DNA from: Candidatus Poribacteria bacterium | GTDB taxonomy: Bacteria > Poribacteria > WGA-4E > WGA-3G | NCBI GenBank assembly: GCA_022821965.1 | Contig: JAJECN010000020.1 | Span: forward strand, 186,001 to 250,000 | Direction: 5' to 3' | DNA: 64,000 nucleotides | Shown: piece by piece, positions 1 to 64,000 of the stretch | How the letters are laid out: every line of letters starts with the position of its first letter | Position numbering within the stretch: the stretch's first letter is position 1 | Made by a program: the position numbers and the translations under genes | Notes under the pieces: model-generated | What the model was told of the DNA's origin: nothing | Seen by the model: only the letters and a program-made list of their open reading frames with translations | Databases searched by the model: none

Positions 1-2
1 GT

Positions 3-659
3 GCGGTGAAGCTCAACGATGCCAACCTCTTCAAGACGCCGCTTGCCTTTATGACAGGACATGATCCATCACTCATCCGTTCTCGGAAACTCTTCGGGTG
101 GCGGTACGGTACCGGTAAAATGGATGGCAGTCTCACTGCGTCTGAAGCGGCAGGTCTGCGTCGCTACCTTGTCGAAAAAGGCGGATTCCTCGTCTTTGAC
201 GACTGTGGTGTGAATGCGCCTATGCAGGCAATGGTTCGCCTCTTTCTCTCACAGATGCGTTACGTCATGCCTGAATATCAAGTTGAGCGGATCTCCAATA
301 ACCACGAGGTCTACAATAACTTCTATGGGATGGGGGCCCCCCCTGTTGGTTTTGACATCTTCTGGTGGGGCACACGTCCACCGAAACGGAACTACCTCGA
401 AGGTATCTCTGTCGGTGAGAAATTGTCGGTTATTGTTGTCCGTCGTGATTACATGTGCGCGATGGAGACTGTCAGTTACCCGACGCGGAGTGTTCACTGT
501 TCACCCGGCGTCTATCGCTTCATGACGAACGTTGTGGTGTATGCGTTGACACACGGTTCTATTTCTGACTACTCCGGTTATGTGCCTGAAGACCTATTAA
601 TCGAGAAGGAACTTCCGACACGTCCACCTGCCGCTGCGAGGGTCGGCAGTTTTGAGTAG
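3..659 (+). CDS. DUF4159-type protein, 5' end outside window
   Basis: The reading frame is open to the window edge, so the true start lies upstream; the GTG at 6 is probably internal. The visible 218 residues contain LRRYLVEKGGFLVFDDCG, the 'linear order then GGF-DD' signature of the C-terminal DUF4159 domain, followed by VYNNFYGM and the IVVRRDY strand. DUF4159 proteins are often exported or membrane-anchored and adopt a flavodoxin/GATase-like fold; their reaction is not known. The C-terminus ends in a Pro/Ala-rich stretch. Family assignment is from motif recognition only. Confidence 0.6.
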   Translation, partial: AVKLNDANLFKTPLAFMTGHDPSLIRSRKLFGWRYGTGKMDGSLTASEAAGLRRYLVEKGGFLVFDDCGVNAPMQAMVRLFLSQMRYVMPEYQVERISNNHEVYNNFYGMGAPPVGFDIFWWGTRPPKRNYLEGISVGEKLSVIVVRRDYMCAMETVSYPTRSVHCSPGVYRFMTNVVVYALTHGSISDYSGYVPEDLLIEKELPTRPPAAARVGSFE

Positions 660-692
660 CGTTTCTGCAGTGGCAATAATTCCCTTTTTCTG

Positions 693-720
693 TTGACAAA
701 AAAGACATATTCCATACAAT
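693..720 (+). promoter_or_regulatory. sigma70-type promoter upstream of the first Ldh gene
   Basis: TTGACA at 693-698 and TACAAT at 715-720 are separated by 16 bp. Transcription would start near 727, about 55 nt before the ATG at 783. Confidence 0.6.
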
Positions 721-782
721 AGGAGGCATTGTTTCCAGAATCTATTACACTGCTAACTAAATTTATATCAAAGGACCCATAT

Positions 783-1859
783 ATGGAAAAAACACATCTA
801 CTTCAGGCACCACATCTCCACGCGATCGCACGCAATATCTTTGTTGCTGCCGGTGCGTCGCGGCACATTGCAGAAGATGTCGCCGAAATCCTTGTTAACG
901 CCAACCTCGCTGGACACGATTCACACGGTGTGCTGCGCGTCCCCGCCTATTTAAGGGGTATTGAAGCAGGGCACCTACATCCCGCTGCAGAACCGAAAAT
1001 CCTCGCTGATAGTCCCAATACCTTGTGCCTTGATGCACAACGCGGCTTTGGGCACTACATCTCACGCTGGGCGATCTCTAAAGCCATTGAAAAAGCAAAA
1101 ACTGCGGTTTCCTGCTGTGTAAGTATCAGCAATATTGGACATATCGGACGTTTGGGTGAGTATGCCGAAGCGGCGGCAAAAGCTGGATGTATTGGACTTA
1201 TCAGTGTAGGTTCGGGTGGCAAAGGTGGGGGACCGACGGTACCTTATGGTGGTTCGCAAGGCACTTTCAGCACAAACCCCATAGCTTTGGGTGTGCCAAC
1301 CGGCGACGATAGTCCTTTTATTGTTGACTATGCCACGAGTATGATTGCTGAAGGGAAGATCCAGGTTGCGCGGAGCAAGGGCATTGATTTACCTGAGGGC
1401 TGTATCCTCGATAAAAATGGGATACCGAGCGTCAAGCCCGCTGACTTCTACGATGGCGGTGCGCTGCTGGCATTTGGAAAACATAAGGGCTATGCACTCG
1501 CTATGTTCACTTGCCTCCTCGGAGGATTGGCAGGCACGTTTGATGTAGAAAGCGGCAGAATGGGCGGTACTTTCATGCAAGCGGTTGATGTTAACGCCTT
1601 CACACCGGTCAAGGAATACCAGAAAGGCGTACGTGCCTTCTTAGATGGCATTAAGTCTACGCCTCCGGCTCCCGGTTTCGACGAGGTATTGGTTCCGGGT
1701 GATTTTGAACATCGGTTCCGCACACAACGGTTGGTGGAGGGAATTGAGATACCGGATACTATCTACAATCAACTTCAAGAGTGTGCAGACGAACTCGGCG
1801 TTTCCATCGGTGAGGACACCATTGAAGAGGATGACAAGGCACACTATGGTCCGATTTAG
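783..1859 (+). CDS. Ldh family (malate/L-lactate type) NAD(P)-dependent oxidoreductase, copy A1
   Basis: A 358-residue member of the Ldh/malate-L-sulfolactate dehydrogenase superfamily (PF02615 type), which reduces or oxidises 2-oxo/2-hydroxy acids without a classical Rossmann fold. The AGHDSHGVLR motif near residue 45 carries the conserved catalytic His. GTNPIALGVP-type and HKGYAL blocks follow. ATG 783 is chosen over upstream TTG 729 because AAGGA lies 7 nt before it and the protein then aligns with its neighbour from residue 1. The next gene is a clear tandem duplicate. Substrate cannot be told from sequence. Confidence 0.88.
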   Translation: MEKTHLLQAPHLHAIARNIFVAAGASRHIAEDVAEILVNANLAGHDSHGVLRVPAYLRGIEAGHLHPAAEPKILADSPNTLCLDAQRGFGHYISRWAISKAIEKAKTAVSCCVSISNIGHIGRLGEYAEAAAKAGCIGLISVGSGGKGGGPTVPYGGSQGTFSTNPIALGVPTGDDSPFIVDYATSMIAEGKIQVARSKGIDLPEGCILDKNGIPSVKPADFYDGGALLAFGKHKGYALAMFTCLLGGLAGTFDVESGRMGGTFMQAVDVNAFTPVKEYQKGVRAFLDGIKSTPPAPGFDEVLVPGDFEHRFRTQRLVEGIEIPDTIYNQLQECADELGVSIGEDTIEEDDKAHYGPI

Positions 1860-1865
1860 AAATGA

Positions 1866-1895
1866 TAGTCAGCGGTCAGCAATCAGCAGAGAGAA
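1866..1895. repeat. short GCTGATGGCTGAC-family (R2) repeat remnant
   Basis: GTCAGCGGTCAGCAATCAGC matches the longer R2 copies at 37360, 44865 and 58976. It lies between the two Ldh genes. Confidence 0.5.
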
Positions 1896-1929
1896 TGGAA
1901 GACGGGGCACCCGACCTTCCAACTAAACG

Positions 1930-1947
1930 CCGCAAGGAAAATTAGAA
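1930..1947 (+). repeat. R7 ribosome-binding-site repeat (CCGCAAGGAAAATTA)
   Basis: CCGCAAGGAAAATTAGAA ends 2 nt before the ATG at 1950 and supplies its Shine-Dalgarno AAGGAA. The same sequence recurs before genes at 28102, 39436 and 42116. Confidence 0.55.
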
Positions 1948-1949
1948 AT

Positions 1950-2987
1950 ATGAAAAGGCACGTATTTGAAGCTGCACATCTTCAGGCATTTACAAATAAC
2001 CTATTTGTAGCGGCAGGCACACCGCAGCACATCGCGGACAACGTTGCCGAGATTTTGATAAAAGCCAATCTCGCTGGACACGATTCGCACGGCGTACTTC
2101 GTATCCCTTCCTATCTTGAAGGGATTGAAAACGGAGGTATTCGTCCGGCTGCTGAGCCAGATGTGCTACGGGAAACCGATGAGACGCTTCATATTGATGG
2201 TGGAAACGGTTTCGGGCACTACACCGCTCGCTATGCAGTTCGACGCGCAATCGAAAAAGCAAAAGTCGGACGTACCTGTTTCGCTACACTCACTCAGACC
2301 GGGCATATCGGCAGGGTTGGGGAATACGCACAAGAAGCCGCTGAATCGGGTTGTATCGGAATGATTACCGTCGGTGGCGGATCAAAAGGTGGCGGACGTA
2401 TTCTTCCGTTCGGCGGGGCAGTTGGTGCCCTCGGCACAAATCCTATCGCTATCGGTGTTCCAACAGGCGATGACACACCCTTTCTCATTGATTTCGCAAC
2501 GAGTATGATCGCGAACGGTAAAACCTACGTCGCTGACAGCGAAAATCGCGATCTGCCAGAGGGTTGTGTTGTTGACAAACAGGGGAATCCGACCGTCAAA
2601 ACCGCTGAGTACCGCGATGGTGGACATCTCCTTGCTTTCGGGAGACACAAAGGCTATGCGCTATCCCTCTTCGTCTGTCTGCTGGGTGGATTAGGAGGAA
2701 CGTTTAATGTTGACGCTGGGCAGATAGGCGGTCTCTATATGCAGGTTATTGATGTTAACGCGTTTACGCCCCTTGAAGAATATCAGAAAGGGGTCCGCGC
2801 ATTTTTAGACGCTATCAAGGCTACACCACCTGCTCTTGGTTTCGATGAGGTGTTAGTCCCCGGTGATTTTGAAGTCAATACTCGAACCCATCGCCTCGCA
2901 AACGGCATTGATGTACCGGATACTATCTATCGGCAGCTGCACGAGTGTGCTGAAAAGTGGAATGTGCCGATGGTAGAAACCCGATAA
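1950..2987 (+). CDS. Ldh family NAD(P)-dependent oxidoreductase, copy A2
   Basis: A 345-residue tandem paralogue of the gene at 783. It has the same AGHDSHGVLRIPSYL motif with the catalytic His near residue 45, GTNPIAIGVPTGDD, the LPEG-x-VVDK-x-G-x-P loop and GRHKGYALSLF. Similarity runs end to end, but this copy is shorter at the C-terminus. ATG 1950 is preceded by AAGGAA inside an R7 repeat. The pair probably arose by local duplication, and the two copies may differ in substrate. No terminator is visible between them. Confidence 0.88.
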   Translation: MKRHVFEAAHLQAFTNNLFVAAGTPQHIADNVAEILIKANLAGHDSHGVLRIPSYLEGIENGGIRPAAEPDVLRETDETLHIDGGNGFGHYTARYAVRRAIEKAKVGRTCFATLTQTGHIGRVGEYAQEAAESGCIGMITVGGGSKGGGRILPFGGAVGALGTNPIAIGVPTGDDTPFLIDFATSMIANGKTYVADSENRDLPEGCVVDKQGNPTVKTAEYRDGGHLLAFGRHKGYALSLFVCLLGGLGGTFNVDAGQIGGLYMQVIDVNAFTPLEEYQKGVRAFLDAIKATPPALGFDEVLVPGDFEVNTRTHRLANGIDVPDTIYRQLHECAEKWNVPMVETR

Positions 2988-3076
2988 TTTAGCCTTGTAA
3001 CAGTGGCATGTTTATCAACATTTTTGTCTTGTGGTACCCACGGGTATATCAGCAATGTTAAGAGAAGGTTGATTCC

Positions 3077-5614
3077 ATGCAATTCAAGCATCTATTTCTT
3101 ACAGTAATTACTTTATTAACGCTTCCGTTCACAATTTCCGCCCAACAAGAACACACTCTATTTAGGCATGGTGGTAGCATCCGAACAGTGGCGTATTCGC
3201 CTGTCAATTCTTCTCTCTTTGCAAGTGCGGGTGATAACCGGGCGGTAAAGTTGTGGAACTTACAAAACGATACCGTCACAACGCTCGGGCACCATACTGA
3301 TACGGTCAATTCAATTGCATTTTCCGCTGATGGACAGTTGCTTGCCAGCGGCGGTGATGACTACACGTTTAAAGTGTGGGATGTTTCACTGCAACGAGAA
3401 ATCGAAAGTTCCCAACACATCACAGACAACAGCATTTCGCAAATCAAGGCAGTGACGTTTTCACCGAATGGACAACGACTCGCCACAGCAGGCGTACACG
3501 TGAAACTTTGGGATACTCACACTTGGAAGGAGATAACCACGCTCCGTCACGACGAGTGGGTCTGGGCGGTTGCCTTTTCTGCCGATGGCAAGCTGCTCGC
3601 TACAGGAGATGCCAGTGGACAAGTCAATGTTTGGAACCTTCAAAGCCGACAACTTATTGCCCAACGCCAAGCCGATTCTAATGCCATTTATGCTGTTCGA
3701 TTCTCCCCAAACAACCAAATCCTCGCAGGAGCGGGCTACAAGGGACAGATCAAGTTATGGAAGGTCCCGAATTGGCAATACCTCGGTACATTGAGGTCCA
3801 ACGGAACAGTTCACGGTATCAGTTTTTCCCCTGACAGCCGGACCCTCGCCAGTACAGGTTACGAATCTGTAAACCTCTGGGCGGTTAACATCGGTGAAAA
3901 TATTGCTACGCTCACGGGACATACAGATTGGGTCAACACTACCGCTTTTTCTCCAAACGGAAACTCGCTCATCAGCGGTGGCGCAGATGGGACGCTCCGA
4001 ATCTGGGATGTAACCTCCTATAGGACCTCTGACCGAGATAGCGTCCGAATTATCTATTTCGTGCCTCGCGGTCGCAGCCCGCAACCGGGTATCTGGACAA
4101 AATTGGATAGACTCATAAGGGGTGTGCAACGTTTTTATGCTGACCAGATGCAAACTCACGGGTTCGGTAGGAAAACTTTCACATTTGAAACCGATGAAAA
4201 CGCGGAAACTTTGGTCTGGCAAATCGACGGACAATTCCGTGATTGGCATTATCATACAGATACGCGTACCAAGGTCCATACAGAAGTCGCCGATCAGTTT
4301 GACATGTCAAAACACGTCTACTTGATTGTTGTTGACATCAGCAGTGAAGCGATTGATAATGAAGAAACGTGCGGTGTCGGCGGCGGTAATTGGTTTGGAA
4401 CCGAAACCTTGACAAGAACTCGGGGTGGATACGCAATTATCCCCGCATCCGGTAACTGCTTTGATGGCAAAGTTGGCGTATCGGTAACAGCTCATGAACT
4501 CGGGCACGCTTTCGGCTTGGAGCATGACTTCCGCAACGATGCTTATGTCATGTCTTACGGTGCAGCACCTAACCGGTTGTCTAAGTGTGCTGCCAGATGG
4601 TTAGACGCGAATCGCTTTTTTAACGCAAACCGAACCGCCTTCAACGAACCGACAGCAATTCAGATGCTCACACCGTCGGCTTACCTTCCAAACGCGAGAA
4701 ACTTAACGCTCCAATTTCAAGTGACAGATGTAGATGGTATCCATCAGGCACAGTTGCTGGTCCCGGTGACTTCAGCGGACCCAGCAACCGGCATCAAGTT
4801 GCACAGTTGTAAAGACTTAAACGCTCAAAGTAGTACCCTTGAATTTTACGCTTCAACCTTAACAGCGCACCGGGTTAGCAACATAGTCCTCCAAGTAATT
4901 GATGTGCATGGAAACATTGCACGACAGGACTACACACTTAAGGCAGACAACTCCCTACTTACTCAAAACCACGCCGATGTTAACCGCGATGGGAGGGTTG
5001 ATGTTACTGATTTAGTGCTGGTTGCCTCTAATATCGGCAAAACTATTAATGGCAGGGTTAGTCCAAATCCAGATGTGAACAGAGATGGGGTTGTCAATAT
5101 TGCCGATCTTATCCTGGTTGCGAGTCTGTTAAGTGAGGTATCGGCAGCACCGATGTTACATGTCCAAGGCGGGCATACACTCACAGCAACAGACTTGCAA
5201 GAGTGGATTAGGCACTCTAAAACCTATGACCTCCAAACGAGTTTCTCGTATCTTCGTCCGGATACTATAGAAAAAGGGATTGCTGTGCTTGAACAACTCC
5301 TTTCAACTTTAGTGATTCCAACGGAGGATCGTCTCTTAGCAAACTACCCTAATCCCTTCAACCCAGAGACGTGGATACCCTATCAGTTAGCGACAGATGC
5401 AAATGTAACGCTCACTATCTATGATGCGAGCGGTATTCCAGTCAAAGTCCTGGACTTAGGACATCGACCAGCTGGGGTCTACCATGCTCGAAATCGTGCT
5501 GCTTATTGGGATGGTCGGAATAAACATGCGGAACGCGTGGCGAGTGGAGTTTACTTTTACACGCTGTCTGCTGGAGACTTCACCGCAACGCGTAGGATGT
5601 TGATTCGGAAGTAG
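3077..5614 (+). CDS. exported WD40 - zinc metalloprotease - dockerin - C-terminal sorting tail protein
   Basis: An 845-residue mosaic protein. Residues 1-22 are a signal peptide. About 25-310 are six or seven WD40 repeats with FSADGQLLASGG and VKLWD-type blocks. A metalloprotease-like region follows, with the zincin motif HELGHAFGLEH at 473-483 (His 473, 477, 483; Glu 474). Residues 632-695 hold two Ca-binding dockerin-like loops (DVNRDGRVDVTDL and DVNRDGVVNIADL). Residues 756-845 form the FlgD/T9SS-like tail starting NYPNPFNPETW and ending RRMLIRK. It is probably secreted and surface-bound. Peptidase activity is inferred only from the zinc motif, and the substrate is unknown. Confidence 0.85.
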   Translation: MQFKHLFLTVITLLTLPFTISAQQEHTLFRHGGSIRTVAYSPVNSSLFASAGDNRAVKLWNLQNDTVTTLGHHTDTVNSIAFSADGQLLASGGDDYTFKVWDVSLQREIESSQHITDNSISQIKAVTFSPNGQRLATAGVHVKLWDTHTWKEITTLRHDEWVWAVAFSADGKLLATGDASGQVNVWNLQSRQLIAQRQADSNAIYAVRFSPNNQILAGAGYKGQIKLWKVPNWQYLGTLRSNGTVHGISFSPDSRTLASTGYESVNLWAVNIGENIATLTGHTDWVNTTAFSPNGNSLISGGADGTLRIWDVTSYRTSDRDSVRIIYFVPRGRSPQPGIWTKLDRLIRGVQRFYADQMQTHGFGRKTFTFETDENAETLVWQIDGQFRDWHYHTDTRTKVHTEVADQFDMSKHVYLIVVDISSEAIDNEETCGVGGGNWFGTETLTRTRGGYAIIPASGNCFDGKVGVSVTAHELGHAFGLEHDFRNDAYVMSYGAAPNRLSKCAARWLDANRFFNANRTAFNEPTAIQMLTPSAYLPNARNLTLQFQVTDVDGIHQAQLLVPVTSADPATGIKLHSCKDLNAQSSTLEFYASTLTAHRVSNIVLQVIDVHGNIARQDYTLKADNSLLTQNHADVNRDGRVDVTDLVLVASNIGKTINGRVSPNPDVNRDGVVNIADLILVASLLSEVSAAPMLHVQGGHTLTATDLQEWIRHSKTYDLQTSFSYLRPDTIEKGIAVLEQLLSTLVIPTEDRLLANYPNPFNPETWIPYQLATDANVTLTIYDASGIPVKVLDLGHRPAGVYHARNRAAYWDGRNKHAERVASGVYFYTLSAGDFTATRRMLIRK

Positions 5615-5670
5615 GAGGAGATTTGGCATAGCGTAGTAAATAATATCACTTTACAAACGACAATATCTGT

Positions 5671-5710
5671 CAAGAAAAAGGATTATTTGACTTTTTCTTG
5701 ACATTTTTTT
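5671..5710 (+). terminator. hairpin plus T-run after the WD40-protease gene
   Basis: A perfect 10-bp inverted repeat, CAAGAAAAAG (5671-5680) and CTTTTTCTTG (5691-5700), has a 10-nt loop and is followed by ACATTTTTTT. The stem is AT-rich but the layout fits an intrinsic terminator 57 nt past the stop codon. Confidence 0.55.
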
Positions 5711-5727
5711 GACAAAAATGTTATCAT
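5698..5727 (+). promoter_or_regulatory. possible promoter for the PD40 gene
   Basis: TTGACA at 5698-5703 and TATCAT at 5722-5727 are spaced 18 bp. The -35 overlaps the terminator stem, so both readings compete for the same bases. Confidence 0.4.
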
Positions 5728-5840
5728 TTTGGCAATTGAGGGTGACAGCACTCATTTGAAGACGTTCCTCATCTATTTCCGTAATACTAAACCCACCAAG
5801 AGGACTGAGATGTAAACACGAATCATTAAGAGGATTGCTC

Positions 5841-6800
5841 ATGAAACGACAAGACATCCTCATCTCTTTTTGCCTCATCTTTGGGCTGCTCTGTCCCGTT
5901 TCAGCAAAATCACTCAGCAGTGAAAAGATTGTGTTCTCGTCAAACCGCGACGGTAATTGGGAAATCTACATAATGAATCCGGATGGGACTCGACAGGAGA
6001 GATTGACCTACGACCGCGCGGTCGATTGTGAGCCAGTCATCTCACCAACAGGTGACCGGATCCTCTTCACCTCCAATCGCCGGGGGACGCGCGACCTCTA
6101 TCTAATGGGTGTTGATGGGAGAAATGTGCGTCCGCTATTTGGTGTTAGCGAAGCATACCGCACGGAACCTGCTTGGTCTTCAGACGGAAAACGGATTCTC
6201 TACTCTCAGCGTACCGTAGGGGGTACCAATATCCACACCGCGAGAGTGGATGGAACATTAGTCAAACGTGTCGTTCATCTGAAGAGTGCCCACAGTGGAT
6301 ATCCAAGTTGGTCGTCGGATGGTACAGAAATCGCTTTTGTGGTAGCAGATGAAGTTCACTGGGCAAGCCGCCAAATCCGGTTTATCAACTTAGAAACCGA
6401 TAAGCAGGAAACACTCTTCCCAGATGATTTCCCGCGAATGTTTCAGCCTGCCTATTCTCCAGCCGATGATAAGATTGCTTTTGCTTGGTTTCGCCCTGCC
6501 GAAAAGCGGCAGTCCATATTCACTGTTAACCGAGATGGAAGCCACCTCAGACGGATTGGGTCTTTTATCGCAAGCGGACCCGCTTGGGCACCCTCCGGCG
6601 ATGAACTCATCTACACAGAGGGGGTCGTTGGAAGCAATTCACAAATTTTCAAAATCGATCTGATAAGCCAAAAAGTTACACAGCTCACAGATAATGGAAG
6701 CAATTATTCAGGAAATTGGTTCTCACCGGGGCAGCTGCCCGTTTCTCCATCCGCATCGCTTCTAAGCACATCGTGGGGGAAGACGAAAACCCAAAATTAG
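5841..6800 (+). CDS. exported PD40/TolB-like beta-propeller protein with W-G tail
   Basis: A 319-residue protein with a signal peptide (MKRQDILIS...VSA). Five or six PD40-type repeats follow, such as IVFSSNRDGNWEIYIMNPDG and ILFTSNRRGTRDLYLMGVDG, the blade pattern of the TolB C-terminal propeller. It is not TolB itself because the N-terminal TolB domain is missing. ATG 5841 follows AAGAGGA by about 6 nt. The last residues, LLSTSWGKTKTQN, match the ends of the proteins at 55071 and 56078 (L-x-T-x-W-G-x-x-K). Probably periplasmic or surface-located; ligand unknown. Confidence 0.8.
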   Translation: MKRQDILISFCLIFGLLCPVSAKSLSSEKIVFSSNRDGNWEIYIMNPDGTRQERLTYDRAVDCEPVISPTGDRILFTSNRRGTRDLYLMGVDGRNVRPLFGVSEAYRTEPAWSSDGKRILYSQRTVGGTNIHTARVDGTLVKRVVHLKSAHSGYPSWSSDGTEIAFVVADEVHWASRQIRFINLETDKQETLFPDDFPRMFQPAYSPADDKIAFAWFRPAEKRQSIFTVNRDGSHLRRIGSFIASGPAWAPSGDELIYTEGVVGSNSQIFKIDLISQKVTQLTDNGSNYSGNWFSPGQLPVSPSASLLSTSWGKTKTQN

Positions 6801-6819
6801 TCCTGAAAACAGCACACTC

Positions 6820-7518
6820 TCATAGCAACGCCTCAGCCAACTCCGTAAAATCGCGTACTGTTACATCGGGTTGATACGGCGTATCCTCATACGGGAGTTT
6901 ATAACGGTTCACAAACGCGCCACTATAGCCGCACGCCCGCGCCCCCATGATGTCAAACGAATTCGCTGATACCATAAGACATTCGTTGACCGCAAGTCCT
7001 AATTCGCCCGCAGCAGATCGGTAGACTGCCGGATGTGGTTTAAAAGCACCGACCGATGTGACCGAAATCACATCGTCAAACTCCCATGCAACGCGTTCTC
7101 TAACAAGATAGTCTAAAAACGCTGGATCCCCATTGGACAAAACTACCAACTGATATCGAGATTGCAGCCGCGAGAGTGCAGCCAAAACTTCTGGAAACGG
7201 CGAAAGCTGCTCCCATCCACGCATGAACTCTTTCACCGTATCAGGCAAAACATCAATACTGTTGCGCCTTAGCGTGTAGTGCAGTGCGCGCCGCACCGTC
7301 TCCAGATAGCCGCTATGTCCGAGCATCATAATCGTATCCTGATACTGCTCAATTCGCTGCCTGTAACGCCACTGTTCCCAAAACGTATCGGCAGATACAT
7401 CGGTCGCAGCGTGGGCATCCAGGGACTCGCTAATGAACGGCGTAAGACTGCCCCCTAAATCCAAAATTGTGCCAAACAGATCAAAAGTAAGTGCTTTCGT
7501 CGCTACAAAATTTGCCAT
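6820..7518 (-). CDS. HAD superfamily hydrolase, haloacid dehalogenase type II-like
   Basis: A 232-residue cytoplasmic protein. Motif I is FDLFGTILD with nucleophile Asp13, motif II is VVLSNGD, motif III lysine is in GAFKPHP, and motif IV is the SANSFDIMGARA block. The helical cap between motifs I and II matches the size of L-2-haloacid dehalogenases. Many such proteins are general phosphatases or dehalogenases, so the substrate is open. It ends 19 bp from the convergent PD40 gene. Confidence 0.8.
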   Translation of the reverse strand: MANFVATKALTFDLFGTILDLGGSLTPFISESLDAHAATDVSADTFWEQWRYRQRIEQYQDTIMMLGHSGYLETVRRALHYTLRRNSIDVLPDTVKEFMRGWEQLSPFPEVLAALSRLQSRYQLVVLSNGDPAFLDYLVRERVAWEFDDVISVTSVGAFKPHPAVYRSAAGELGLAVNECLMVSANSFDIMGARACGYSGAFVNRYKLPYEDTPYQPDVTVRDFTELAEALL

Positions 7519-7524
7519 AATACA

Positions 7525-7660
7525 TAGTTGTCAGTTATCAGTTATCGGTCGTCAGTCGTCGGTTAAAGAGCAATTTTTAACAATGAACCCCAGGCTGAAG
7601 TCCTTCACTGAGTGGTGAATTGTTACGAAGTCCCTCTTAACTGAAAACCGATAACCATTA
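7525..7660. repeat. R1 repeat element (CAGTTATCGGTTAA family)
   Basis: The left part carries repeated CAGTTATCAGTTATCGG units and GGTTAAAGAG. The right part carries the complement, CTCTTAACTGAAAACCGATAAC. The ends can pair, so this looks like a small non-coding palindromic element. Similar copies are at 38740, 40330, 43540, 45213, 50471 and 61683. Confidence 0.6.
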
Positions 7661-7665
7661 ATCTA

Positions 7666-8685
7666 CTATCCCAATTCAACCGTTCGTCCCGTCGCCATCG
7701 CTTCAAACGCTGCATCAATGACACGCATCTGATTCACGCAGCTTTCCGGCGAGATACGGTGCGGTTTACCAGTCGCTAAAACTTCACACATGTGCTCCAA
7801 TTGTAATGCGAACTGGAAACACGGTTCAAAATCAATGACTTCTCTGCCCTCTCGTGTGGTAAGCACAATATTAACAGCTGAGTTCTCATTGTTCCACGCT
7901 GTCTCAATCCTAAGCATACCACCCAACCCAGCCATTTCGGCGTACTGTCCACCAGCACAATTAAAACCGGTAGAAATCTGGGCAATCCGTTCACCGGGAA
8001 ATACTAACTGCAGGTAGGAACCATCGTCCACTTCTAATCCTGCTTGAGACATTCCGGATACCCGAACCGGTTCAGCACCAAACATGAATCGCGCGTGGTG
8101 GATATTGTAACACGCCAAATCGTAGATACTGCCCCCACCTTTTGCTTTGTTAAACCGCCAATTCGCTTCAGGTTTACGAGTCTCGGGTCCACCACCACCG
8201 CCACCTGTGCAGAAAGTACTTCGGAGTGCCTTAAACTCCCCGATAGCTCCTGAATCGACTAACTCTTTCGCCTTGAGGTGCATCGGATGATGCCGAAATT
8301 TGAACGCTTCCGCTACGAGAACACCGTTCTCCTGTGCTGCACCAACGAACGCTTCCGCTTCCGCAGCTGTTGACGTGAACGGCTTCTCACATAAAATCGC
8401 CTTGACTTGGCGGGATTCAGAAAGTTGGATACCGACCTCAGCGTGAAAGGCACCCCACGTACAGATAATAGCGATGTCCAAGTTCTCGGTATCTAACATC
8501 TCTTCCAAAGAGAGATACCGGTTTTCAGGTGCCACATCAAATCGCTCACCGAAACGCGTTAAAGCATCTTTCGAGACATCACAGATGGCTGCCAATTCAG
8601 CACTCGGTGCTTGTTGACAGGCGTTGCCGTGTGCGTTGGCGATTCCACCTGCTCCGACAAGTCCAACACGGTAAGTAGTTGACAT
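7666..8685 (-). CDS. Gfo/Idh/MocA family oxidoreductase
   Basis: A 339-residue NAD(P)-dependent dehydrogenase. The N-terminal Rossmann motif VGLVGAGGIA (residues 7-16) is followed by the family's LCEKPFTST signature with Lys101. The C-terminal alpha/beta domain contains RFMFGAEPVRVSG, the typical 'substrate' half. Members act on sugars, inositols or other cyclic polyols. It is followed on the minus strand by the HAD gene across an R1 repeat and preceded 18 bp upstream by the sulfotransferase gene, so the last two may be co-transcribed. Substrate unknown. Confidence 0.85.
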   Translation of the reverse strand: MSTTYRVGLVGAGGIANAHGNACQQAPSAELAAICDVSKDALTRFGERFDVAPENRYLSLEEMLDTENLDIAIICTWGAFHAEVGIQLSESRQVKAILCEKPFTSTAAEAEAFVGAAQENGVLVAEAFKFRHHPMHLKAKELVDSGAIGEFKALRSTFCTGGGGGGPETRKPEANWRFNKAKGGGSIYDLACYNIHHARFMFGAEPVRVSGMSQAGLEVDDGSYLQLVFPGERIAQISTGFNCAGGQYAEMAGLGGMLRIETAWNNENSAVNIVLTTREGREVIDFEPCFQFALQLEHMCEVLATGKPHRISPESCVNQMRVIDAAFEAMATGRTVELG

Positions 8686-8703
8686 AATAGTTCCTTTCGC
8701 TGT

Positions 8704-9462
8704 TTACGTTGCTGTTAAAGGGTAACCGTTTTCAACAATTGCTTCTTCCAGAAACTCAAATTCGTATTGTGGTAACGATGCGCCCGGATCCAATTCCGCA
8801 ACATCTCTCTTCCAGCGATCCACTGCATCCGGACGAACTATGATCCGTCCCAATGGAATATCCAAAAACGCCTCAAGTCTCTTGAGTGTCGCCTCTTGAT
8901 TCAGTACAAAGTCTTCGAATCGGATCTGAATAACGTTCTTGGGCATCGGTGTCGCTTGCATGAGTTTATACTGATAGATCCAAGAAATCGCCCGTCTTTC
9001 ATAGATATCGTCCGTTTCGGGATACACAACCCCGAAATCCCGAAGGTCGTCCGTTTTGTGGCTACCCCGAATGCCATCCCGCGGGTCACGAATCCAGTGG
9101 ATATACTTTATATCTGGAAACATCCGAATTATCCATGGATAAACAAGCGTGGTTTCGGGTATCTTCCAGCCTTTATGGGGCGACGGATTCTGAAGGACAT
9201 CCTCAAGGTAAGTATTGATAAGTCGTTCAAACTCTGGGTCAATTGGCATGGTAAACAGTGGCTCAAAATCCCATGATAATCCGCCCTGCCATTTGACATA
9301 TTGCGCCATCACTCGGCAGGCATCATACATCGCGTGCGGCGGAATCTTATCACCGGAAGGGTTGAGTTGACTCCCCATGAAAACGCCACTGGCGTATAAC
9401 GTATGAGAGATAGCACGCGTCCCGGAATGACCGCGTCCAATTACTGTGATCAAATTTTCCAT
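8704..9462 (-). CDS. sulfotransferase-like protein
   Basis: A 252-residue protein. The 5'-phosphosulfate-binding loop is VIGRGHSGTRAI (residues 7-18) and the 3'-phosphate motif is WIRDPRDGIRGS (123-134), both typical of PAPS-dependent sulfotransferases. IRFEDFVLNQEATLKRLEAFLDI matches the usual C-terminal block. No signal peptide is seen. It lies directly upstream of the Gfo/Idh/MocA gene, hinting that both act on the same sugar-like compound; that link is inference. Confidence 0.75.
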   Translation of the reverse strand: MENLITVIGRGHSGTRAISHTLYASGVFMGSQLNPSGDKIPPHAMYDACRVMAQYVKWQGGLSWDFEPLFTMPIDPEFERLINTYLEDVLQNPSPHKGWKIPETTLVYPWIIRMFPDIKYIHWIRDPRDGIRGSHKTDDLRDFGVVYPETDDIYERRAISWIYQYKLMQATPMPKNVIQIRFEDFVLNQEATLKRLEAFLDIPLGRIIVRPDAVDRWKRDVAELDPGASLPQYEFEFLEEAIVENGYPLTAT

Positions 9463-9584
9463 AGTAGATAACGTTAAAAGGGGTCTAATTTAACCAAAGA
9501 CCTCTTACCGACTACCGATAGTTGATAGCCATTTCATAGAAATCGCTTGCTTATTTCGCAAGATTAAAAGATAATACATTATGA

Positions 9585-9903
9585 CAATACCTTCGCCAAT
9601 TATCTAAGTTTAACTTGAATGCGGTCATAGTGAATAAAACCCATTGCGCTGAGAAGTCCAGTGCCTTAAAAAATAAAAATACCTTCAGGTTTTTGCGAAA
9701 GTCATTTTTAATCGTGTAAAGATGAAACCTCACGCCAGTTGACTTTGTGGATAGGCACAGGAAACCAACGGTTTCATATCCTACAAGGCACAGGCTAAAG
9801 GTTTCCTATACTACAAGGCGAATCAGAATCTAAGCGTTCCTACTACATAGGTAGCAACTTAGGTTGACTGATGAAAAATCGACCATTTTTGGCGAAGGTA
9901 TTG
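9585..9903. mobile_element. 319-bp element with perfect 15-bp terminal inverted repeats
   Basis: CAATACCTTCGCCAA at 9585-9599 is the exact reverse complement of TTGGCGAAGGTATTG at 9889-9903. The interior has no convincing gene, but the minus frame at 9551-9733 encodes LDFSAQWVLFTMTAFKLNL, loosely like the C-terminal end of some DDE transposases. Two imperfect direct repeats around TCCTACAAGGC and ATACTACAAGGC lie near 9760-9820. It is probably a MITE or deleted insertion sequence. No clear target duplication is seen. The rest of the 9463-9972 gap holds an R1-like remnant and nothing else recognised. Confidence 0.5.
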
Positions 9904-9972
9904 ATTGTGAACGTTTTATTTTTTATTCACTTTATCAAAAACCGTTGAATAATACAAGCAAAAAGGAGAAAG

Positions 9973-11145
9973 ATGAGAAATATATTGCTAACTATTGTTG
10001 GGGTGTTTGCACTTATAGGGACATTCACTGGATGTGATAGGATCTCAAAAGTGGTTACCCCCGAAAAAAGTGTTGCTCCAGAGACCATTGATACCGTTAA
10101 AATTGGCTTCCTCGCCTCGGGGAGCCGGGTGACCTATCCAAACGGTGCTAAAATAGCCGTGGCAGAAATTAACGCAACTGGCGGTTTACTCGGTGTGCCT
10201 ATTGAATTGGTAACGGAAGTCGGAATTCCTACCCCCGAAACCGCTGTTGAAGTCGCCTCAAGGATGATCCTTGAGGATGGTGTTATCGCGCTTGTGGGCC
10301 CTAACCGCTCCGCCCATGCTATTCCGATAGGAGCACTCGCAACAGAACACAGTTTACCCATGATTACCACAACGGCAACGAATCCGACACTGACGGACTC
10401 AAGCAATTTTGTTTTCATGGCAGCCTTCACAGATGCGTATCAAGGGGCAGTCATGGCAAAGTTTGCCGGGACGGAACTTGGACTGACTTCTGTCGCGCTC
10501 CTCACGCAAAGTGGTGAAATCTATTCCGAGGGTATCTCCGAATTCTTTGTTACCAATTTTACCGCTGCTGGTGGCACAATTGCTGCCAGAGAATTCTATG
10601 AAATTGTGGACACAGATTTCACTGAACAGTTGAACAGCATCGCAGCAGCGACCCCCGAAGCACTTTTCATCGCCGGATGGGTACAACAGGTCGGACCTAT
10701 AACACAACAGGTGAGAGCTCTTCCGCTCGTGAATGCTGCCGGTGAACCGACGATCCTTCTGGGTACAGATACGTGGGATAATCCGATTTTGCTTGATAAT
10801 GAAGATGCTGAAATTGAAGGCAGTTTTTTCAGTGGACATTTTTCCGCTGCAACTGATAAACCGAATGGCAAAGCATTTGTAGAAGCCTACCAAGCCGCGT
10901 ACGGGGAATTACCGCTCGGAGGGCACGCTGTTAGTTACGATGCGACAAAAGTAGTACTAACAGCGATTGAAAGAGTTGGAAGTTTTGATGGCGAGGCGAT
11001 CCGGGACCAGCTGGCAGCAACGAAAGACTACATCGGTGCAACGACCATTGCCAATTATGACGAAAACCGGCACCCAACAAAAAGTGCGGTCATTTTCACC
11101 ATCACAAACGGCGAAAAGCAGTTTTATAAGCAAATTGATCCTTAA
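9973..11145 (+). CDS. branched-chain amino-acid/amide ABC transporter substrate-binding lipoprotein
   Basis: A 390-residue periplasmic binding protein of the Leu/Ile/Val (Peripla_BP_6) type. The lipobox IGTFTGC puts the lipidated Cys at 21. VKIGFLASG, YPNGAKIAVAEINATGGLLG, LVGPNRSAHAIP and a late GGHAVSYDATKVV match the family. AAAAAGGAGAAAG gives a strong ribosome binding site. No permease or ATPase gene is present in the window. The next gene is a damaged tandem copy. Ligand unknown. Confidence 0.87.
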   Translation: MRNILLTIVGVFALIGTFTGCDRISKVVTPEKSVAPETIDTVKIGFLASGSRVTYPNGAKIAVAEINATGGLLGVPIELVTEVGIPTPETAVEVASRMILEDGVIALVGPNRSAHAIPIGALATEHSLPMITTTATNPTLTDSSNFVFMAAFTDAYQGAVMAKFAGTELGLTSVALLTQSGEIYSEGISEFFVTNFTAAGGTIAAREFYEIVDTDFTEQLNSIAAATPEALFIAGWVQQVGPITQQVRALPLVNAAGEPTILLGTDTWDNPILLDNEDAEIEGSFFSGHFSAATDKPNGKAFVEAYQAAYGELPLGGHAVSYDATKVVLTAIERVGSFDGEAIRDQLAATKDYIGATTIANYDENRHPTKSAVIFTITNGEKQFYKQIDP

Positions 11146-11184
11146 AGTTCTATGAGGAAACAGTTTTATAAGGAATTCACCCTA

Positions 11185-12341
11185 ATGTACAAATTTTTAA
11201 TCTTAGTCAGTTTAAGCGTATTGCTATTGATATACGTAGGATGTGACAACATCCAAAAGGTTGTCACATCCGAACAAGAACCAACTGTTAAAATCGGTTT
11301 CGTCGTGGCTGGTGAACGCGTTACCTATCCAAACGGCGCAGAGATGGCCGTCACAGAGATTAACCAGCGCGGCGGACTTCTTGGGATGCCTGTTGAATTG
11401 ATTGGACATATTAATAAAGAAGCAATGCCGGAAGTTTCTGTCCAGATCGCTGAGAGACTCATCGTTGAAGACGAAATTATCGCGCTCATTGGACCCAACC
11501 GCTCTTCCCACGCCGTTGAGGTTGGTCCAGTCGCACAGCGTTACGGAATCCCCATGGTTACCACAACCGCAACCAACCCGAACGTAACAAACGCCGGTGA
11601 TTTTGTCTTCATGGCATCTTTCACGGATAGCTTCCAAGGTGCTGTTATGGCACAGTTTGCGATAGAAGACCTTGATATTACCACCGCCGCGGTCATCACA
11701 CGAAAGGGCGATCTCTATACAGAAGGCATCGCTGAGTTTTTCGCACTCAATTTCAGCAAACTCGGTGGCGAAATCGTTGCCAACGAATTTTACGAAGGGA
11801 ATCCTTCAGACTTCACAGCGCAACTAACAAGTATCGCAGCCGCAAAGCCTGACGCGCTTTTCACAGCCGGTTTTGTTCAAGACATTGCGTTCATAACGCA
11901 ACAAGCACGAGCGATGTCACTGCAAAACGAAGCGGGCGAACCCACGATTTTCCTTGGAGCAGATTCATGGGATAGCACACTTCTTTTCGATAACGAAGAT
12001 GCCGAAGTAGAAGGTAGTTTTTTCAGCGGACACTTCTCACCGGACACAAATGAACCCACAGCACGCGCGTTTGTTGATGCTTATGAATCCATCTATGAAT
12101 CTACACCGACGGGTGGTGTCGCTGTTAGTTACGATGCAGTCAAATTGCTTTTTGAAGCAGTCGAGCGGCAGGCAGTCTCAACCCTGATGAAATCCGTGAG
12201 CAACTCGCCGCCACGGAAAACTACATCGGCGCAACGACCATCGCCAGTTACAACGAAAACCGCCACCCAACCAAAAGCGCAGTAATTTTCACCATCAAAA
12301 ACGGCGAAAAGCAGTTCCATAAACAGATTGCTCCGTTTTAG
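11185..12341 (+). pseudogene. tandem substrate-binding lipoprotein copy with a late frameshift
   Basis: This paralogue of the gene at 9973 has a signal sequence, lipobox (LLIYVGC, Cys20) and intact domain to about 12165. There one base appears lost in GAGCGGCAGGC. The original frame then reads junk and stops at 12285. The adjacent frame continues perfectly as DEIREQLAATENYIGATTIA... to GEKQFHKQIAPF and stops at 12341. The lost part is the last ~60 residues. ATG 11185 (AAGGA upstream) is preferred to ATG 11152, whose MRKQFYKEF reading only echoes the previous gene's 3' end. A sequencing error remains possible. Confidence 0.75.
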
Positions 12342-12357
12342 TTTTTTCTACTCTGCT

Positions 12358-12379
12358 GGCGAGGTTTCCTAACCTCGCC
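12358..12379. repeat. R3 palindromic repeat (GGCGAGGTT..AACCTCGCC)
   Basis: A perfect 9-bp stem with a TCCT loop, 16 bp past the restored stop of the lipoprotein gene. It could also act as a terminator (TTAATTTCC follows). Other copies: 24780, 27845, 35532 and 61628. Confidence 0.65.
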
Positions 12380-12523
12380 TTAATTTCCCTCTCGCTCCCA
12401 ACCTCATCGGTAATCCACCAACACCCCATTGCATTTTTTTGAAAGAGACTATCGGACAACCGCAACAAACGGATAGAACACATCAGCATTTCTACAAACA
12501 CGAAAGAGGAGATAGATGTCACT

Positions 12524-14527
12524 ATGAAGATGTCCCTTTTCTTGATACGGGTGTTACTAATACTTCCAATCTGCAGTCTCCCAACCGTCGCGCAAGACTA
12601 CACACAATTCAGTTTACCTAAAGGTGCAATCACACGGCTTGGTAAGGGAACTCTCGGTGAAGTCCAATTTTCCCCAGATGGCAGTCGGCTTGCGGTTTCC
12701 ACTTCCGTTGGGATTTGGTTCTATGATCCAGACACCGGCAAAGCACTCGATCTCCTACCACAGACCAACTGTGCTTCTACCTTTGCGTTCACATATTCAC
12801 CCGATGGCACTATAATCGCCAGAGCGGTTGATAACAGCAGGGTGCAATTATGGGACGTTCCCACAAAACGACGCATAGTCACACTCACAAAGTATGGACG
12901 CAGGATTACTTCTATCGCCTATTCGCCGGACGGTACCACAATTGTTAGTGGAAATTCGGACGGTGGAATACGCGTGTGGAACGTTAATACAAGGCAACGC
13001 ATGGGTACGCTCAGAACGGGTTCAGGAGGCGTTACTTCAGTTGCCTACTCACCCGATGGCACTATAATCGCTGCCGGTAAAGGTTGGAATTTCAGGACGA
13101 TGCGATCAACCAACAGAGGTGAAAAGGATGACACCGTCCGATTATGGGATGCAGAGACAGGAAAACACAAAGCAACCCTCACCGGACATACAGACAGCAT
13201 CTATTCTGTTTCATTTTCGCCGGATAACACTATGATCGCCAGTGCCAGTTCAGACAACACCGTCCGGTTATGGAACGTAAATACTGGTGAAACCAAAGTA
13301 ACGCTTATAGGTCACACAGACAGTGTCAACTCCGTCGCGTATGCTCCGGATGGAAAAACTATTGCTACTGCCAGTTCAGACGAAACTGTTCGACTGTGGA
13401 ATGCTACCACAGGAAAACACAAAGCAACCCTCACTGGACATAAAGACAGTGTTACCTGGGTCACATATTCTCCCCATGGAAACATGATCGCTACCGCAAG
13501 CGGCGGCCGGTACAGCGATGATAACACAGTTCGGTTGTGGAACGCAGAAACAGGCGAAACGCAAGCCATACTCACAGGACATCACCGCATCAATGCTATT
13601 GTGTACGCGTCCGATGGAGAGACACTCACCTATCAACAGACGAACGGGGTTTGGTCTTGGGACGCAAAGACAAGCAAACATAAAGCGACACGCATACATA
13701 AGGTTAAAGACACTCCCACCGAATATTCTCGCGCCGGAGGGGTCTCGGCATATTCCCCCGATGGAAATACGGTCGCTACAGTTGGGTCACTCCACACTGT
13801 TCAGTTGTCGGACGTACGGACGGGAAAACGGAAAGCAACACTCAAACACACCAACTATTTTGACTGGATCTATATGATAATAACAGACCGTGAGTATGGT
13901 ATAGAAGCCATGGCGTTTTCACCCGACGGGAAGACTATCGTTACAGGCGGTGGGTATTATACCAATGACGAAGGAATGGTGTATTTATGGCATACGCGGA
14001 CGCGGAAACGTAAAACTATCTACAAAGGACACGGATACGTCTCGTCCGTGGCGTTCTCTCCAGATGGTGAAACAATTGCTGCTGGTAACTGGGAAAATGA
14101 AGTCCGACTGTGGCATGCTGGAACCGGTGAGGAGTTTCAAACGATACACACCAGACATGAAGGAGGCGTTCTGTCGCTAATGTATTCACCCGATGGCACT
14201 ACCATTGCTACCGGTGGCGGGTATGATGACAACACAGTCCATCTGTTAGATGCGAACACAGGCACTCTAAAAACTACACTCAAAGGACATATAGGCAGTG
14301 TAACCTCCATTGTGTATTCACCCGATGGAGACATGATCGCTACCGGAGGCAGAGATGGCACGGTGCGGTTGTGGGAAACTGACATAGGAAAACATACAGC
14401 CACTTTCACTGGACATACAGAAGTCACTGCCGTCGTATATTCTCCTGACGGACGCACGCTTGCCAGTAGAAATACGGATGGCACGGTTCTGTTATGGGAG
14501 GTTACACCAACTCTAAGAACGGAATAG
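12524..14527 (+). CDS. exported WD40 beta-propeller protein
   Basis: A 667-residue protein with a signal peptide ending near SLPTVAQ (residue 23). About a dozen WD40 repeats fill the rest, each with a VAYSPDGTIIA-type strand and a VRLWNVNTG-type strand, enough for two seven-blade propellers. No enzymatic domain or C-terminal sorting tail is present. A ribosome binding site AGAGGAG lies near 12505, followed by a three-codon ATG-TCA-CTA-TGA frame whose stop overlaps the ATG at 12524; this may couple translation. Probably a periplasmic or surface scaffold; partner unknown. Confidence 0.83.
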   Translation: MKMSLFLIRVLLILPICSLPTVAQDYTQFSLPKGAITRLGKGTLGEVQFSPDGSRLAVSTSVGIWFYDPDTGKALDLLPQTNCASTFAFTYSPDGTIIARAVDNSRVQLWDVPTKRRIVTLTKYGRRITSIAYSPDGTTIVSGNSDGGIRVWNVNTRQRMGTLRTGSGGVTSVAYSPDGTIIAAGKGWNFRTMRSTNRGEKDDTVRLWDAETGKHKATLTGHTDSIYSVSFSPDNTMIASASSDNTVRLWNVNTGETKVTLIGHTDSVNSVAYAPDGKTIATASSDETVRLWNATTGKHKATLTGHKDSVTWVTYSPHGNMIATASGGRYSDDNTVRLWNAETGETQAILTGHHRINAIVYASDGETLTYQQTNGVWSWDAKTSKHKATRIHKVKDTPTEYSRAGGVSAYSPDGNTVATVGSLHTVQLSDVRTGKRKATLKHTNYFDWIYMIITDREYGIEAMAFSPDGKTIVTGGGYYTNDEGMVYLWHTRTRKRKTIYKGHGYVSSVAFSPDGETIAAGNWENEVRLWHAGTGEEFQTIHTRHEGGVLSLMYSPDGTTIATGGGYDDNTVHLLDANTGTLKTTLKGHIGSVTSIVYSPDGDMIATGGRDGTVRLWETDIGKHTATFTGHTEVTAVVYSPDGRTLASRNTDGTVLLWEVTPTLRTE

Positions 14528-14642
14528 TTCCCCTCTCAAAGCAAGCACCTTTACTTGATCCTTCCCATCCACACGGGACACCGGATTGTCTGTCGTTTCC
14601 CTCCCCAGGAATTGTAGTCTGTTTCCTTTTTTCAGAAAAAAC

Positions 14643-14671
14643 GTGACATCCCACAATTTTTGTGCTATATT
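14643..14671 (+). promoter_or_regulatory. extended -10 promoter upstream of Ldh pair B
   Basis: GTGACA (14643-14648) and TATATT (14666-14671) with 17-bp spacing, and TG one base before the -10. The TGTGCTATAT core recurs near 22824 and 55977. Confidence 0.55.
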
Positions 14672-14768
14672 TATCACAGGCACCCTTGTAAATACGATCT
14701 TGTTGGACAAGGTCCAACGAATCCATTTATGACACGTAAACCTGTTCCCAACTAAGAAAGGAAAAGAC

Positions 14769-15773
14769 ATGAACAGACCGCCAGAAGATTTCGTCCACGT
14801 AGACGAAGAACGGCTTCTTAACTTCAGTACTGCTTGCTTTGAGAAAGCTGGCATTACACATGAACACGCCGCACTCATCAGTCGTCTGCTTGTTAATTCT
14901 GACCTAAGGGGGGTTCGCAGCCACGGTACTGCAACCGTTAACGGCTATTGTGGCGGCTTTGAAAACGGAAGTTTCAACCCCAATCCAGATATCCGAATCA
15001 TTCATGAGACACCGACTGCTGTTGTGCTTGATGGAAACGGGACACTCGGCTATCTCCCGATGGTTCGTGCCACGGAACACGCCATCGCTAAAGCGAAAGA
15101 GGTCGGCATCGGAATGGGACTTGTTCGCTATATCGGACACTACGGATCCGCCGGACACTACGCACGCTTATGCAACGAAGCCGGTTGTATCGGTTTTTCA
15201 GTACAGGGGTATCAAAACCAGGGCAACGCTGGCAACCAAGACCCTAAACCGCAGCTCGGCTACTACGGCAACCCGCCCATCTGTTTTGCGATCCCTTCTG
15301 GTGAGGAGCCACCAGTTGTGCTTGACGCAGCAACCTGTATTATGGCAGACTATCAGCGCGGTCCCGATTTCGATGCTCTCCTTTCAGTTATACCTGCAGC
15401 TTTCTTCAAAAGTATCGGCTATACTGCCGTGGCAAGTCTGCTCGGTGGTGCCCTGACTGGCTTCACCGAACCACCACCCGAAGACACCGCAAAATGGAGC
15501 GGCGGACGTATGGGAGGAATGGTACTCGCTATAGATATTGAATCCGTCGTCCCAACCGCTGTTTTCAACGCAGAGGTCGATCGCATGGTCCATGATGTCC
15601 GTGAAACTTACGAACCGTTACCGGGAACCGATAGGGCGTTGCTACCCGGAGCGATTGAAACGGAACGCACAGAACAACACCGTCGTGAAGGCATCCGTTA
15701 CGGTGAGAGGGAACAGGAATCCGCACGCGGGGTTAGTGAACGCTTAGGTGTGCCGCTCCCTTGGGACGAATAG
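14769..15773 (+). CDS. Ldh family oxidoreductase, copy B1
   Basis: A 334-residue Ldh/malate-lactate type dehydrogenase. LRGVRSHGT near residue 42 carries the conserved catalytic His, and VVLDGNGTLGYLPMV and YIGHYGSAGHYA follow. Compared with pair A (783, 1950), the stretch after VVLDAATCIMADYQRG is about 20-30 residues shorter and lacks the LPEG...D-x-x-G-x-P loop, although FFKSIGYTA keeps a lysine at the HKGYAL position. AAAGGAAAAG precedes the ATG. It forms a tandem pair with the next gene; substrate unknown. Confidence 0.85.
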   Translation: MNRPPEDFVHVDEERLLNFSTACFEKAGITHEHAALISRLLVNSDLRGVRSHGTATVNGYCGGFENGSFNPNPDIRIIHETPTAVVLDGNGTLGYLPMVRATEHAIAKAKEVGIGMGLVRYIGHYGSAGHYARLCNEAGCIGFSVQGYQNQGNAGNQDPKPQLGYYGNPPICFAIPSGEEPPVVLDAATCIMADYQRGPDFDALLSVIPAAFFKSIGYTAVASLLGGALTGFTEPPPEDTAKWSGGRMGGMVLAIDIESVVPTAVFNAEVDRMVHDVRETYEPLPGTDRALLPGAIETERTEQHRREGIRYGEREQESARGVSERLGVPLPWDE

Positions 15774-15800
15774 CCAACACACTCTTAAAGGAATAAAGAG

Positions 15801-16802
15801 ATGAACAGACCACCAGAAGATTTCGTCTTAGTCAATGAGGAACGACTGCTCAACTTCTCTACCACTTGCTTTGAGAAAGCAGGTCTCACAAACGAACACG
15901 CCGCACTCATCAGCCGCTTACTCGTCAATTCTGACTTACGAGGTGTCCGCAGTCACGGCACGCAAACCGTTAACAGGTATTGTAGAGGCTTTGAAAGCGG
16001 AGGTCTCAATCCGCGTCCCAATATCCGCGTCATCCATGAAACACCGACTGCTGTTGTGCTTGACGGAAACGGCACGCTCGGCTATCTCCCGATGGTTCGG
16101 GCAACCGAACACGCCATCGCTAAAGCAAAGGAGGTCGGCATCGGAATGGGGCTGGTGCGTTACATTGGACACTACGGATCCGCAGGGCACTACGCACGTA
16201 TGTGTAACGAAGCCGGATGCATCGGTTTTTCGGTACAGGGATCCCGGAACCACGGTAATGCTGGCAACCAAGATCCTAAACCGCAACTCGGCTACTACGG
16301 CAACCCGCCGATCTGTTTCGCTATCCCCTCTGACGCGGAACCACCGGTCGTACTCGATGCCGCAACCTGTATTATGGCGGATTACCAACGCGGTCCCGAA
16401 TTCGACGCGCTACTGTCAATAATTCCCGCGGCTTTCTTCAAGAGCATCGGGTATACCGCTATAGCACATCTGCTCGGTGGCGGACTCACCGGCTTCACTG
16501 AACCACCACCCGAAGACACCGCAAAATGGAAACCTCCACAGGGGGGTATGGTACTCGCCATAGATATTGAATCCGTAGTGCCACTTGATGTCTTCCACGC
16601 AGAGGTTGATCGGATGGTGCACGATGTTCGCGAAACCTACGAACCGTTGCCGGGAACCGACAAGGCACTGCTACCGGGAGCAATTGAAACGGAACGCACA
16701 GAACAGCATCGCCGGGACGGCATCCGTTACGGGGAGGCGGAACAGGAATCCGCACGCGAAGTCAGTGAACGCTTAGGTGTGCCACTCCCTTGGGATGAAT
16801 AA
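15801..16802 (+). CDS. Ldh family oxidoreductase, copy B2
   Basis: A 333-residue tandem duplicate of the gene at 14769, almost identical over long stretches (MNRPPEDFVLVNEERLLNFS, VVLDGNGTLGYLPMVRATEH). It shares the RGVRSHGT catalytic motif and the same shortened region after MADYQRGPEF. Only 27 bp separate the genes and AAAGGAATAAAG supplies the ribosome binding site, so they are probably one transcript. Differences concentrate around residues 145-150 and the Gly-rich stretch near 250. Confidence 0.85.
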   Translation: MNRPPEDFVLVNEERLLNFSTTCFEKAGLTNEHAALISRLLVNSDLRGVRSHGTQTVNRYCRGFESGGLNPRPNIRVIHETPTAVVLDGNGTLGYLPMVRATEHAIAKAKEVGIGMGLVRYIGHYGSAGHYARMCNEAGCIGFSVQGSRNHGNAGNQDPKPQLGYYGNPPICFAIPSDAEPPVVLDAATCIMADYQRGPEFDALLSIIPAAFFKSIGYTAIAHLLGGGLTGFTEPPPEDTAKWKPPQGGMVLAIDIESVVPLDVFHAEVDRMVHDVRETYEPLPGTDKALLPGAIETERTEQHRRDGIRYGEAEQESAREVSERLGVPLPWDE

Positions 16803-16855
16803 CTTTCCTTTCACACCGCTGTGGAAAAAAATCAAGAAAACAGATGAGATTTTCA

Positions 16856-16884
16856 TTGTCTTTTTTGGCAAAATATTGCATACT
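16856..16884 (+). promoter_or_regulatory. promoter of propeller paralogue 1
   Basis: TTGTCT (16856-16861) and CATACT (16879-16884), spacing 17. The surrounding ACAGATGAGATTTT and GGCAAAATATT are conserved upstream of the paralogue at 19838. Confidence 0.5.
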
Positions 16885-16944
16885 TCCTTACAGTGTTTTT
16901 GAATGTTTTTTATTTTTGAACTTTATACTTGAAAGGTTTTCGTT

Positions 16945-19602
16945 ATGCACACTCATATTAAAACCAGTTTTTTGTTTTACATATTTACGTTGTTTGTATG
17001 CCTCAACTCCTTTTTCCTAAGGAACACCGCCGCACAAGTCAGCGATAACTATACATTCGAGACGATCGACGTTCCGGGTGTAGATTTTTTGGGGTTGGCA
17101 GCGAGTAGCGATTTTGAGGATTACGCGGGTTATACGCCGAGTGCTGATGGTGAAAAATTCGTCGCCTTTACGCTCATTGACGGTGTTTTTGAGACCTATG
17201 ATTTCCCCAACGCGAAAAACACTTATTTCTACGCACTCGGTAATAATGGACTCGCTGCGGGGCACTACGAGGATAGCGACGGTCTTTTCCACGGTGTCAT
17301 CTTAGAAAATGGTGAGTTGCGCCAATACGATTTTCCGAATTCTGCCGAAACGGAGATATACGGATATAGTGATTCGACCGGGGCACTGACGGGTAATTTT
17401 ACTGATACGTCTGGCATTCGTCGTGGGTTCTCAGGGGAGACGATAGTTGAGTTCCCTGGGGCATCGGAAACTTATGCCGATTTTGTGAGCGGACTGGGCA
17501 ATATCGTGGGTAGTTACGTAGATACTGAAGGCGCATATCATGCATACCTGCGTGGACCTGGAGGTAGTTTTGCAACTCTGGGTATTCCAGAAATACCAAA
17601 TATGGAATACTTTTTTCTGCACGGTATCAACGATGCACTGGTTGCCGTTGGCAGAGCGAAAGCAGTGGATGGTGTCCCGCTCACCTTTGTCGGCAACCCC
17701 GTCGCCCTACAAGAATTTAAGGTTCCAGGTGCCGTTAGCACAGAAGGCTGGAATATCAATCAGGATAGTTCTGTCGTCGGACACTATACTTCAGCCGATG
17801 GACGTACACACGGATTTATCGCAAGACCCTTACAGCCGACTGCTGTGCGACCACCTCCTGACCTCAACTATACGTTTGAGAGTATTGATGTTCCGGGTGT
17901 AGATTTTTTAGCAGTGACGGCGAGTAGCGACTTTGAGGATTACGCCGGCAACATGCGGGGTCCTGATGGTGAAAAAGATGTAGCCTTTACGCTCATAGAT
18001 GGCGTTTTTACCACCCACGATTTCCCTGGGGCACAAGGTACTTATTTCTATGCGCTCGGCAATAATGGCGTAGCCGCCGGCCACTATCAGGATAGCAACG
18101 GACTTTACCACGGTGTCATCTTAGAAAATGGTAAGTTGCGCCAATACGATTTTCCGGGTGCCGTTGAAACGGAGATATACGGATATAGTGATGCGACGGG
18201 TGCACTGACGGGTAGTTTTATAGATGTTGCTGGCATTCGCCGTGGGTTTTCAGGGACCACAATAGTCGAGTATCCAGAGGCACCGGAAACTTATTCCGAT
18301 TTTGTGAGTTGGACAGGTCATATCGTGGGCAGCTACGTGGACGCTGACGGCATATATCATGCATACATGCGTAGCTCGGTGGGCAGATTTCTATCTATCG
18401 ATCTTCCAGACGCACTAAATCTGGAATACTTTTTTCTCCACGGTCTCAACAGGACAAGGACTGTCGTTGGCAGAGCGAAAGCGGTGGGTGATGTCCCGCG
18501 CACCTATGTCGGCAGCCCCCTCAACCTACAAGAATTGCGGGTTCCTGGTGCCGTTAGCACGGAGGGCTGGAATATCAATCAGGATGGCTCTGTCGTTGGG
18601 CACTACGACTCACCCGATGGACGCAGACACGGATTTATCGCCAGACTCACTACCCAGACAGAAAGCGACCATTTCGGCAACGTCTACACCGTCACGCTGT
18701 CTAAAGGTTTGAACATGCTTTCTGTGCCACTGGCACCTCCAAAACCCATGACTGCCAAGTCACTGGTCGCGATGACAGGAGCAACAACCATCATCACGCT
18801 TGATACAGCAACTCAGGGTTTTGTCGCGTGGACACCAAGTGCCCCCGACGACGGTTTCCCAATCGAAGGTGGAAAAGGCTATATCGTCAATGTCCCAGAA
18901 ACTCGCAACTTTGCCTTCGTCGGCGCACCTTGGACAGATCCAACTGAAGCAGCAGCTGCCGCACCGACTGCTATTACCCCGTTGATAAGGGGGGATAGGG
19001 GGGTTACCCAAGAAGCGTGGGCGTTCGTTGTTAGTGGGCAATTGCAGGGGAAAACAACGTTTGACGGCTACAAGGTCATCGTCCGGAACCTGAGAACCAA
19101 CGGCATCACAACCACCTCGGTGCAAGGAGATTACTTCGCTGCTGCGACTGCCGACTTAGAACGACGCAGCGTCGTCCGAGTTGGAGATGTGATTGAGTTG
19201 CGCGTCATCGGTCCGGGTGGAAATGCTGAATCACAGACCCTCAGTTTTAAAGTGACTCCTGAGGACTTAGCAAACGCCGTGTTGTCCGTTAATCTTGATG
19301 GCATCGGTAGCCCCACGCAGAATCTTCTGTTGCAGAACTACCCGAATCCGTTTAACCCAGAGACGTGGATTCCGTATCAACTCTCCGAAGACAGTCAGGT
19401 ATCGGTCTCCATTTATGATACAACGGGTCAGTTGGTTCGGACACTTTCGCTCGGTTTTCAATCTGCGGGCTTTTACAATAGTCAGGGGCGTGCGGCATAT
19501 TGGGATGGGCGCAACACCCTTGGGGAACGCGTTGCGAGTGGTATCTACTTTTACCAGTTGACAACGTCATCTTCCAGCAAACACGGCGACTCGTCATTGT
19601 AA
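16945..19602 (+). CDS. exported repeat-propeller protein 1, frameshifted at the sorting tail
   Basis: An 885-residue exported protein with a signal peptide (~1-31). Two ~270-residue repeat domains begin near 35 and 309, each rich in YDFPGA, IYGYSD and GFSGE-type units that resemble HAF-like extracellular repeats. A linker domain from about 583 (LSKGLNMLSVPLAPP) and a FlgD/T9SS-like tail from 798 (NYPNPFNPETW) follow. The end reads SSSSKHGDSSL; shifting one base near 19567 restores FQQTRRLVIVK and a stop at 19605-19607. The paralogue at 19838 keeps that ending, so this copy has probably lost its final sorting residues. Function unknown. Confidence 0.8.
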   Translation: MHTHIKTSFLFYIFTLFVCLNSFFLRNTAAQVSDNYTFETIDVPGVDFLGLAASSDFEDYAGYTPSADGEKFVAFTLIDGVFETYDFPNAKNTYFYALGNNGLAAGHYEDSDGLFHGVILENGELRQYDFPNSAETEIYGYSDSTGALTGNFTDTSGIRRGFSGETIVEFPGASETYADFVSGLGNIVGSYVDTEGAYHAYLRGPGGSFATLGIPEIPNMEYFFLHGINDALVAVGRAKAVDGVPLTFVGNPVALQEFKVPGAVSTEGWNINQDSSVVGHYTSADGRTHGFIARPLQPTAVRPPPDLNYTFESIDVPGVDFLAVTASSDFEDYAGNMRGPDGEKDVAFTLIDGVFTTHDFPGAQGTYFYALGNNGVAAGHYQDSNGLYHGVILENGKLRQYDFPGAVETEIYGYSDATGALTGSFIDVAGIRRGFSGTTIVEYPEAPETYSDFVSWTGHIVGSYVDADGIYHAYMRSSVGRFLSIDLPDALNLEYFFLHGLNRTRTVVGRAKAVGDVPRTYVGSPLNLQELRVPGAVSTEGWNINQDGSVVGHYDSPDGRRHGFIARLTTQTESDHFGNVYTVTLSKGLNMLSVPLAPPKPMTAKSLVAMTGATTIITLDTATQGFVAWTPSAPDDGFPIEGGKGYIVNVPETRNFAFVGAPWTDPTEAAAAAPTAITPLIRGDRGVTQEAWAFVVSGQLQGKTTFDGYKVIVRNLRTNGITTTSVQGDYFAAATADLERRSVVRVGDVIELRVIGPGGNAESQTLSFKVTPEDLANAVLSVNLDGIGSPTQNLLLQNYPNPFNPETWIPYQLSEDSQVSVSIYDTTGQLVRTLSLGFQSAGFYNSQGRAAYWDGRNTLGERVASGIYFYQLTTSSSSKHGDSSL
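18976..19005. repeat. R4 repeat inside the coding sequence, copy 1
   Basis: TGATAAGGGGGGATAGGGGG within this span is read in frame as PLIRGDRGV. The related intergenic copy is at 25983 and the second in-gene copy at 21921. The third paralogue (22930) lacks the insertion. Confidence 0.65.
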
Positions 19603-19631
19603 AGTAGGACCCATCTGTATAAAACTTATAG

Positions 19632-19666
19632 GTGTCACAGTTATGCTATCGGTGTAACTGTGATAC
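19632..19666 (+). terminator. conserved 3' hairpin after propeller paralogue 1
   Basis: GTGTCACAGTT (19632-19642) pairs with AACTGTGATAC (19656-19666), with one G-T wobble and a 13-nt loop. The equivalent hairpin after paralogue 2 keeps pairing with a different wobble. There is no clear U-run, so termination is uncertain. Confidence 0.5.
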
Positions 19667-19688
19667 TCCAAAACAGATGAGATTTTTC

Positions 19689-19716
19689 TTGATTTTTTTG
19701 GAAAATATTATATACT
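19689..19716 (+). promoter_or_regulatory. promoter of propeller paralogue 2
   Basis: TTGATT (19689-19694) and TATACT (19711-19716) with 16-bp spacing, in a block conserved with 16840-16890. Confidence 0.5.
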
Positions 19717-19837
19717 TTCAGGGTAAATCTACGAGAATATCCAGTCCTCACTTTTACTAAATTGCTAAAGGCAAACATCATCCCTCAAGACGAGGTATCT
19801 GATATATTGTTTCTTATTTTTGGAGGAAATATCTATT

Positions 19838-22552
19838 ATGCATACTCAAATTAAGACCAGTTTTTTGTTTTACACGTTCACGTTGCTGATATGTTTCAAT
19901 TCTTTTTTCCTAACTAACACACCTGCACAAGTTGGCGAATCCGCCAGTGACAACTATACTTTTGAGACGATCGACGTTCCCGGAGTAGAGTTCTTACAGT
20001 TGAGTGCCAGTAGCGACTTTGAAGATTACGCTGGCAGCACGCGGAGTGCTGATGGTGAGAAAATGGTCGGTTTTACGCTGATTGATGGCGTTTTTATGAC
20101 CTACGATTTCCCGGGTTCAAAAAACACTTATTTCTTTGCGCTCGGTAATAATGGATTAGCCGCGGGACACTACGAAGATAGTGATGGTCTTCATCACGGT
20201 GTCGTCTTAGAAGATGGTAAGTTGCGGCAATATGATTTTCCGGGTGCCATCGAAACGGAGATATACGGTTACAGTGATTCAAGGGGCGTATTAACAGGTA
20301 ATTTTATAGATGCCTCTGGCGTTCGCCGTGGTTTCTCAGGGGACATAATAATTGAGGTCCCCGAGGCAACAGCAACTTATGCCGACTTTGTGAACGCGTC
20401 AGGCTCTGTCACAGGAAGTTACATAGATGCTGACGGTCTATATCATCCTTATGTGCGTACCTCGAATGGCACGTTTGTTTTTCATACCTATCTGGAGCCA
20501 TCCAATCTGGAATACTCTTTTGTGCACGGTATCACTGATACAAGGATTATCGTTACTCGCGCCAAAGCGGTGGGGGACCGACCGCGCTCCTATGTCGGCA
20601 CATCTCAGCACGGATTATCTGAGTTGGAGTTTCCGGGCAGCGTTAGCACGGAAGGTTGGAATATCAATCAGGACGGTTCTGTCGTCGGACACTATGACAC
20701 AGCAGATGGACGTAGACACGGGTTTATCGCCAAACCCACTGCGGAAACTGCTGCAAGATTCGAAGATATAGCTTATCTTCCAGCCCCTGAATTCAACTAT
20801 ATTTATGAGAGTATTGATGTTCCGGGCGTAGACTTTTTAGAGTTGGCGGCGAGTAGCGACTTTGAGGATTACGCCGGAAACACGAAAAGTGCTGATGGTG
20901 AAAAAAACGTCGGATTTACACTCATTGATGGTGTTTTTACCACCCACGATTTCCCTGGATCACAAGGCACTTATTTCTATGCGTTGGGCAATAATGGGAC
21001 AGCTGCCGGACACTACGAGGATAGCGACGGTCTTTATCATGGGGTCATCTTAGAAAATGGTGAACTCCGCCAATACGATTTTCCGGGTGCCGTCGAAACG
21101 TTCATATACGGTTTTAGCGATTCGACGGGGGCATTGACCGGGAATTTTATAGGGGCTGATGGCGTTCGCCGTGGATTCTCAGGTGACGAAATCGTTGAGG
21201 CACCCGAGGCAACAGCAACGTATGCCGATTTTGTGAATGCGGCAGGCTCTATTATCGGCAGCTTCGTAGATGCTGACGGTCTATATCATGCATTCGCGCG
21301 TACCCCGACTGGCAGGTTTATAATTCTGGACTATCTGGACCCATCCAATCTGGAATACTTTTTCTTGCACGGGATTAACGATGCAGAAGGCAGCGGCGTG
21401 TTTGTCATTGCCCGAGCCAAAGCGGTGGGGGACCGCCCGCGCTCCTATGTCGGCTCATACCTATATGGGCTACATGAATTGGAGTTTCCGGGCAGCGTGA
21501 GCACAGAAGGCTACAATATCAATCAGGACGGCTCTGTCGTCGGACACTATGACTCTCCCGACGGGCGCAGACACGGGTTTATCGCAAAACTCACCTCACA
21601 AGCGGAAGTGGAAAGTTATAGCAACACCTATACCGCCACGCTGTCTAAAGGGTTAAACATGATTTCTGTGCCGTTGGCACCAATAAGACCAATGACCGCA
21701 AAATCACTTCTCGCGATGACAGGCGCGACAACCATCATCACGCTTGATACAGCAACACAGCAGTTCGTCGCGTGGACACCAAGCGCACCCAATGACGGTT
21801 TTCCAATTGAAGGAGGGAAAGGCTATATCGTCAATGTCCCAGAAGCTCGAAACTTTGCTTTCGTTGGTGCCCCTTGGACAGATCCAACAGAAGCGGCTGC
21901 TGCCGCACCCACTGCTATTACCCCCTTGATAAGGGGGGATAGGGGGGTTACCCAAGAAGCGTGGGCATTCGTTGTCAGTGGACGCTTGGCGGGTAAAGCA
22001 ATGTTTGACGGCTACCAAGTCATTGTCCGGAACCTGAGAACAAATAGCGTGGTTACCACCTTAGTTCAAGGGGATTACTTCGCTGCTGCGACTGCTGACT
22101 TAGAGCGACGCAGCGTCGTCCGAGTCGGAGACGTACTCGAGTTGCGCGTCATCGGTCCAGGTGGAAACGCTGAATCACAGACCCTCAGCTTCAAAGTAAC
22201 CCCTGAGGACTTGACAAATGCCGTGTTGTCCGTCAGTCTTGATGGCATCGGTCAACCGACACAGAATCAGTTGTTGCAGAACTATCCGAACCCCTTTAAC
22301 CCGGAGACATGGGTCCCCTATCAACTCTCCGAAGACAGTCAGGTATCGATCTCCATTTATGATATGACCGGTCAGTTGGTTCGCACGCTTTCGCTGGGTT
22401 TCCAATCCGCGGGCTTTTACAATAGTCAGGGGCGTGCGGCATATTGGGATGGGCGCAATACCCTCGGTGAACGCGTTGCGAGTGGTATCTATTTCTACCA
22501 GTTAACGACCCCCACCTTCCAGCAAACACGGCGGCTCGTTATTGTAAAGTAG
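19838..22552 (+). CDS. exported repeat-propeller protein 2 with intact sorting tail
   Basis: A 904-residue close paralogue of the gene at 16945. It has a signal peptide (MHTQIKTSFLFY...), two repeat domains beginning with YTFETIDVPGVEFL and YIYESIDVPGVDFL, the LSKGLNMISVPLAP linker domain, and a C-terminal FlgD/T9SS-like tail (NYPNPFNPETW...FQQTRRLVIVK). ATG 19838 is chosen over TTG 19820 because GGAGGAA lies 9 nt upstream and the protein then matches paralogue 1 from residue 1. The linker region carries the in-frame R4 insertion. Probably cell-surface; ligand unknown. Confidence 0.82.
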   Translation: MHTQIKTSFLFYTFTLLICFNSFFLTNTPAQVGESASDNYTFETIDVPGVEFLQLSASSDFEDYAGSTRSADGEKMVGFTLIDGVFMTYDFPGSKNTYFFALGNNGLAAGHYEDSDGLHHGVVLEDGKLRQYDFPGAIETEIYGYSDSRGVLTGNFIDASGVRRGFSGDIIIEVPEATATYADFVNASGSVTGSYIDADGLYHPYVRTSNGTFVFHTYLEPSNLEYSFVHGITDTRIIVTRAKAVGDRPRSYVGTSQHGLSELEFPGSVSTEGWNINQDGSVVGHYDTADGRRHGFIAKPTAETAARFEDIAYLPAPEFNYIYESIDVPGVDFLELAASSDFEDYAGNTKSADGEKNVGFTLIDGVFTTHDFPGSQGTYFYALGNNGTAAGHYEDSDGLYHGVILENGELRQYDFPGAVETFIYGFSDSTGALTGNFIGADGVRRGFSGDEIVEAPEATATYADFVNAAGSIIGSFVDADGLYHAFARTPTGRFIILDYLDPSNLEYFFLHGINDAEGSGVFVIARAKAVGDRPRSYVGSYLYGLHELEFPGSVSTEGYNINQDGSVVGHYDSPDGRRHGFIAKLTSQAEVESYSNTYTATLSKGLNMISVPLAPIRPMTAKSLLAMTGATTIITLDTATQQFVAWTPSAPNDGFPIEGGKGYIVNVPEARNFAFVGAPWTDPTEAAAAAPTAITPLIRGDRGVTQEAWAFVVSGRLAGKAMFDGYQVIVRNLRTNSVVTTLVQGDYFAAATADLERRSVVRVGDVLELRVIGPGGNAESQTLSFKVTPEDLTNAVLSVSLDGIGQPTQNQLLQNYPNPFNPETWVPYQLSEDSQVSISIYDMTGQLVRTLSLGFQSAGFYNSQGRAAYWDGRNTLGERVASGIYFYQLTTPTFQQTRRLVIVK
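21921..21949. repeat. R4 repeat inside the coding sequence, copy 2
   Basis: CCCCCTTGATAAGGGGGGAT and the following AGGGGGGTT are read as TPLIRGDRGV. The copy sits at the same codon position as in paralogue 1. Confidence 0.65.
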
Positions 22553-22571
22553 GGCAAGCCGTAACTTATAG

Positions 22572-22606
22572 GTGTCACAGTTGTGCTATTGGCGCAACTG
22601 CGACAC
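22572..22606 (+). terminator. conserved 3' hairpin after propeller paralogue 2
   Basis: GTGTCACAGTT pairs with AACTGCGACAC with one mismatch. It is at the same distance from the stop as in paralogue 1. Confidence 0.5.
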
Positions 22607-22654
22607 TCCCTTACCCCTAAAAAATGTTTTTGTTGAAGATCCGGCGCGGTTCAA

Positions 22655-22715
22655 AACCGTGAAGAAATCCGCAGAAACACCGAAGCAAAGACCCCAAGCA
22701 AAAACCCTACCTTTT
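22655..22715. repeat. R9 repeat (GAAATCCGCAGAAACAC family)
   Basis: GAAATCCGCAGAAACACCGA and CCCCAAGCAAAAACCCT are the reverse complement of copies at 39349, 45106 and 50650. The remainder of the 22553-22929 gap holds only a hairpin and a promoter. Confidence 0.5.
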
Positions 22716-22823
22716 TTGAGGCCTGCGGACGTACAAATCCCAATCAGCCGAATTCCCACCTTTGCTGTAAGCAACGATCTGCCTATCTTTCAGAAATAAA
22801 AAGTGGTTAATATCACAGAAAAG

Positions 22824-22832
22824 TGCTATAAT
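22824..22832 (+). promoter_or_regulatory. extended -10 element for propeller paralogue 3
   Basis: TGCTATAAT is a TGn-extended -10; no good -35 is visible. The ATG is 98 nt downstream. Confidence 0.45.
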
Positions 22833-22929
22833 ATCCATAGAGAGTTCCTTTTGGTATCGGTTTGAAGATCTCATTTGAACAAAAACCGTTTACTCACGAT
22901 TTCCAAACACACATTAAAAAAGGATTGCT

Positions 22930-24747
22930 ATGCATCATTACATAAAAATAGCACTTATTCTGTCTATATGTCTAACCATCTGCTTCATAGCGGACACCTT
23001 TGCGCAAGTTCGTACCGACACACCGATTGCAGATTATATCTTTGAGACCATCGAAGTTCCTGGTGTCGATTTTCTGGAGGTGGCTGCAAGTAACGATTTT
23101 GGGGATTACGCAGGAAACACCCGGACCCCTGACGGAGAGAAAACTATCGGCTTCACGTTGATAGACGGTGTTTTTAAAACCTACGACTTTCCAGGGTCCC
23201 TGAATACCTATTTCTATGCACTCGACAACGCTGGAAAAGCAGCCGGACACTATAAAGGTCCCGATGACCTTTACCACGGCGTTATCTTAGAAGGTGGCGA
23301 ACTGCAGCAATACGATTTTCCCGGTGCAGTCGAAACCAACATCTATGGTCTTAGTGACGAAACGGGGGCACTGAGCGGTAATATCGTCGACGCAGCGGGA
23401 GTCAGCCACGCCTTCTCAGGTGATCTGATAATTACATTCCCTGGGGCGGTAGCAACTTATGGGGACTTCGTCAATGCCGCAGGTGCTGTCGTCGGCAGCT
23501 ACGTGGATGCCGATGGAATGTTTCATGGGTTCATACGTCACCCCGACGGCAGTTTCACAACTATTGACCTTCCAAAAATGCCGAATCTTGAATTCCTATT
23601 TGTGAACACCATCACCGATCTCGGTCTTATCGGCTTCAGAGCCAAAGCTGTAAATGATATTCTGCGGTCCTATATCCTCCTGCCAGATGGTATCCTCTAT
23701 GAAGTGCGACTCCCAGGCAGTGTTACCACCGTTGTCCGAAATGTTAATCAGGATGCAAGTATTATCGGTTATTATGACCTACCGGATGGACGTAGACACG
23801 GTTTCCTCGGTAGACCTAAAACACAACCAAACGGAGAAGGTTTCGGCAATATTTTCTCCATGCACCTTTCTAAAGGTTTGAACATGCTGTCTGTGCCGTT
23901 GAAACCGACTGTCCACATGACAGCACGCTCACTTGCACTAAAGACGGGGGCGACAACCCTCATTACGCTTGATGCCGCAAACCAGCAGTATGTGGCATGG
24001 ACACCAAACGCACCTGACGATGGATTTCCCATCGAAGGGGCAAAAGGGTACATCGTCAATCTACCAACAGCACGCGACATTGTCTTCACCGGAACAGGAT
24101 GGACGAATCAGACGCAGGTGCCCACAGCACCGCTCGCAAAAATACCCTATCAGACGTGGGCGTTTGTTGTTAGCGGATATTTAGAGGGTATCCAGCAGTT
24201 TGACGATTATCTTGTCACAGTCCGAAATCACCGGACGAAGGCTGTCATGAAAACTCAGGTGCGTAGCAATTATTTTGCCGTTGCCACTGCCGATCTCAGC
24301 TATCGTAGTGTTATTGAAGTTGGTGACACGTTGGAACTGATTGTCACCGATACCCAAGGCAACATCGTCTCAGAAAAGTTCAATTTCAGGGTGAATGCTG
24401 CCAATCTCGCAAACGCTGTGCTATCGGTCAGACTTACCGACATCGGCAGACCGAAGCAGAGTCTCTTGTTGCAGAACTATCCGAACCCCTTTAACCCTGA
24501 AACGTGGATTCCCTATCGTCTCTCAGAAGCTGGTCCGGTGTCGTTATCCATTTACGACGCAACAGGCGAACTTATCCGAACGCTTTCACTCGGCTACCAG
24601 TCAGCAGGTTTCTATCAGAATCGAGAACGTGCTGCCTATTGGGACGGACGTAATACCTTAGGTGAACCAGTGGCAAGCGGAGTCTATTTCTATCAATTGG
24701 TAACGCCATTTTTCCAGCAAACAAGACGGATGCTTATCTTAAAATAG
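22930..24747 (+). CDS. exported repeat-propeller protein 3, single-domain form
   Basis: A 605-residue relative of the two preceding genes with a signal peptide (to about FADTFAQ). It has only one repeat domain (YIFETIEVPGVDFLEV...), then the LSKGLNMLSVPLKPT linker domain, and an intact FlgD/T9SS-like tail (NYPNPFNPETW...FQQTRRMLILK). It lacks the in-frame R4 insertion of paralogues 1 and 2. AAGGA 7 nt before the ATG supports the start. It may represent the ancestral single-domain form; function unknown. Confidence 0.82.
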   Translation: MHHYIKIALILSICLTICFIADTFAQVRTDTPIADYIFETIEVPGVDFLEVAASNDFGDYAGNTRTPDGEKTIGFTLIDGVFKTYDFPGSLNTYFYALDNAGKAAGHYKGPDDLYHGVILEGGELQQYDFPGAVETNIYGLSDETGALSGNIVDAAGVSHAFSGDLIITFPGAVATYGDFVNAAGAVVGSYVDADGMFHGFIRHPDGSFTTIDLPKMPNLEFLFVNTITDLGLIGFRAKAVNDILRSYILLPDGILYEVRLPGSVTTVVRNVNQDASIIGYYDLPDGRRHGFLGRPKTQPNGEGFGNIFSMHLSKGLNMLSVPLKPTVHMTARSLALKTGATTLITLDAANQQYVAWTPNAPDDGFPIEGAKGYIVNLPTARDIVFTGTGWTNQTQVPTAPLAKIPYQTWAFVVSGYLEGIQQFDDYLVTVRNHRTKAVMKTQVRSNYFAVATADLSYRSVIEVGDTLELIVTDTQGNIVSEKFNFRVNAANLANAVLSVRLTDIGRPKQSLLLQNYPNPFNPETWIPYRLSEAGPVSLSIYDATGELIRTLSLGYQSAGFYQNRERAAYWDGRNTLGEPVASGVYFYQLVTPFFQQTRRMLILK

Positions 24748-24779
24748 GCGGGACTAAACATTGGTAGGAGGATCGCTAA

Positions 24780-24796
24780 CGAGGTTTCAAACCTCG
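24780..24796. repeat. R3 palindromic repeat
   Basis: CGAGGTTT-C-AAACCTCG, 33 bp past the stop of paralogue 3 and just before the threonine synthase-like gene. Confidence 0.6.
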
Positions 24797-24811
24797 CCTC
24801 TGATTTGAATA

Positions 24812-25921
24812 ATGCAATATCAATGCGCGAAATGCAATAACACATATCAAATCTCGCCGTTGCGCTATAAGTGTGATTGCGGCAGCGCGCTAAACCTCGT
24901 TGCTGATTCGCGTATCTTGCCAAACGCACAGATTCCCGCGGCGATGTCCCTCTGGCGGTATCGCGAGGCATTACCAATTGATGCAGAGACAGAGATTGTC
25001 ACGCTCGGCGAAGGCATGACACCTCTCATGCCGCTTGATGTTGACGAGCCTGAACACTTCGTAAAATTGGATTATCTTTGTCCGACCGGCTCTTATAAAG
25101 ACCGAGGCGCATCTGTCTTACTCACGCACCTCAAAGCACTTGGGGTCGAGAGTGTTGTTGAGGATTCATCGGGCAACGCGGGTGCAGCGATCGCCGCCTA
25201 CAGCGCGAGGGCAGGTATCCGCTGCACCATCTACTGCCCTGAGTCCACCTCGAAAGGGAAATTAAAACAGATTTCTGCCTACGGTGCCGAACTGAAATTG
25301 GTGCCGGGAAACCGCATGGCAACTACAGAAGCAGTCAAACTCGCGGCGGAAACCACCTGCTACGCATCTCACAATTGGCACCCGTTTTTCTTAGAGGGTA
25401 CAAAAACACTGGCGTATGAAATCGTTGAACAATTCGGATGGCGTGCGCCAACACACGTTATCTGTCCCGTCGGATTCGGAAGTATCTATTTAGGACTCTT
25501 CATCGGATTCCGAGAATTAAATGCACAAGGTATTATCAAAGACACACCGAGGCTCCTTGGCGTTCAGCCCGATGTTTGCTGTCCAATCTACAATGCCTAT
25601 ACTGAGGATACACCATCTCTCTCAAGAATGGCACAAACTGGGGAAACACTTGCTGAAGGCATCACCGCCGAACTCCCCATCCGAGGCAACAACATCTTAG
25701 AGGCACTTCGCTCTACAAATGGCGCGTTTACCACCGTTGACGATACAGACATCAAGAAAGGAATGAAAACACTCGCGACCAAAGGGATTTACGTTGAACC
25801 AACTTCCGCTGTGGTCGTTAGCGCGTATCAAAAGTTTAAAAAAGAAGGGATCATAACCACGGGTGACCAAGTAGTGTCGATCCTTACCGGTATCGGTTTA
25901 AAGGCAAGCAGTGTCTTGTAG
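24812..25921 (+). CDS. threonine synthase-like PLP enzyme with N-terminal zinc ribbon
   Basis: A 369-residue fold-type II PLP enzyme. The N-terminus carries a C5-x2-C8 ... C21-x-C23 zinc-ribbon pattern as in many archaeal-type threonine synthases. The PLP lysine is Lys96 in GSYKDRG, the phosphate/cofactor loop is EDSSGNAGAA, and YCPESTSKGK and PVGFGS follow. Threonine synthase converts O-phosphohomoserine to threonine. Related cysteate or other synthases share these motifs, so the reaction is likely but not certain. No other threonine genes are nearby. Confidence 0.75.
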   Translation: MQYQCAKCNNTYQISPLRYKCDCGSALNLVADSRILPNAQIPAAMSLWRYREALPIDAETEIVTLGEGMTPLMPLDVDEPEHFVKLDYLCPTGSYKDRGASVLLTHLKALGVESVVEDSSGNAGAAIAAYSARAGIRCTIYCPESTSKGKLKQISAYGAELKLVPGNRMATTEAVKLAAETTCYASHNWHPFFLEGTKTLAYEIVEQFGWRAPTHVICPVGFGSIYLGLFIGFRELNAQGIIKDTPRLLGVQPDVCCPIYNAYTEDTPSLSRMAQTGETLAEGITAELPIRGNNILEALRSTNGAFTTVDDTDIKKGMKTLATKGIYVEPTSAVVVSAYQKFKKEGIITTGDQVVSILTGIGLKASSVL

Positions 25922-25958
25922 TTGCAACGCCAGGACCCGATGTTCGTAATATTAATAA

Positions 25959-26075
25959 GACTTACGCATTGCTTCTTAAAGTCCCCCTGATAAGGGGGAT
26001 TTAGGGGGTTAAAAACATGGAAAATACCGCTTTTTTGCGTCCAAATGTCCAATATTTGCTCGGTTTGCGTAAGTC
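25959..26075. mobile_element. R5 MITE-like element with GACTTACGCA ends and nested R4 repeat
   Basis: GACTTACGCA (25959-25968) and TGCGTAAGTC (26066-26075) are perfect inverted ends. Inside lies an R4 copy at 25983-26010 (CCCCCTGATAAGGGGGATTT...). A second element with the same ends is at 45074-45199 but has different contents. No coding sequence is inside. Confidence 0.6.
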
Positions 26076-26100
26076 CTGATTAATTTAAGAAACACAAAAA

Positions 26101-27411
26101 ATGACGACAGAAAACAGACCTTATCTTACAAGACTAATTGCGGTATGCGTGCTTATCCTGCTTTTTATTTTAGTGATTAGCGCATTGCGCGCACGAGAAA
26201 ATCGGTTTTTCCGGATCGGTGCCAGCAATAGTCAAAATCGAGAGACACTTCCCAACACTGTCAACCGGCGCGATGAACTCCAAAGCGACCGATGGCGTGA
26301 CGGATTTCGACTGCTTCGTTATTGGTGGATAGGTGGTGCAGCGGTCTATATCGCAGAGATGGATCGCACGGCGGAAAACCTCCAATTCGCTGTCGAACTT
26401 TCTAACAACCAGATTTTAGGACGCGAAACCATCACCGATGCCACGAGGCGACTCACGAGAAAAAACGTGCTGTCCCTCGCCGGTGTCAATGGCAGTTTCG
26501 GCATCCGAGAGGACAACCGTGGACGTGGCGGTATGACGTTTAATCTGCATATTCAAAACGGTGAACTCGTCAGTATTCCGATACGCCTTGATAGATGGGG
26601 GTATTCACCACCATCAGCATGGGGTGAAACGAGTTTCGGCGTAACGCCTGAGGGTGAATTCCTCTTGGAGGCAGTGAAACTCAATGGTAAACTTCGGATC
26701 GCTGGCGATACGCTCCCCATTGACGCGGTGAATCAAATCTGTGATTCGGTATGTCCTGTCGTCCTGTTTACACCCCGCTTTGGACGGAGGACGCTAACAC
26801 GCCGATGCCACGAATTCACGCTCAGACAAATTAAACTTCCGCTCACTGGAAAATATACGAGTAGATTCGTCGTTACCGATGTTAATTCACGCGGCAACAG
26901 CACCATTCCATCCGATGGTATTGTCCTCGCAATTGAGCCTCGTTTGGCGCGCAATTGGGTAAACAAAATAACCAAATCTACAGCTGGTACACTGGAAATC
27001 GCTCTTACACCTAAAAAATGGCAACGCGTTCAGCAGGGAATCGGCGGGAACCTACGACTCGTCCGAGATGGAGAGGTCGAACCTGAACTCCTTGAGTTTG
27101 GGCTGTCAGGAGGTCGCAGCGCACGGAGTCATCGTAACGGTGCGTCTCGTCACCCGCGCAGCGCATTAGGATTCAACGACGAGAAACTCTTCCTCATTGC
27201 CGTCGATGGTAGACAACCCGGATACAGTATGGGAATGACCCTTTACGATATGGGCAGGTTTTTCAGCGAACTCGGCATCAAACACGCCATCAATTTCGAT
27301 GGTGGCAGCTCCTCAACACTCTGGGCATTGGGACGAGTTGCGAACAGCCCCGCACACGGCTATGAACGTCGTATCTTCAACGTTGCGATGATCCGCGCGA
27401 GAAAAAAATAG
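26101..27411 (+). CDS. phosphodiester glycosidase (NAGPA domain) family protein
   Basis: A 436-residue protein with one N-terminal membrane segment (about 10-30, LIAVCVLILLFILVISAL). Motifs of the phosphodiester glycosidase family (PF09992, named from the enzyme uncovering GlcNAc-phosphate) include LAGVNGSFG in the middle and AINFDGGSSSTLW near residues 396-408, with the conserved Asp400-Gly-Gly. It is probably anchored with the catalytic part outside the cytoplasm. The start has no strong ribosome binding site and lies 26 bp after the R5 element. The next gene overlaps by 1 bp. Substrate unknown. Confidence 0.78.
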   Translation: MTTENRPYLTRLIAVCVLILLFILVISALRARENRFFRIGASNSQNRETLPNTVNRRDELQSDRWRDGFRLLRYWWIGGAAVYIAEMDRTAENLQFAVELSNNQILGRETITDATRRLTRKNVLSLAGVNGSFGIREDNRGRGGMTFNLHIQNGELVSIPIRLDRWGYSPPSAWGETSFGVTPEGEFLLEAVKLNGKLRIAGDTLPIDAVNQICDSVCPVVLFTPRFGRRTLTRRCHEFTLRQIKLPLTGKYTSRFVVTDVNSRGNSTIPSDGIVLAIEPRLARNWVNKITKSTAGTLEIALTPKKWQRVQQGIGGNLRLVRDGEVEPELLEFGLSGGRSARSHRNGASRHPRSALGFNDEKLFLIAVDGRQPGYSMGMTLYDMGRFFSELGIKHAINFDGGSSSTLWALGRVANSPAHGYERRIFNVAMIRARKK

Positions 27412-27809
27412 TGAGAATAAAAACACGATACCTCCTTCTGCTTATCCCGTTAATACTGGCATGTTCAAACAGAAACACGCCACAGGCAGTTAGCGAAGAC
27501 TTCATCTATAACTACTACCAACGTGCAGACCAAGCGGCGGCACTACAACTCAGTCACGGACTCGCCGCAGAAAAACTGAAAGACGAGATTGCGCGTGTGA
27601 GTGAGGTACGAACCCCAGGGCAACAGATGGACGAGATGCCGAACATCGAATACGAACCCACCGGTAAAAAAGAAGAAGCAACACACGTACTATTTAACTA
27701 TAGACTCACTATCAAAATCCACGATACCACAACGCACACCCGAAATGTCGTTATCAACACCGAACAGATTGATGGAAAATGGAAAGTCGTCAATTTTGAT
27801 GAGTACTAA
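27411..27809 (+). CDS. small lipoprotein, unknown function
   Basis: A 132-residue protein starting at GTG, whose G is the last base of the preceding TAG (TAGTG). This suggests translational coupling with the phosphodiester glycosidase gene. A lipobox LILAC places the lipid-modified Cys at 18. The rest has an alternating pattern (YNYYQRADQAAALQLSHGLA, then a beta-rich VLFNYRLTIKIHD...DGKWKVVNFDEY) that resembles NTF2-like/DUF4878 small domains. The name is not certain. Confidence 0.7.
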   Translation: MRIKTRYLLLLIPLILACSNRNTPQAVSEDFIYNYYQRADQAAALQLSHGLAAEKLKDEIARVSEVRTPGQQMDEMPNIEYEPTGKKEEATHVLFNYRLTIKIHDTTTHTRNVVINTEQIDGKWKVVNFDEY

Positions 27810-27844
27810 CACTGCAACTTTGCTTTTTGTCGCTTCCTATCGCT

Positions 27845-27865
27845 GGCGAGGTTTTCAACCTCGCC
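27845..27865. repeat. R3 palindromic repeat
   Basis: GGCGAGGTT-TTC-AACCTCGCC, a perfect 9-bp stem, directly before the antitoxin remnant's ribosome binding site. Confidence 0.65.
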
Positions 27866-27882
27866 GGTTAAGGAGAACAAAA

Positions 27883-28050
27883 ATGACTAACGAAAAAATC
27901 GAATACGAAATCGGCAGCGGTAATGTATTCAAAGATTTAGAAGTTCCTAAGACTCACCTTATCGAACCGCAAGGAAATTTAAAAGTCATTATATGGTCTT
28001 TTGAGAAGGAACGCAGCTTGAAACGAAGTGGAAAGCGGATCTACGGATAG
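27883..28050 (+). pseudogene. truncated HigA/XRE-type antitoxin remnant
   Basis: A strong AAGGAG ribosome binding site precedes a 55-codon frame. Its first ~22 residues (KIEYEIGSGNVFKDLEVP) match the N-terminus of HigA/XRE-type antitoxins, before the helix-turn-helix. The rest departs: ATCGAACCGCAAGG, an R7 repeat, is read as IEPQGNLK, and no DNA-binding domain remains. No toxin gene is adjacent. It looks like an antitoxin gene cut by a repeat, though a short expressed peptide cannot be excluded. Confidence 0.5.
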
Positions 28051-28071
28051 GGATATCAAATTCCCAATTGA

Positions 28072-28101
28072 CCTTACCGAACCGCAAGGAAAATTAAAAA
28101 G
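28072..28101 (+). repeat. R7 ribosome-binding-site repeat
   Basis: ACCGAACCGCAAGGAAAATT then AAAAAG sits directly against ATG 28102 and provides AAGGAA. A sister copy is at 27958-27985. Confidence 0.6.
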
Positions 28102-29205
28102 ATGAAAACAGGAAAAGTCGCTATCTTCACGCAAGCACAAACGCCGATGGAATTCCGAGAATATCCGGTCCCGTCCGTCACACCCGACGACCTACTCGTG
28201 CGCATCCGTATGGCGAACATCTGCGGCTCCGACCTACACTTTTGGCGCGGTCACGGACCCAAAATCGAGAGCGGCATCCCGCAAGTGTTAGGACACGAGA
28301 TGATCGGGACAATCGAAGCGATGGGACGCAACATCACAACGGACAGCACCGGACAACCGCTCACCGAAGGCGACCGCATCGCCTACTCCTATTTCAAACC
28401 GTGCCAACGCTGCTGGATGTGCCTCAACGGAAAACCCGGATGTCCAAACCGCTACCGGGATTGGCTCGGTGTCTCCAGTGAGCAGTCACCACACTTCCAC
28501 GGTGCCTACGGTGAATACTACTACATGAAACCGGGGCATTGGGTCTTCAAAGTCCCCGACGAACTCTCAGACGCGCTCGTATCGCCTATCAACTGCGCCT
28601 TGTCTGAAGTCATTTATGGACTCAATCAGATTGGGATCACACTCGGCGATACTGTTGTTATCCAAGGTGCTGGTGGACTTGGACTCTACGCAACTGCTGT
28701 AGCGAGAGAGATGGGAGCGGGGAGAATCATTGTTCTGGACCGACTGCCTGCACGCCTTGCTCTGGCGAAGGAATTTGGTGCCGATGAAACCCTCAACGTT
28801 GACGAAGTTGACATGAAATCACGGGTTGAATACGTACTCGACGAGACAGAGGGTATTGGAGCAGACCTTGTCGCTGAGTTTGTCGGTTCGCCCCGCGTCC
28901 TCGCTGAAGGGATAGAGATGCTTCGTTGGGGTGGACGTTACCTCTGGATTGGCAACATCAATCTCGGATTCCCTACAGAGATAGATCCCGGCAACATCGT
29001 CCGCTGTAGCAAAGCAATCCGCGGCGTGATTGTCTATGAGCCGTGGGTTATCCCGCGTGCCCTTGATTTCCTCAGTCGCACACGAGACAGGTATCCGTTC
29101 CACAAGATCATCTCCGATACCTTCCCGTTCAGTGACATTAACGAAGCGTTCTCTTACGCAGACACAGGCTCAGCCATCCGAATCGGACTGGAATTTAGAG
29201 AATAA
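28102..29205 (+). CDS. zinc-dependent alcohol dehydrogenase family protein
   Basis: A 367-residue medium-chain dehydrogenase. Catalytic zinc ligands are Cys41 (NICGSDLHFWRG) and the His65-Glu66 of GHE. The structural zinc Cys cluster is at 101, 104, 107 and 114 (KPCQRCWMCLNGKPGC). The Rossmann motif VIQGAGGLGLYAT binds NAD(P). It resembles the threonine/sorbitol/L-idonate dehydrogenase branch, but substrate cannot be assigned. One base separates its TAA from the next ATG, so it is co-transcribed with hemW. Confidence 0.87.
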   Translation: MKTGKVAIFTQAQTPMEFREYPVPSVTPDDLLVRIRMANICGSDLHFWRGHGPKIESGIPQVLGHEMIGTIEAMGRNITTDSTGQPLTEGDRIAYSYFKPCQRCWMCLNGKPGCPNRYRDWLGVSSEQSPHFHGAYGEYYYMKPGHWVFKVPDELSDALVSPINCALSEVIYGLNQIGITLGDTVVIQGAGGLGLYATAVAREMGAGRIIVLDRLPARLALAKEFGADETLNVDEVDMKSRVEYVLDETEGIGADLVAEFVGSPRVLAEGIEMLRWGGRYLWIGNINLGFPTEIDPGNIVRCSKAIRGVIVYEPWVIPRALDFLSRTRDRYPFHKIISDTFPFSDINEAFSYADTGSAIRIGLEFRE

Positions 29206-29206
29206 A

Positions 29207-30331
29207 ATGGCTACTTCCGTCTACATCCATATCCCATTCTGCGCGACGAAGTGCTACTACTGCGCCTTCAATACCTACACCTTCCATAAGGAGCAGGCGA
29301 AAGCATATCTACAAGCACTCCGCACAGAGATAGCACTTTACGCGCCAGAAACCGATCCACTACAAACGATTTTCATCGGTGGTGGCACGCCTTCTATTCT
29401 CTCTGCCAACGCCTTGGCGCAGCTGTTCAACGATATCCATCAGCATTTCCAAATAACCCCGGATGCCGAAATCACCGTAGAATGCAATCCCGGTACCGTC
29501 GATAGCGAGAAGCTGCGCGTGATGCAAGACAACGGCGTGAACCGACTCAGTTTCGGGCTGCAAGCGATGCAAGACGAAACCTTGAAGCAGTTAGGCAGAA
29601 TCCACACCGTCGCCGAATTCCTCCAGAGTTACCACCTTGCCCGCGAACACCGTTTCGAGAACATCAACATCGACCTCATCTTCGCGCTTCCCGACCAGAA
29701 GATGGACGCGTGGCATCATACCCTCAACGAAGTTATCTCTCTTGAACCCGACCACATCTCAGCCTATAATCTCGTCATGGAAGAGACAACCCCATTTTAT
29801 GAGTGGTGGCAAGCCGGTGAACTCCACCTCCCGACCGAGGACACCGAAGCCGATATGTTCCAATACACGATTGACACACTCACTACGCACGGATACACGC
29901 ACTACGAAATCTGTAACTTCGCCAAACCGAACCGCTACGCTCGTCACAACCTCGTCTATTGGAACAACCAACCCTGTATCGGACTCGGTGCCGGTGCGTG
30001 CGGATATCTCAACGGTGTCCGTTATACCAACATTCGGGGTATTGCTCCTTACATTAGCAAACTTTCTCAACGTCATAAACCCATCGCCGATACCGAACAC
30101 CTCACCGGACACGCTGAAAAATCGGAAACGCTCATGCTCGCACTTCGGAAACGCGAAGGCATCTCGCTTGAAGACTATCAAGACCGATTCGGTGAAAAAA
30201 TAGAAGTTGCATTTGGGAGTATTCTCAAAAAATGGATAGATTTGCGATTGCTGGAACGTACCCCCACCCATCTCCGTCTTACCCCTCGCGGACTCTTCCT
30301 CGCAAACGAAGTCTTCGTTGAATTGATGTAA
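29207..30331 (+). CDS. hemW: radical SAM heme chaperone HemW (HemN-like)
   Basis: A 374-residue radical SAM protein. HIPFCATKCYYCAF gives the Cys12-x3-Cys16-x2-Cys19 iron-sulfur ligands. FIGGGTPS, ECNPGT, VNRLSFGLQA and INIDLIFALPDQ follow in the order seen in HemW. The short N-terminus lacks the extra residues of true HemN coproporphyrinogen dehydrogenase, so a heme-trafficking role is more likely. ATG 29207 is used; the frame is open further upstream but overlaps the dehydrogenase gene. Confidence 0.87.
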   Translation: MATSVYIHIPFCATKCYYCAFNTYTFHKEQAKAYLQALRTEIALYAPETDPLQTIFIGGGTPSILSANALAQLFNDIHQHFQITPDAEITVECNPGTVDSEKLRVMQDNGVNRLSFGLQAMQDETLKQLGRIHTVAEFLQSYHLAREHRFENINIDLIFALPDQKMDAWHHTLNEVISLEPDHISAYNLVMEETTPFYEWWQAGELHLPTEDTEADMFQYTIDTLTTHGYTHYEICNFAKPNRYARHNLVYWNNQPCIGLGAGACGYLNGVRYTNIRGIAPYISKLSQRHKPIADTEHLTGHAEKSETLMLALRKREGISLEDYQDRFGEKIEVAFGSILKKWIDLRLLERTPTHLRLTPRGLFLANEVFVELM

Positions 30332-30334
30332 CAC

Positions 30335-30390
30335 CTTAGCAATCGGCTTTCGGCAATCAGCAACCAGCGATCAGCAGTTCTTCATCAGCC
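30335..30390. repeat. R2 repeat fragment
   Basis: AATCGGCTTTCGGCAATCAG followed by CAACCAGCGATCAGCAG, the R2 family in the opposite sense, just past hemW. Confidence 0.5.
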
Positions 30391-30414
30391 TGGACCAATG
30401 GAACAAGAATGACA

Positions 30415-30588
30415 TTACTTTCCTTCATAATCTGGATTCACCCATTTGAGCATGTCTGTCGTATATTCAGGTTCATCTTCTCCGTATGCACGCGCAAGCA
30501 TCTGCATGGAAAGACGATACCAAGATTCGCGTTCCGTCGATTCTTGTTCTGATTCATATTTTTCAATAAGTGCCCCAACAACTTCCAT
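30415..30588 (-). CDS. small hypothetical protein, 57 residues
   Basis: A short acidic reading frame (MEVVGALIEKYESEQEST...MLKWVNPDYEGK). It has amphipathic helices and no signal peptide. The frame is open further upstream, but residues there look non-coding (Ser/Phe-rich), so ATG 30588 is preferred. No clear Shine-Dalgarno is seen. It is divergent from the coiled-coil gene at 30749. Family not recognised. Confidence 0.45.
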   Translation of the reverse strand: MEVVGALIEKYESEQESTERESWYRLSMQMLARAYGEDEPEYTTDMLKWVNPDYEGK

Positions 30589-30680
30589 TGTGGAAACCCA
30601 AAATTGCCCAAAACTTAGTAATTTCAGTATAACACATATTTCATGAAAGCTCAGGCTTTTTTTATCAAATAACCTTTTTG

Positions 30681-30709
30681 TTGATTTTGGGCTATATCTG
30701 TGGTATACT
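30681..30709 (+). promoter_or_regulatory. promoter of the small coiled-coil gene
   Basis: TTGATT (30681-30686) and TATACT (30704-30709) with 17-bp spacing and a TGG extension before the -10. Confidence 0.6.
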
Positions 30710-30748
30710 TTGGTAAAAGAAACCACGCTGAACGAAGGAACTATCAAA

Positions 30749-31006
30749 ATGGCTGATCAAGATTTCTGGGAAAGGGTTCTCGAAAGTTTGGCACGGCTCG
30801 AATCACAAGCGAGAGAAAACAATGCGCGCTTGGAAAAACGTCTTGATTCTCTGGACACGCGTGTAGGGACTCTGGAACGCGATGTGGGATGGATAAAGGG
30901 AAAATTGGAAGGTAAGCAAGAAGGCAGCAGTAAAGTGTTAACTGTCTTGACTGTATGTACTGCCGTTGGAGCCGCAATTATAGCCCTTATTGCCTTGTTG
31001 AACTAA
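30749..31006 (+). CDS. small coiled-coil protein with C-terminal membrane segment
   Basis: An 85-residue protein. Residues ~5-60 are a charged heptad-like helix (LARLESQARENNARLEKRLDSLDTRVGTLERDV). The C-terminus (about 64-85, VLTVLTVCTAVGAAIIALIALL) is a single membrane segment, so it is probably tail-anchored. AAGGAA lies 8 nt before ATG 30749. It lies 45 bp upstream of the restriction-modification gene in the same direction. The layout resembles generic hemolysin-XhlA-like or DUF-type tail-anchored coils; no function assigned. Confidence 0.7.
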   Translation: MADQDFWERVLESLARLESQARENNARLEKRLDSLDTRVGTLERDVGWIKGKLEGKQEGSSKVLTVLTVCTAVGAAIIALIALLN

Positions 31007-31016
31007 ACGTCTGCCT

Positions 31017-31045
31017 TTGAACCTATTCCAAAAATTTGTTATCAT
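31017..31045 (+). promoter_or_regulatory. promoter placing the RM gene start at +1
   Basis: TTGAAC (31017-31022) and TATCAT (31040-31045) with 17-bp spacing. The expected start of transcription, about 7 nt after the -10, coincides with ATG 31052. Confidence 0.5.
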
Positions 31046-31051
31046 ACGTCC

Positions 31052-34000
31052 ATGCCGAAACTCAACCTCAAACCCACCCACAAAGCAATCCGCGACTACT
31101 ATGCTACGCTGCAACAATATGAACAACACGACATCACACACGAAGGCGCGGTCAGTTCACCCTTCGATACACTCCTCCACACCTGTGCAAAACAGGTGAA
31201 CGCTACACTCGTTCCGCAATATCCGATGCGTACCTCAAAAGGAAACCGGATCGTCATTGATGGGGCAATCCTCGACGAATACGGACTCCCGATCGGCTAC
31301 TGGGAAGCGAAAGATATAGACGACGACCTCACCAAAGCCGTGCAGCAGAAACAGAACGCAGGCTATCCGCTCGACAATATCCTCTTCCAAACGCCACGGC
31401 GCGCTATCTTATACCAGAACGAACAAGAGGTCCTGGACATTGACATTACGGAACCAGCAAACCTGATTGCCGCACTCCAATACCTATTCTCTTATGTGCC
31501 ACCCGCGCTGGACAACTGGCACACCGCCGTCTCCGATTTCAGAGCACACGTCCCAGACCTCGCAAGCAAACTAAAGGAGCTCATCGAGCAACGCCACGAA
31601 ACCGATCCAGCCTTCAAGAAAGCGTTCTCCGATTTTTACGAAACCTGCCGCACCGCGATTAACCCCGAACTCTCACAGGATGCCGTCGAGGAGATGCTCA
31701 TCCAGCATATCCTCACCGAACGCATCTTCAGGACTGTCTTTAACAACTCCGCCTTCACCCGCCGAAATATTATCGCACGTGAGATTGAAAACGTCGTTGA
31801 CGAACTCATCCGGCAGGCGTTCAGTCGCGAGGAATTTCTCACACCCTTAGACAGGTTCTACGTCGCCATTGAGCAAGCCGCGATGCTCTGCAAAGACTTC
31901 ACCCAAAAACAGCACTTCCTCAACACGTTCTATGAGAAATTCTTTCAAGGGTTCTCCGAAGATGTGGCGGATACACACGGCATCGTCTACACACCGCAAC
32001 CCATCGTCGATTTCATGGTGAACAGTGTGGCACATATCCTCGAAACCGAGTTCGGTCGATCGCTCTCGGATACGGGGGTGCATATCATCGATCCATTCGT
32101 CGGTACGGGCAATTTCATCGTCCGTCTCATGCAGGACATCCAAGGCACAGCGTTAGAGGCGAAATATCGTCATGAGCTCCACTGCAACGAGGTGATGCTT
32201 CTGCCCTACTACATCGCCAGCCTGAACGTTGAACAGGAATACTTTCAACGCACAGGGACGTATCTACCGTTTGAAGGCATCGCGCTTGCGGATACGTTTG
32301 AGTTGCTTGAACAGCAGCAAGGCGAACTCTTCACGCGTGAGAACACAGAACGCGTAAAGAGACAGCAGGCGGCGGATATGTTCGTCGTTATCGGCAATCC
32401 GCCTTATAATGCGTGGCAGGTTAACGATAGTGACAACAATAGGAATCGAAAATACGCGGTGATGGATAAACGGATTACAGACACCTACGCCGCAGATTCC
32501 AAGGCGACACTCAAAAACGCGCTCTATGACCCATACATAAAAGCTATTCGATGGGCTTCGGACCGGATTGGGCAGGAAGGTGTTGTTGCATTTGTAACAA
32601 ATAATGGCTTTCTTGACGGTTTGGCGTTTGATGGCATGCGAAAACACCTTGCAGACGATTTTGATGCGATTTATGTCCTGGATTTAGGGGGGAACGCCCG
32701 GGAGGGATTGAAGGTTTCCAATGCTAATGTGTTCGGCATTCGAGTCGGTGTGAGCATCAATTTGTTTATAAAAAATAAGGATAAGTCATCAGGGAAACCC
32801 AATATCTTTTATTTTCGCACCGATGACTTGTGGAATAAGGAAAGAAAATTTAATTTTCTCAATGAACACCAACACACAGGAAACATAGAATGGAATTCAA
32901 TTCAACCAAATAAGCAGTCCACATGGTTAACGGAAGGACTTCACATTGAGTTTGACACCTTTATTCCAATGGGGACCAAGGAAGCAAAGGCACAGAAAAG
33001 TATAGCAGAAAATGTGGTTTTTAAAACTTACAGCAATGGTATTAAAACTAATCGTGATGCGTGGGTTTACAACTTCAATCGAAACGCCCTCACCGAGAAT
33101 GTTCAGAGAATAATTGGCACTTACAACGCTGAGGTGGATAGGTGGAAGCGTCGAGAGGATCAGCGGATAAATGCCAGTGATTTTGTAATTTATGATGACT
33201 CAAAAATCAAGTGGGATCAGGAATTACGTCGGCACTTGCAACGTGGTAGGTTTGCTGAATGGACAGAAAGCAAGGTGCGAACATCGCTCTACCGTCCGTT
33301 CACAAAATCCGATCTGTTCTTCGACCGCGTTCTAAACAATAGAGTCTATCTGCTTCCATCCATTTTCCCGACACCTGAGACAGAAACGGAAAATAAGGTA
33401 ATATGTGTTGCAGGCATTGGTAACAGAAAAAGTTTTGGATGCCTTGCGACCAACAATATCCCTGCCTTAGATTTGGCATTTGAGAAGGCTCAATGCTTCC
33501 CATTCTACACCTACGACGAGGACGGCACAAACCGACGAGAAAACATCACCGATTGGGCATTGACAGAATTCCGAACCCATTACGGCGATGACACCATCAC
33601 CAAATGGGACATTTTCCATTACAACTATGCCCTTTTACATCACCCCACCTATCGCGAGAAATACGAGATGAACCTCAAGCGCGACCTGCCGCATATCCCT
33701 TTCGCCGAAGACTTCTGGGGATTTGCCACTGCAGGCGAGGCGTTAGCAGACCTCCACATCAACTACGAATCCGCTCCGAAATATGATGGACTGAAATATA
33801 TCGAAACACCCGGTATGACAGTGAATTGGCGTGTTGAGAAGATGAAACTCTCCAAAGACAAGACGCAGCTGAAATACAACGATTTCCTCACACTGGACGG
33901 TATTCCTGCAGAAGTATATAACTACCGGTTGGGGACGCGTTCAGCGTTAGAATGGATAGTGGATCAGTATCGCGTCAAGGTGGACAAACGAAGCGGCATC

Positions 34001-34114
34001 GTCAACGACCCGAACCGTGAGGCAGAACCGCAGTATATCGTAGACCTCATCGCCCGCGTCATCACCGTCAGCCTAAAGACGGTGGAGATAGTCAAAAACT
34101 TGCCTACGTTGTAG
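31052..34114 (+). CDS. single-chain restriction-modification protein, type ISP/IIG-like
   Basis: A 1020-residue protein. The N-terminus holds a PD-(D/E)xK nuclease-like pattern, Asp70 ... Glu85-Ala-Lys87 (IDGAIL ... YWEAK). A helical linker is followed by an N6-adenine methyltransferase with SAM motif DPFVGTGNF (347-355) and catalytic NPPY (449-452). The C-terminal part (HYNYALLHHPTYREKYEMNL, then WIVDQYRVKVDKRSGIVNDPNR) matches the type ISP specificity domain. The helicase domain of canonical type ISP enzymes is absent. The gene has no Shine-Dalgarno and may be translated from a leaderless message. Recognition site unknown. Confidence 0.82.
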   Translation: MPKLNLKPTHKAIRDYYATLQQYEQHDITHEGAVSSPFDTLLHTCAKQVNATLVPQYPMRTSKGNRIVIDGAILDEYGLPIGYWEAKDIDDDLTKAVQQKQNAGYPLDNILFQTPRRAILYQNEQEVLDIDITEPANLIAALQYLFSYVPPALDNWHTAVSDFRAHVPDLASKLKELIEQRHETDPAFKKAFSDFYETCRTAINPELSQDAVEEMLIQHILTERIFRTVFNNSAFTRRNIIAREIENVVDELIRQAFSREEFLTPLDRFYVAIEQAAMLCKDFTQKQHFLNTFYEKFFQGFSEDVADTHGIVYTPQPIVDFMVNSVAHILETEFGRSLSDTGVHIIDPFVGTGNFIVRLMQDIQGTALEAKYRHELHCNEVMLLPYYIASLNVEQEYFQRTGTYLPFEGIALADTFELLEQQQGELFTRENTERVKRQQAADMFVVIGNPPYNAWQVNDSDNNRNRKYAVMDKRITDTYAADSKATLKNALYDPYIKAIRWASDRIGQEGVVAFVTNNGFLDGLAFDGMRKHLADDFDAIYVLDLGGNAREGLKVSNANVFGIRVGVSINLFIKNKDKSSGKPNIFYFRTDDLWNKERKFNFLNEHQHTGNIEWNSIQPNKQSTWLTEGLHIEFDTFIPMGTKEAKAQKSIAENVVFKTYSNGIKTNRDAWVYNFNRNALTENVQRIIGTYNAEVDRWKRREDQRINASDFVIYDDSKIKWDQELRRHLQRGRFAEWTESKVRTSLYRPFTKSDLFFDRVLNNRVYLLPSIFPTPETETENKVICVAGIGNRKSFGCLATNNIPALDLAFEKAQCFPFYTYDEDGTNRRENITDWALTEFRTHYGDDTITKWDIFHYNYALLHHPTYREKYEMNLKRDLPHIPFAEDFWGFATAGEALADLHINYESAPKYDGLKYIETPGMTVNWRVEKMKLSKDKTQLKYNDFLTLDGIPAEVYNYRLGTRSALEWIVDQYRVKVDKRSGIVNDPNREAEPQYIVDLIARVITVSLKTVEIVKNLPTL

Positions 34115-34158
34115 ATCCATTCTTTTTTCAAAAATCAGAAAAACTGAGGAAAACTCTA

Positions 34159-34914
34159 ATGTTTAGATACTTTGTCGTTTTACTCACACTCGTCGGAATC
34201 TTCAACGATGTATCCGCACATAACAGGAAGATAGCATCGGACGGCTGTCATCGAGAAGGTGATTCTTATCACTGCCATTCCGCAGATACAACGATAGGTT
34301 TTATATCGAACGAAGCCCGCTATTACGAAGTAGACCGAGTTATTGACGGAGACACCCTCGATTTCATCTATAGCGACCAAGGTCCCATTACAACACGACT
34401 CTACGGTGTGGATACCCCTGAAAGCCGTAAAGGGGCAAAACTCACGAAAGATGCGAAATCTGTATTGGAACAACGTGGTATTACACGTGACCACGATGAC
34501 TATAATGACCTCTTGGAAGACGAGAAAGAGCGTCAATTGGAACTCGGCGCAGCGGCAACGCAATATGTCAAGGATACCCTCAAAGACAAGGATGTATTCG
34601 TGCTTTTCGAGGATTCTGACACATTTCCGTTTATCCAAAAGGATTCTGTAGGCAGGTTCTTGGCGTATGTGTTTTACACAGATGACACCGGGACTGGCAT
34701 GCTAAACTTGCAACTTATTGCCGACGGACATGCCGAAGCCGATTACCTGGACTCGCCATTCCGATACCGATGGGCGTTCATTGATGGCGACATAGACGCA
34801 GTAAGGGAAAAGATTGCGTCTGTGGCACTCCCAGAGAAGCCTGTACCACTTTCACCAGCACCCGATCATCGCCTCACAACTACTTGGGCATCCCTCAAAA
34901 AACGATACCGCTAA
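34159..34914 (+). CDS. exported thermonuclease (SNase-like) family protein
   Basis: A 251-residue protein with a signal peptide (to about NDVSA, residue 20). A short Cys/His segment GCHREGDSYHCH comes first and resembles the YHYH-type motif seen before nuclease domains. The SNase domain follows with RVIDGDTLDF and TRLYGVDTPESR, and later DSVGRFLAYVF. Staphylococcal-nuclease-type enzymes cut DNA/RNA outside the cell with Ca. It lies 44 bp after the restriction-modification gene. The charged insertion around residues 100-125 is longer than usual. Confidence 0.82.
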   Translation: MFRYFVVLLTLVGIFNDVSAHNRKIASDGCHREGDSYHCHSADTTIGFISNEARYYEVDRVIDGDTLDFIYSDQGPITTRLYGVDTPESRKGAKLTKDAKSVLEQRGITRDHDDYNDLLEDEKERQLELGAAATQYVKDTLKDKDVFVLFEDSDTFPFIQKDSVGRFLAYVFYTDDTGTGMLNLQLIADGHAEADYLDSPFRYRWAFIDGDIDAVREKIASVALPEKPVPLSPAPDHRLTTTWASLKKRYR

Positions 34915-34918
34915 AAAC

Positions 34919-34947
34919 TTGACACCAACCCTAACTTCCGATACAAT
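34919..34947 (+). promoter_or_regulatory. near-consensus promoter of the peroxiredoxin-like gene
   Basis: TTGACA (34919-34924) and TACAAT (34942-34947) with 17-bp spacing. The expected +1 is at ATG 34954, implying a leaderless transcript. Confidence 0.65.
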
Positions 34948-34953
34948 ATGCCC

Positions 34954-35451
34954 ATGCCACGCAAAAACAAGATACTCAACATCGGCGATCCCGCGCCGTC
35001 ATTCACACTGCCATCGCACCAACGCGAGGAAATATCGCTGGAAACCTATCGCGACGCGCAAAACGTTGTCCTAACTTTTTTTCGAGGAACATGGTGACCG
35101 AACAGCCGCCGTCAGTTGTCGGCAGTGCAAGAAAACGTCGAAAATTACGCGGAATACACAGCCACGCCGCTCGCGATAGCGGGACAGTGGCCCCGTGAAC
35201 TCCGAGGCTATGCCGACAAAAACGGCATTACATTCCCTTTACTGGTAGACAAAACCCGAAACGTCATAAAAAGTTATGGGGTCTACCACTGGCTCAGCTT
35301 AGAGGCTTACAACATCGCACGTCCCGCAACATTCATCATTGACAAAACTGGGATTATCAGATATATGTATATCGGCACGCATCAATTTGATCTTGTCCAA
35401 CAGACAGAACTCCTTGAATCGCTCAAAGAAGTGGCAGGACTACAAAAATGA
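34954..35451 (+). CDS. peroxiredoxin-like (AhpC/TSA) protein with in-frame TGA at the catalytic Cys; candidate selenoprotein
   Basis: Reading through one TGA gives a complete 165-residue redoxin. It starts ILNIGDPAPSFTLPS, continues VVLTFFRGTW-TGA-PNSRRQL, and ends with FPLLVDKTRNVIKSYGVY and ARPATFIIDKTGIIRYMYIG, the normal AhpC/TSA order. The TGA is codon 48, exactly where relatives have the peroxidatic Cys in W-C-P-x-C/S. Frame and length are otherwise intact for 117 codons. The protein has no Cys at all. Selenocysteine is the simplest reading. A 4-bp hairpin (GCCG 35108-35111, CGGC 35120-35123) follows, but it fits the bacterial SECIS rules poorly. A nonsense mutation remains possible. 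ATG 34948 is an alternative start. Confidence 0.65.
35095..35097 (+). other. in-frame TGA, candidate selenocysteine codon
   Basis: TGA in the frame of ATG 34954, between TGG (Trp47) and CCG (Pro49). TGA is used as an ordinary stop elsewhere in the window (35451, 41990, 43969, 53155), so general code reassignment is unlikely. Confidence 0.55.
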
Positions 35452-35453
35452 TT

Positions 35454-35481
35454 TTGATTTCTGCTCGAAATGTGATATAAT
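35454..35481 (+). promoter_or_regulatory. extended -10 promoter of the riboflavin genes
   Basis: TTGATT (35454-35459) and TATAAT (35476-35481), spacing 16, with TGA before the -10. It lies 95 bp before ribD. No FMN riboswitch motif was seen in the leader. Confidence 0.6.
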
Positions 35482-35531
35482 TTAAAAAAACTTGGGTATA
35501 GATAACGCATCGCTGTTCTCCTATGATCGCT

Positions 35532-35552
35532 GGCGATGTTTGAAACCTCGTC
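35532..35552. repeat. degenerate R3 palindrome in the ribD leader
   Basis: GGCGATGTT-TGA-AACCTCGTC, two mismatches from the R3 consensus. Confidence 0.45.
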
Positions 35553-35576
35553 AGTGAATATACAGAACTAACGCAA

Positions 35577-36680
35577 ATGGACGAAACACATATAGCCTTT
35601 ATGCAACGCGCACTCGACTTAGCACGGCAGGCGAAGGGACGCACGAGTCCGAATCCGCTCGTCGGCGCGGTCATTGTAAAGGATGGAAAGGTTATCGGTG
35701 AAGGGTATCACAAGAAAGCGGGAACCGCGCACGCAGAAGTCCACGCATTGAACGCCGCAGGCGAAAACGCCAAAGGTGCAACGCTTTACACGAATCTTGA
35801 GCCGTGTTGTCATTGGGGACGGACACCGCCCTGCACAGCGGCACTGATTAACGCAGGTATCGCCCACGTCTACGTCGCAGAAGTTGATTTGAATCCGAGT
35901 GTTGCAGGCAAAGGCGTTCAACAACTTCAAAATGCGGGTATCGACGTCCATGTAGGCGTATGTGAGCAGGAAGCATCAGACCTGAACGAGGTGCATCGAA
36001 AATACATTCAGACCGGCAAGCCCTTTGTTATCCTCAAAACTGCGATGAGCCTCGACGGAAAAATCGCCACTGTTTCTGGCGAATCGCAATGGATTACATC
36101 CGAGGCATCACGGCAGCGGGGACACGAGGTTCGGGACGCGGTAGATGCGATCCTTGTCGGTAGAGGCACAGTCGAACGTGACAATCCATCACTAACGACA
36201 CGGCTGCAGGATAGAGAAGGACAGGACGCGATTCGGATTGTGTTAGATTCACACGGGAAAACTCGCACGGATGCACGCATTTTCAATGCCGAAAGCGAGG
36301 CTGGCGTTATCGTGGCAGTAACGGCAGAGGCACCCCCTGAAAACGTTAACGCTTTGGAAAAGGCGGGGGCGGAAGTTATCACTGTTCCAGCATCGCACGG
36401 AAACCAGGTCTGTTTCAAAAGTTTGATGGAGATATTGGGCAAACGTGAGATAACAAGCGTCCTGATAGAAGGCGGTGGCGAAATCAACGCATCGGCGATC
36501 GCTGCAGGTGTTGTTGACAAGGTTATGTGCTTCGTTGCACCCAAACTCATCGGTGGTCAAGATGCCCCTGGACCGATCGGTGGAATAGGCATCCGCAGTT
36601 TGGCTGACGCAATAAACCTACAACGCATCAACATTACACAGATGCCTGAGCACGACCTTTTAATTGAAGGATACCTATAA
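35577..36680 (+). CDS. ribD: bifunctional pyrimidine deaminase/reductase RibD
   Basis: A 367-residue two-domain enzyme for steps two and three of riboflavin synthesis. The N-terminal deaminase has His52-Ala-Glu54 and the zinc cysteines Cys77 and Cys86 (EPCCHWGRTPPC). The C-terminal NADPH reductase domain starts near 145 (KPFVILKTAMSLDGKIAT) and contains ILVGRGTVERDNPSLTTR and VLIEGGGEINAS. Length and motif order are typical. One base separates the TAA from ribE's ATG. It opens a rib gene cluster whose later gaps are filled by repeats. Confidence 0.95.
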   Translation: MDETHIAFMQRALDLARQAKGRTSPNPLVGAVIVKDGKVIGEGYHKKAGTAHAEVHALNAAGENAKGATLYTNLEPCCHWGRTPPCTAALINAGIAHVYVAEVDLNPSVAGKGVQQLQNAGIDVHVGVCEQEASDLNEVHRKYIQTGKPFVILKTAMSLDGKIATVSGESQWITSEASRQRGHEVRDAVDAILVGRGTVERDNPSLTTRLQDREGQDAIRIVLDSHGKTRTDARIFNAESEAGVIVAVTAEAPPENVNALEKAGAEVITVPASHGNQVCFKSLMEILGKREITSVLIEGGGEINASAIAAGVVDKVMCFVAPKLIGGQDAPGPIGGIGIRSLADAINLQRINITQMPEHDLLIEGYL

Positions 36681-36681
36681 C

Positions 36682-37353
36682 ATGTTCACTGGGATCGTCG
36701 AGGAACTCGGAAAGATTAGAAGTATCCAAGTCAAATCTCAGGATGTGACACTTGAAATTCAGGCGACCGATGTTCTCAGCGATGCGAAGGTTGGTGACAG
36801 TATCGCTATTGACGGTGCCTGCCTCACGATCCGTTTTCTCACATCGGAAGCATTCACTGTTGATGTATCCGCTGAGACCTTGCGTAAGACAACATTGGGT
36901 GAGCGGAAAGTCGGAGACCCCGTTAATTTAGAACGTTCACTCCGACTCAGCGATAGGTTAGGTGGACATCTCGTATTGGGACACGTCGATGAGGTCGCTA
37001 CAATCTGTGGGTGGAAAGACGAAGGAGACGCTTCTCTGATGCAGGTAACGATAAGTAGTGCCACCAGACCTTACATCGCATATAAAGGATCGGTTACCGT
37101 CGACGGTGTCAGTTTAACTGTATCAAATCTACACGCAGATGCCTTTGAAGTCGCATTGATTCCACATACGAAGGACGTGACAACCCTCGGAGCGAAACGC
37201 ACCGGTGCAAAGGTTAATCTCGAAGTTGACATCATTGCGCGTTATCTTGAAACGCTTCTCAAAAATACCGAGGGGAAGAGGGAGTGGAACAATCAACCCT
37301 CTACCGAGACTCTTAATTTGAACTTTTTATCGAAACACGGCTATATCGAATAG
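36682..37353 (+). CDS. ribE: riboflavin synthase alpha chain
   Basis: A 223-residue protein that dismutates 6,7-dimethyl-8-ribityllumazine to riboflavin. MFTGIVEELG is the canonical N-terminus, which fixes ATG 36682. Two lumazine-binding repeats follow, with DGACLTI and VDGVSLTV. GAAGGA inside the end of ribD serves as ribosome binding site. The C-terminal ~20 residues (LSKHGYIE) extend past the second barrel as usual. Gene symbol ribE is used in the Gram-negative sense (ribC in E. coli). Confidence 0.93.
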   Translation: MFTGIVEELGKIRSIQVKSQDVTLEIQATDVLSDAKVGDSIAIDGACLTIRFLTSEAFTVDVSAETLRKTTLGERKVGDPVNLERSLRLSDRLGGHLVLGHVDEVATICGWKDEGDASLMQVTISSATRPYIAYKGSVTVDGVSLTVSNLHADAFEVALIPHTKDVTTLGAKRTGAKVNLEVDIIARYLETLLKNTEGKREWNNQPSTETLNLNFLSKHGYIE

Positions 37354-37359
37354 CCGTCA

Positions 37360-37495
37360 GCAGCAATAGCAATCGGCTTTCAGCACGGTTTTTCTGCGAA
37401 AAACCTTTCAGCAGTCAGTAAAGAGGCGTTTTTTAATGTTTGCGTCTTTGCTGATGGCTGACCGCTGACGGCTGATGACTAATACGCCGATAGCC
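37360..37495. repeat. R2 repeat element between ribE and ribBA
   Basis: GCAATCGGCTTTCAGCACGG at the left and GCTGATGGCTGACCGCTGAC at the right form the two arms of an R2 element. The in-frame ATG 37475 lies inside it, which argues for ATG 37499 as the ribBA start. Confidence 0.6.
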
Positions 37496-37498
37496 ATT

Positions 37499-38731
37499 AT
37501 GCCAAATAATTTTAACACTATTCCTGAAGCACTCTCTGCAATCCAAAACGGGGAAATGATTATCGTCGTTGATGAACCCGATCGCGAGAACGAAGGCGAT
37601 CTCATCATGGCGGCTGAAAAGGTAACGGCAGAGACTATCAATTTCATGGCAAGATACGGTAGGGGTTTGATATGCCTACCGACCTGTTCAGAACGCCTTA
37701 CCGAACTCGAACTCGACCCGATGGTAGTGTCTAACACGGCGCAAATGCAGACCGCTTTCACAGTCACTATTGATGCCAAAGAGGTTACGACCGGTATTTC
37801 GGCACAGGAACGCGCCTACACGATCCAAAAATTCGTTGACCCTGAAGCCATCCCGTCAGATTTCGTCCGTCCTGGGCACATTTTCCCGTTAGAAGCGAAA
37901 CCGGGCGGTGTTCTCCGACGCGCAGGGCATACCGAAGCCACCGTCGATTTAGCACGGATGGCAGGACTCTATCCCGCGGGTGTCCTCTGTGAGATCCTCA
38001 ACGAAGACGGCAGCATGGCACGCGTCCCCGAGCTAATGGTGTTCGCCGCGCAACATCAACTCAAAATCATCACTATTGCCGACCTAATCGCGTACCGCCG
38101 TGAGACAGAGACCCTGATTAGACGTGTCGCCACTGCTGATATCCCGACCGCGCACGGTGAGTTCAAACTTTATGCCTACGAAAGCACCGATACAAGTGGT
38201 GAAACCGTTGAAGGCGATAGAACGCACGTCGCACTCGCAAAAGGCGATCTTACCGATGCAGCCCCAATCTTAGTCCGTGTGCATTCGCAATGCCTTACGG
38301 GTGATGTCTTCGGCTCTCTCAGATGCGATTGCGGTGCACAACTCGAAATCGCTTTGCAAACCATTGAGGAGGAAGGCAGAGGCGTACTCGTCTATATGCG
38401 ACAGGAAGGTAGAGGAATGGGGCTCAAAGGGAAATTGCGCGCGTATCAGCTACAAGATAACGACGGATTGGACACCGTTGAGGCGAATGAACACCTCGGA
38501 TTTCCCGCAGATTTGCGAGATTACGGTATCGGAGCACAGATATTAGCCGACTTAGGGGTCCGAAAGATGCGGTTGATGACAAACAACCCGAAAAAAGTCA
38601 CAGGACTGTCTGGACATGGGCTTGAAATCGTTGAACGTATTCCGTTGCAAACCAAGCCGAACGTCTTTAACCGCCGATATTTAGAAACTAAACGTTCTAA
38701 ACTCGGTCACCTCCTCCTACATGAGGAATAA
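37499..38731 (+). CDS. ribBA: bifunctional DHBP synthase / GTP cyclohydrolase II
   Basis: A 410-residue fusion that supplies both precursors of riboflavin. The N-terminal 3,4-dihydroxy-2-butanone 4-phosphate synthase has [16 protein letters not shown] and [17 protein letters not shown]. The C-terminal GTP cyclohydrolase II has zinc ligands Cys265, Cys276 and Cys278 ([17 protein letters not shown]) and RQEGRGMGL and TNNPKKV. Both catalytic halves look complete. ATG 37499 is preferred; ATG 37475 would add eight residues read from a repeat. No clear Shine-Dalgarno precedes either. Confidence 0.94.
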
Positions 38732-38739
38732 AGAATGGA

Positions 38740-38830
38740 GAGTTGACGGTTAACAGTTAAAAAAGGCATTCGGTTTACCAAAATCTCTCTTTAACCGAAA
38801 ACTGAAAACTGACAACCGATAACTAATAAA
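38740..38830. repeat. R1 repeat between ribBA and ribH
   Basis: Left arm GTTGACGGTTAACAGTTAA; right arm TTTAACCGAAAACTGAAAAC then CTGACAACCGATAAC. The arms are complementary. Confidence 0.6.
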
Positions 38831-38836
38831 AAAACT

Positions 38837-39328
38837 ATGCCAAACGTCTACGAAGGACATCTTCTCGGTGAAGGTCTCAGTTTCGGTATTGTTGTCAGTC
38901 GATTCAATAGTTTCGTTACCGAAAAACTCCTCGCTGGCGCACAAGATGCTCTCAAACGGCACGGTGTCGATCTGGACGAGATCGATGTTTTCTGGACACC
39001 CGGTGCTTTTGAGATACCGGGAATCGCTAAACGCCTTGCAGAAAGTGGACGCTACGATGCTGTTATCTGTCTCGGCGCAGTGATCCGAGGCGCGACACCG
39101 CATTTCGATTACGTCGCAGCGGAAAGTGCGAAGGGAATCGCCAACATATCATCAAACACCAACATCCCCGTCATTTACGGCGTTATCACCACAGACACAA
39201 TAGAACAAGCACTCGAACGCGCCGGTATAAAAGCCGGAAACAAAGGGGCTGAAGCTGCCATGGCTGGCATTGAAACAGTCAATCTCTATAAAGCTGTCGA
39301 AAAAGTCCTAAATCAAAACGAAACTTAG
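38837..39328 (+). CDS. ribH: 6,7-dimethyl-8-ribityllumazine synthase
   Basis: A 163-residue lumazine synthase. [41 protein letters not shown] (catalytic His89) and the [16 protein letters not shown] block are all present and of normal length. It condenses the RibD/RibBA products to lumazine for RibE. Homologues assemble into pentamers or 60-mer shells. Its start follows an R1 repeat and lacks a clear ribosome binding site. Confidence 0.95.
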
Positions 39329-39405
39329 CCCGTAATGAAATGGAGGGGTTTTTGCTTGGGGGTTTCTTCAGATATACGGAAGTGTGCTTCAAGCCCGAAA
39401 CAGAC

Positions 39406-39433
39406 CCTAATCGAACCGCAAGGAAAGTTAAAA
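39406..39433 (+). repeat. R7 ribosome-binding-site repeat before hisH
   Basis: CCTAATCGAACCGCAAGGAA then AGTTAAAA, 2 nt before GTG 39436. An R9-like stretch (TTTTTGCTTGGGGGTTTCTT) lies just upstream at about 39349. Confidence 0.6.
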
Positions 39434-39435
39434 TA

Positions 39436-40053
39436 GTGATTGCAATTATAGATTACGAAGCAGGAAACCTTACAAGTGTCGCACGTGCCTTGACACATCT
39501 CGGCTATAAAAACCAGATTACATCCACCGCAGAAACGATACTCACAGCCGACCGCGTTATTTTCCCCGGTGTCGGTGCCGCAAAAGCCACGATGCAAACC
39601 TTACACAAACGCGGGTTAAACCAAGTCCTCACGGACTTCCATCGCACTGGCAAACCCATGCTCGGCATCTGCATCGGTATCCAAATCCTCTTTGAACACA
39701 GCGAAGAAGAGGATGCCGAATGTCTGGGGCTCCTACGAGGACGCGTAAAGAAATATCCTACGGTAGGGGTTGGGTCACCCAACGCCTACAAAATCCCACA
39801 AATCGGCTGGAACGAAGTATATCAGACAAAACCGCACGCAATCTTCAAAGACGTTCCGAATCCCGCACACTTCTATTTCGTCAATTCCTACTATCCTGAA
39901 CCAGAGAAAACGGACGTTGTAATCGGAAAGACGACGTACGGACTTGAGTTCTGTAGTGCGATTGCCCAAGACAACCTCATCGCAACACAGTTCCACCTCG
40001 AAAAAAGTGGGCGTGTCGGGCTAAAAATGCTCAACAATTTTCTAAATCTTTAA
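39436..40053 (+). CDS. hisH: imidazole glycerol phosphate synthase glutaminase subunit HisH
   Basis: A 205-residue class I glutamine amidotransferase that feeds ammonia to HisF in histidine synthesis. The catalytic triad is Cys79 (GICIGIQILFE), His187 and Glu189 (ATQFHLEKSG). IAIIDYEAGNLTSVARAL and VIFPGVGA are typical. GTG 39436 is chosen; an in-frame ATG at 39340 would add 32 residues read from repeat DNA. HisF and other his genes are not in the window. Confidence 0.92.
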   Translation: MIAIIDYEAGNLTSVARALTHLGYKNQITSTAETILTADRVIFPGVGAAKATMQTLHKRGLNQVLTDFHRTGKPMLGICIGIQILFEHSEEEDAECLGLLRGRVKKYPTVGVGSPNAYKIPQIGWNEVYQTKPHAIFKDVPNPAHFYFVNSYYPEPEKTDVVIGKTTYGLEFCSAIAQDNLIATQFHLEKSGRVGLKMLNNFLNL

Positions 40054-40087
40054 CGAAAGAACATGGGTTCAATAATACAAGTGTGGA

Positions 40088-40322
40088 CGTAGGTTGGGTT
40101 GAGCGGTAAAAGGGCAGGAACTATTTCATTTATACGAATGATTCTGATTTTCGATGATCCATTCATATAAATAGACATAGCGAAACCCAACAAACCAAAC
40201 GCTGTCTGTGTAATAATACGTTGGGTTTCACTCGTCCTTTGATGGTTTCGAGTTTCTGAAAGAACTTGAAAGTTATCTTCTGTGTGCGATTTTTAGTAGG
40301 TTTCCGTTCAACTCAACCTACG
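40088..40322. mobile_element. R6 MITE-like element with CGTAGGTTGGGTTGAG ends
   Basis: CGTAGGTTGGGTTGAGCGG (40088-40106) and CCGTTCAACTCAACCTACG (40304-40322) are 19-bp inverted ends with two mismatches. A nested inverted pair, CGAAACCCAAC and GTTGGGTTTC, lies inside. There is no gene in the 235 bp. This element plus an R1 repeat account for most of the 40054-40415 gap. Confidence 0.6.
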
Positions 40323-40329
40323 TGCTCAC

Positions 40330-40412
40330 TGAGTACTGATAACTGAAAACGGGGTACTCAAAACTAATAACTGAAAGGCGACGCAGTCGCCGTACTGACA
40401 ACCGATAACTAA
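40330..40412. repeat. R1 repeat with internal GC hairpin
   Basis: ACTGATAACTGAAAAC-type units, and a perfect GGCGAC-GCA-GTCGCC hairpin at 40377-40391, end 4 nt before the kinase start. Confidence 0.55.
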
Positions 40413-40415
40413 AAA

Positions 40416-41990
40416 ATGCTAACGTTTTTTTTGGCACTTTTTGTGCTCCTCATCAACGTCAGCACGCATCTGTTCCAGATGCAAGAATACTATCCAGCAA
40501 TAAGCCACTGCTACTACGGGGTGATGATTTTCTCAGTCCTCTACGTGAAACCTCGCGGGCAGAACGTTTTGTTCGCTATTACGGCAGTAGCCAACTGGAT
40601 TTATGTCTTCCGCTATCCGAATCAAGTCGAGAGTATTATTATAGCACTCCTCTATCCGTTTGTTGTATTCGGTGTTATCCGCGTCATTCGTCACTTCCAA
40701 ACGCAGCGGCTGAGCGGGGCTGAAGAGATAGAGGAGATACACAGTGTCAATGCGAATTTAGAGAAGCAAGTTCGGGACATCTCCACGCTTTTTGAGGTAA
40801 GCAAAGCGGCAAACGCAAATCTTGAGTTAGAGGGATTATTTCAGCGCATCATTGAGATTCTATCCAAGCGACTCGGCATATATCGCGGGGCTTTACATCT
40901 CTACGAAAACGGGGAGGTCATCACTGAGGTCGAAACCGTTTTGGGACTCACACCCGCCGAGATGAAACGCGGCACCGACAATCAGATGGAAGACATTCAG
41001 AAACAGGTACTCGCAACAGGGAAAGCGATCGGCGTTCCACAAACTCGAAATCCGCTCAGTTATGTTAAACTCTTTGAATCCGAACGCGTCGAATCCAAAG
41101 ACAGAATCGCGTTCTGGTGTATCCCGATTGTTGTCGAAGAGAACGTCATCGGTACATTGACGATCGACAAAGCATCCGATGAATTTTCAGCAGAGGATGA
41201 TCGGAGGCTTTTAACAATTATCGCCTCTACCATTGCCCAAGGCGTTAAAATCCAGCAGACAATTGACGCGCTCGTCGAATCAGAACGGATGGCAACACTC
41301 GGAAGACTCGTCCGAACGATCGCACACGAGGTACGAAACCCACTCGGTAGTATCCGACTCGGTACACAATTGCTACAAAGCTCAGACGTGGATGGATTTT
41401 CACAGACTTCCGAAATCCGCTCAGAAAACGTCCAACTCTCTCAAGACGAGATTCAGGAATACACCGCAATCATTATCAAAGAGGTAGACAGACTGAATCG
41501 GTTCATTGAGCAATTGTTGGCTTTCAGCAAACCCGCAATGAGTGCTGCGAAGCGGACAGACATTCACCGACTCCTTGATAACAGCCTCGCAATCTGCCGT
41601 CCGGAATTGGAGCATCAAGCCATCACGGTAATCACGCAATATGGCACTTGTCCGGAAGTTAATGTTAACGAAGACGGTATAACACAGGTTATTCTCAATC
41701 TATTTTATAACGCCATTGAAGCGATGGATACAGAAGGAACGTTGACAATTCAGACAGAATATATGCCAGAGACAGAAATCGTCCTTATGCGCGTTCAGGA
41801 CGACGGACCCGGGATTCCGCCTGAAGATATACCGATGCTGTTCGATCCGTTTTACACCACCAAACAGAAAGGCACCGGCTTGGGACTCCACATCAGTCAA
41901 AGAATTCTTGCTGAACATCAAGGCAGCATTCGAGTCGACGAGAACCTCGAAGTCGGTACAGCGTTTGTCATGTCCCTTCCTGTGCATTGA
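40416..41990 (+). CDS. GAF-domain sensor histidine kinase
   Basis: A 524-residue kinase. The N-terminus has about three hydrophobic segments (1-20, 30-50, 65-90), then a coiled linker and a GAF domain (~130-285). HisKA has phospho-acceptor His304 in RTIAHEVRNPLGSI. HATPase has N box QVILNLFYNAIEAM, G1 DDGPGIPPED and G2 KGTGLGLHIS. The first membrane helix begins immediately at the start codon, so the N-terminus may be trimmed. It pairs with the NtrC-type regulator 125 bp downstream. Signal unknown. Confidence 0.88.
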   Translation: MLTFFLALFVLLINVSTHLFQMQEYYPAISHCYYGVMIFSVLYVKPRGQNVLFAITAVANWIYVFRYPNQVESIIIALLYPFVVFGVIRVIRHFQTQRLSGAEEIEEIHSVNANLEKQVRDISTLFEVSKAANANLELEGLFQRIIEILSKRLGIYRGALHLYENGEVITEVETVLGLTPAEMKRGTDNQMEDIQKQVLATGKAIGVPQTRNPLSYVKLFESERVESKDRIAFWCIPIVVEENVIGTLTIDKASDEFSAEDDRRLLTIIASTIAQGVKIQQTIDALVESERMATLGRLVRTIAHEVRNPLGSIRLGTQLLQSSDVDGFSQTSEIRSENVQLSQDEIQEYTAIIIKEVDRLNRFIEQLLAFSKPAMSAAKRTDIHRLLDNSLAICRPELEHQAITVITQYGTCPEVNVNEDGITQVILNLFYNAIEAMDTEGTLTIQTEYMPETEIVLMRVQDDGPGIPPEDIPMLFDPFYTTKQKGTGLGLHISQRILAEHQGSIRVDENLEVGTAFVMSLPVH

Positions 41991-42064
41991 GAAAAATAAA
42001 GGATCGTAGTCCGAAGCAACGCGCCGGGACGGATATACGGAGAGAAATATTCGCGTAGAATCAA

Positions 42065-42115
42065 CCTAACCGAACCGCAAGGTAAGATAAAAAAGCTGCA
42101 AGGAAAACTAAAAAA
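42065..42115 (+). repeat. R7 repeat, doubled, before the response regulator
   Basis: CCTAACCGAACCGCAAGGTA at 42065 and a second partial unit CTGCAAGGAAAACTAAAAAA ending at the ATG. The second unit supplies the ribosome binding site. Confidence 0.6.
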
Positions 42116-43537
42116 ATGTCGAATTTAGTGCTTATTGCTGACGACGACGACAGCCTCCGACAAATACTCGCCGCCACCCTTAAGAAAGCAGGTTATCAGA
42201 CCCTTACAGCCCGAAACGGCGCAGAGACCTTAGCCTGTGTCAAGGAAACGAACGTCGATGTTATCCTGCTCGATATTTGGTTAGGTGATGCCAACGGCAT
42301 CGAACTCATTGAAGATATTCAGCAATACAACAACACCGCCTCAATTATTATAATCACAGCACACGGAACGACACAGACCGCCATTGATGCAGCGAAACAA
42401 CGGGCGTATGGATACCTCACAAAACCTATTGACCAGCGGCAGTTGTTGGACCTCGTATTGCGCGCTGCCGCCGCTACCACTCAAACGAAGAACGTCAAAA
42501 CGTCAACAACCGCCATTGATGTTGATGGACAGGGGAGGATGGTTGGACAGAGTCCGGCAATGCAAGAGGTGTACCATAAAATTGGACGCGCAGCTGTCAG
42601 TGACGAAACTGTCCTCGTTTTAGGCGAGAGTGGCACCGGTAAAGAACTCGTCGCCCAATTAATCCACCAAAATAGCCACCGCTCTCATAATCCCTTCATC
42701 GTTGTCGATTGTGGTGCGATGCCGTCCAGTCTCATTGAAAGCGCACTCTTCGGGCACGTGAAAGGCGCGTATACCGATGCACACACCGCAAGGAAAGGTA
42801 AATTTCAACAGGCAGACAGCGGGACTATCTTCCTCGACGAAATCGGAGAATTGCCGATTGACGTTCAGATGAAATTGTTGCGGGTGCTACAAGAGCGAGA
42901 AGTTGAACCGATGGGCGGTACCGAGACTCACGCTGTTGATGTTCGGATCATTGCTGCAACTAACCGACGGCTTGAAACTGCAATCGCACAGAAATCCTTC
43001 AGGGAAGACCTCTATTATCGGCTTAACGTCATCCCCATTTCTCTCCCACCGCTCCGAGAGCGGAAAGAGGATATACCGGAACTCATAGACCTCTTCACAC
43101 ACCGGTTTGTAGAAGAATACCAATTGCCTGAAATCGGTATCTCTCCAGAGGTCGTAAAACGCCTCACGGCGCATGAGTGGCCCGGGAACGTGCGTGAATT
43201 AGAAAACGCCATCAAGCGGGCACTCGTGATGTGTTCCGGACAAATGCTATTATCTGAACATTTTGATCCGATTCTTGATCAACCGGATCCCACCAGTGAG
43301 TCAGGAAACCTTGACACACAAATTTATAGTCTACTCCAAGCGCATATTCAACAGTATATGGACTCCGAAACAGCACCGGACGAACTCTACGCTGAAATCC
43401 GGGCGATCTTTGAGAAACCGCTCTTTAAAATCGTGCTTGAGTACACCAACGGAAACCGGAGTAAAGCCTCAGATATCCTCGGTATTAACCGAAATACGCT
43501 CCACACAAAACTTATTGAGTACAAACTTGTCTCTTAG
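42116..43537 (+). CDS. sigma54-dependent NtrC-family response regulator
   Basis: A 473-residue regulator. The receiver domain has the acidic pocket ADDDDSL and phospho-acceptor Asp53 (VILLDIWLG). The AAA+ domain has Walker A GESGTGKE (from 170), DEIGELP as Walker B and the arginine-rich RRLETAI region. A Fis-type helix-turn-helix (SKASDILGINRNTLHTKL) is at the C-terminus. The sigma54-contact loop reads GAYTDA (217-222) instead of the usual GAFTGA. It is probably phosphorylated by the kinase at 40416 and may activate the microcompartment-protein genes downstream (inference). Confidence 0.92.
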   Translation: MSNLVLIADDDDSLRQILAATLKKAGYQTLTARNGAETLACVKETNVDVILLDIWLGDANGIELIEDIQQYNNTASIIIITAHGTTQTAIDAAKQRAYGYLTKPIDQRQLLDLVLRAAAATTQTKNVKTSTTAIDVDGQGRMVGQSPAMQEVYHKIGRAAVSDETVLVLGESGTGKELVAQLIHQNSHRSHNPFIVVDCGAMPSSLIESALFGHVKGAYTDAHTARKGKFQQADSGTIFLDEIGELPIDVQMKLLRVLQEREVEPMGGTETHAVDVRIIAATNRRLETAIAQKSFREDLYYRLNVIPISLPPLRERKEDIPELIDLFTHRFVEEYQLPEIGISPEVVKRLTAHEWPGNVRELENAIKRALVMCSGQMLLSEHFDPILDQPDPTSESGNLDTQIYSLLQAHIQQYMDSETAPDELYAEIRAIFEKPLFKIVLEYTNGNRSKASDILGINRNTLHTKLIEYKLVS

Positions 43538-43539
43538 GA

Positions 43540-43645
43540 GTTGTCAGTCGTCAGTTAACAGTGATCAGTTAAGAGATGGTTGAGTTAAATCATATCCCTC
43601 CTTAACTGATAACTCTCACTGCGAGGCAAACTGAAAACTGAAAAC
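43540..43645. repeat. R1 repeat between regulator and EutN genes
   Basis: GTTGTCAGTCGTCAGTTAAC at the left, CTCCTTAACTGATAACTCTC and GAAAACTGAAAACTATTAA at the right. Confidence 0.6.
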
Positions 43646-43654
43646 TATTAAAAA

Positions 43655-43969
43655 ATGGATTTAGCAAAAGTTATTGGAACTGTCGTCGCAACTCGAAAAG
43701 ACCCGAGCTTAGAAGGCACGCGTCTCCTCATCGTCCAACCTTTGGACGAGAAACATAACCCCATCTCCGAGCCGATCGTCGCAGTTGATACACTGCACGA
43801 CGCAGGTGCCGGCGAAATTGTCTACATCGTCACGGGAGGCGATGCCGTAAGCGTGGTACCCGGAAAACGGATGCCCGTCGATGTCGCTATCGTTGGTATT
43901 GTCGATTCTCTCTCTCTTGTTGATACGCCGAACACGTCAGCAGAAGCACCTTCCGAAACGGAGTCTTGA
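43655..43969 (+). CDS. EutN/CcmL family microcompartment vertex protein 1
   Basis: A 104-residue protein of the pentameric BMC-P family that caps the vertices of bacterial microcompartments. The N-terminal MDLAKVIGTVVATRKDPSLEGTRLL, followed by IVQPLDEKHNPI and VAVDTLHDAGAGEIVYIV, and IVGIVD near the C-terminus are diagnostic. The last 15 residues are a Ser/Thr/Glu-rich extension. The next gene is a second member 3 bp away. No BMC-H shell protein or cargo enzyme is in the window. Confidence 0.9.
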   Translation: MDLAKVIGTVVATRKDPSLEGTRLLIVQPLDEKHNPISEPIVAVDTLHDAGAGEIVYIVTGGDAVSVVPGKRMPVDVAIVGIVDSLSLVDTPNTSAEAPSETES

Positions 43970-43972
43970 AAA

Positions 43973-44257
43973 ATGTACATCGCTAAAGTAATCGGAAAAG
44001 CCGTTTCTATCGTTAAACATCCTGCATACAAAAATCGCACACTGCTGCTCATCCAACCGTTGAGCGTCAGATCCGAACTCGTTCGCACCCCAACGATTGC
44101 TGTCGATTATGTCGGCGCAGGCGAAGGAGACACGGTAATTGTCGGTGCAGGTCCGGGCGTTGCACAAGAAGTATTCGGTATTGAGGATGCACCTATCCGT
44201 GAACTCGTCATGGGGATTGTTGATCGGGTCGATATAACACTCCAGGAGGAAAAATAA
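43973..44257 (+). CDS. EutN/CcmL family microcompartment vertex protein 2
   Basis: A 94-residue second BMC-P protein with the same order of blocks: AKVIGKAVSIVKHPAYKNRTLLLIQPL..., TIAVDYVGAGEGDTVIVGAGPG and VMGIVDRVDI. It is about as long as typical EutN and lacks the tail of copy 1. Its TAA overlaps the next ATG by one base. Two different vertex proteins side by side are also seen in planctomycete-type microcompartment loci, where shell hexamer genes are adjacent; here they are missing. Confidence 0.9.
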   Translation: MYIAKVIGKAVSIVKHPAYKNRTLLLIQPLSVRSELVRTPTIAVDYVGAGEGDTVIVGAGPGVAQEVFGIEDAPIRELVMGIVDRVDITLQEEK

Positions 44258-44850
44258 TGAAGCGCATCACTTTATCTATTTGCTGCCTCATCGCCATCGG
44301 CTTACATCTCAATGCTTGCAGAGTTGCCCAAGTGTTATCCACACAGTACAGCCAAAACATCGCAAGTGCCACTTACGGCACGGAAGCAAATCATCCGGGT
44401 ATAAACGACGGAAATCTCGAAACGCTGGCAACACTTCCAGCACAAAATGAACGGAACTTCATCGTCAGATTCGCCGAGATCCATCCCGTCCGAAAAATCG
44501 TCATTCACAATGGCAACCTCTTCCGATTTGAGATGGACTACCTGGACGATGAAACCGGCGAATGGGAAACTTTTGACACAGTCATTCAGCGACGCAATAT
44601 CGGCGATGAACGCGCACAAGCCGAGTTTGTTTTCGATAGATTGGACTTTCAGACGAAGATGATCCGTGTCCATGTTACTCGAACTGTCGATGATGTCATT
44701 GTAAACAAAATACTGGCAGAACCGGGAGACAAAGTCATCGACCAGCGGAAAACCCTTGCAGGCAGATATTTCCCACACTATCGCATCATGCAACCCGCAA
44801 TCGCCCAAATCCGGGAAATTGAGATTTACCACCTTGCTGAAAACAATTAG
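44257..44850 (+). CDS. lipoprotein with discoidin (F5/8 type C)-like domain
   Basis: A 197-residue protein with signal sequence and lipobox HLNAC (Cys21). The body resembles a discoidin-type beta-sandwich: SATYGTEANHPGINDGNLET, then NFIVRFAEIHPVRKIVIHNG and the closing REIEIYHLAEN. Such domains usually bind carbohydrates or surfaces. ATG overlaps the previous TAA (TAATG), so it is translated with the vertex-protein genes although it is exported; the link is unexplained. Confidence 0.7.
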   Translation: MKRITLSICCLIAIGLHLNACRVAQVLSTQYSQNIASATYGTEANHPGINDGNLETLATLPAQNERNFIVRFAEIHPVRKIVIHNGNLFRFEMDYLDDETGEWETFDTVIQRRNIGDERAQAEFVFDRLDFQTKMIRVHVTRTVDDVIVNKILAEPGDKVIDQRKTLAGRYFPHYRIMQPAIAQIREIEIYHLAENN

Positions 44851-44864
44851 ATGTAATCTCCATA

Positions 44865-45013
44865 AGGGCTATCGGAAACCATCGGCTTTCAGCAGTCAGA
44901 AGAATGGCTATCGGAAACTATCGGAAACCTTCAGCAAGAGAATCTCTTTGCTGATGGCTGACCGCTGACGGCTGATGGCTATTCCGCTGATGGCTGATGG
45001 CTGACGGCTTCTT
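44865..45013. repeat. R2 repeat cluster
   Basis: GGCTATCGGAAACCATCGGC, GGAAACCTTCAGCAAGAG, and several tandem GCTGATGGCTGAC units fill this stretch. Confidence 0.65.
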
Positions 45014-45073
45014 TTCTTAAAGAAAAGGGAAACAACCTACAACAAATACCATAAACAGCTTTCATTTGATTAC

Positions 45074-45199
45074 ATAGGACTTACGCACCTTCCATTGCTG
45101 GTGAGGTGTTTTTGCTTGGGTATTTCTGCTGATTTCTCCAGAAACCTCGCCCGCGGTATATGGTAGTGGTTATTCTTAAGAAAATTGAGTAAGTCCTAT
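45074..45199. mobile_element. R5 MITE-like element, second copy
   Basis: ATAGGACTTACGCA (45074-45087) and GAGTAAGTCCTAT (45187-45199) are inverted ends with one mismatch. The inside carries an R3/R9 composite (GGTGAGGTGTTTTTGCTTGG ... CCTCGCC). Together with R1 and R2 copies this explains the 44851-45315 gap. Confidence 0.6.
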
Positions 45200-45212
45200 T
45201 ACAGACACGTTT

Positions 45213-45310
45213 ATCAATTATAAGTTATCGGTTAAGAGCATGCTGTGGCAGTAACACTATATTTACCTGCCCACAAGTGGTTAACTGACAACTGACAACT
45301 GAGAACTATA
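45213..45310. repeat. R1 repeat before the C25 peptidase gene
   Basis: AAGTTATCGGTTAAGAGCAT at the left and GGTTAACTGACAACTGACAA at the right, complementary arms. Confidence 0.6.
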
Positions 45311-45315
45311 GAATA

Positions 45316-48300
45316 ATGCAAACTCGCCTCACGAAGACGTGCACACGGTTACCCATACTATTCATAACACTTTTCCTCTATGCGGAAGTAGGCAATCTGC
45401 CTATCATGCTCCCTATCGACTCGAATAACGTCGCCGTAGCGGCACCAATCTCATCAAAGCAACGTCCCCGCGCTGCCACAAGGAACAAGGCAAAAACCCA
45501 AAGAGAGGTTGAATTAGTGCGTAGCACCTCGCAGGGTGTAACAATGCAGCTCGTCATCCCCAAATCCGATTTTTCATTCGATAATAAACCTGAATTTTTC
45601 AGCAGCACCGAAACAGGAACAGACACACAATTAGGGCGGGACGCACAGATTCCCGATTTTGAAAGTCCAACCATCTCTTTCCCCGGATGCCGCTTCACGA
45701 CTGAATTAGGGATGCTACGTCTTCCCATCCAATCCACGCTCATCGGTGTTCCCCCTGACATCCAGTTTCAACTACGGATTGTTGAAAAGGATTTCAGTAC
45801 ACATAAGGCGGAAGACCTTATGTCTCCCCCAAATTTCTCGTCGCAGTCAGACACCACACGGAAAAAAGATAGTTTCTTCCCAGAAAATCTTGTAGAAATC
45901 AGAGAAGCCGCTTGGATTCGGGAGAATCGTGTTCTTCCTATTCAATTTAATCCTGTCCAATACAATCCTGTTCGTCGTGAAGTCCGACTCTACCACCGAC
46001 TTGTGGTAGAGGTTCGCTTCAGCAGCACCGTCACGCGTGGGCAATCTACCGTCCTATCTACAATACCACGCGGTTTACATACCGAATCCACTGTGTACGA
46101 CGCAATCTTTGATGATATGCTCATCAACCCACAGAGCGCGGATCGGTGGCGTTCTCCTATCCAACGAGCACCAGCAGCACCGAGTATCCCATCTACAGGT
46201 CCGCGTTACAAAATTAGTGTAACCGAATCTGGAATGTATCGCATCACAGCGCAAGATCTCGCCGCTGCTGGTGCCAATTTAGAGACGATTACCCCTACAA
46301 CACTGACGTTGACAAACAAAGGGAAACAGGTACCGATCTTTGTCCGTGGCGAAAACGACCAAAGATTCGGTCCAACAGACGAGATCATTTTCTACGGTGA
46401 ACGCCAACGCGGCGAAACCAGTTATATTGACCCTTACTCTGCTGAGAATATCTACTGGCTCTCTTGGAATACCGGACGAGGCATCCGGATGGTAACGAAA
46501 ACCCCTCTTGAAAATGCAGACAACGCGCAGCTTTACACACACTTCCTCACACGTGCACATTTCGAGAAAGACCGAGAGTTCAGACGCTTCCGTAGTGCAA
46601 ATCTCACGGAAAACCAAACATACACGGAATTCAGTCAAGGACTCCAACAACGTTTTTTCACGCTGACAGAACTACCGCCGCTCCCAAACGACAGTTGGTT
46701 CTGGGCACAGCTGTCCGCGCCAGCGTCAAAGCCTTTTTCCTTCATGCTGCCCGGTGTCGAAGCAACTGCTCGACCGGCAACGGTCCGTGTCAGCCTTCAC
46801 GGTAGATCCAATACAGAACACGATTGCAATGTCTGGCTAAACGACAAAATCGAACTCGGAGAGGCACGCTGGGACGGTGAAACCGAATATCAACTCCAGA
46901 ATCAGGAAGTTTTCCAATCCTTTCTCAACAACGGACGAAACACAATTCGGATTACAAATCCCACAAGCGCGGGAGCATTTATAGACATCCTCATGCTCAA
47001 TTGGATTCAGATTGATTATTGGCGAAATTTCAACGCGGACACCGATGTGCTTCCCTTTGCAATCACCCCGCTTCTCGATGAAACTGGCACCGTAAATCCA
47101 AACTTCGCAGTCCAATTAAAGAATTTCTCTACGCCCGACATCGAAATTTACGGTATTGACGGCACCCGTTACGTCGGTTTATCCCCCCTTGCTGACGATA
47201 AGGCTCCCGGAACTTATAAGGTCCTGTTCCAATCGAGCCAAATTCAGCCTAAAGCTGTGAACGACCCGACCATTCAATACATCGCACTGACCCGTAACCA
47301 ATTCCGAAAACCGAAAATCTCCGTAGACGCACCATCAGATTTGCGTAGCACGCAGAATGGCGCAGACTACATCATTATCACACATCATCACTTCCTTCAG
47401 GACGTTCAACCCCTCGCCGACTTCCGCGGTCAACAAGGGATGCGTACCAAAATCGTTGAGGTTCAAAACATCTATGACGAATTTAACCACGGCATCCTCA
47501 ATCCTAAGGCTATCCGTGAATTCCTTAGTTACGCCTACCACAATTGGCAACCACCCGCCCCAACCTACGTCCTTCTCGTGGGTGATACCGACCTGAAAAA
47601 CAAAATCGATTTTGTCCCCACGATGCAAGTGCAAGTCCCCGGCTACGGGTCAAGCGCGAGTGATCATCAGTTCGTCACATTTCGCGGTGAAGACAGCTTC
47701 CCAGACATGCTGATCGGAAGAATGCCCGCCAACAATCGCGTCGATGCCCGTATATTCGTTGAGCGCGCCATTAACTATGAAACCGCTCCCAAAGTCGGTC
47801 CATGGCACAAACGATTCCTCATGCTCGCAGGTTCAGATTTTAGATTCCACTGGCAAACCAATGGACTCATTTCCAGCAATCAGCTCAGTGGTAGATACGA
47901 GACCCAACGTATCTATGCGCCCCATACAGATGGCGAACTGACTTTAACAAGCGACGATGCACTCACGCCTATCGGGAGACGCGTCATCGACGGCTTCAAT
48001 GACGGTGCCAGTATCGTCAACTACATTGGGCACGGTGGCGGTGGTAGATGGGCTTCAAGTCGGATGCTCGACTTTAAAGACCCAGAACAGAACTTAACCA
48101 ACATCTCACAACTCCCCTTCGTTATCAGTATGACCTGTTACACAGGCTCGTTTGACGGCATCAAAAACAGTCTCGCTGAAGAACTCCTACGTTCCGAAAA
48201 CGGCGGTGCCATCGCAGTTATCGGAGCAACCAGTATCGGACTCTTAGATGGGGACTTTATACTTAATCTCGAAATTTTTGATGTTATCTTCAACCAGCAG

Positions 48301-50469
48301 ACGCGGAATGTCGGTGCCATCGTTGCCCAAGCCAAAACTCAGTTTCTTATTAACGCCCCCGAATTTCTTGATCTTGCTGAAGTTTTCACTCTTTTTGGGG
48401 ACCCAGCAACAAATTTGAGAATACCACGCGACGAGATACAGGTCACAGCGGACATGCGTCCGTTTCCAGGAAGAAACGCATCTCAAGGAGATACGCTGCT
48501 CTCTGTTTCTGCGACGTTGCCTGATCGTCTCTCCGATGCGAACATCCAAATTACCCTTGTTCCCACAACCGAAACCGCAGTCGCCAACAATATAATCCTC
48601 GAGCAGGAACCCGTTACCATCGTTAACGGGCAGATCAACACACAAATACGGGTTCCATCTGATCCCGAATTCGATGTTGGTACCGTCCAGGTCTACGCAT
48701 GGAATGCAGACGAAGATGCTATCGGACACGCAACCTACGATATCCTATCTCGATACGTTAAGAACGTCCGCCTTGTTCCCTTTCCCGTTCCATTAAATCA
48801 ACCCGCATACCTCTACGCAGAAGTCGTTGACAAAAATGCGATTGATGAAATGACCCTGTTTTGGTACGATTGGATCGCGGGAGACAACAAGTTTTTCACT
48901 ATTCCGGTGGTGCCACATACTGGCACTACCTATAGGAGCGAACGCCCCATTCCCGGGTATCCGGATGCGCAACCTATTGATTATTACTTAGAGGTTAAAG
49001 TCAAAACTGGGCGGACGTTCCAAACAGAGACGTTCGCTTACGATGTAGGAAATGTTGAAATTGAAATCGATCTCGCGCTTCTGAGTCAAACCTTTACATG
49101 GGACACCACACCGCCCTTTACACTCTCAGCACAAATCCGAAACATAGAAACCCAACCAGTGCGAAACGTACCGGTCCAGTTCTTTGTAAAAGCGGTGAAC
49201 GGCGAGACAGATACCGCCAGTGTAAACACTACGACGACACCTATACTCGAACAACTGAAGGACGCGACACCCATCGGAAATCTGCAAATAATTCCTGAAA
49301 TTCTCCCGGGTAGCCAAGTTGTTGTAAGCGTTCCGTGGCAACCACCACCCGGAGACTATCTGGTCACAGTCTACGTAGACCCGCCATCCGCCGAACTACC
49401 GAAGGGGAGTATCATCGAAAGACGCGAAAGGAATAACTGGGCATCGAAACGGTTTTCGGGCAACCGCATTATCCTGACACCTGAAACCCTCAACCAACCC
49501 ATTCAGAGTCCAGATGGCATCTTCCAAGTCACAATTCCACCCGGTAGTATTCAAACCAGCACTGTTCTGACTTACACCGAAGAAGCCCTTACTATCACAA
49601 ATCAACCCGACATTGCGATGGCAATCCCTACATCGGCTGTCGCCTACCAACTCGGGTTCACAGGACAAACCGAATTGACAGCAAACGCGACCTTCCGAAA
49701 AGAAGGGAGCAACGATGCCTACATTTATCGGCGTGATGAAGATAACGGAAACTGGATTCGGGTTGGTGGAGAAACCGTGAGTGAAAAAACTGTCTCCGCG
49801 GCGGTTAAACTGCCCGGAACATTCGCGTTGCTTTCACACAGCGATCCAAGCCCACCTGCCGTTGAACTAACGTTTGAACATCAAGGCTTCGTTGACGGCG
49901 ATTATGTCTCCGATACGCCAACCATCTCAGCACGGATTGAGGATGCAAACGGCATTGACTCGCGCGTGGAAAGCATAGTACTCACCAAAAACGGCGAGAG
50001 CGTACCGCAAGATGAATATGTGATTGCCGTATCGCCTACCAACAACAATCTACTTTTAATAACCTATACCCCTGTCTTAGACCCTGGTGAATACCGCATC
50101 CGATTGCAGGCACAAGACGCGAACGGGAATGTATCAGACGCGGAGCGCAATGCGACCGTCGCCGGTGAATTTGAAATTACGAACATCGCCAACTTCCCAA
50201 ATCCATTTGTACCGAGAAGCGGCACCCATTTCGCCTATTACCTCACAGAGAGTGCCGATGAGGTCAGCCTAAAAATCTATACCATAACGGGTCGTCGCAT
50301 CATCGCTATTGACACACTTGATGCATCCGTCTCTTACAACGAATTCCACTACGACGGCCGCGATGCCGACGGTGAACCATTGGCAAACGGGGTCTATCTC
50401 TACAAATTCACCGCTCGTAAAGGGGATATCCGCAAACAGAAGGTCGGAAAAATCGCCGTACGGAAGTAG
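45316..50469 (+). CDS. large exported C25 (gingipain/PorU-type) cysteine peptidase
   Basis: A 1717-residue exported protein. It has a signal-like N-terminus (LPILFITLFLYAEVG), a beta-rich N-terminal region, and a C25 peptidase core (~670-1060). The core contains DYIIITHHHFLQDVQPLADFR, LLVGDTD and DMLIGRMPA, with catalytic His906 (NYIGHGGG) and Cys941 (SMTCYTGSFD), spaced as in gingipains and PorU. Ig-like domains follow, then a FlgD/T9SS-like tail (NFPNPFVPRSG ... YLYKFTA ... KQKVGKIAVRK). PorU is the sortase that removes such tails, so this is a candidate processing enzyme for the tailed proteins here; that role is inference. Confidence 0.82.
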   Translation: MQTRLTKTCTRLPILFITLFLYAEVGNLPIMLPIDSNNVAVAAPISSKQRPRAATRNKAKTQREVELVRSTSQGVTMQLVIPKSDFSFDNKPEFFSSTETGTDTQLGRDAQIPDFESPTISFPGCRFTTELGMLRLPIQSTLIGVPPDIQFQLRIVEKDFSTHKAEDLMSPPNFSSQSDTTRKKDSFFPENLVEIREAAWIRENRVLPIQFNPVQYNPVRREVRLYHRLVVEVRFSSTVTRGQSTVLSTIPRGLHTESTVYDAIFDDMLINPQSADRWRSPIQRAPAAPSIPSTGPRYKISVTESGMYRITAQDLAAAGANLETITPTTLTLTNKGKQVPIFVRGENDQRFGPTDEIIFYGERQRGETSYIDPYSAENIYWLSWNTGRGIRMVTKTPLENADNAQLYTHFLTRAHFEKDREFRRFRSANLTENQTYTEFSQGLQQRFFTLTELPPLPNDSWFWAQLSAPASKPFSFMLPGVEATARPATVRVSLHGRSNTEHDCNVWLNDKIELGEARWDGETEYQLQNQEVFQSFLNNGRNTIRITNPTSAGAFIDILMLNWIQIDYWRNFNADTDVLPFAITPLLDETGTVNPNFAVQLKNFSTPDIEIYGIDGTRYVGLSPLADDKAPGTYKVLFQSSQIQPKAVNDPTIQYIALTRNQFRKPKISVDAPSDLRSTQNGADYIIITHHHFLQDVQPLADFRGQQGMRTKIVEVQNIYDEFNHGILNPKAIREFLSYAYHNWQPPAPTYVLLVGDTDLKNKIDFVPTMQVQVPGYGSSASDHQFVTFRGEDSFPDMLIGRMPANNRVDARIFVERAINYETAPKVGPWHKRFLMLAGSDFRFHWQTNGLISSNQLSGRYETQRIYAPHTDGELTLTSDDALTPIGRRVIDGFNDGASIVNYIGHGGGGRWASSRMLDFKDPEQNLTNISQLPFVISMTCYTGSFDGIKNSLAEELLRSENGGAIAVIGATSIGLLDGDFILNLEIFDVIFNQQTRNVGAIVAQAKTQFLINAPEFLDLAEVFTLFGDPATNLRIPRDEIQVTADMRPFPGRNASQGDTLLSVSATLPDRLSDANIQITLVPTTETAVANNIILEQEPVTIVNGQINTQIRVPSDPEFDVGTVQVYAWNADEDAIGHATYDILSRYVKNVRLVPFPVPLNQPAYLYAEVVDKNAIDEMTLFWYDWIAGDNKFFTIPVVPHTGTTYRSERPIPGYPDAQPIDYYLEVKVKTGRTFQTETFAYDVGNVEIEIDLALLSQTFTWDTTPPFTLSAQIRNIETQPVRNVPVQFFVKAVNGETDTASVNTTTTPILEQLKDATPIGNLQIIPEILPGSQVVVSVPWQPPPGDYLVTVYVDPPSAELPKGSIIERRERNNWASKRFSGNRIILTPETLNQPIQSPDGIFQVTIPPGSIQTSTVLTYTEEALTITNQPDIAMAIPTSAVAYQLGFTGQTELTANATFRKEGSNDAYIYRRDEDNGNWIRVGGETVSEKTVSAAVKLPGTFALLSHSDPSPPAVELTFEHQGFVDGDYVSDTPTISARIEDANGIDSRVESIVLTKNGESVPQDEYVIAVSPTNNNLLLITYTPVLDPGEYRIRLQAQDANGNVSDAERNATVAGEFEITNIANFPNPFVPRSGTHFAYYLTESADEVSLKIYTITGRRIIAIDTLDASVSYNEFHYDGRDADGEPLANGVYLYKFTARKGDIRKQKVGKIAVRK

Positions 50470-50470
50470 T

Positions 50471-50640
50471 TACCAGTCGTCAGTTGTCAGTAGTCAGTCA
50501 AAGAGGGCTTTGGATTAATCAAGTACCTCTTATAAAACCGACAGGACTCTTTCGTGTAGCATAGACTGTGAGTCTGTGCATGTATAGGACGTAAACTAAA
50601 AATTTACGCTGTCAGCGAATGACGGAAGTCCCAAGCAAAA
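50471..50640. repeat. R1 fragment and R8 repeat
   Basis: CCAGTCGTCAGTTGTCAGTA (R1) is followed by GTGTAGCATAGACTGTGAGT (R8) at about 50554. The R8 part forms an imperfect GCATAGACT-GTG-AGTCTGTGC hairpin. Confidence 0.55.
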
Positions 50641-50647
50641 CATTCTA

Positions 50648-50735
50648 CCGCCGCTGGCGAGGGTGTTTTTGCTTGGGGTATTTGCTTGGGTGTTTCTGCG
50701 GATTTCCCCCCTAGTATCCTCGCCACTTTAGAATC
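50648..50735. repeat. composite R3/R9 repeat
   Basis: CCGCTGGCGAGGGTGTTTTT ... GCTTGGGTGTTTCTGCGGAT ... ATCCTCGCC: an R9 sequence lies between the arms of an R3-type palindrome, as in the element at 45074. Confidence 0.55.
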
Positions 50736-50764
50736 TCCACTTAAAATTGTGGATTTTACCATAA

Positions 50765-52363
50765 TTACCGATCACGGAGGAGAACTTCTGTGACCTTGTT
50801 AAATGGCTTATCAGGGAACAGATACGCAAGCTTCTGCGTATACGTCAGCGGCGTGAGTTCCAAAACCTCACCGTCTATATCCACCCTATAACGCCGATGC
50901 ACATCTGCCCCGGCATCAAGGAGTGCTTCAACAACCTCTAAGCATTCGTCAAGTGCTTCTGGTGCCTCCCTCACCCCATACCACGTCCCAATCGCCACAA
51001 GGAGCGGAGACATCTCATAAGTGTGAGAGACGGTTTCGGACGCAAGTGTGTTTGTGCCTGGTAAGAAAAGCGGGGATCTCTCACAGGTATGGGAGTCATC
51101 GTCCCCTACTTTCAGATTCTGCACGACATCGTAGCGAAACTTCGCCTTAAAGGACGCGCTCGGATCGGCACCGTATTTGAGCAGCAGACACACCTTTTCG
51201 GGTTGATACACCTCACACGCGAAGGCAAGGGCGTTCGTCAAAACTGCAGCAGATGGTTTGGTAGTTTCAAGCAGTCGTTCCGTTACGTCCAAAGCGAAGG
51301 TTTGCGTCAACGCAGATGCTAAATCCTGCGTAATGTCTACTTCCTCCACTGTAGCGAACTCACACAAGATGCCAAGGATAACGTCGCGTCCATAAGCCGC
51401 CGCAATTTCAATAGGACGAAATAGCATCTGATTGCCACAGACGAACTGCTGCTCTAATATCTTGGGGGCTGCCCGGACGTATTTCACAACCCTGACCTCA
51501 TCGCCCATTATGATTGCGGCACCTAAATCAGGCACTGCCCCACTTTCAATCAGTAAGTGGTAGAAAGACATTCGCTGTTCAGCTTCAAAAGCGGAATGAT
51601 GCCACGGTTTCACAAGTAAATCCATTGGTGCTTTGCCTTCAGTCTGCCCTTCCGTTACTAACGAAGGATCTGCATCAATCAAGGCTTTGGCAATCTCTAA
51701 CCGATTGCACCCTGCGGCAATTGCGAGCAGGCTGATACCGCCTCTCCACTTCCTCGATATGTCAAAACGTTGTTTAAGCACCTCCGGGTTGTTACGGATA
51801 GAGGTCTCAACGTATTCACGGTCGTCCATGAGAACCGCAGCGACGACATTCGTTGCCGCCCCGTATTCCCTGAAGAGGTCATAGAGGTGCCGTATCGGTC
51901 TGTACCATCGTTCTTTACCGAACTTTATCAAGCCTCTTGAAGCGAGTGCTTCGATAGGTGTTCGCCCATTCTCGTCCCTTACAGACACAAGCGAAGGATC
52001 AGCCGTTAGTAGATCTTCTACGCGTTGAATATCGGATTGCGTAAGATCAGGCGTACGGAGTATTTGGAATAGGACATCTTTGGCGGGTGCTGATGCAGTA
52101 TCCCTTTCCCGATGCAGCACCTCTGCCTTCAACCGTGTCCAACTCGCAAATCCGTATTCACGGGCAATAACGAGTTGCGCGTCCTGCAAGCTGAATGTAG
52201 CACTTTGAATCTCTACATCGGTCGCATCGGAGAGTTTTGGAAAAAATGAACGAATACGCTGGAAAGTGTCAAGAGAACCTTCTTTATGTGCCTTAAGTAG
52301 CTGCTTCGCTTGGGACTTAAGGTGTTCGAGGCTTGGGGAGGCGGGCAATTGTTTCTGTTGCAT
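50765..52363 (-). CDS. ankyrin-repeat protein
   Basis: A 532-residue protein without a signal peptide. The N-terminal ~85 residues (SLEHLKSQAKQLLKAH, then DAQLVIAREYGFASWTRLKAEV) form a helical domain common in front of ankyrin repeats in environmental bacteria. Six or more degenerate ankyrin units follow (SLLAIAAGCNRLEIAKALIDAD, VCLLLKYGADPSASF, VVEALLDAGADVHRRY). Near residues 425-450 SHTCERSPLF and SHTYEMSPLL form a short internal duplication. Probably a protein-binding scaffold. Confidence 0.82.
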   Translation of the reverse strand: MQQKQLPASPSLEHLKSQAKQLLKAHKEGSLDTFQRIRSFFPKLSDATDVEIQSATFSLQDAQLVIAREYGFASWTRLKAEVLHRERDTASAPAKDVLFQILRTPDLTQSDIQRVEDLLTADPSLVSVRDENGRTPIEALASRGLIKFGKERWYRPIRHLYDLFREYGAATNVVAAVLMDDREYVETSIRNNPEVLKQRFDISRKWRGGISLLAIAAGCNRLEIAKALIDADPSLVTEGQTEGKAPMDLLVKPWHHSAFEAEQRMSFYHLLIESGAVPDLGAAIIMGDEVRVVKYVRAAPKILEQQFVCGNQMLFRPIEIAAAYGRDVILGILCEFATVEEVDITQDLASALTQTFALDVTERLLETTKPSAAVLTNALAFACEVYQPEKVCLLLKYGADPSASFKAKFRYDVVQNLKVGDDDSHTCERSPLFLPGTNTLASETVSHTYEMSPLLVAIGTWYGVREAPEALDECLEVVEALLDAGADVHRRYRVDIDGEVLELTPLTYTQKLAYLFPDKPFNKVTEVLLRDR

Positions 52364-52613
52364 GAGAATCTCCTCTCGTTACACCTGTCGTCCGCATATA
52401 CAGGCAAAGAAAGAAGATGTTAGTTGTTCAGAAGAAACAAGGCAGGTTGGACCCTTCCCGCGGACTGGAGGCTTCCTTGTGAACCTAAAAATAGGATACC
52501 ACAAGTCTTAATGGTTTGTCAAATTAAAATAGGAAAATGAACAGGGCTATTTGGTTGTCGAGTTTGGGAACTCATTTTCAATAGTCACGCTGCTGCCGAT
52601 ACACTGAGAACCC

Positions 52614-52706
52614 TTGTAGCATAGACTGTTAGTCTGTGCGTATATAGGAGGCAAACTAAAAGTTTTGTGGCGTACTCGCCCAGAGGCAACGTGCATCACG
52701 CTACAA
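52614..52706. mobile_element. R8 MITE-like element with TTGTAGC ends
   Basis: TTGTAGC (52614-52620) and GCTACAA (52700-52706) are perfect inverted ends. The inside starts with the ATAGACTGTTAGTCTGTGC hairpin shared with 50554. Nothing else is recognised in the gap 52364-52939 except the promoter at 52747 and a GTAGGCG-type remnant near 52829. Confidence 0.5.
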
Positions 52707-52746
52707 AGAAAAAACCAAATGGTGCTGATTTTTCAGAAGGTTTGTG

Positions 52747-52776
52747 TTGAAAGGTTTCTCATAGAAGTAGTATAAT
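52747..52776 (+). promoter_or_regulatory. promoter upstream of the small metal-binding gene
   Basis: TTGAAA (52747-52752) and TATAAT (52771-52776) with 18-bp spacing; about 157 nt of leader would follow. Confidence 0.5.
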
Positions 52777-52939
52777 AGTCTATCAAAGCGTATTGAGAAT
52801 AAAACGATTAGGCACATCCAACACATTGTAGGCGTAGCTCCGCGCGGCATTCTCAGTAGATATGCCAACTTAAACATTCATATCCTTCATCGTTTTAAAA
52901 TTGCAGATACGCGTAAAACATACAAGGAGGAACAAAAAT

Positions 52940-53155
52940 TTGCACTACCAAAACAGAATGAACGACCTTGACATCACCGACTGCATCAACGAAACCTGCC
53001 CCTGGTCCGGCAAGCCGGTACAAGCCGACTCGCTAACCGAGTACGACGGCCACGTCGTCGGGTTCTGCAACACGGGATGTCGAGATAAGTTTGAAACGGC
53101 GGTCCACCACTTCGAGGAGGCGAAGGCGGCGAAAGTGGGAAAGTTATCCGTTTGA
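52940..53155 (+). CDS. small YHS/TRASH-like metal-binding protein
   Basis: A 71-residue protein with TTG start, chosen because AAGGAGG lies 9 nt upstream; the in-frame ATG 52958 is too far from it. CPWSGKPVQADSLTEYDG and VVGFCNTGCRDKFETA give a Cys pattern (C ... C-x3-C) like YHS/TRASH-type zinc or copper sites. Small proteins of this kind are often named glutathione S-transferase in databases, which the sequence does not support. It may be a metal chaperone or sensor domain. Confidence 0.65.
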   Translation: MHYQNRMNDLDITDCINETCPWSGKPVQADSLTEYDGHVVGFCNTGCRDKFETAVHHFEEAKAAKVGKLSV

Positions 53156-53284
53156 TTATAGACAATTTCACGGGATCGACCATAACATCAACGATGTCTT
53201 GAAGCGATAACCGACCTCAACCGCCTCAAGGCACTCAACCTAAACGCGTCCTTGGTAACCTCGACCACAAAACACACAAGATAG

Positions 53285-53330
53285 CCAAAATCCGCGAAAT
53301 CCGTGTCATCCGCGATAATTCGCGATTCAG
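53285..53330. repeat. short CCGCGATAATTCGCG-type repeat
   Basis: AAAATCCGCGAAATCCGTGT then CATCCGCGATAATTCGCGAT, a low-complexity dispersed sequence that ends at the stop of the GNAT gene. Confidence 0.4.
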
Positions 53331-53334
53331 ACAG

Positions 53335-54348
53335 CTACCCTCGCGCAAACACCAAAACATCGTAATCCTGTCCACCATACGCAAACTGATCCTTGAACCG
53401 ACCCTCACAAGTAAATCCTGCCTCTTCCAAAACCGCCGCCTTCTTCTCAGCACCGCTATCGACATAACACTGAACCTTCACATCAGGAAACGTTACCACG
53501 GAAAGCAACGTCGGAACAGCGTCCGCAAAATTCGGATGAAAAAACAGATCTAACACCCCAGTCGTAGGTTGCCAACGCGTATCGTGACTCACAGTTGCCC
53601 AGCCGACGATTGCCCCACCCGACGAAATCAGCAACTTCGCATTATCATAGACATCCTCCGTTTCCAAGTCATGCTTAAAACTCAGAAAACCGCCTTCCAT
53701 ATTTGTGGGACCATAAACACCCCATTTAAGGCTCCGCAAGGTATCCCATCCGACAATACCCGACAACGCAGTGACTTTCGGCCAATCGTGCCATTCAATG
53801 GACTTCGGCTCCGCTCCTACATCTTCTGTAGGCGCGCTTTCCAGGCGCGCAAAATAGCGTTCTTCAAAATCCGAGTTCACATGATACTTCATAAAACCGG
53901 ATTCTGGAAATACGCTCTCAAATCCAAAACTATGGTAGATATAATACGGATGGCTATTGTATCCAGTGCCGAGATAAAGCGCGCGACCTTCACGCTGCCG
54001 AAAATCCTCCATCTGATACGCCATTACGCCTTTACACGCACCTTTCCTACGTTGGTTGGGGAGCGTGAAGACGTGCCCTAAAATGCCGACACCTTCATGC
54101 TCGACCGTCATGATATTGGTAATCACACGTCCGTCAAGCTTGCCGACATAGAAACGCGTCTCCAAAGCGTCAAGCCCTTCTGTAACGCACCGCTCAATAT
54201 GCCATTTATAGTTGCCCGGCTTATGTCCGAGGAATTGTTTAACCTCTTCGGCGTGGCGTTCATCCGGTGCGGTAATCACACCTACTTCCATCTGTTCTTC
54301 TGTCTTGAGTACTACTTCTCCCAGTTTATCGTACATAGCCATCTCCAT
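53335..54348 (-). CDS. GNAT family N-acetyltransferase
   Basis: A 337-residue protein. The acetyl-CoA site is in ILGHVFTLPNQRRKGACKGVMAYQ (about 90-113), the R/Q-x-x-G-x-G/A pattern of GNAT enzymes. A second, degenerate GNAT-like half follows (LLISSGGAIVGWATV, then VLEEAGFTCEGRFKDQFAYGG), so it may be a tandem-GNAT protein. Three ATGs occur at 54348, 54342 and 54336; the last has GGAG 6 nt upstream and may be the real start. An in-frame GC-rich repeat lies near residue 165. Substrate unknown. Confidence 0.7.
   Translation of the reverse strand: MEMAMYDKLGEVVLKTEEQMEVGVITAPDERHAEEVKQFLGHKPGNYKWHIERCVTEGLDALETRFYVGKLDGRVITNIMTVEHEGVGILGHVFTLPNQRRKGACKGVMAYQMEDFRQREGRALYLGTGYNSHPYYIYHSFGFESVFPESGFMKYHVNSDFEERYFARLESAPTEDVGAEPKSIEWHDWPKVTALSGIVGWDTLRSLKWGVYGPTNMEGGFLSFKHDLETEDVYDNAKLLISSGGAIVGWATVSHDTRWQPTTGVLDLFFHPNFADAVPTLLSVVTFPDVKVQCYVDSGAEKKAAVLEEAGFTCEGRFKDQFAYGGQDYDVLVFARG
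53827..53850. repeat. GC-rich hairpin repeat inside the GNAT gene
   Basis: TGTAGGCGCGCTTTCCAGGC then GCGC, read in frame on the minus strand as ARLESAPT. A related TGTAGGCGCGCAC lies upstream of ndk at about 54466, and weaker relatives near 52829 and 56027. Confidence 0.5.
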
Positions 54349-54394
54349 TACGTGAGGTTTAGGAAAATAAAATTAGCAAATATCCTGAAAAATA

Positions 54395-54425
54395 TGGTAT
54401 ACTTAAAATGGCTTGATGTCAAGCC
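54395..54425 (+). promoter_or_regulatory. extended -10 promoter with operator-like palindrome before ndk
   Basis: TGGTATACT (54395-54403) is an extended -10 without a good -35. GGCTTGA-TG-TCAAGCC (54410-54425) is a perfect inverted repeat covering the expected start of transcription, a common place for a repressor site. Confidence 0.45.
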
Positions 54426-54499
54426 TGAATGCTTGGTATTGCAAAGCCTCAATATAGGCGTGCTGTGTAGGCGCGCACAAAGGTCAAAATGGAGGGACC

Positions 54500-54964
54500 A
54501 TGGAGACAGAACAGACATTGGTTCTAATTAAACCGGACGGTGTTCAACGTGGGCTCATCGGTGAAGTCATTGCTCGCTATGAACATAAAGGACTCAAAAT
54601 CGTTGGGATGAAACTACAACAGCTCCCGCGCGACACCGCAGAAACACTATACGCTATCCATCACGGAAAACCCTTTTACGATGTACTTATCGAATTCATA
54701 ATCTCGGCACCTATTGTAGCTTTAGCCATTGAAGGACGGGACGCAATAGAATTAGTACGTATCCTCAATGGAGAGACCGACCCAAGAGAATCACAACCGG
54801 GAACCATCCGAGGCGATTTCTCAATCAATATAACGCACAACATCGTACACGCATCGGACTCTCCACAGAGTGCCCAACGCGAATTAGAGATAGTGTTCAC
54901 ACCTGAAGAACGCTACAAGTATCACCGAATGGATGAAGCAATCCTGCATCCCTCGGTGGTGTAA
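54500..54964 (+). CDS. ndk: nucleoside diphosphate kinase
   Basis: A 154-residue enzyme that moves the gamma-phosphate between nucleotides through a phosphohistidine. TLVLIKPDGVQRGLIGEVI, HHGKPFYDVLIEF and the PGTIRGDF block are typical. The active-site His117 is in NIVHASDS, where the usual Gly after His is Ala. GGAGGG 6 nt before the ATG is a good ribosome binding site. Slightly longer at the C-terminus than most bacterial Ndk. Confidence 0.94.
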   Translation: METEQTLVLIKPDGVQRGLIGEVIARYEHKGLKIVGMKLQQLPRDTAETLYAIHHGKPFYDVLIEFIISAPIVALAIEGRDAIELVRILNGETDPRESQPGTIRGDFSINITHNIVHASDSPQSAQRELEIVFTPEERYKYHRMDEAILHPSVV

Positions 54965-54969
54965 TGTAT

Positions 54970-54992
54970 ACGCATCTAACTGCGTTTTTATT
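54970..54992 (+). terminator. short hairpin and T-run after ndk
   Basis: ACGCA-TCTAAC-TGCGT followed by TTTTATTT, starting 6 nt past the stop. The stem is only 5 bp. Confidence 0.45.
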
Positions 54993-55070
54993 TCGGACGC
55001 ACAATTACTCAAAATTTTGTTCGAGTATTTTTGTGCAAAAATATGAAAAACAACAGGAGGTCAAAAATAA

Positions 55071-55847
55071 GTGAAAGTTCTTAACGTATGCGCGTTAATC
55101 ATCATGCTTACCCTTGGACTCGCATTTAGTGTCCACGCCGGTAAAGCCGACTGTGAAAATATAGATGGGAAAGGCGCGAAGCCTGTTAAAGAGGTCGGCA
55201 AAGAAGCAGACGCTGTTCAGAACGATTACGACGAGGTCGTCGAAGAAGATGACAGGAACGGTGTCACCTACCTCTCCTTCATTGGTGGTAGCACACCCAA
55301 ACCGAATAAGTGCGGACTTAACCCAAAGAACCCTGAAGCTGAATGGACGGGTTGGGGTGGTCCGCTTGATGTAGACAATGCGACGATCGGCGAAGGCGCA
55401 GGCACCCGTAATGAAATCGTCATCGGCGGTATCTATTTTGAGCGCGGTATTGGGACACATACTATCGGCAAAGTCGTCTACGATTTAGGTGGCGGCGACT
55501 ACCTCAAATTTGAAGGTTATGTTGGTATGGCAGATGAGAAAGACCCCGCAGAATGTGGTCACGGTGGTAGCGGTGATTTCACCTTTAGCGTCGATGGCAA
55601 ACAGGTTTTCAAATCTGAAAAACTCTTAGGAACAGACGGCGGTAAGAATGTTGACGCTGTCAAAGTCGAGTTTGACATTTCCGCAAATGCCAAAGAACTC
55701 GAAATCATCATGGGTGACGGTGGTGATGGACTCGGTTGCGATCACTCCGCAATTGGTGATGCTAAACTCCTCAATGCGCAAGCTCTCGCTGTTGAACCCG
55801 CTAACAAGCTCCCGACAATCTGGGGACATCTGAAAGATAGTTATTAG
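55071..55847 (+). CDS. exported NPCBM-domain protein with W-G tail
   Basis: A 258-residue protein starting at GTG after a strong AGGAGG. It has a signal peptide (to SVHAG, about 23). The main domain (about 95-240) fits NPCBM (PF08305), a carbohydrate-binding fold: GIYFERGIGTHTIGKVVYDLGGG, FTFSVDGKQVFKSE and IIMGDGGDGLGCDHSAIGDAKL. The C-terminus KLPTIWGHLKDSY shares the L-x-T-x-W-G-x-x-K tail with the proteins at 5841 and 56078. No catalytic domain. Probably surface-located and sugar-binding. Confidence 0.78.
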   Translation: MKVLNVCALIIMLTLGLAFSVHAGKADCENIDGKGAKPVKEVGKEADAVQNDYDEVVEEDDRNGVTYLSFIGGSTPKPNKCGLNPKNPEAEWTGWGGPLDVDNATIGEGAGTRNEIVIGGIYFERGIGTHTIGKVVYDLGGGDYLKFEGYVGMADEKDPAECGHGGSGDFTFSVDGKQVFKSEKLLGTDGGKNVDAVKVEFDISANAKELEIIMGDGGDGLGCDHSAIGDAKLLNAQALAVEPANKLPTIWGHLKDSY

Positions 55848-55850
55848 ACA

Positions 55851-55891
55851 TTGAGAATCCTTTTATCGTTGCGGTAGAAGGAAATTCTCAA
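55851..55891 (+). terminator. hairpin 1 after the NPCBM gene
   Basis: TTGAGAATCCTT (55851-55862) pairs with AAGG-AA-ATTCTCAA (55878-55891), 12 pairs with a 2-nt bulge. There is no T-run after it. Confidence 0.45.
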
Positions 55892-55902
55892 ACAACATTC
55901 TT

Positions 55903-55963
55903 AAACCTGATTTGGAAAAAGCATATTGTGTACAAACACAGCAGGCTTTGCTGAATCAGGTTT
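55903..55963 (+). terminator. compound hairpin 2 with T-rich end
   Basis: AAACCTGATT (55903-55912) pairs perfectly with AATCAGGTTT (55954-55963). An inner CAGCA-GGCTT-TGCTG hairpin (55939-55953) is stacked directly against it, and TCTCTTG follows. It could be a terminator or a structured leader of the LamG gene. Confidence 0.45.
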
Positions 55964-56077
55964 TCTCTTGCAATTTTGTGCTATATACGCTATTATAATT
56001 GAACGTTAAAAAACGAATCTCAACGCCGTAGGTGCGCTTTTCACGCATGCCTATGGTAACCATTGAAAGGAAAAAAT

Positions 56078-56848
56078 ATGAAAAGGGTTCTACTAACCCT
56101 CGGCGTGGTGTGTCTCAGTTTCATTACTGTTCACGTTAGCACCGCCGAGATTGATTTTGAGACTGCAGTCGGTATCTGGCTGTTTGATGAAGGCAAAGGG
56201 GGTGTTGCTAAAGACTCATCTGGTGAGGGAAACGACGGTGAAGTCGTCAAAGCCCCATGGGTAGATGGAAAATTTGGCAAAGCACTCGAATTTGATGGAA
56301 AAGCCGGGTGTGTCAAGACTGACCAGAAACTTCTTGAGGCACTCGAAGAATTCACTATTCTCGCATCGATACAAAGCACGGACGATCCACCCGCTCGGAC
56401 TGGACTCGTTGGACAGAACAATGCACCTGAGTTCGGCTTTATTACCACAAATGAACTTAGCCTCTGGACCCCTGCAGCCGGTCTGACGAATAATCCTTGG
56501 AAACACAAACATGGTGATGGTGAATGGCATCACGTCGGGTGTGTCGCTACAACGGAATACGTCCATACTTATATTGATGGTGAATACGCTGAGAAAAAAG
56601 GGAAGTGGGCAAACCACGGAGCAGCTAACTTTAACGTCAATATCGGGGGTTGTGGTGTCTGAGATGCAGGTGGAAACTTTTTCCCAGGTCTAATGGACGA
56701 AGTCATGATTTTCCACTCGGCACTGGAACAAGAAGATATTCAAGAGCTAATGGACAAAGGCTATGTAAATTATTTAGCTGTTGACCCCGAAGGTAAACTC
56801 GGTACAACCTGGGGACATATTAAAGCAACACATTATCTCAGAGAATAG
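56078..56848 (+). pseudogene. exported LamG-domain protein interrupted by one in-frame TGA
   Basis: ATG 56078 follows GAAAGGA and opens a signal peptide (MKRVLLTLGVVCLSFITVHV) and LamG/concanavalin-like domain (VGIWLFDEGKGGVAKDSSG, ALEFDGKAG, EWHHVGCVAT, NIGGCGV). A TGA at 56660-56662 interrupts it. Reading through, the frame continues as DAGGNFFPGLMDEVMIFHSALEQEDIQELM, the normal last strand of the domain, and ends KLGTTWGHIKATHYLRE at 56848. The Arg codon CGA is a likely ancestor of this TGA. Without readthrough the product lacks the last sheet and the W-G tail. Confidence 0.65.
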
Positions 56849-56866
56849 CCTCTCCTTTTTTTAACG

Positions 56867-56913
56867 CTCGTAGACGTACTGGGTTATAGTAAATTCCGCA
56901 GTGCGTCTATGAG
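56867..56913. terminator. long hairpin between convergent genes
   Basis: CTCGTAGACGTACTG (56867-56881) pairs with CAGTGCGTCTATGAG (56899-56913): 15 pairs, two of them G-T. It lies between the LamG gene and the convergent TPR gene and could stop transcription from either side, although U-runs are missing. Confidence 0.5.
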
Positions 56914-56958
56914 TAACCTTCCGGTTCATATCCGCATTCCTCACACATACCGGCACCT

Positions 56959-58542
56959 CTATTTTAATTCATGCAGTTCCCTGAGTTTGTCTAACGCAGC
57001 CTTATTCCTCGGTTCTAATTCTAAAACTCGTTCAAAGGTACCAATCGCCTCTGGAATATTCCCAAGTTCTTGATAAGCAACACCTAATGCCCCGTATGCC
57101 CGAACATGCCTCGCCTCAATTGCGATAACCTTTTTAAACAGTGAGACGGCTTCGAGATAGTCCTCCTTCATCAGAGAAACTAAGCCGAGTCTATAAATCG
57201 CTTGGGCATCCGTTGTGTCATGGGTGATGACCTGTTTGTAGTGTGGCTCAGCTGCTGTATAACGCCGTTCTTTCCAATAGGCACCAGCAAGATCGCGATG
57301 CACGGGTAGATGAGATGGCACGAGTTCAAGTGCCTTTTGATAATGCTGAATTGCCTCTCCAAGCTGTCCCGTGTTCTCATACACCGTCGCAAGATTCGCG
57401 TGTACATTTGAGAAAAAAGTGTCGTAATCTGAAGAGTTCAATTGTCCTTGAGATTTGTTATCTGTTTTATTTTTTTTTAACTGAAGTGCCATTCGACAGG
57501 CACGGATCGCTGCAGCCGTCTGTCCGATTTCATAATAGATCTGTCCTATATAGTTATAAGCCTGCGCTTTCAAGTAGGCTATCTCGTCTATACTTTTCGC
57601 CTTCTGAACCTCTATGTCCTTGTCGAGTAGCGAGAGGATGCGCTCTAATACGGCTAAGGCTTCGCGGTGCCGTGCCGTATAGAGGAGTGAAACGCTATAG
57701 TCGAACCAGACCTTTATATCTTTCTGGGTGTCTGAGATAAGCGGTTCAAATTCAGCGACAGCACTCGCGTAATTCCCTTCCGACATATAACGCCTACCAC
57801 GTTCCGCATACAGCGGCGCAGTAACACCCGCCCGAAGCACGTCCCACCATAAAGGGTCTACTAATTCATTGTATTGACTCGGATGTCGCGCTGCCTGCGC
57901 GTGCTGCTTCGCCGCCTGTTTATCCCCGAGTGCGATAGCAACTTGCGTCATTAGGGCGTGTGCCTCACTCTGTCTCGGGTTCAAGCGGAGTGCGTTCTCT
58001 AAATGTGTCCGAGCAAGTTTCATCTGCTGCTTCGCAAGCGCAATCTCGCCGAGCCAGAGTTCAGAAAATGGATTGTCCGGTTGGAAATGTTTCGCACGCG
58101 CCAAATGGTGTTGTGCGTCATCAAGCTTCCCTAAAATGCGGAGCGCGGAAGCGAGGTAAAGATGCGCGGGCGTGTATCCAGGTCTCAATACAAGGGCACG
58201 GGTGAGATGTTTCACAGCATCTTCAGGCTGACGCTGCTTCGTCAAACGTCCAAGAAAATAGAGCCATCTGAATTCATCGGGCGCGAGTACACTCGCTTGA
58301 CGATAACACAGTATCGCTGGTATTTCCCACCCGTGGCTGAGATAGACATGTCCCAATTGCCCCCAAACATCGGCATCGTTAGGGGAAGTCCGAACCGCCG
58401 CTTGTGCATCCTCAATCGCCTTCAGAAGCAGTTTTTCCTCAACCAAGTCAAGATCAGCAGGTTGTGGAATGTCAATGTCACCGTCAGCGAACACGGAGAT
58501 GTGAATCAGAATTAAGAAAAGAGAGAGAATCAATTTCTTCAA
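56959..58542 (-). CDS. exported TPR-repeat protein
   Basis: A 527-residue protein with a signal peptide (MKKLILSLFLILIHISVFA). More than ten TPR units follow, such as ADVWGQLGHVYLSHGWEIPAI, AHLYLASALRILGKLDDAQHHL and RAYGALGVAYQELGNIPEAIGTFERVLEL. There is no catalytic domain. Its start codon overlaps the stop of the CRTAC1-type gene by 4 bp (ATGA), so the two are translated together; TPR and CRTAC1/ASPIC genes often occur as such pairs. Partner unknown. Confidence 0.87.
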   Translation of the reverse strand: MKKLILSLFLILIHISVFADGDIDIPQPADLDLVEEKLLLKAIEDAQAAVRTSPNDADVWGQLGHVYLSHGWEIPAILCYRQASVLAPDEFRWLYFLGRLTKQRQPEDAVKHLTRALVLRPGYTPAHLYLASALRILGKLDDAQHHLARAKHFQPDNPFSELWLGEIALAKQQMKLARTHLENALRLNPRQSEAHALMTQVAIALGDKQAAKQHAQAARHPSQYNELVDPLWWDVLRAGVTAPLYAERGRRYMSEGNYASAVAEFEPLISDTQKDIKVWFDYSVSLLYTARHREALAVLERILSLLDKDIEVQKAKSIDEIAYLKAQAYNYIGQIYYEIGQTAAAIRACRMALQLKKNKTDNKSQGQLNSSDYDTFFSNVHANLATVYENTGQLGEAIQHYQKALELVPSHLPVHRDLAGAYWKERRYTAAEPHYKQVITHDTTDAQAIYRLGLVSLMKEDYLEAVSLFKKVIAIEARHVRAYGALGVAYQELGNIPEAIGTFERVLELEPRNKAALDKLRELHELK

Positions 58543-60281
58543 AAAGACACCCCCTTCCCCTGATAAACCGTCACACGCTGATTGGCAGATGCCCCCGGAA
58601 ATTTCTCACGACTTCCGTCGGACCAACGCACCTCAATCGCCTGAACTGCCTCAATTACCCCCAATCCGAAATGCACGCTCGGTTCACTACTACTGAGATA
58701 ACTCGTTCCAGGTAACACATAACCTGTCAATGTGCTTGATTCAGTTCGGAGTGTCACTTGCGCCCCGAGCGCGTCGCGGTTTTGGGTAATGGCTCGCACG
58801 AAAAGCCAGTGATGTTGCGGTGGAGGCGCGTCGTTTCGGAAAAAGCGGAGCCGATTGTCGAGACCACTCACCACCATATCAATATCGCCATCCGTATCTA
58901 TATCACCGAAAGCCATCCCACGGCTTATCTCAACCCATCTCGCAAAATCAGGCGCACGAGAACTAACATCGGTGAAATGGGCTGTCGGCTGTCGGAAACC
59001 ATCGGAAACCTTCAGTAAAGAGGTTTCTGATGAGATAGAGTTCTCTTGCTGATGGCTGACTGCTGACTGCTGATTGCTATTTTGAAAGAGAAGATTCGGT
59101 TCAGCGTAGAAGTTCCAGAACTCACCAGCGTTTGCCCCCTCAAGCACAGCACCGCGCTTCACCCGACCATTGACGAGTGCGATGTCGAGATTCGCGTCGT
59201 TGTCAAAATCCAGGAAACCGCATCCAAACCCTGTGTAAGGTAGGTCGCGTCCGGCAAACCCTGCAACCTCGGTCATATCACCAAACACAGCGTAGTTAGA
59301 AGCGACATAAAGCGTATTCGTCTCACCTGACAAATGGGTCACAAACATGTCCGGGCGCATATCCCTGTTGACATCACCGACAGCGATACCCATGCTCCCT
59401 TCAGGTTGCCCGTAAGCATTAAACGCCAGTCCGTGTAATATGGCTTCCTCGACAAAAGTGCCATCCGTCTGATTTACCCATAACTGGTTGGCTTCCCCAT
59501 CGTTCGCGACATAAAAATCCGCCCAACCATCGGCAGTGAGATCGAGGCACACAACACCGAGACCTCTACCGGGCATTGCAGCGATTCCCGCTCGGTGCGT
59601 TACATCTGTGAAAGTGCCATCGCCGTTGTTTCGGAATAATCGATCGCCTGCTGGCTCAAAAACTTGGGGATTGCAATAATCCAGGGCACTGTGCTTACCT
59701 CGGCACACCGCCTCCGGATCAAATTGAACGTAGTTCACGACATAGAGATCAAGATATCCGTCCCTATCGTAATCACCGAAAGTTGCGGAGGTGCCCCACG
59801 CTTCATTCGAGAGTCCAGCATCCTCCAAAGCAAAGGTCCCATCACCGTTATTCCGATAGAAAACATCAGCACCGTAGTTTGTTACATAGACATCCACATC
59901 ACCATCGTTATCCACATCACCGATTGCGACACCTTGTCCATACCCCTCGTGTCCAATGCCAGTCGCTTCCGTAACATCAACAAACGTTCCGTCAGGTTGT
60001 TGCCGAAAAAGCCGATTCGGGGCAGGGGCATCCTCACCCGGCGGCGGAAATCGGATATGTAAGACATCAAGCGCAGCATCATTATCGTAATCAAACAGGG
60101 CAACACCACTCCCGATCACCTCCGGCAAGGCATAAGTTCCCGCGCGCCAAGGTGTTTTCGGCTGTTCAAAACCGATCGCGGAGGTCACTTCTGTGAATAA
60201 CGGAGCATCCGTTTCCGCTTGTGCTGTTTGCAAACACAGCATAATAATGATGAATGTCGCAGCATACAATCTAATAAACAT
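58539..60281 (-). CDS. exported CRTAC1-type FG-GAP/VCBS protein with ASPIC/UnbV domain
   Basis: A 580-residue protein with a signal peptide (to QTAQA). Integrin-like FG-GAP/VCBS repeats hold Ca-binding DYDNDAALD, DVDNDGDVDVYVTN, DYDRDGYLDLYVVN, DFDNDANLD and DIDTDGDIDMVV loops. The C-terminal ASPIC/UnbV domain has ALGAQVTLRTE and VHFGLGVIEAVQAIEVRWSDGS. Residues around 400-435 (FQNSNQQSAVSHQQEN ... RQPTAHF) are translated from an R2 repeat that sits in frame. Probably surface adhesion or matrix protein, partnered with the TPR protein. Confidence 0.87.
   Translation of the reverse strand: MFIRLYAATFIIIMLCLQTAQAETDAPLFTEVTSAIGFEQPKTPWRAGTYALPEVIGSGVALFDYDNDAALDVLHIRFPPPGEDAPAPNRLFRQQPDGTFVDVTEATGIGHEGYGQGVAIGDVDNDGDVDVYVTNYGADVFYRNNGDGTFALEDAGLSNEAWGTSATFGDYDRDGYLDLYVVNYVQFDPEAVCRGKHSALDYCNPQVFEPAGDRLFRNNGDGTFTDVTHRAGIAAMPGRGLGVVCLDLTADGWADFYVANDGEANQLWVNQTDGTFVEEAILHGLAFNAYGQPEGSMGIAVGDVNRDMRPDMFVTHLSGETNTLYVASNYAVFGDMTEVAGFAGRDLPYTGFGCGFLDFDNDANLDIALVNGRVKRGAVLEGANAGEFWNFYAEPNLLFQNSNQQSAVSHQQENSISSETSLLKVSDGFRQPTAHFTDVSSRAPDFARWVEISRGMAFGDIDTDGDIDMVVSGLDNRLRFFRNDAPPPQHHWLFVRAITQNRDALGAQVTLRTESSTLTGYVLPGTSYLSSSEPSVHFGLGVIEAVQAIEVRWSDGSREKFPGASANQRVTVYQGKGVSF
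58976..59090. repeat. R2 repeat inserted in frame in the CRTAC1-type gene
   Basis: GGCTGTCGGCTGTCGGAAAC ... GCTGATGGCTGACTGCTGAC is the same element found between genes at 37360 and 44865. Here it adds about 38 residues between two FG-GAP blades. Confidence 0.65.
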
Positions 60282-60288
60282 TTCATCC

Positions 60289-60501
60289 CTATGCCAGAAT
60301 TACAAACTCCAATCGCCGATGCGCTTCACGCAACGCCTTTTCTACTGTCTCCGGTGTTTCGGCTGATGCGACAACCACCTCTACATTTAACTTCAGGGCT
60401 GCTTGAAGGAAATCCGTGGCTCGGTAAGTGCGCGTTGGAAGGAGCAGGAGGATACGCTTCTTTTCCAAAGGTTGACGCTGCATGCGGACCTCCCGCTTCA
60501 T
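60289..60501 (-). pseudogene. ATP-grasp protein fragment (N-terminal ~50 residues)
   Basis: A 70-codon frame. KRILLLLPTRTYRATDFLQAALKLNVEVVVAS matches the N-terminal preATP-grasp strand-helix of biotin-carboxylase-like ATP-grasp proteins. The match breaks after about residue 60, and a stop follows 7 bp before the CRTAC1-type start. No ATP-binding lid or catalytic domain remains. It looks like a gene remnant; a short real protein is less likely. Confidence 0.5.
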
Positions 60502-60588
60502 TGTGGGAGTGGAAGAAAGTTTAAAAATGCCTAAAGTGTGCTAAAGTTGAAACTTCTCAACTTTACGGACTTCTTTTAAGGTGTGTCA

Positions 60589-61548
60589 CTAATTAACACG
60601 GGAACCGCGTAACAACTTCTGATACTCCGCATGTGCGTTCTGTGGATCGTCCTCACCATCAAGGACACGCCGCAGGCATTGCACGAAACCTATCGGAGCA
60701 TCTTCACCGAAGATAGTCCGCCCGAATAGGATAGCGCGTCCACCATTGCTGACGACGTTATGCGCAAGTGCAAAGGTGCTACGCGCATTCTGACGAGGAC
60801 CGCCCAACGCTCCGATTACCAACGTCGTGTCGAATTGACACAACTCGCTCCAGACTTCGGCAGTCGTATATGCCGTCTTGATGAAGCGTGGACGCTGGTG
60901 TTTCCGCAGATAACTCATCGTCCGAACGATAGAATCGGCGACATACATGCCACGTTTCTCCTCATCCATCCCCGGCAGCTTAACATTCGGCAAAAACACC
61001 TCTAAGAGATGGTCAAATCCTTCAATTTCACCAACAACGTGCGCGAACTGCACATACGCTTGCAACATCCGTTCATCAGCGATTGGGTCATTGTTGAGCG
61101 TAATGGAATACAAGCCAAGATTCACACGACATTCAAGTGCTGGACCGATGAGTGCCTCACAATAACGTTGCATATCTTCTGGAAACACCGTCTGAAACGG
61201 CATTGACGGACTCGAAGTGTAAACCCCGAACCTCGGGTTCCAGATAGCCGTTTCCGAGTTCATACGGACAATCGGTGTAATTGGTGTGTTTTCAAACAGA
61301 TTCTCATCAAGGGCAAGGATTTCTGCATCGGCAGGTGTCATCAGAAGTCCATCTAACTGCCCATCAGTAACGAGGTCGCGTTGTAGTTGCAAAAACTCTG
61401 CGTGTGTTCGGTAGTGCGGTTTTGGATGCTGCACCTGCCCAAGTCCTTTAATCCCCGCGGATGCGAGTGGATCCGCAGCAAAAACCAGAATCGGACTACG
61501 TGCAAGTAAGTCAGTATCAGCGAGTTTATCAAATATCCGGTTACCCAT
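60589..61548 (-). CDS. class I (DeoC/LacD/FbaB-like) aldolase family protein
   Basis: A 319-residue TIM-barrel protein. RFIKTAYTTAEV holds a candidate Schiff-base Lys, and GALGGPRQNARST and GGRAILFGRTIFGEDAP give the late phosphate-binding loops of the DhnA/FbaB/LacD class I aldolases. QLDGLLMTPADAEIL and GLYSITLNNDPI fit inner strands. Residue order is right but spacing is unusual, so the substrate (fructose 1,6-bisphosphate, tagatose or another sugar phosphate) is open. It is not next to other carbohydrate genes. Confidence 0.65.
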   Translation of the reverse strand: MGNRIFDKLADTDLLARSPILVFAADPLASAGIKGLGQVQHPKPHYRTHAEFLQLQRDLVTDGQLDGLLMTPADAEILALDENLFENTPITPIVRMNSETAIWNPRFGVYTSSPSMPFQTVFPEDMQRYCEALIGPALECRVNLGLYSITLNNDPIADERMLQAYVQFAHVVGEIEGFDHLLEVFLPNVKLPGMDEEKRGMYVADSIVRTMSYLRKHQRPRFIKTAYTTAEVWSELCQFDTTLVIGALGGPRQNARSTFALAHNVVSNGGRAILFGRTIFGEDAPIGFVQCLRRVLDGEDDPQNAHAEYQKLLRGSRVN

Positions 61549-61627
61549 GTATAATTAATTCCTTGTAATTATGGTGAATTATGAAAATAAGTTTACATTC
61601 CAATAGAAGCGAGACTTGAACCCCGCT

Positions 61628-61648
61628 GGCGAGGATTGTATCCTCGCC
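61628..61648. repeat. R3 palindromic repeat
   Basis: GGCGAGGA-TTGTA-TCCTCGCC, a perfect 8-bp stem variant of R3. Confidence 0.6.
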
Positions 61649-61682
61649 CTCTTTTGGTGTATACATAATTGTATATTTCACT

Positions 61683-61805
61683 ATAGTGGTCAGTTGTCAG
61701 TTTGCCTCGCAGTGAGAGTTGCAAGATGTTTTTAATAATCCTAACATCTCTTGTGACTGATAACTGAAAGGATTTTTGGAAAAAATCCGTACTGATGGCT
61801 GACAA
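61683..61805. repeat. R1 repeat next to priA
   Basis: TATAGTGGTCAGTTGTCAGT at the left, CTTGTGACTGATAACTGAAA at the right; ends 7 bp from the priA stop. Confidence 0.55.
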
Positions 61806-61811
61806 CTACTT

Positions 61812-64000
61812 TTAGAGTGTACTCGTTGGATCAATATCTATCACAAATTCGACAGCATTCGATTTTATTGCAGCCGGTGGCTCGTCAGTGAAGTGCTTAA
61901 GGAGTTGACCGATTTTTCCAACAGCGTTGCTTCGGAGCAAGAAATGCCACCGAAATTTCCCCTCAATTTTCGAGAGCGGTGCTGGCGCGGGACCGAGGAT
62001 TTCTACTGTTGCCACCTCATTCTCGGAAACCTCTGAGGTGCGTCCTTGATCCGTTGGTTTCCAATGCTCGAGCTGATCCCGCACGGCGTGTGCAGTCTGT
62101 ATAACTTCTTTCTCATCTCTACCGCGGAGCAACAACGTCGCAACGTGTGAGAAGGGCGGATAGCGTAACGCACCCCGCGCTTCAACTTCCTGCGTATAGA
62201 AATCGAGATAGTCGTGTTTCTGTGCAGCCAAAATGCAGTAATGCTCAGGCATATAGGTTTGAATTACGACCTTACCCTCAAGCTCAGCACGACCAGATCG
62301 TCCCGCGACCTGCGTCAGTAGGCTAAACGTCTGTTCACTTGCTCGAAAATCCGGAAGGTTCAAAGCCGTGTCTGCTGCAATAACACCTACAAGAGTGACA
62401 TTCGGGAAGTCCAACCCTTTTGACACCATTTGGGTGCCTATTAGAATATCAATCTGCTGTTGCTCAAACGCCTCCAAAATCTGCTGATGCGCGTTCTTCC
62501 GTGACGTTGAATCGGCATCAAATCGTTTCGCATTCGCTTTCGGAAACGCCTTGTGGACCTCCTGTTCAACGGCTTCTGTTCCTGCACCAAAAAATCGGAT
62601 AGCCTCACTACCACACTGTGGACATGCAGGGTGCGTCGGACGGTTGTTACCACAATGGTGACAAACGAGCCGCTTCGTTTCACGGTGATAGGTGAGCGAA
62701 ATAGAGCAGTTGTCACATCGCTCAACATATCCACAGGTGCGGCAAAAAACATAAGTTGAGTGTCCACGCCGGTTGAGAAACAGGATAATTTGTTCATGCC
62801 GGACAAGCCGTTCTTCAATCGAACTTCGGAGCACTTCAGAGAAGATAGTCCGGTTGCCTTTTTTGAATTCGGCTCGCATATCAACGATGTGAACATCAGG
62901 CATCTTTCTGTCGAGAACACGCTCAGGCATCTCAAGAAGCCGGTAACTCCCGTTCTTTGCACGATGAAAACTCTCAAGTGATGGGGTCGCGCTTCCAAGC
63001 AGGACGGGACAGTTTGCAAGTTCACTCCGCTTCTGTGCCACTTCTCGCGCGTGGTAACGTGGAGCGGTGTCCGACTTATAGGAATCCGAGTGCTCTTCAT
63101 CTATAATCAGCATTCCAAGTTCTTTCACAGGAGCGAAGATAGCAGAACGCGGTCCAATCACAATATCCGCTTCACCCTTTTGGATACGATGCCACTGGTC
63201 GTAGCGTTCTCCGTCACTCAACCGGCTATGCAGCAACGCAACACGATCCCCAAATCTTCCAACAAACCGCGAAGCCGTCTGAGGTGTGAGCGAAATCTCT
63301 GGCACTAATACAATGACAGATTTTCCGTGTGCAAGGATTTCTGCCATTGCCTGCATGTAAACCTCAGTTTTTCCGCTCCCCGTCACGCCATGCAGTAGGA
63401 AAGTTGGTGCCTGCTCAACAGTGCCACAAGATGAAGGTGCTGTCGCGTTCCGAATCTCCGCAAATGCCATTGATTGCGCCGAATTCAGGTGAAGCGGTTG
63501 TGTCGCCGCGACCGGTTCAGAACTCAGTGGATTACGAACCGCCTGCGTACGGGCAATATGAATAAACCCACGCCTTTCAAGTGTGCGGAGCAGTGAAAGG
63601 CTGGTCCCTACCCGTTTCGTCAGGTCGATTGTCCCTACTGGAACACCTGCGTCAAGCAAAATCTGCAGAATTTCGGCATGTTTAGCAGCGGCAGCATGTT
63701 GACGCTTGCTCGTGCGCTGTTCAAACAGATTTCCGAGACCATCGGCATCACTCTTGAGTTGAGCAATCTCCGCCTCAATTTCAGCAGACGACAAAGCTAA
63801 AGTTGCTACAGTGGTTTCCTGTGTGTTGGCTTTAGGTTTGTGGGTGGTATCAAGTTCAACAATACCTTTTTCTCGGAGCGCAGAAATCTTCGGACGGAGA
63901 TTCTGATAACTCGCCCCAATACGTCGGGTAAGTTGATTGAGAGAAAGCTCTCCTTCCGCCTCTAAAAGTGCAACGATCTCCTTTTGGACTTTCCCTCGCG
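61812..64000 (-). CDS. priA: primosomal protein N' (PriA), 5' end outside window
   Basis: The frame is open to the window end, so at least 729 residues of this replication-restart helicase are visible. TTG 63794 is only an internal codon. The N-terminal visible part is a winged-helix-like segment (LNQLTRRIGASYQNLRPKI). Walker A is GVTGSGKTEVYM, motif II DEEHSDSYK, and eight zinc cysteines follow (CRTCGYVERCDNC ... CHHCG ... CPQCG). VAGRSGRAELEGKVVIQT and the C-terminal LRYPPFSHVATLLLRG domain are typical. PriA reloads DnaB at stalled forks. Confidence 0.93.
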   Translation of the reverse strand, partial: RGKVQKEIVALLEAEGELSLNQLTRRIGASYQNLRPKISALREKGIVELDTTHKPKANTQETTVATLALSSAEIEAEIAQLKSDADGLGNLFEQRTSKRQHAAAAKHAEILQILLDAGVPVGTIDLTKRVGTSLSLLRTLERRGFIHIARTQAVRNPLSSEPVAATQPLHLNSAQSMAFAEIRNATAPSSCGTVEQAPTFLLHGVTGSGKTEVYMQAMAEILAHGKSVIVLVPEISLTPQTASRFVGRFGDRVALLHSRLSDGERYDQWHRIQKGEADIVIGPRSAIFAPVKELGMLIIDEEHSDSYKSDTAPRYHAREVAQKRSELANCPVLLGSATPSLESFHRAKNGSYRLLEMPERVLDRKMPDVHIVDMRAEFKKGNRTIFSEVLRSSIEERLVRHEQIILFLNRRGHSTYVFCRTCGYVERCDNCSISLTYHRETKRLVCHHCGNNRPTHPACPQCGSEAIRFFGAGTEAVEQEVHKAFPKANAKRFDADSTSRKNAHQQILEAFEQQQIDILIGTQMVSKGLDFPNVTLVGVIAADTALNLPDFRASEQTFSLLTQVAGRSGRAELEGKVVIQTYMPEHYCILAAQKHDYLDFYTQEVEARGALRYPPFSHVATLLLRGRDEKEVIQTAHAVRDQLEHWKPTDQGRTSEVSENEVATVEILGPAPAPLSKIEGKFRWHFLLRSNAVGKIGQLLKHFTDEPPAAIKSNAVEFVIDIDPTSTL

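Follow-up and report, generated by a model that had tools for sequence, protein, structure and literature searches.

The locus at 34954-35451 raises a plain question: does the TGA that interrupts an otherwise open, peroxiredoxin-like frame end the protein, or is it read as selenocysteine (Sec)? In the window, by which we mean the whole 64-kb stretch of DNA analysed, the frame runs for 165 codons from the ATG at 34954 to a stop at 35449-35451. Codon 48 (35095-35097) is its sole internal TGA, set in the context FFRGTW-TGA-PNSRRQL, and the read-through protein contains no Cys, all in agreement with the continuous redoxin frame described in the initial annotation. The read-through product matches Pfam AhpC-TSA (PF00578) over residues 10-138, on both sides of the TGA, with 104.5 bits (E 4.7e-30) against a gathering score of 26 bits. 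Of the 27 TGAs listed in the window that follow 25 or more open codons and precede 90 or more, only this one had both sides matched to a single protein family. Because the frame, the Sec machinery of the genome, the conservation of the TGA, its exchange for Cys in one relative and the purifying selection on the gene all agree, each of them read from sequence, we conclude that 34954-35451 is almost certainly a working selenoprotein gene in which SelB would direct Sec to UGA 48 of a peroxiredoxin-fold protein. The candidate selenoprotein first proposed for this locus is thereby upheld.

The proposed placement of the TGA within the active site is not. It was said to lie exactly at the peroxidatic position; in an ungapped stretch of the alignment it is found three residues upstream of the AhpC/TSA peroxidatic Cys column, which is occupied by Ser51, with Sec48 in the Thr column and Arg44 in the Pro column, and the column of the peroxiredoxin catalytic Arg is occupied by Pro124. 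These four residues are invariant among the orthologues, with the exception of Sec48 in one of them (G038, discussed below). In place of the PxxxTxxC(U) motif and catalytic Arg of peroxiredoxins the product thus has R44, U48, S51 and P124, and its UPNS motif gives it a UxxS arrangement on an AhpC/TSA fold, as judged from the model. In that AlphaFold model (pLDDT 90.4), Sec48 immediately precedes helix 49-60. The nearest neighbours in both sequence and structure are 1-Cys AhpE and BCP/PrxQ, and the best fold matches, Bcp4 (TM 0.88) and AhpE (TM 0.85), are what one would cite in favour of a selenoprotein that is a true peroxidatic Sec-peroxiredoxin with chemistry of the AhpE/PrxQ type. We consider such chemistry unlikely, as Arg44, Sec48, Ser51 and Pro124 occupy the four catalytic positions at which peroxiredoxins have Pro, Thr, Cys and Arg. 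As predicted from its residues, the site is of the UxxS type with a probable cis-Pro, thioredoxin/TlpA-like on a peroxiredoxin fold, and not PxxxTxxU.

The source genome (5.7 Mb in 62 contigs, its close relatives all named Poribacteria) contains selA, selB, selD and tRNA-Sec. The tRNA-Sec gene (C20:46857-46946, 78.1 bits), which ARAGORN also calls as tRNA-Sec with anticodon TCA (UCA), directly adjoins selB (C20:47005-48900, 348.9 bits); selA is found on contig C54 (600.2 bits) and a Sec-type selD, with an in-frame TGA of its own, on C15 (359.2 bits). The TGA of selD (L134:753-1811, G000:C15) is at the active-site Cys position (KCAGUASK), so that SelD is itself a predicted selenoprotein. ARAGORN found no tRNAs in the window. 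Across genomes, selA scored above the curated cut-off in 77 of the 98 searched; a full selA was not found in some genomes with the TGA form of the gene, such as G030 and G050, both about 95% complete, probably as a result of incomplete assembly or missing contigs.

Codon 48 is TGA in 49 of the 50 relatives that we inspected base by base. A scan of genome contigs gave 47 Poribacteria orthologues: 46 are full-length, each with its TGA precisely at codon 48, and one is truncated but likewise shows TGACCG; in a wider genome search nearly every full-length orthologue was listed with one TGA. TGA 48 is also found in G058, G060 and G061, which belong to other families of the same order, and the TGA form is kept down to 56% identity, the 46 full-length named loci showing no internal frameshift and no further internal stop. 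Several TGA-bearing relatives are single-contig chromosomes, and the presence of the same TGA across independent assemblies, these included, excludes a local sequencing error. The one Cys-bearing orthologue, in G038, is 79% identical and has TGT at codon 48 (FFRGTWCPNS), so that the TGA aligns with the Cys of a homologue between flanks conserved on either side, the pattern by which bacterial selenoproteins are recognized. Since TGA is present in both the surrounding and the more distant relatives, the direction of this exchange was most likely from Sec to Cys. G038 retains selA and a TGA-bearing paralogue, and its region downstream of codon 48 still folds (-12 kcal/mol); Sec-to-Cys changes that leave remnant hairpins have been described (PMC1794560). 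A second relative without a stop, G081, was considered as a Cys orthologue and rejected, as it is a different Cys paralogue (FYRGYWCPVC). Among relatives, then, the TGA is kept, Cys appears once and random stops do not occur, and the putative gene in its TGA form is conserved among the Poribacteria, a group of bacteria associated with marine sponges. Two of the outcomes that the initial annotation named as refuting, a genome lacking Sec machinery and relatives with random stops and frameshifts, were looked for and not found.

Downstream of the TGA, change is biased towards synonymous sites, with a median dN/dS of 0.09 (pairs with dS below 1), and pN/pS is alike before and after it (all-pairs medians of 0.13 and 0.14); the codons after the TGA are, on this measure, under purifying selection. 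The same figures bear on the possibility that the gene has two products, with UGA acting mainly as a stop that yields a 47-residue peptide, or being followed by a restart at TTG 35116 (111 residues), and read-through only minor. The frame from TTG 35116 is open, but selection is equal on either side of the TGA and the 47-residue piece would break off within the fold, immediately short of the active site, and we regard this arrangement as very improbable. Premature termination is an ordinary by-product of selenoprotein synthesis. There is next to no chance that the gene is a pseudogene, an ordinary Cys gene altered by a TGC- or TGT-to-TGA nonsense mutation or by sequencing error: this reading can draw on the usual role of TGA as a stop, which it also has at the end of this same gene, but it is refuted by the recurrence of the same TGA in dozens of species, to 56% identity, without frameshifts or random stops, and by purifying selection beyond it. 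Equally negligible is the chance that UGA is translated as tryptophan or some other standard amino acid, or that the code is altered in the lineage. Reading TGA as W does leave the frame open, but a full Sec machinery including tRNA-Sec UCA is present, the sole natural replacement is Cys and not Trp, the other TGA genes of the genome also place TGA at redox-active positions, and TGA terminates the gene itself, both in the window's copy and in those of several relatives, which argues against a general sense role for this codon.

With insertion of Sec at UGA 48 as the preferred reading, the sequence just downstream becomes a candidate SECIS element. The initial annotation had described a hairpin of only 4 bp, without a G at the start of its loop; we find a better stem, GCCGUC/GUCGGC, in which 35108-35113 pairs with 35118-35123 with one U-U mismatch, flanked by outer pairs 35105/35126 and 35106/35125 and closed by the loop AGUU (35114-35117), with G at position 2. 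Published bSECIS rules call for a loop of 3-9 nt, a stem of 4-16 bp, a G within the first two nucleotides of the loop, a distance of 16-37 nt after the UGA and at most -7.5 kcal/mol (PMC13188914), and the window hairpin agrees with every one of them (16 nt, AGUU, -8.6 kcal/mol). As coded here, the rules are passed by 33 of 51 orthologues and also by 79 of 249 random window TGAs, and are thus unspecific. Pair covariation in the AGUU hairpin is not significant (its score was reached by 84 of 500 shuffles), and the 89.6% of cells that are paired are without excess over shuffles; RNAalifold, run on the orthologue region, gives another, weak helix that overlaps the UGA (-2.5 kcal/mol), without compensatory changes. 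The folding z-score against synonymous recodings has its lowest mean of all positions, -1.0, right after the TGA. In L072-L075, where Leu55 is TTA, the hairpin appears by inspection to be re-paired one base later, with a five-base loop, AGUUA.

Codon choice gives a stronger SECIS sign than covariation. Besides the uniform AGY at Ser51, both Arg columns use CGY (100 of 102), Gln54 is CAG in 51 of 51, though CAG and CAA are used equally elsewhere in the gene, and Leu55 is TTR in 51 of 51; outside codons 51-55 the same amino acids use all their codons. The normalized codon entropy of codons 51-55 averages 0.27, compared with 0.76 elsewhere, lower than in any other run of five columns in the gene. 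None of 20,000 random five-codon draws reached this value, a count that is not a strict probability, the sequences being related. Constraint on codon choice of this kind is found just downstream of the TGA and nowhere else in the gene.

The good promoter and leaderless start claimed for the gene also hold up, as TTGACA-N17-TACAAT is present and a promoter of this form is conserved in 41 of 47 sequences. At all 41 loci with TTGACA a 17-nt spacer is followed by a TATAAT-like -10 element, which in 39 of them ends exactly 6 nt before the ATG, and no Shine-Dalgarno-like motif is found in any of the 47 orthologue upstream regions. The conserved promoter and its spacing support a leaderless mRNA for the predicted gene. 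In most relatives ribD and ribE (35577-37353 in the window) come after the selenoprotein gene; an Rfam search found no FMN riboswitch between it and ribD, the whole window being without Rfam matches. Upstream, 31052-34914 has two ORFs, the first for a protein of 1020 residues that includes an NPPYN motif of the methylase type and the second nuclease-like. In flanks of at most 3 kb, matches to the first occur at just 3 of the 47 loci from relatives and the second has none, and given this near-absence both look inserted.

Table 1. Features of the locus, in window coordinates.
Feature	Position	Strand	Basis
-35 element TTGACA	34919..34924	+	exact consensus; TTGACA in 41/47 orthologue upstream regions, window included
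-10 element TACAAT	34942..34947	+	17-nt spacer; ends 6 nt before ATG
Predicted peroxiredoxin-like selenoprotein gene	34954..35451	+	165 residues including Sec48; Pfam AhpC-TSA, TGA orthologues, AlphaFold model
TGA codon 48, predicted to be read as selenocysteine	35095..35097	+	TGA 50/51, TGT (Cys) 1/51 aligned sequences, window included
Ser51 codon, column of canonical peroxidatic Cys	35104..35106	+	AGY 51/51
Predicted SECIS hairpin	35105..35126	+	fold -8.6 kcal/mol; codon-choice constraint peak at codons 51-55
Pro124 codon, catalytic-Arg column, probable cis-Pro	35323..35325	+	Pro 51/51; Arg in nine distant peroxiredoxin relatives
ribD-like gene, conserved downstream neighbour	35577..36680	+	present in 39/47 orthologue loci

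In the mechanism that we propose, SelB carrying Sec-tRNA(UCA) would be directed to UGA 48 by the hairpin that closely follows it within the coding sequence, the presumed role of that element, and Sec would be placed where the first long helix of the peroxiredoxin fold has its N-terminus. Its selenol would most likely be the sole nucleophile, with peroxide, sulfenic acid or disulfide as conceivable substrates, and attack would give a selenenic acid or a selenenyl-sulfide. Since the protein has no other Cys, resolution would fall to an outside thiol, either thioredoxin or a small thiol. It is possible, if rather doubtful, that the orthologues constitute a Poribacteria-specific subfamily of mono-selenol redoxins, with R, U, S and P in place of the four peroxiredoxin catalytic residues and Sec acting alone, that combines a thioredoxin-like site, a leaderless mRNA and a genomic tie to riboflavin synthesis; were that so, its chemistry would be distinct from that of both the TxxU peroxiredoxins and the UxxC oxidoreductases.

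In four other AhpC/TSA-fold genes of the genome a TGA falls on an active-site position, and in one of these genes it does so at two places. The paralogue G000:C6 has a UxxC arrangement (FYRGGWUPFC) and a gene on C62 has the arrangement UGTC. A double-domain PrxQ-like protein (C12:32777-33673; L132:1158-2183) has FTGGU and FGRGU, with Sec predicted at the canonical peroxidatic position of each domain and hence two Sec per chain. A TlpA-like protein (L168; G000:C12:69432-69770) has its TGA in WGSWUGCRGQL, of the UGC type.

Most bins of sponge symbionts, from various phyla, have been reported to carry SelA and SelB together (PMC5649159). The genes described here supply concrete candidate selenoproteins for a sponge-associated phylum, where the passage of that study on selA and selB does not name what they serve. 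We found no reports on Poribacteria selenoproteins in the literature searched, a body that lacks many subscription journals. Standard annotation likely splits or drops the gene, in dozens of Poribacteria genomes. The G038 orthologue offers a natural Sec-to-Cys pair with a leftover hairpin. The predicted leaderless start, conserved in this Sec gene, would allow a clean test of whether recoding through SelB depends on ordinary initiation.

Among known systems, the closest solved relative by sequence is the 1-Cys peroxiredoxin AhpE (Rv2238c) of Mycobacterium tuberculosis (E 1.3e-16); its fold is among the closest, but identity is about 30% and the catalytic residues are not shared. The TxxU selenocysteine peroxiredoxins, which the double-domain C12 gene of this genome (FTGGU, FGRGU) resembles, have the same Pfam family (PF00578) and overall fold, whereas in the product of 34954-35451 the Thr, Cys and Arg columns are occupied by Sec, Ser and Pro, respectively. 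Closer in arrangement are the Prx-like thiol:disulfide oxidoreductase selenoproteins (PF00578, UxxC/UxxU; PMC13188914, PMC1794560, PMC2398784), which also have Sec first in a CxxC-like motif; their second Cys is an invariant Ser here, and it is the C6 paralogue that fits UxxC. Prx-like selenoproteins with UxxC, UxxU and UxxS have already been catalogued (PMC13188914, PMC2398784), and a 2026 review of selenoproteomes lists an AhpC/TSA peroxiredoxin-like family protein (cd02970) of the UxxS type, represented by MDX2448127.1 (PMC13188914). The AhpC/TSA fold and UxxS are common to that entry and to the protein described here, a likeness that rests on fold and motif, and the Poribacteria protein is a new, phylum-restricted case of this catalogued UxxS Prx-like type.
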